Origin: Sulfuricella sp.
Lineage (GTDB): Bacteria > Pseudomonadota > Gammaproteobacteria > Burkholderiales > Sulfuricellaceae
Assembly (NCBI GenBank): GCA_019911785.1
Contig: JAIOJM010000139.1
Coordinates: 1 to 9,700, forward strand
Direction of reading: 5' to 3'
DNA length: 9,700 nucleotides
Below are positions 1 to 9,700 of this stretch, in pieces. The position numbers and the translations under genes were made by a program. Under the pieces are notes generated by a model, which worked only from the letters and a program-made list of their open reading frames with translations, made no database searches and was not told the origin of the DNA. The stretch's first letter is position 1. The number at the start of each line of letters is the position of its first letter.

Positions 1-266
1 TGGTTCTCTTCCTCAGGGAACCAGTTCGCGCCGACATTGGCATTGCAGTTGCGGATGCGGGCCTGGAGTTGCTGCGGGTTCTTCACCTTGCGTTCGAGGC
101 GGGAATAAATGGCCGAACCGTCGCCGCCCACCATGGACACGTGGCAACTGAGGCAGGATTTATCGTGCAGGGTTTTGCCGATCTTGGCATCGCCCTTGGG
201 AAAGGGATTGGCAAGGGCGGGCATGCTGACGAGCAGCAGGCTCAGGAGCAGGGTAATGAATTTCAT
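1..266 (-). CDS. Small secreted c-type cytochrome (partial, runs off left edge)
   Basis: The first 88 codons are visible. Residues 1-19 look like a Sec signal peptide: Lys2, a Leu-rich core, and a likely cut after ALA before Asn20. A single haem-binding CxxCH motif follows (C38-L-S-C41-H42), so the mature protein should be a periplasmic mono-haem electron carrier. The downstream region (KVKNPQQLQARIRNC) resembles small cytochrome c proteins of betaproteobacteria. The distal Met ligand, if any, lies outside the window. The start is supported by GGAGGT at 271-276 (minus strand), four bases before ATG. That site lies inside the 3' end of the upstream M48 peptidase gene, whose stop overlaps this ATG (ATGA), so the two are probably co-transcribed and translationally coupled. 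The electron-transfer role comes from the family; the partner is unknown. Confidence 0.85.
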   Translation of the reverse strand, partial: MKFITLLLSLLLVSMPALANPFPKGDAKIGKTLHDKSCLSCHVSMVGGDGSAIYSRLERKVKNPQQLQARIRNCNANVGANWFPEEEN

Positions 267-1531
267 GCGGACCTCCGTGGGTTGATGTTGTTAAATATAG
301 CAGCCTGAAGGTGCGCAATGCGGATCGCCGCCGGCGGATGCGAATCATAGAACGCCGAGTGCAGCGGATCGGGGGTGAGGGTCGAGGCGTTGTCGTTGTA
401 GAGCTTGACCAGCGCCCGCACCAGATCGTCGGCGCTGGCGTTTTTCGCGGCGTAGCGGTCGGCCTCGAATTCGTGCCTGCGCGAGTAGAAGCTCATCAGC
501 GGCTGGAGCAGGAAGGTGAATGCCGGCATCGCCAGCAGGAACAGCAGCAGCGCCGTGGCGGTGCCTGGCGTGGCGACGCCGAGGCCGTGGTAGAACCATT
601 CCTTGTCCATCAGCCAGCCGAGCAGCCACAGTCCGGCCAGGCTCATGGCGGCCATCAGGACGATGCGCTTGATGATGTGACGGTGCTTGAAGTGTCCGAG
701 TTCGTGGGCCAGCACCGCGACGATCTCGTCGTGGCCGAGGCGCGCCAGCAGGGTGTCGAAAAACACGATCCGCCGGGATTTGCCGAAGCCGCTGAAATAG
801 GCGTTGCCGTGGGTGCTGCGCTTGGAGCCGTCCATCACGTAGAAGCCCTGGGCGTGGAAGCCGCATTTCTGCAGCAGCTGTTCGACGCGCTGTTTCAGCG
901 TCGCATCCTCAAGCGGGGTGAACTTGTTGAACAGCGGCGCGATGAAGGTGGGGTAAACCGCCAGCACCAGCAGGTTGAATCCCATCCATGCGCTCCACAC
1001 GTAGAGCCACCAGTATTCGCCCATCCGCCCCATCAGCCACAGCACGCCGAGCACAAGGGGGATGCCGAGCGCCGCGCCGAGCAGGATCTGCTTGGCGAGG
1101 TCGGCGAAAAACAGTGCCGGTGTCATCTTGTTGAAGCCGAAGCGGGCGTCGATGCCGAAGGCGCGGTAGAACCCCAGCGGAATTTCGACTAAAGTGGAAA
1201 TGGCGAATACGCTCAGAATCAGCGCCGTGCCCTGCCACAGCCCAGATCCGAGCAGCCCGTGCCACAGGCCGTACAGCATCTCGATCCCGCCGCCCAGGGT
1301 GAAGCCGAGCAGCAGGGCGGTTTCCACCACGAGATGCAGGTTGCCCAGACGGGTTTTGGCGATGCTGTAATCAGCGGCTTTCTGGTGCGATTCCAGGCTG
1401 ATGCGGTCGGCGAAATCCTGCGGCACGCTGGCGCGGTGTGTCTGGATGTGGCGGATATGGCGTTGTGCGAGCCAGTAGCGCAAGAGTACGGAGGTTGCCA
1501 GTGCGGCGAGGAAGATCAGGGTAAATGTCAT
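263..1531 (-). CDS. M48 family (Ste24/CAAX-protease-like) membrane metalloprotease
   Basis: A 422-residue integral membrane zinc protease of the M48A/Ste24 type. The zinc site is visible: HELGH at 276-280 gives two His ligands and the catalytic Glu277, and EFEAD at 354-358 supplies the third ligand (probably Glu354) and the conserved Asp358. The N-terminal half has the long hydrophobic segments expected of Ste24 relatives, at roughly 3-20, 65-90, 100-122, 145-170 and 175-197, with two more after the zinc helix at about 287-305 and 325-347. Length matches bacterial Ste24-like proteins (about 415-425). Bacteria with this enzyme generally lack prenylated CAAX proteins, so the likely role is membrane-protein or peptide processing at the inner membrane; the substrate is unknown. 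No strong Shine-Dalgarno precedes the ATG. It is divergent from orn and overlaps the following cytochrome gene by 4 bp. Confidence 0.93.
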
Positions 1532-1588
1532 GGAGTCACGGGGGGTTTCGGGCTAAAATGGCCGGCTTTAGATTACTGGGTTTCCATT
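1532..1588. promoter_or_regulatory. Divergent intergenic region between M48 peptidase and orn
   Basis: This 57-bp gap must hold the start signals of two divergent genes, unless orn is transcribed from inside the peptidase gene. On the plus strand TAAAAT at 1554-1559 is a plausible -10 box 30 bp before orn, but no good -35 lies 16-18 bp upstream. Neither gene has a clear Shine-Dalgarno here. The assignment is therefore weak. Confidence 0.3.
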
Positions 1589-2137
1589 ATGGCACAAGAC
1601 AGCAATCGCCTCATCTGGATCGACATGGAGATGTCCGGGTTGGTTCCCGAACGGGAGCGCATCATCGAAATCGCGCTGGTGATCACCGACTCCAATCTGG
1701 AGACCATCGCCGAGGCGCCGGTTCTGGTGGTGCACCAGTCCGAAGAAGTGCTGAACGGCATGGACGCCTGGAACAAGGCGACCCACGCCAAATCCGGCCT
1801 GATCGACAAGGTCAAGGCATCGAAACTGGATGATGCCGCCGTCGAGGCGCAGCTACTCGAATTCCTGAAGGAATACGTGCCGCCGAAGAAATCGCCGATG
1901 TGCGGCAACTCGATCTGCCAGGACCGCCGTTTCATGGCAATCTACATGCCCAGGCTCGAGGACTATTTCCACTATCGCAACCTCGACGTGAGCACCCTGA
2001 AAGAACTGGCCAAGCGCTGGAGGCCGCAGGTTTACGGCGGTTTCAAGAAAGAGAACAGCCATACCGCGCTGGCCGATGTGTACGAGTCCATCGGCGAGCT
2101 GAAGCATTACCGGGATAATTTCCTCCGGCTGGATTAA
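1589..2137 (+). CDS. orn: Oligoribonuclease (DEDDh 3'-5' exoribonuclease)
   Basis: Orn is the cytoplasmic exoribonuclease that finishes RNA decay by turning very short oligoribonucleotides, including the c-di-GMP product pGpG, into mononucleotides. The product is 182 residues, essentially the length of E. coli Orn (181). All five DEDDh catalytic residues sit at the same positions as in E. coli: Asp12 and Glu14 (WIDMEMSG), Asp112 (ICQDRRF), His158 (ENSHTALAD) and Asp163. The reading frame is open far upstream, back to 1259, but homology begins at [15 protein letters not shown], so ATG 1589 is chosen. No convincing Shine-Dalgarno precedes it. It is divergent from the M48 peptidase gene, and no terminator is obvious directly after the stop. 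Confidence 0.97.
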
Positions 2138-2153
2138 CGTTCAAAGCAGGGCG

Positions 2154-2302
2154 TACCACGAATTACACGAATAAAACACGAATGTTCACGAATGATTATG
2201 GCGTTGCATTCTTGCCCGGACTCACTGCCACGCTGAAGCAGAGGTTTCTATTCATATGTCTTTATTCGTGTAGATTCGTGAGCATTCGTGTAATTCGTGG
2301 TA
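2154..2302. repeat. Long inverted repeat of iterated CACGAAT heptamers
   Basis: The spacer between orn and the phosphorylase gene (2138-2340) contains no gene but has strong structure. The outer arms TACCACGAATTACACGAAT (2154-2172) and its exact reverse complement (2284-2302) form a perfect 19-bp inverted repeat. Inside, the heptamer CACGAAT occurs four times on the plus strand (2157, 2166, 2177, 2187) and four times on the minus strand (ATTCGTG at 2264, 2274, 2284, 2293), at 9-11 bp steps. About 70 bp of unrelated sequence separates the two halves. It could form a large imperfect hairpin or cruciform, or be a dispersed intergenic repeat. Similar NYTN-HESTR-type translations of intergenic repeats occur in other environmental bacteria (recollection, not checked). 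Function is unknown. Confidence 0.85.
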
Positions 2303-2340
2303 ATAGTTTTTGAATTTGGGTTTTGGATTAAGGAATCGGC

Positions 2341-4899
2341 ATGAAGCAGGGCACCACTTTCGTTATCGAGGTCAACCCGAAAATCCCGCGCAAGCTGCTG
2401 CGCCTGGAGGAGCTTGCCAACAACCTGTGGTACGGCTGGGACAAGCCGACCCGGACATTGTTCGCGCGTCTTCATCCCGGCCTGTGGGACGCGGTCGGAC
2501 ACAACCCCAAGGTGTTCCTGCGCCGGGTGGACGAGAAACGCCTGGTGGAAGCGGCGGAGGACCAAGTGTTTCTGGCCACCGTCAACCGCGTGCTGTCGGC
2601 TTACGATACCTACCACAACGAGCCGCTGCGTCGCGGCAGCAACCACGAACAGTTCAGGGAAGGCGATCTGATCGCCTATTTTTGCGCCGAATTCGGCTTT
2701 CACGAAAGCTTCCCGATCTATTCCGGCGGACTCGGCATCCTCGCCGGCGACCACTGCAAGTCGGCGAGTGACCTGCGCCTGCCCTTCGTTGCGGTTGGCC
2801 TGCTCTACCGCCAAGGCTACTTTTCCCAGATTATCGACAGCGAAGGCAACCAGATCGCCACTTACAGCGATTCGGATTTCGAAGACCTGCCGATCGCTCC
2901 CGCTCTGGGGGAGGATGGCAAAGAGATGCACGTTTCCGTCGAGTTGCCGGGACGGAAGCTGACGGTCAAAGTATGGCAGGCGCGGGTCGGCCACGTCACG
3001 CTGTACCTGCTCGATACCGACCTGGAGGAAAATACGCCCGAGGATCGCGATATCGCCCACCAGCTTTACGGCGGCGACAGCAACGTGCGCATCATGCAGG
3101 AAATCGTCCTCGGCGTCGGCGGCGTGCGCGCCCTCAGAGCGCTGGGACTGAAGCCCACGGTGTGGCACATCAACGAAGGCCATGCCGCCTTTCTGGTACT
3201 GGAACGCGCCCGCTACCTGGTCGCCGAGGGGCTGGATTTCGCCAGTGCGCTGGAAGCGGCTGCCGGCAATACCGTATTCACCACCCACACGCCGGTGCCG
3301 GCGGGGCACGACCATTTCGCCGAAAACATGGTCTGCGACTACTTCCAGGACATGTGCCATGAGTTGAAGATCAGCCGCGAAGCGTTTCTCTCCCTGGGCA
3401 GGACGCCGGACGGGCCGGATTTCAACATGACCGCCCTGGCGCTGCGCGGCTCGCGCTTTCACAACGGCGTCAGCCGCATCCACGGCGATGTATCCTCGCG
3501 CATCTGCGCCAGCCAGTGGCCGCAGGTGGCGCCCGAGGAAAACCCGATGAGCTACGTCACCAACGGCGTGCACGTGCCGACTTTCCTGGCGCAGGAATGG
3601 ATCGACCTGTTCGACAACCACTTTGGTTACGAGTGGCGCCATAACCTTACTGATCCGGGCTACTGGGCGCGCATCGACGAGATCCCCGACCACCAGTTCT
3701 GGAGCGTGCGCCAGTCGCTCAAGTCGCAAATGCTCGAGCTGGTGCGCTTCCGCATCAGCCAGCAGCACTTCCGCAACCACGGCTCCGAAGCCCACCTCGA
3801 CCGGCTGCTGAAGCATATCGATCCCCTCAACCCGAACGTCCTCACCATCGGTTTCGCCCGCCGCTTCGCCACCTACAAGCGCGCCGCGCTGCTGTTCGAA
3901 GACCCGACATGGCTGAGCCAGATCATTTCCGAGGCCGACCGTCCGGTGCTGTTCGTTTTTGCCGGCAAGGCGCACCCCGCCGACCGCCCGGGCCAGGATT
4001 TGATCCGGCATATTCAGGGCATGTCCCACATGCCGGAATTCGAGGGCAAGGTGCTGCTGGTGGAAGGCTATGACATGGGTCTGGCGCGCAGACTGGTCGC
4101 GGGCGTGGATGTGTGGCTCAACAACCCGGTGTACCCGCTCGAAGCGAGCGGCACTTCGGGGATCAAGGCGGGCATCAACGGCGCGATCAATTTCTCGGTG
4201 CTGGACGGCTGGTGGGGCGAGGGCTACGACGGCACCAACGGCTGGGCGATCAAGCCGGCGCCGACCTACATGGACGACTACCGCCGCAACAAGGAAGACA
4301 GCCAGACCTTTTACGAGATCCTGCAGGACCGTGTCGTGCCCCAGTACTACGATCGCGGCAAGATGGGCTACTCGGCGGAATGGGTCAGGCGTTCCAAGCG
4401 CTCGATCGGCACCCTGCTGCCGCGCTTCAACTCCAACCGGATGGTGGGCGAATACGTGTCCCGCTTCTACCTGCAGGCCAGCTGCCAGGGCGAACTGTAC
4501 GCCCGCGATGGCTACGCAAACGCGAAGAACCTTTCGGTCTGGAAAACCAAGATCCGCGCGGCCTGGCAGGGCGTCGAGATACGTCGCCTGGATACGCCGA
4601 AGAAACACATTCAGTTCGGCGACAGCGTGCGCTTCGACGTTGCCCTGAAATTGAACGGCCTGGCGCCGGAGGATGTGGTGGTCGAGCTGATGATGCGTCG
4701 CCCGACTCGCAAGGAGATGAAGAATTACCAGCACTTCAGCTTCTCGTTCCAGGGGCTCGTGGAGGCGACCGGGGAGCATCTGTTCGCCCTCGACCTGGCC
4801 CCCGATCGGTGTGGACATCTTGATTACAGGATCCGCGTTTACCCCTGGCAGGAACTCCTGACCCATCCGCTGGAGATGGGGCTGATGGTTTGGCTATGA
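2341..4899 (+). CDS. glgP: Alpha-glucan (glycogen/maltodextrin) phosphorylase, DUF3417-containing GT35 type
   Basis: A PLP-dependent cytoplasmic phosphorylase that releases glucose-1-phosphate from alpha-1,4-glucans such as glycogen or maltodextrin. The product is 852 residues, normal for the long TIGR02094-type family. The N-terminus (about 13-120, LEELANNLWYGWD) is the DUF3417 domain. The catalytic part shows SGGLGILAGDH from residue 128, WHINEGHAAF with His276, THTPVPAGHDHF, RRFATYKRA (507-515), and EASGTSGIKAGINGA with the presumed PLP lysine Lys609. A beta-rich C-terminal extension (about 745-852) ends in MGLMVWL. ATG 2341 follows TAAGGA (2329-2334) by six bases. No other glycogen gene is in the window, so the exact substrate cannot be told. 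The frame is intact and GC-rich (41 of 60 bases G/C at 3121-3180). Confidence 0.95.
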   Translation: MKQGTTFVIEVNPKIPRKLLRLEELANNLWYGWDKPTRTLFARLHPGLWDAVGHNPKVFLRRVDEKRLVEAAEDQVFLATVNRVLSAYDTYHNEPLRRGSNHEQFREGDLIAYFCAEFGFHESFPIYSGGLGILAGDHCKSASDLRLPFVAVGLLYRQGYFSQIIDSEGNQIATYSDSDFEDLPIAPALGEDGKEMHVSVELPGRKLTVKVWQARVGHVTLYLLDTDLEENTPEDRDIAHQLYGGDSNVRIMQEIVLGVGGVRALRALGLKPTVWHINEGHAAFLVLERARYLVAEGLDFASALEAAAGNTVFTTHTPVPAGHDHFAENMVCDYFQDMCHELKISREAFLSLGRTPDGPDFNMTALALRGSRFHNGVSRIHGDVSSRICASQWPQVAPEENPMSYVTNGVHVPTFLAQEWIDLFDNHFGYEWRHNLTDPGYWARIDEIPDHQFWSVRQSLKSQMLELVRFRISQQHFRNHGSEAHLDRLLKHIDPLNPNVLTIGFARRFATYKRAALLFEDPTWLSQIISEADRPVLFVFAGKAHPADRPGQDLIRHIQGMSHMPEFEGKVLLVEGYDMGLARRLVAGVDVWLNNPVYPLEASGTSGIKAGINGAINFSVLDGWWGEGYDGTNGWAIKPAPTYMDDYRRNKEDSQTFYEILQDRVVPQYYDRGKMGYSAEWVRRSKRSIGTLLPRFNSNRMVGEYVSRFYLQASCQGELYARDGYANAKNLSVWKTKIRAAWQGVEIRRLDTPKKHIQFGDSVRFDVALKLNGLAPEDVVVELMMRRPTRKEMKNYQHFSFSFQGLVEATGEHLFALDLAPDRCGHLDYRIRVYPWQELLTHPLEMGLMVWL

Positions 4900-4914
4900 A
4901 TTGAGCGAAGAATA

Positions 4915-4951
4915 TTGACATGACCTGATTAACCGGACTAAACTTAGTCCG
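4915..4951 (+). promoter_or_regulatory. Promoter with palindromic operator of the Phd/VapC-type operon
   Basis: A consensus -35 box TTGACA (4915-4920) is followed after 18 bp by TAAACT (4939-4944), a 4/6 match to the -10 consensus. The -10 lies inside the palindrome CGGACTAAACTTAGTCCG (4934-4951), which has perfect 8-bp arms around a 2-bp centre. Phd/YefM antitoxins classically repress their own operon by binding palindromes at the promoter, so this is the likely autorepression operator (inference). TATACT at 4961-4966 is an alternative -10 but lacks a suitable -35. GAGG at 4967-4970 is the ribosome site, nine bases before ATG 4980. Confidence 0.7.
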
Positions 4952-4979
4952 CCATGTAAATATACTGAGGCCACCTGCT

Positions 4980-5225
4980 ATGCAAACCGTTAACATCCAC
5001 GAAGCCAAAACGCAATTGTCGCGCTATATTGACCAGGCAGCTACTGGAGATGAAGTGATTATTGCCCGCGCAGGCAGGCCTGTAGCGCGCCTTGTGCCGC
5101 TGGAGGGGGTTGGCAAAGCACGTCAGCTGGGCTTGGGCAAAGCCACTTATACATTACCCGCCGATTTTGACGCCTTGCATGCTGAAGCAATACAAGCCAT
5201 GTTCGAGGCCGGCGAATCGGCATGA
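4980..5225 (+). CDS. Phd/YefM-family antitoxin
   Basis: The 81-residue antitoxin of a type II toxin-antitoxin pair. The N-terminal pattern (MQTVNIHEAKTQLSRYIDQAATGDEVIIARAGRPVARLVPL, about residues 1-41) is the typical Phd/YefM fold: a beta strand, an EAK-x-xLS helix, then GDEVIIxRxGRPVARL, which forms the DNA-binding dimer. Residues from about 45 onward, including FDALHAEAI, are the likely toxin-binding tail that wraps and blocks the PIN toxin. The gene overlaps the toxin start by 4 bp (ATGA at 5222-5225), which indicates translational coupling. The promoter and palindrome at 4915-4951 suggest autorepression, probably strengthened by the toxin complex. The pair is markedly less GC-rich than the upstream phosphorylase gene, consistent with horizontal acquisition. 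Confidence 0.92.
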   Translation: MQTVNIHEAKTQLSRYIDQAATGDEVIIARAGRPVARLVPLEGVGKARQLGLGKATYTLPADFDALHAEAIQAMFEAGESA

Positions 5226-5632
5226 CGCAACGCACCTATTTACTGGATACCAACATTCTGCTCTGCGCGCTCATTGCGCCAGAGCGTTTAAGCGCTGATT
5301 TGCAAGCTCAATTAAGCGATGCGAAAAACACCGTTTACTTCAGTGCGGCGAGTATTTGGGAAGTTGCCATTAAAAGCAGCCTGAACAAAGCCAATTTCGA
5401 TTTTTCGCCCGAAGATATTCATCGGCTTGCCACTGAGACAGATTTTACCGAGTTGCCTATACAAGCCCAGCATACTTTTGCAGTGGCCAACATGACATGG
5501 CATCACCGCGACCCATTTGATAGGTTACTGATTGCGCAAGCTTTATCGTTACCCGCTTATTTGCTGACGAGCGATAGTATGCTCGAACAATACTCGGAGT
5601 TAGTGCAATTAGCGCCGTTGAAACAAATGTAG
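5222..5632 (+). CDS. PIN-domain toxin, VapC-like ribonuclease (partner of the Phd antitoxin)
   Basis: A 136-residue PIN-domain endoribonuclease. The acidic Mg2+-binding residues are visible: Asp9 in YLLDTNI, Glu47 in AASIWEVAIK, Asp97 and/or Asp100 in WHHRDPFDRLLIAQA, and Asp118 in LLTSDSML. The HHRDPFDR signature marks the PIN subgroup usually paired with Phd/YefM antitoxins rather than the classic VapB pairing. Such toxins arrest translation by cutting tRNA or rRNA when the antitoxin is degraded; the target here cannot be read from sequence. The start overlaps the antitoxin stop by 4 bp, and there is no independent ribosome site. Hand counts give 26-28 G/C per 60 bases, against 41 of 60 in the phosphorylase gene. 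The protein is full length with no missing catalytic residue. Confidence 0.92.
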   Translation: MTQRTYLLDTNILLCALIAPERLSADLQAQLSDAKNTVYFSAASIWEVAIKSSLNKANFDFSPEDIHRLATETDFTELPIQAQHTFAVANMTWHHRDPFDRLLIAQALSLPAYLLTSDSMLEQYSELVQLAPLKQM

Positions 5633-5690
5633 GGTAACAATAAGCCTGTTCCGAGCGTAGCTGAAAAGCAAAGCGGGAATAATCAACCCG
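5629..5690 (+). repeat. Possible GTAG-headed hairpin repeat after the PIN toxin
   Basis: The 71-98 bp gap between the toxin stop and the next start begins GTAGGGT (the TAG is the toxin stop) and ends in ACCC at 5686-5689. Inside, TTCC (5649) and GGAA (5676) flank a smaller stem GCT-GAAA-AGC at 5660-5669, making an imperfect hairpin. The GTAGGG head is shared with the repeats at 8613 and 9458, but the body is different, so it may be another REP-like class or a weak terminator. No T-tract follows, so it is not a standard intrinsic terminator. Confidence 0.35.
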
Positions 5691-5730
5691 ATAATGCCGC
5701 TGAATGAAGAGGGCGATGGAGAACAAAAAC

Positions 5731-8607
5731 ATGACCCCGCGCGAATTCATCGAGAAGTGGCGAGACAACCCGCTCAAAGAGCGCGCCAGCTATCAGCTCC
5801 ACTTCATCGACCTGTGCGCCCTGTTGGGCGTGCCCACCCCTTCCCCAGCGACTGCCGAGACTTATTGCTTCGAGCGCGGCGCCGCCCGCACCGGAGCCGG
5901 ACAAGGCTGGGCCGATGTCTGGAAAAAAGGATTCTTCGGGTTTGAATACAAAGCCACGCGGCGCAACCTGGGCGAAGCCCTGAAACAGTTGATGACCTAC
6001 GCGCTGGCATTGGACAACCCGCCGTTGCTCGTGGTGTGCGATACCAACATCATCGAAATCCACACCCACTTCACCAACGCGCCCAGCGAAGTTCACACCA
6101 TCGCGCTGGAAGACATCGCTGAACCCGCCAACCTCGACAAACTGCGCTGGCTGTTCACCGACCCCGACAAGTTCCACCCCAAGCGCACCATCGCGCAGAT
6201 CACCGAAGAAGCGGCGGGCAAGTTCGCCGCCCTCGCCCAGTCGTTGAACGCCAGAGGCCATGCCCCGCAGACCGTGGCGCACTTTCTCAACCAGTGCCTG
6301 TTCTGCCTGTTCGCCGAAGATGCCGAGCTGCTGCCGGCCAAGTTGTTCGAGCGCTTGCTGGATAAAAGCCAGACCGACCCCGCCAAACTTTCCAGCCGCT
6401 TCGAAGAATTATTCAACGCAATGCGCAAGGGGGGCGACTTCGCGCTGGAGGACATTCACTGGTTCAACGGCGGATTGTTCGAAAAGGTGCAAGCGTTACC
6501 CCTCATCACCAGCGAAATAGCCACACTGTACGCCGCTGCCAAACTCAACTGGAGCGGCATCGAGCCCTCCATCTTCGGCACCCTGTTCGAGCGCGGGCTT
6601 GACCCGAAGAAACGCTCCCAGCTCGGCGCGCACTACACCGACCAGCAATCCATTATGCGCATCATCAACCCGGTGATCGTCGAGCCGCTGACGGCGGAAT
6701 GGGAAGCAGCGAAACGCCTCATCGCCGAGCGCATGGCGCTGTACGAGCAAGGCGGCAAAGGCTCGAAGACTGCCCTGCAAGAAGCGCAAGGCGCGTTCAT
6801 CGCCTATCTCGAACGGCTCAAGAATTTCAAAGTGCTCGACCCCGCGTGCGGCAGCGGCAATTTTTTATACCTCGCCCTGCGCGCACTGAAAGACCTCGAA
6901 CACAAGGCCAACCTCGAAGCCGAGCAACTCGGCCTGCATCGTCAGGTCAGCATCGAAGTCTCGCCCGCCAATGTGCTGGGCATCGAACTCAACCCCTACG
7001 CTGCCGAACTCGCCCGCGTCACCGTCTGGATCGGTGAAATCCAGTGGATGCTCAAGAACGGCTACCCCATCCGCAAGAACCCCATCCTGCAACCGCTCGA
7101 TCACATCGAGAACCGCGATGCGGTGCTTTCCTCCCCTCGCCCGCTTGCGGGAGAGGGGCAGGGGGAGAGGGAAGAAGCCCAATGGCCCACCGTCGATGCC
7201 ATCATCGGCAACCCGCCATTTTTGGGCGACAAGAAAATGCGTGGCGAGTTGGGCGATGAGTACACCGAAGCCCTGCGCAAGGTGTATGAAGGCCGGGTAC
7301 CGGGCGGGGCGGATTTGGTGACCTACTGGTTTGAGAAAGCGCGTGCCCAGATTGAAACGGGCAAGTGCCAACGTGCGGGTTTGGTTTCTACCAACTCCAT
7401 TCGGCAGAAGCGCAATCGTCCAGTGCTGGAACGCATTCTGGAGAGCGGGCAAATCTTCAATGCGTGGAGCGACGAAGAATGGATTAACGAGGGTGCGGCG
7501 GTACGAGTATCGCTGGTGTGCTTCGGTGCTAAAAATCATGGGCAGCCAACTATGCTCGACGGACACCCCATATCAACCGTCCATGCCGACCTCACGGCGG
7601 GCGGTAATGGCGGTAGTGACCTGACTGGTGCGATGCCGCTCAAAGAAAATGCCGGATGGTCATACTTCGGTTTATGTCTGGCAGGCGCATTCAAGGTGCC
7701 ATTCGAAACTGCACAAGCTTGGCTCAAACTGCCGAACCCGCACGGCAAACCGAACTCTGACGTGCTGAGACCAATCTACAATGGCTCCGATATTACTAGC
7801 CGCTGGGCAGGCAATTGGGTGATTGATTTTGCATTGATGGATGAACAGCAAGCCGCGCTCTATGAAGCGCCGTTCGCTTTCGTTGTAGAGCAGGTCAAAC
7901 CAACTCGAATCAATAATAACCGCAAGGCACGTGCTGAAAAATGGTGGCAGCACGGTGAGGCGCGTCCCGGAATGCGTCGAGCGCTTGCTGGACTGCCGCG
8001 CTACATTGTGACGGTAGAAACGGCGAAACACAGGGTATTTACTTGGCTGCCAATCTCGGTTGCACCAGAGCATAGGCTCATCGTTTTTCCGCACCACGAT
8101 GATATGACACTCGGCATTTTGTCTTCTCGTTTCCATATCACTTGGACACTTGCGCAAGGTGGGACGTTGGAAGATAGGCCAGTCTATAATTCGACTCGTT
8201 GTTTCGAGACATTCCCATTCCCAGAAGGGTTGACACCCAACCTCACGCCATCCGATTACGCCAACCCCGCAGCCGCTGAGATTGCCGCCGCCGCGCAAGC
8301 GTTGAACACATTGCGCGAAAACTGGCTCAACCCGCCGGAGTGGACGGACTGGGTGCGTACCCCGGAAGAAGAAAAAGCGGGCTACCCCGCGCGCCTCATT
8401 GCCAAACCCGGACACGAGGCCGATTTGAAAAAACGCACCCTGACCAACCTCTACAACGCCCGCCCCGCCTGGCTGGACAACGCCCACAAGACGCTGGATG
8501 CCGCCGTCGCCAAGGCTTATGGCTGGAACGACTACACGCCGGAGATGCAGGACGAGGAAATCTTGCGGCGGTTGCTGGCGTTGAATCTAGAACGTTCCAA
8601 GCTGTAG
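5731..8607 (+). CDS. MmeI-like type IIL (IIG) restriction-modification enzyme, single polypeptide
   Basis: One 958-residue chain predicted to both methylate adenine-N6 and cut DNA at a fixed distance from its site. Domains in order: N-terminal nuclease with Asp62-X9-Glu72-Tyr-Lys74, the same D-X9-E-X-K spacing as MmeI (Asp70, Glu80, Lys82); helical spacer (about 140-300); LGAHYTD at 298-304; SAM motif I DPACGSGNF at 370-378; catalytic NPPF at 494-497; target-recognition domain about 596-833; C-terminal helices ending in DEEILRRLLALNLER. The length fits MmeI relatives (about 920-960). ATG 5731 is chosen because the family starts MTPxEFIxKWR and GGAG precedes it by nine bases; the frame is open from ATG 5704 (nine extra residues). 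It stands alone, as type IIL enzymes do. Oddities: an in-frame palindromic repeat at 467-482 and an AT-richer recognition domain. The recognised sequence cannot be predicted here. Confidence 0.93.
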   Translation: MTPREFIEKWRDNPLKERASYQLHFIDLCALLGVPTPSPATAETYCFERGAARTGAGQGWADVWKKGFFGFEYKATRRNLGEALKQLMTYALALDNPPLLVVCDTNIIEIHTHFTNAPSEVHTIALEDIAEPANLDKLRWLFTDPDKFHPKRTIAQITEEAAGKFAALAQSLNARGHAPQTVAHFLNQCLFCLFAEDAELLPAKLFERLLDKSQTDPAKLSSRFEELFNAMRKGGDFALEDIHWFNGGLFEKVQALPLITSEIATLYAAAKLNWSGIEPSIFGTLFERGLDPKKRSQLGAHYTDQQSIMRIINPVIVEPLTAEWEAAKRLIAERMALYEQGGKGSKTALQEAQGAFIAYLERLKNFKVLDPACGSGNFLYLALRALKDLEHKANLEAEQLGLHRQVSIEVSPANVLGIELNPYAAELARVTVWIGEIQWMLKNGYPIRKNPILQPLDHIENRDAVLSSPRPLAGEGQGEREEAQWPTVDAIIGNPPFLGDKKMRGELGDEYTEALRKVYEGRVPGGADLVTYWFEKARAQIETGKCQRAGLVSTNSIRQKRNRPVLERILESGQIFNAWSDEEWINEGAAVRVSLVCFGAKNHGQPTMLDGHPISTVHADLTAGGNGGSDLTGAMPLKENAGWSYFGLCLAGAFKVPFETAQAWLKLPNPHGKPNSDVLRPIYNGSDITSRWAGNWVIDFALMDEQQAALYEAPFAFVVEQVKPTRINNNRKARAEKWWQHGEARPGMRRALAGLPRYIVTVETAKHRVFTWLPISVAPEHRLIVFPHHDDMTLGILSSRFHITWTLAQGGTLEDRPVYNSTRCFETFPFPEGLTPNLTPSDYANPAAAEIAAAAQALNTLRENWLNPPEWTDWVRTPEEEKAGYPARLIAKPGHEADLKKRTLTNLYNARPAWLDNAHKTLDAAVAKAYGWNDYTPEMQDEEILRRLLALNLERSKL
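7131..7172 (+). repeat. Palindromic intergenic-type repeat inside the R-M coding sequence
   Basis: Positions 7133-7158 form a near-perfect hairpin: arms CCCCTCGCCCGC and GCGGGAGAGGGG around a TT loop, 12 bp with a single mismatch (7139 against 7152). A purine-rich tail, CAGGGGGAGAGGGA, follows to 7172. This is the look of a very common proteobacterial intergenic repeat, yet here it lies in frame and is translated as SSPRPLAGEGQGEREE (residues 467-482 of the 5731 start). Confidence 0.8.
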
Positions 8608-8675
8608 CCTGTGTAGGGCGCAATCGTGATTGCGTCGAATGAAATGAGCAGTGATGGGCGACTTGTGCGAGTTGC
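8605..8675 (+). repeat. REP/BIME-like repeat, copy 1 (GTAG plus hairpins)
   Basis: Begins at the R-M stop codon. A GTAG tetranucleotide (8613-8616) is followed by the perfect stem CGCAATC-GT-GATTGCG (8619-8634), then CGAATGAAATG and GATGGGCG. A second hairpin lies at 8658-8675 (GCGACTT-GTGC-GAGTTGC, with G-T pairs). The stretch from TAGCC through GATGGGCG is shared with 9450-9510 in the same orientation. GTAG followed by a stem is the signature recognised by REP-associated transposases. The rest of the gap up to 8720 shows nothing I can name. Confidence 0.7.
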
Positions 8676-8722
8676 TTCGCATCCCTGCCAGAACCTTTCA
8701 TCCAGCTCGCGGAAGGTAGTGG

Positions 8723-8754
8723 TTGTCCCTGTGAAGGCATGAGCATACAATGCT
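8723..8754 (+). promoter_or_regulatory. Promoter and operator of the FitAB-like operon
   Basis: TTGTCC (8723-8728, 4/6 to the -35 consensus) lies 17 bp before TACAAT (8746-8751, 5/6 to the -10 consensus). The -10 sits inside the palindrome AGCATACAATGCT (8742-8754; 5-bp arms, 3-bp centre). Ribbon-helix-helix antitoxins of the FitA/VapB type bind such repeats to repress their own operon, so this is a likely autoregulatory operator (inference). The ribosome site TAGGAGA at 8772-8778 is six bases from ATG 8784. Confidence 0.6.
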
Positions 8755-8783
8755 TGCATGTGATAGCAAACTAGGAGAATAAC

Positions 8784-9014
8784 ATGGCTAACCTGAGTAT
8801 CCGAAAGCTGGACGACGAAACCATCACGCGCCTGCGCATCCGCGCTGCCCATCACCGAATATCGATGGAAGAGGAGGCTCGACGCATTCTTCGTCAAGCG
8901 GTCACTACCCCCAAACGGCTGGGCGACCTTTCCGTGCAGTTTTTTGGCCCCGAGTCCGGGGTTGAATTAGAACTCCCCCAACATGCCCCGCATGAACCTC
9001 TGAGTTTCACCTGA
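8784..9014 (+). CDS. FitA/VapB-type ribbon-helix-helix antitoxin
   Basis: A 76-residue antitoxin. Residues 1-40 (MANLSIRKLDDETITRLRIRAA, then SMEEEARRILRQAV) are the typical FitA-like ribbon-helix-helix DNA-binding region: strand LSIRKL, then helices around RLRIRAAHHRIS and EEEARRILRQ. The C-terminal tail (about 45-76, with GVELELP) is the expected toxin-binding segment. A good ribosome site (AGGAG, 8773-8777) fixes the start. The stop TGA shares its final base with the toxin ATG (TGATG at 9012-9016), so translation is coupled. It probably represses its own promoter at 8723-8754. The DNA-binding fold differs from the Phd antitoxin at 4980, so the two modules should not neutralise each other (inference). 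Confidence 0.92.
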   Translation: MANLSIRKLDDETITRLRIRAAHHRISMEEEARRILRQAVTTPKRLGDLSVQFFGPESGVELELPQHAPHEPLSFT

Positions 9015-9430
9015 TGATCGTCGTTGATACCAATGTGATTTCAGAAGTCATGCGCCCGCAGCCTTCGCCGGCGGTTCTGAGCTGGTTAAACGCCCAAGAT
9101 GGCAACCAATTATTCATCACCACCGTGACACTGGCAGAAATCGGCTATGGCCTGCGGATTTTGCCAGACGGCCAACGCCGGTGGCAGTTGCACAGCCGTT
9201 TCGAGCAATTCATCGCGCAAGCGTTTGAGGAACGGGTGCTTGATTTTACTGTGTCTGCCGCCCGTTCCTATGCTGAAATCATGGGGCATCGCAAGGAAGT
9301 TGGTCATCCCATGAGCCTACCGGACGGGCAAATTGCAAGTATTGCCCACGCCCACGGGTTTGCCGTTGCCACCCGAAACATCAAGGATTTCGAGGATTGC
9401 GGCCTTGAGCTGATCAACCCGTTTGAATGA
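9014..9430 (+). CDS. FitB/VapC-type PIN-domain toxin
   Basis: A 138-residue PIN-domain ribonuclease. Catalytic acids are visible: Asp5 in MIVVDTNVISEVMRP, Glu42 in TLAEIGYGL, and Asp104 in SLPDGQIASIA. TRNIKDFEDCGLELINPFE (Asp125) near the C-terminus carries the fourth acidic site. These positions closely match Neisseria FitB (Asp5, Glu42, Asp104). The family cleaves RNA and arrests growth when the antitoxin is lost; the RNA target is not evident. It is translationally coupled to the antitoxin (1-bp overlap) with no ribosome site of its own. It belongs to a different PIN subgroup from the toxin at 5222: it has PDGQIA rather than HHRDPFDR. The module is flanked by two copies of the same REP-like repeat. 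Confidence 0.93.
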   Translation: MIVVDTNVISEVMRPQPSPAVLSWLNAQDGNQLFITTVTLAEIGYGLRILPDGQRRWQLHSRFEQFIAQAFEERVLDFTVSAARSYAEIMGHRKEVGHPMSLPDGQIASIAHAHGFAVATRNIKDFEDCGLELINPFE

Positions 9431-9449
9431 CAACGTTTTATTGGGGGCG

Positions 9450-9523
9450 TAGCCAGTGTAGGGCGCAATCGTTATCGCACCGAATGAAATGGGGTTCGCA
9501 GGGATGGGCGGCTTTATCGCCCA
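9450..9523 (+). repeat. REP/BIME-like repeat, copy 2
   Basis: TAGCC at 9450 begins a stretch matching copy 1 (8605 on): GTAG at 9458-9461, GGGCGCAATCGT, CGAATGAAATG, then GATGGGCG at 9503-9510. The first stem is imperfect here because the right arm has changed (TATCGCAC instead of GATTGCG). The second hairpin is perfect: TGGGCG-GCTTTAT-CGCCCA (9505-9523). The two copies differ around 9492-9500, where this one has about two extra bases. It lies between the FitB-like toxin and the RAYT gene. The remaining gap, 9524-9613, shows only a small TACC-CTAA-GGTA dyad at 9601-9614. Confidence 0.7.
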
Positions 9524-9625
9524 ACTCGCAAAACATCCGGGGCAACGAACGGAAAATGGAACTGGGGACGGAGCCCGATTACGCGGCCCCGCTATGAGCT
9601 TACCCTAAGGTAGACGGAGGAAAAG

Positions 9626-9700
9626 ATGCCCCGCAGAGCCCGAGTAAGACATGCAGGTGTTCCGCAACACGTGATACAGCGTGGGAACAACCGCGCAGCC
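9626..9700 (+). CDS. REP-associated tyrosine transposase, RAYT / IS200-like (partial, runs off right edge)
   Basis: Only 25 codons are present, but the start MPRRARVRHAGVPQHVIQRG followed by NNRAA is the characteristic N-terminus of Y1-type REP-associated transposases (typical form MPRxAR...PxHVIQRGNNR). These are single-strand HUH nucleases that act on REP hairpins preceded by GTAG; the HUH motif and catalytic tyrosine lie beyond the window. ACGGAGG (9614-9620) is a near-ideal ribosome site five bases before ATG. The GTAG/hairpin repeat 170 bp upstream, and its second copy before the toxin-antitoxin pair, are candidate substrates. Whether the gene is intact cannot be seen. Confidence 0.85.
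   Translation, partial: MPRRARVRHAGVPQHVIQRGNNRAA

Follow-up and report, generated by a model that had tools for sequence, protein, structure and literature searches.

A 41-bp palindromic repeat, here called R1, is translated in frame inside an MmeI-like restriction-modification enzyme, and it is probably a solo, non-autonomous terminal palindrome of a mobile element driven by a DUF559 nuclease, an element whose mobility and mechanism we infer. This reading draws on what we observed: the in-frame repeat, its dispersal, its recent gain, the recurrence of repeats at one enzyme loop, a complete unit at that same loop, inverted ends at most of the DUF559 loci tested, and a match between DUF559 clades and repeat families.

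An in-frame palindromic repeat in the window enzyme

The window, meaning the whole 9,700-nt stretch of DNA that was analysed, encodes a protein that by its sequence is an MmeI-like type IIG enzyme. Four Pfam domains score above curated cut-offs (MmeI_N, hel, Mtase and TRD), MmeI_C falls below its cut-off (21.3 vs 27), PADLOC calls the protein type IIG (E 4.7e-301), and the nearest PDB entry by sequence is MmeI (5hr4). An ATG at 5731 is a possible alternative start and corresponds to M10, which is invariant in 35 aligned rows. The gene has the following features.

5704..8607, + strand: MmeI-like type IIG restriction-modification gene, 967 aa (Pfam, PADLOC, PDB match 5hr4)
5914..5952, + strand: D71...E81-x-K83, invariant in the 35-row alignment
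6838..6864, + strand: DPACGSGNF, intact, invariant in the 35-row alignment
7123..7182, + strand: recipient loop, residues 474-493, VLSSPRPLAGEGQGEREEAQ, between RDA and WP..VDAIIGNPPF (loop alignment)
7131..7171, + strand: R1, 41-bp dispersed palindromic repeat unit, translated in frame (many genome matches cover exactly 7131-7171)
7133..7158, + strand: hairpin part of R1, an inverted repeat with 12-nt arms, 92% complementary
7159..7171, + strand: G-rich tail of R1; the corresponding tail in R1-type DUF559 units faces inward, to the nuclease gene
7210..7221, + strand: catalytic NPPF motif, intact, invariant in the 35-row alignment

The position of D71, E81 and K83 fits what we take to be the MmeI nuclease motif, and DPACGSGNF is presumably the SAM-binding motif. 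With its core motifs intact, the enzyme probably remained functional after the gain of R1. Directly upstream of the gene is a pair consisting of a Phd/YefM-type antitoxin and a PIN-domain gene (window 4980-5632), and downstream (window 8784-9430) is a second pair, in which a PIN-domain gene accompanies a small 76-aa ORF that looks to us like a FitA-type antitoxin.

The arms of the R1 inverted repeat (7133-7144 and 7147-7158) are separated by a 2-nt spacer and followed by the tail, in agreement with the preliminary description of a near-perfect hairpin with a G-rich tail lying in frame. With the ATG at 5704 taken as the start, R1 touches residues 476-490, and the peptide in the gene is SPRPLAGEGQGER; the earlier numbering of 467-482 is consistent with a start at 5731. 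The unit is 78% G+C and stop-free in all six frames, and the tetranucleotides GTAG and CGTC are absent from both of its strands. Taken alone, the hairpin is only moderately unusual, as 7 of 200 shuffles folded equally well (RNA fold of 7126-7178, -31.4 kcal/mol, z -2.28), and an Rfam scan of 6900-7400 returned no family at gathering score (best E 0.33, an antizyme frameshift element). R1 is present once in the window and in 0 of 200 shuffled windows. We regard the hairpin as more than chance because it is dispersed in relatives' genomes.

Dispersal of R1 in related genomes

R1 matches were found in 19 of 20 relatives' genomes (BLAST, E 0.01 or better; 3 to 72 per genome), and frequent limits of these matches, query positions 20-60, are exactly window 7131-7171. 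R1 in these genomes therefore has the many copies and sharp unit ends of a dispersed repeat, and the proposal that a dispersed palindromic repeat had entered the gene in frame was borne out. Matches also occurred in 94 of 120 genomes sampled from the family of G008, a Gallionella MAG in which L009 lies; because this survey scored no more than seven candidates in any genome, copy comparisons use first-look counts.

Repeats of this kind had been expected to lie normally between genes, an expectation not supported by 20 R1 copies chosen non-randomly from the match list of three genomes: eight were in frame inside Pfam-recognised proteins, six had no covering frame, and six were ambiguous (L288, L301, L302, L304 and L305 among them). 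The hosts of the eight in-frame solo copies are HsdR, HsdM (twice), UvrD, Mfd, a Mur ligase, TilS and AroA. This count excludes L300, where R1 precedes the likely start of a ZnuB-like protein, and treats L307 and L090 as the single R1 copy that they are. One HsdM gene of Sulfuricella sp. T08 (L290, G002:C43:2000-6000) contains four in-frame R1 copies, all encoding PSPxxGRGAGGEG-type peptides.

The loop before NPPF is a favoured acceptor

In a protein search 7997 relatives of the enzyme received scores, and 120 of them were listed. In line with the preliminary description, the nearest relatives have a short loop and no repeat, reading DAVL-NADGS-EAQW in P0006 and NPSGS in P0003, compared to DAVL-SSPRPLAGEGQGERE-EAQW in the window. 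NADGS takes up 5 codons and SSPRPLAGEGQGERE 15; judged by this alignment with homologues that lack the segment, the entry of R1 is a replacement of about five codons, and the idea of a clean, pure insertion had to be given up. In a FastTree phylogeny of 181 rows, with loop columns excluded, the window enzyme belongs to a starred five-row clade in which the other four rows are short-looped. Because the nearest relatives are short-looped, R1 in the window is a recent gain.

These 181 non-redundant rows, left from 200 after the removal of 19 near-duplicates, were surveyed for loop state. Loops of 9-10 residues were present in 86 rows, other non-repeat loops in 36, and repeat-type loops in 59, window included. 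The 59 comprise R1 (19), R2 (18), R3 (8), R4 (6), R5 (3), R6 (3), a GTAG-type repeat (1) and a whole DUF559 domain (1), with types assigned from peptide pattern rather than DNA, so that the resemblance between R1 and R2 may have led to errors in individual labels. Seven repeat types thus occur at the recipient loop, and the tree calls for at least 31 changes between repeat and no repeat, or 61 for all states. The loop before NPPF, which had been called an unusual place for an insertion, is a favoured acceptor, and no other site found in the enzyme family takes up insertions as often (59/181 rows). Lesser sites lie near residues 580, 609-616, 850-857 and 902, on a map that leaves out L012, whose frame is broken.

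Five loop types were matched against their own genomes and proved to be multi-copy there (60 matches for L001, 16 for L022, 18 for L019, 44 for L030 and 47 for L005); one palindrome can be counted on both strands and the query finds itself, so the distinct places are fewer. A comparably long loop without a repeat served as control and had no match other than itself in three genomes. A crude pattern for a kept DGS-E turn matched 4 of the 59 repeat loops, within repeat-type letters. The preliminary description had named the same residues in homologues as a finding that would refute it; they do occur in P0034, but in P0009, P0026 and P0083 R1 is read in another frame or in reverse orientation, so that relatives together use two forward frames and the reverse. 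The different frame and orientation argue for repeated independent insertion and against a conserved protein segment. One MmeI-like gene (L017, G010:C85:14758-15189) has two R3 copies at different loops, 94% and 93% identical to L001's. At L001, repeat-like peptides of several types occupy three loops of one enzyme (near 476-488, 609 and 850-859 of P0001).

A complete R1-DUF559-R1 unit at the same loop

The relative P0054, which its source names Candidatus Nitrotoga arctica, carries some 440 bp in this same loop, made up of an R1-like end, a DUF559 domain and an inverted R1-like end. L125 in G054 is a close relative. The AF2 model of P0054 (88 rows; pLDDT 85.1, pTM 0.82) has MmeI (5hr4) as its best PDB fold match, and the host core is confident on both sides of the insert at 465-611; the predicted core therefore accommodates the 147 inserted residues. 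The inserted nuclease region reaches no pLDDT block mean above 60, too low for the model to show how this region folds within the host protein. Short strands at 463-464 and 612-613 are placed at the base of the insert, before strand 621-624 leading to NPPF, and in the model they may pair with each other. An AF2 model of P0001 (35 close rows) was set aside owing to its low mean pLDDT of 65, with the loop region mostly <50.

Palindromic ends of DUF559 loci

The complete unit in the P0054 loop led us to examine DUF559 loci themselves for flanking repeats. DUF559 (PF04480) is present in 83 of the 120 genomes, and 101 of 108 loci were tested against a repeat library, the other 7 not being located by the queries. 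Within 300 bp, a library repeat was found upstream at 45 loci, downstream at 47, on either side at 62, on both at 30 and on neither at 39, and 109 library hits fell within 300 bp vs 6 beyond. In a library-free test with 92 control intervals taken from the same DUF559 loci, the inverted match between flanks exceeded all 92 controls in 79 of 91 loci (median 52 vs 16); the 12 loci not above controls, like the 39 with no library repeat on either side, count against the proposed element. Direct-order scores also exceeded their controls in 48 of 91 loci, because palindromes match both ways. Within 100 bp of DUF559, R1 upstream was on the gene strand 17 times and on the opposite strand 2 times, and downstream on the opposite strand 21 times and on the gene strand 2 times, so the tails point inward. 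This orientation is clear for R1 only, the counts for R2 and R4 being mixed.

Repeat family follows the DUF559 tree: the 60 labelled rows need 3 changes, which is the theoretical minimum (shuffled mean 24.9, 0/200 as low), on a quick tree of few columns in which near-copies cluster labels and 36 of 96 rows, those without a library label, were left out. Taken singly, R1 requires 2 changes and R2, R4 and R5 1 each, the R2 branch being without support. R3 and GTAG-type repeats had no hit within 300 bp of DUF559 at the 101 loci, with one R3 hit elsewhere in those loci, and the occurrence of these two and of R6 at the recipient loop of MmeI-like enzymes counts against the proposed element. Ten long-frame DUF559 loci gave 1 library hit in total, presumably because their ends differ from the library. 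DUF559 frames of about 1320-1680 aa, which we take to be ordinary domain fusions in helicases, were set aside. Residues E16, D45, E56, D58 and H62 are kept in 95-96 of 96 DUF559 domains (about 94-96 when E, D, the whole of ELDG and H are counted), and judging from Vsr-like nucleases we assume that they are catalytic.

Library hits numbered 114 in 98 DUF559 loci, 0 in 20 RAYT-size loci and 1 (R2) in 30 IS200-like loci, the latter two being transposase classes told apart by frame length, to which we attach these names on our own assumption. Across genomes, DUF559 and first-look R1 copy number are correlated (Spearman 0.63, from first-look candidates and uncorrected for phylogeny), and the median first-look R1 count is 29 in DUF559-positive genomes (n=82) and 8 in negative ones (n=32), covering 114 of the 120 genomes. 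The 32 negative genomes have 1 to 22 first-look candidates each, and Sulfuricella sp. T08 (G002) has 46 R1 matches with zero DUF559 matches, which speaks against strict dependence of R1 on DUF559. One 3.3-Mb genome (G066) carries 14 DUF559 matches and 145 first-look R1 candidates, and the element may have been active there recently. The genomes examined showed no transposition event, no target duplication and no pair of empty and full sites within one species.

DUF559 units in frame inside other genes

DUF559 units continue the frame of a host gene at 19 loci.

MmeI-like, recipient loop before NPPF: L124, L125
MmeI-like, near residue 609: L176
MmeI-like, other branch, after NPPF: L121, L122, L123, L129, L184
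Type ISP: L175
DUF1156 protein: L179
HsdM: L280
HrpA-like helicase: L126, L279
Methionyl-tRNA synthetase (MetG): L127, L128, L130, L286, L287
Indole-3-glycerol phosphate synthase TrpC, frame kept: L281 (in G086)

Pfam was run on 13 of the 19 loci, and the hosts of L122, L123, L125, L128, L129 and L287 were assigned by eye from sequence similarity. At L179 and L280 Pfam names the host upstream of the unit only, and the downstream part is our own reading. Two loci were not counted: L174, a YgiQ-like gene cut upstream by the contig, and L285, which lies before an Sdh5 domain. No Hint/intein domain was recognised by Pfam in 15 ORFs scanned. MetG was matched in 110 of 120 genomes, from which 30 loci were fetched; its linker is empty (67 residues) in L200, L203, L210, L212, L214, L215 and L219, in L226 and L205 contains what by eye are solo repeat-like peptides, and contains a DUF559 unit in five genomes in all.

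A proposed element and the alternatives to it

The initial interpretation of R1 is thus partly supported, and its context is larger than first described, as the link to DUF559 goes beyond what the window contains. The complete element would be [hairpin-tail> DUF559 Vsr-like nuclease gene <tail-hairpin], which in the Nitrotoga example spans about 440 bp. DUF559 may cut DNA and thereby spread the ends, with hairpin ends copied into the break, at times alone. Spread would proceed via break repair with small target losses, which we propose because the loss of a few target codons fits the repair of a break. R1 would have entered the methyltransferase domain at a permissive loop that precedes NPPF, with about five codons lost and the frame kept, giving the enzyme a Pro/Gly/Glu-rich stretch, and selection would retain in-frame landings in tolerant loops. 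We lean, somewhat above even confidence, toward a wider proposal: DUF559 nucleases, together with the palindromes specific to each clade, would be a kind of minimal mobile element not described before, a nuclease gene flanked by hairpins whose frame is open from end to end in many copies. Such an element would enter conserved genes in frame, essential ones included, and add a nuclease domain to the host protein without splicing, while its solo ends would multiply by the dozen and give rise to new protein loops.

Three other explanations bear on these data. The DUF559 genes could be passengers that insert preferentially between pre-existing palindromes, the repeat being a landing site and not an end. 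Some IS elements do insert into REPs (PMC1525189), and R1 exists without DUF559 in some genomes, yet the R1 ends are inverted with a fixed orientation (17 vs 2 upstream and 21 vs 2 downstream within 100 bp) and DUF559 clades match repeat families, with two changes for R1 and one each for R2, R4 and R5; we consider this explanation unlikely. R1 could also be a conventional REP that owes its spread to a RAYT (TnpA-REP) transposase, with an incidental DUF559 association, which is very unlikely in our judgement. PMC3733652 does describe intragenic REPs, with DNA-repair genes and tRNA synthetases among the hosts, and Y1-type transposases are present in 91 of the 120 genomes. R1 nevertheless has neither GTAG nor CGTC, the GTAG-type and R3 repeats have no hit within 300 bp of DUF559, and library hits concentrate in DUF559 loci (114 in 98) rather than in RAYT-size (0 in 20) or IS200-like loci (the single R2 hit in 30). 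With no library repeat in any of the 20 sampled RAYT-size loci, RAYT is disfavoured as the driver of R1.

Recombination between alleles of the enzyme family, or selection of the repeats as linkers, could also have placed them in the loop without repeated insertion. Replacement of the loop codons, which were not merely interrupted, would suit such a history, as would the flanking of the target-recognition domain (687-841) by the further sites at 609-616 and 850-857. The same unit in differing frames and orientations, unrelated repeat families at one loop, and repeat units in unrelated genes all point the other way, leaving this the least probable of the three. If the proposed DUF559-driven element is real, DUF559, by name still a domain of unknown function, gains a testable role, that of mobilising palindromic repeats without an apparent transposase, and bacterial proteins gain a route to new loops and whole nuclease domains with the frame kept. 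The proteins in which such gains were observed are restriction enzymes, helicases, one aminoacyl-tRNA synthetase and one biosynthetic enzyme. Repeats may likewise be the source of AGEG/GRGAGGEG-type peptides found in annotated proteins.

Comparison with known systems

DUF559 domains often occur in Vsr-like PD-(D/E)XK endonucleases (PMC12907096). At the level of titles, abstract starts and passages of PMC12907096, the matches listed in literature on DUF559, Vsr, REP/REPIN and RAYT contained no link between DUF559 and palindromic ends. Intragenic REPs, as portrayed in passages of PMC3733652, are short palindromes in frame in genes, many of them for DNA synthesis and repair and tRNA synthetases among them, and in two Xanthomonas species recB carries REPs at nearly the same position. 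R1 is likewise a short in-frame palindrome, but the GTAG/CGTC tag is missing from it, and the gene associated with it is DUF559 instead of one for a tyrosine transposase. Rickettsia palindromic elements are a second kind of palindrome in frame in likely functional proteins, and the same passages of PMC3733652 make no mention of a nuclease gene between their ends. Judged by their description, they share in-frame palindromes with R1 and differ in host group.

Inteins and homing-endonuclease inserts also place a nuclease domain in frame in conserved host genes. The DUF559 units differ from them in having no Hint domain in the 15 ORFs and dispersed palindromes as ends, and splicing is not expected. 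MmeI itself (5hr4) differs from the window enzyme in lacking a repeat-derived segment in the corresponding loop. In RAYT-REP and REPIN systems, palindromes flank a single small enzyme gene and many solo copies lie elsewhere. The proposed element shares with them both the palindromes around one small enzyme gene and the solo copies elsewhere, whereas its enzyme is a Vsr-like PD-(D/E)XK-type nuclease (DUF559) in place of the HuH tyrosine transposase of RAYT-REP.
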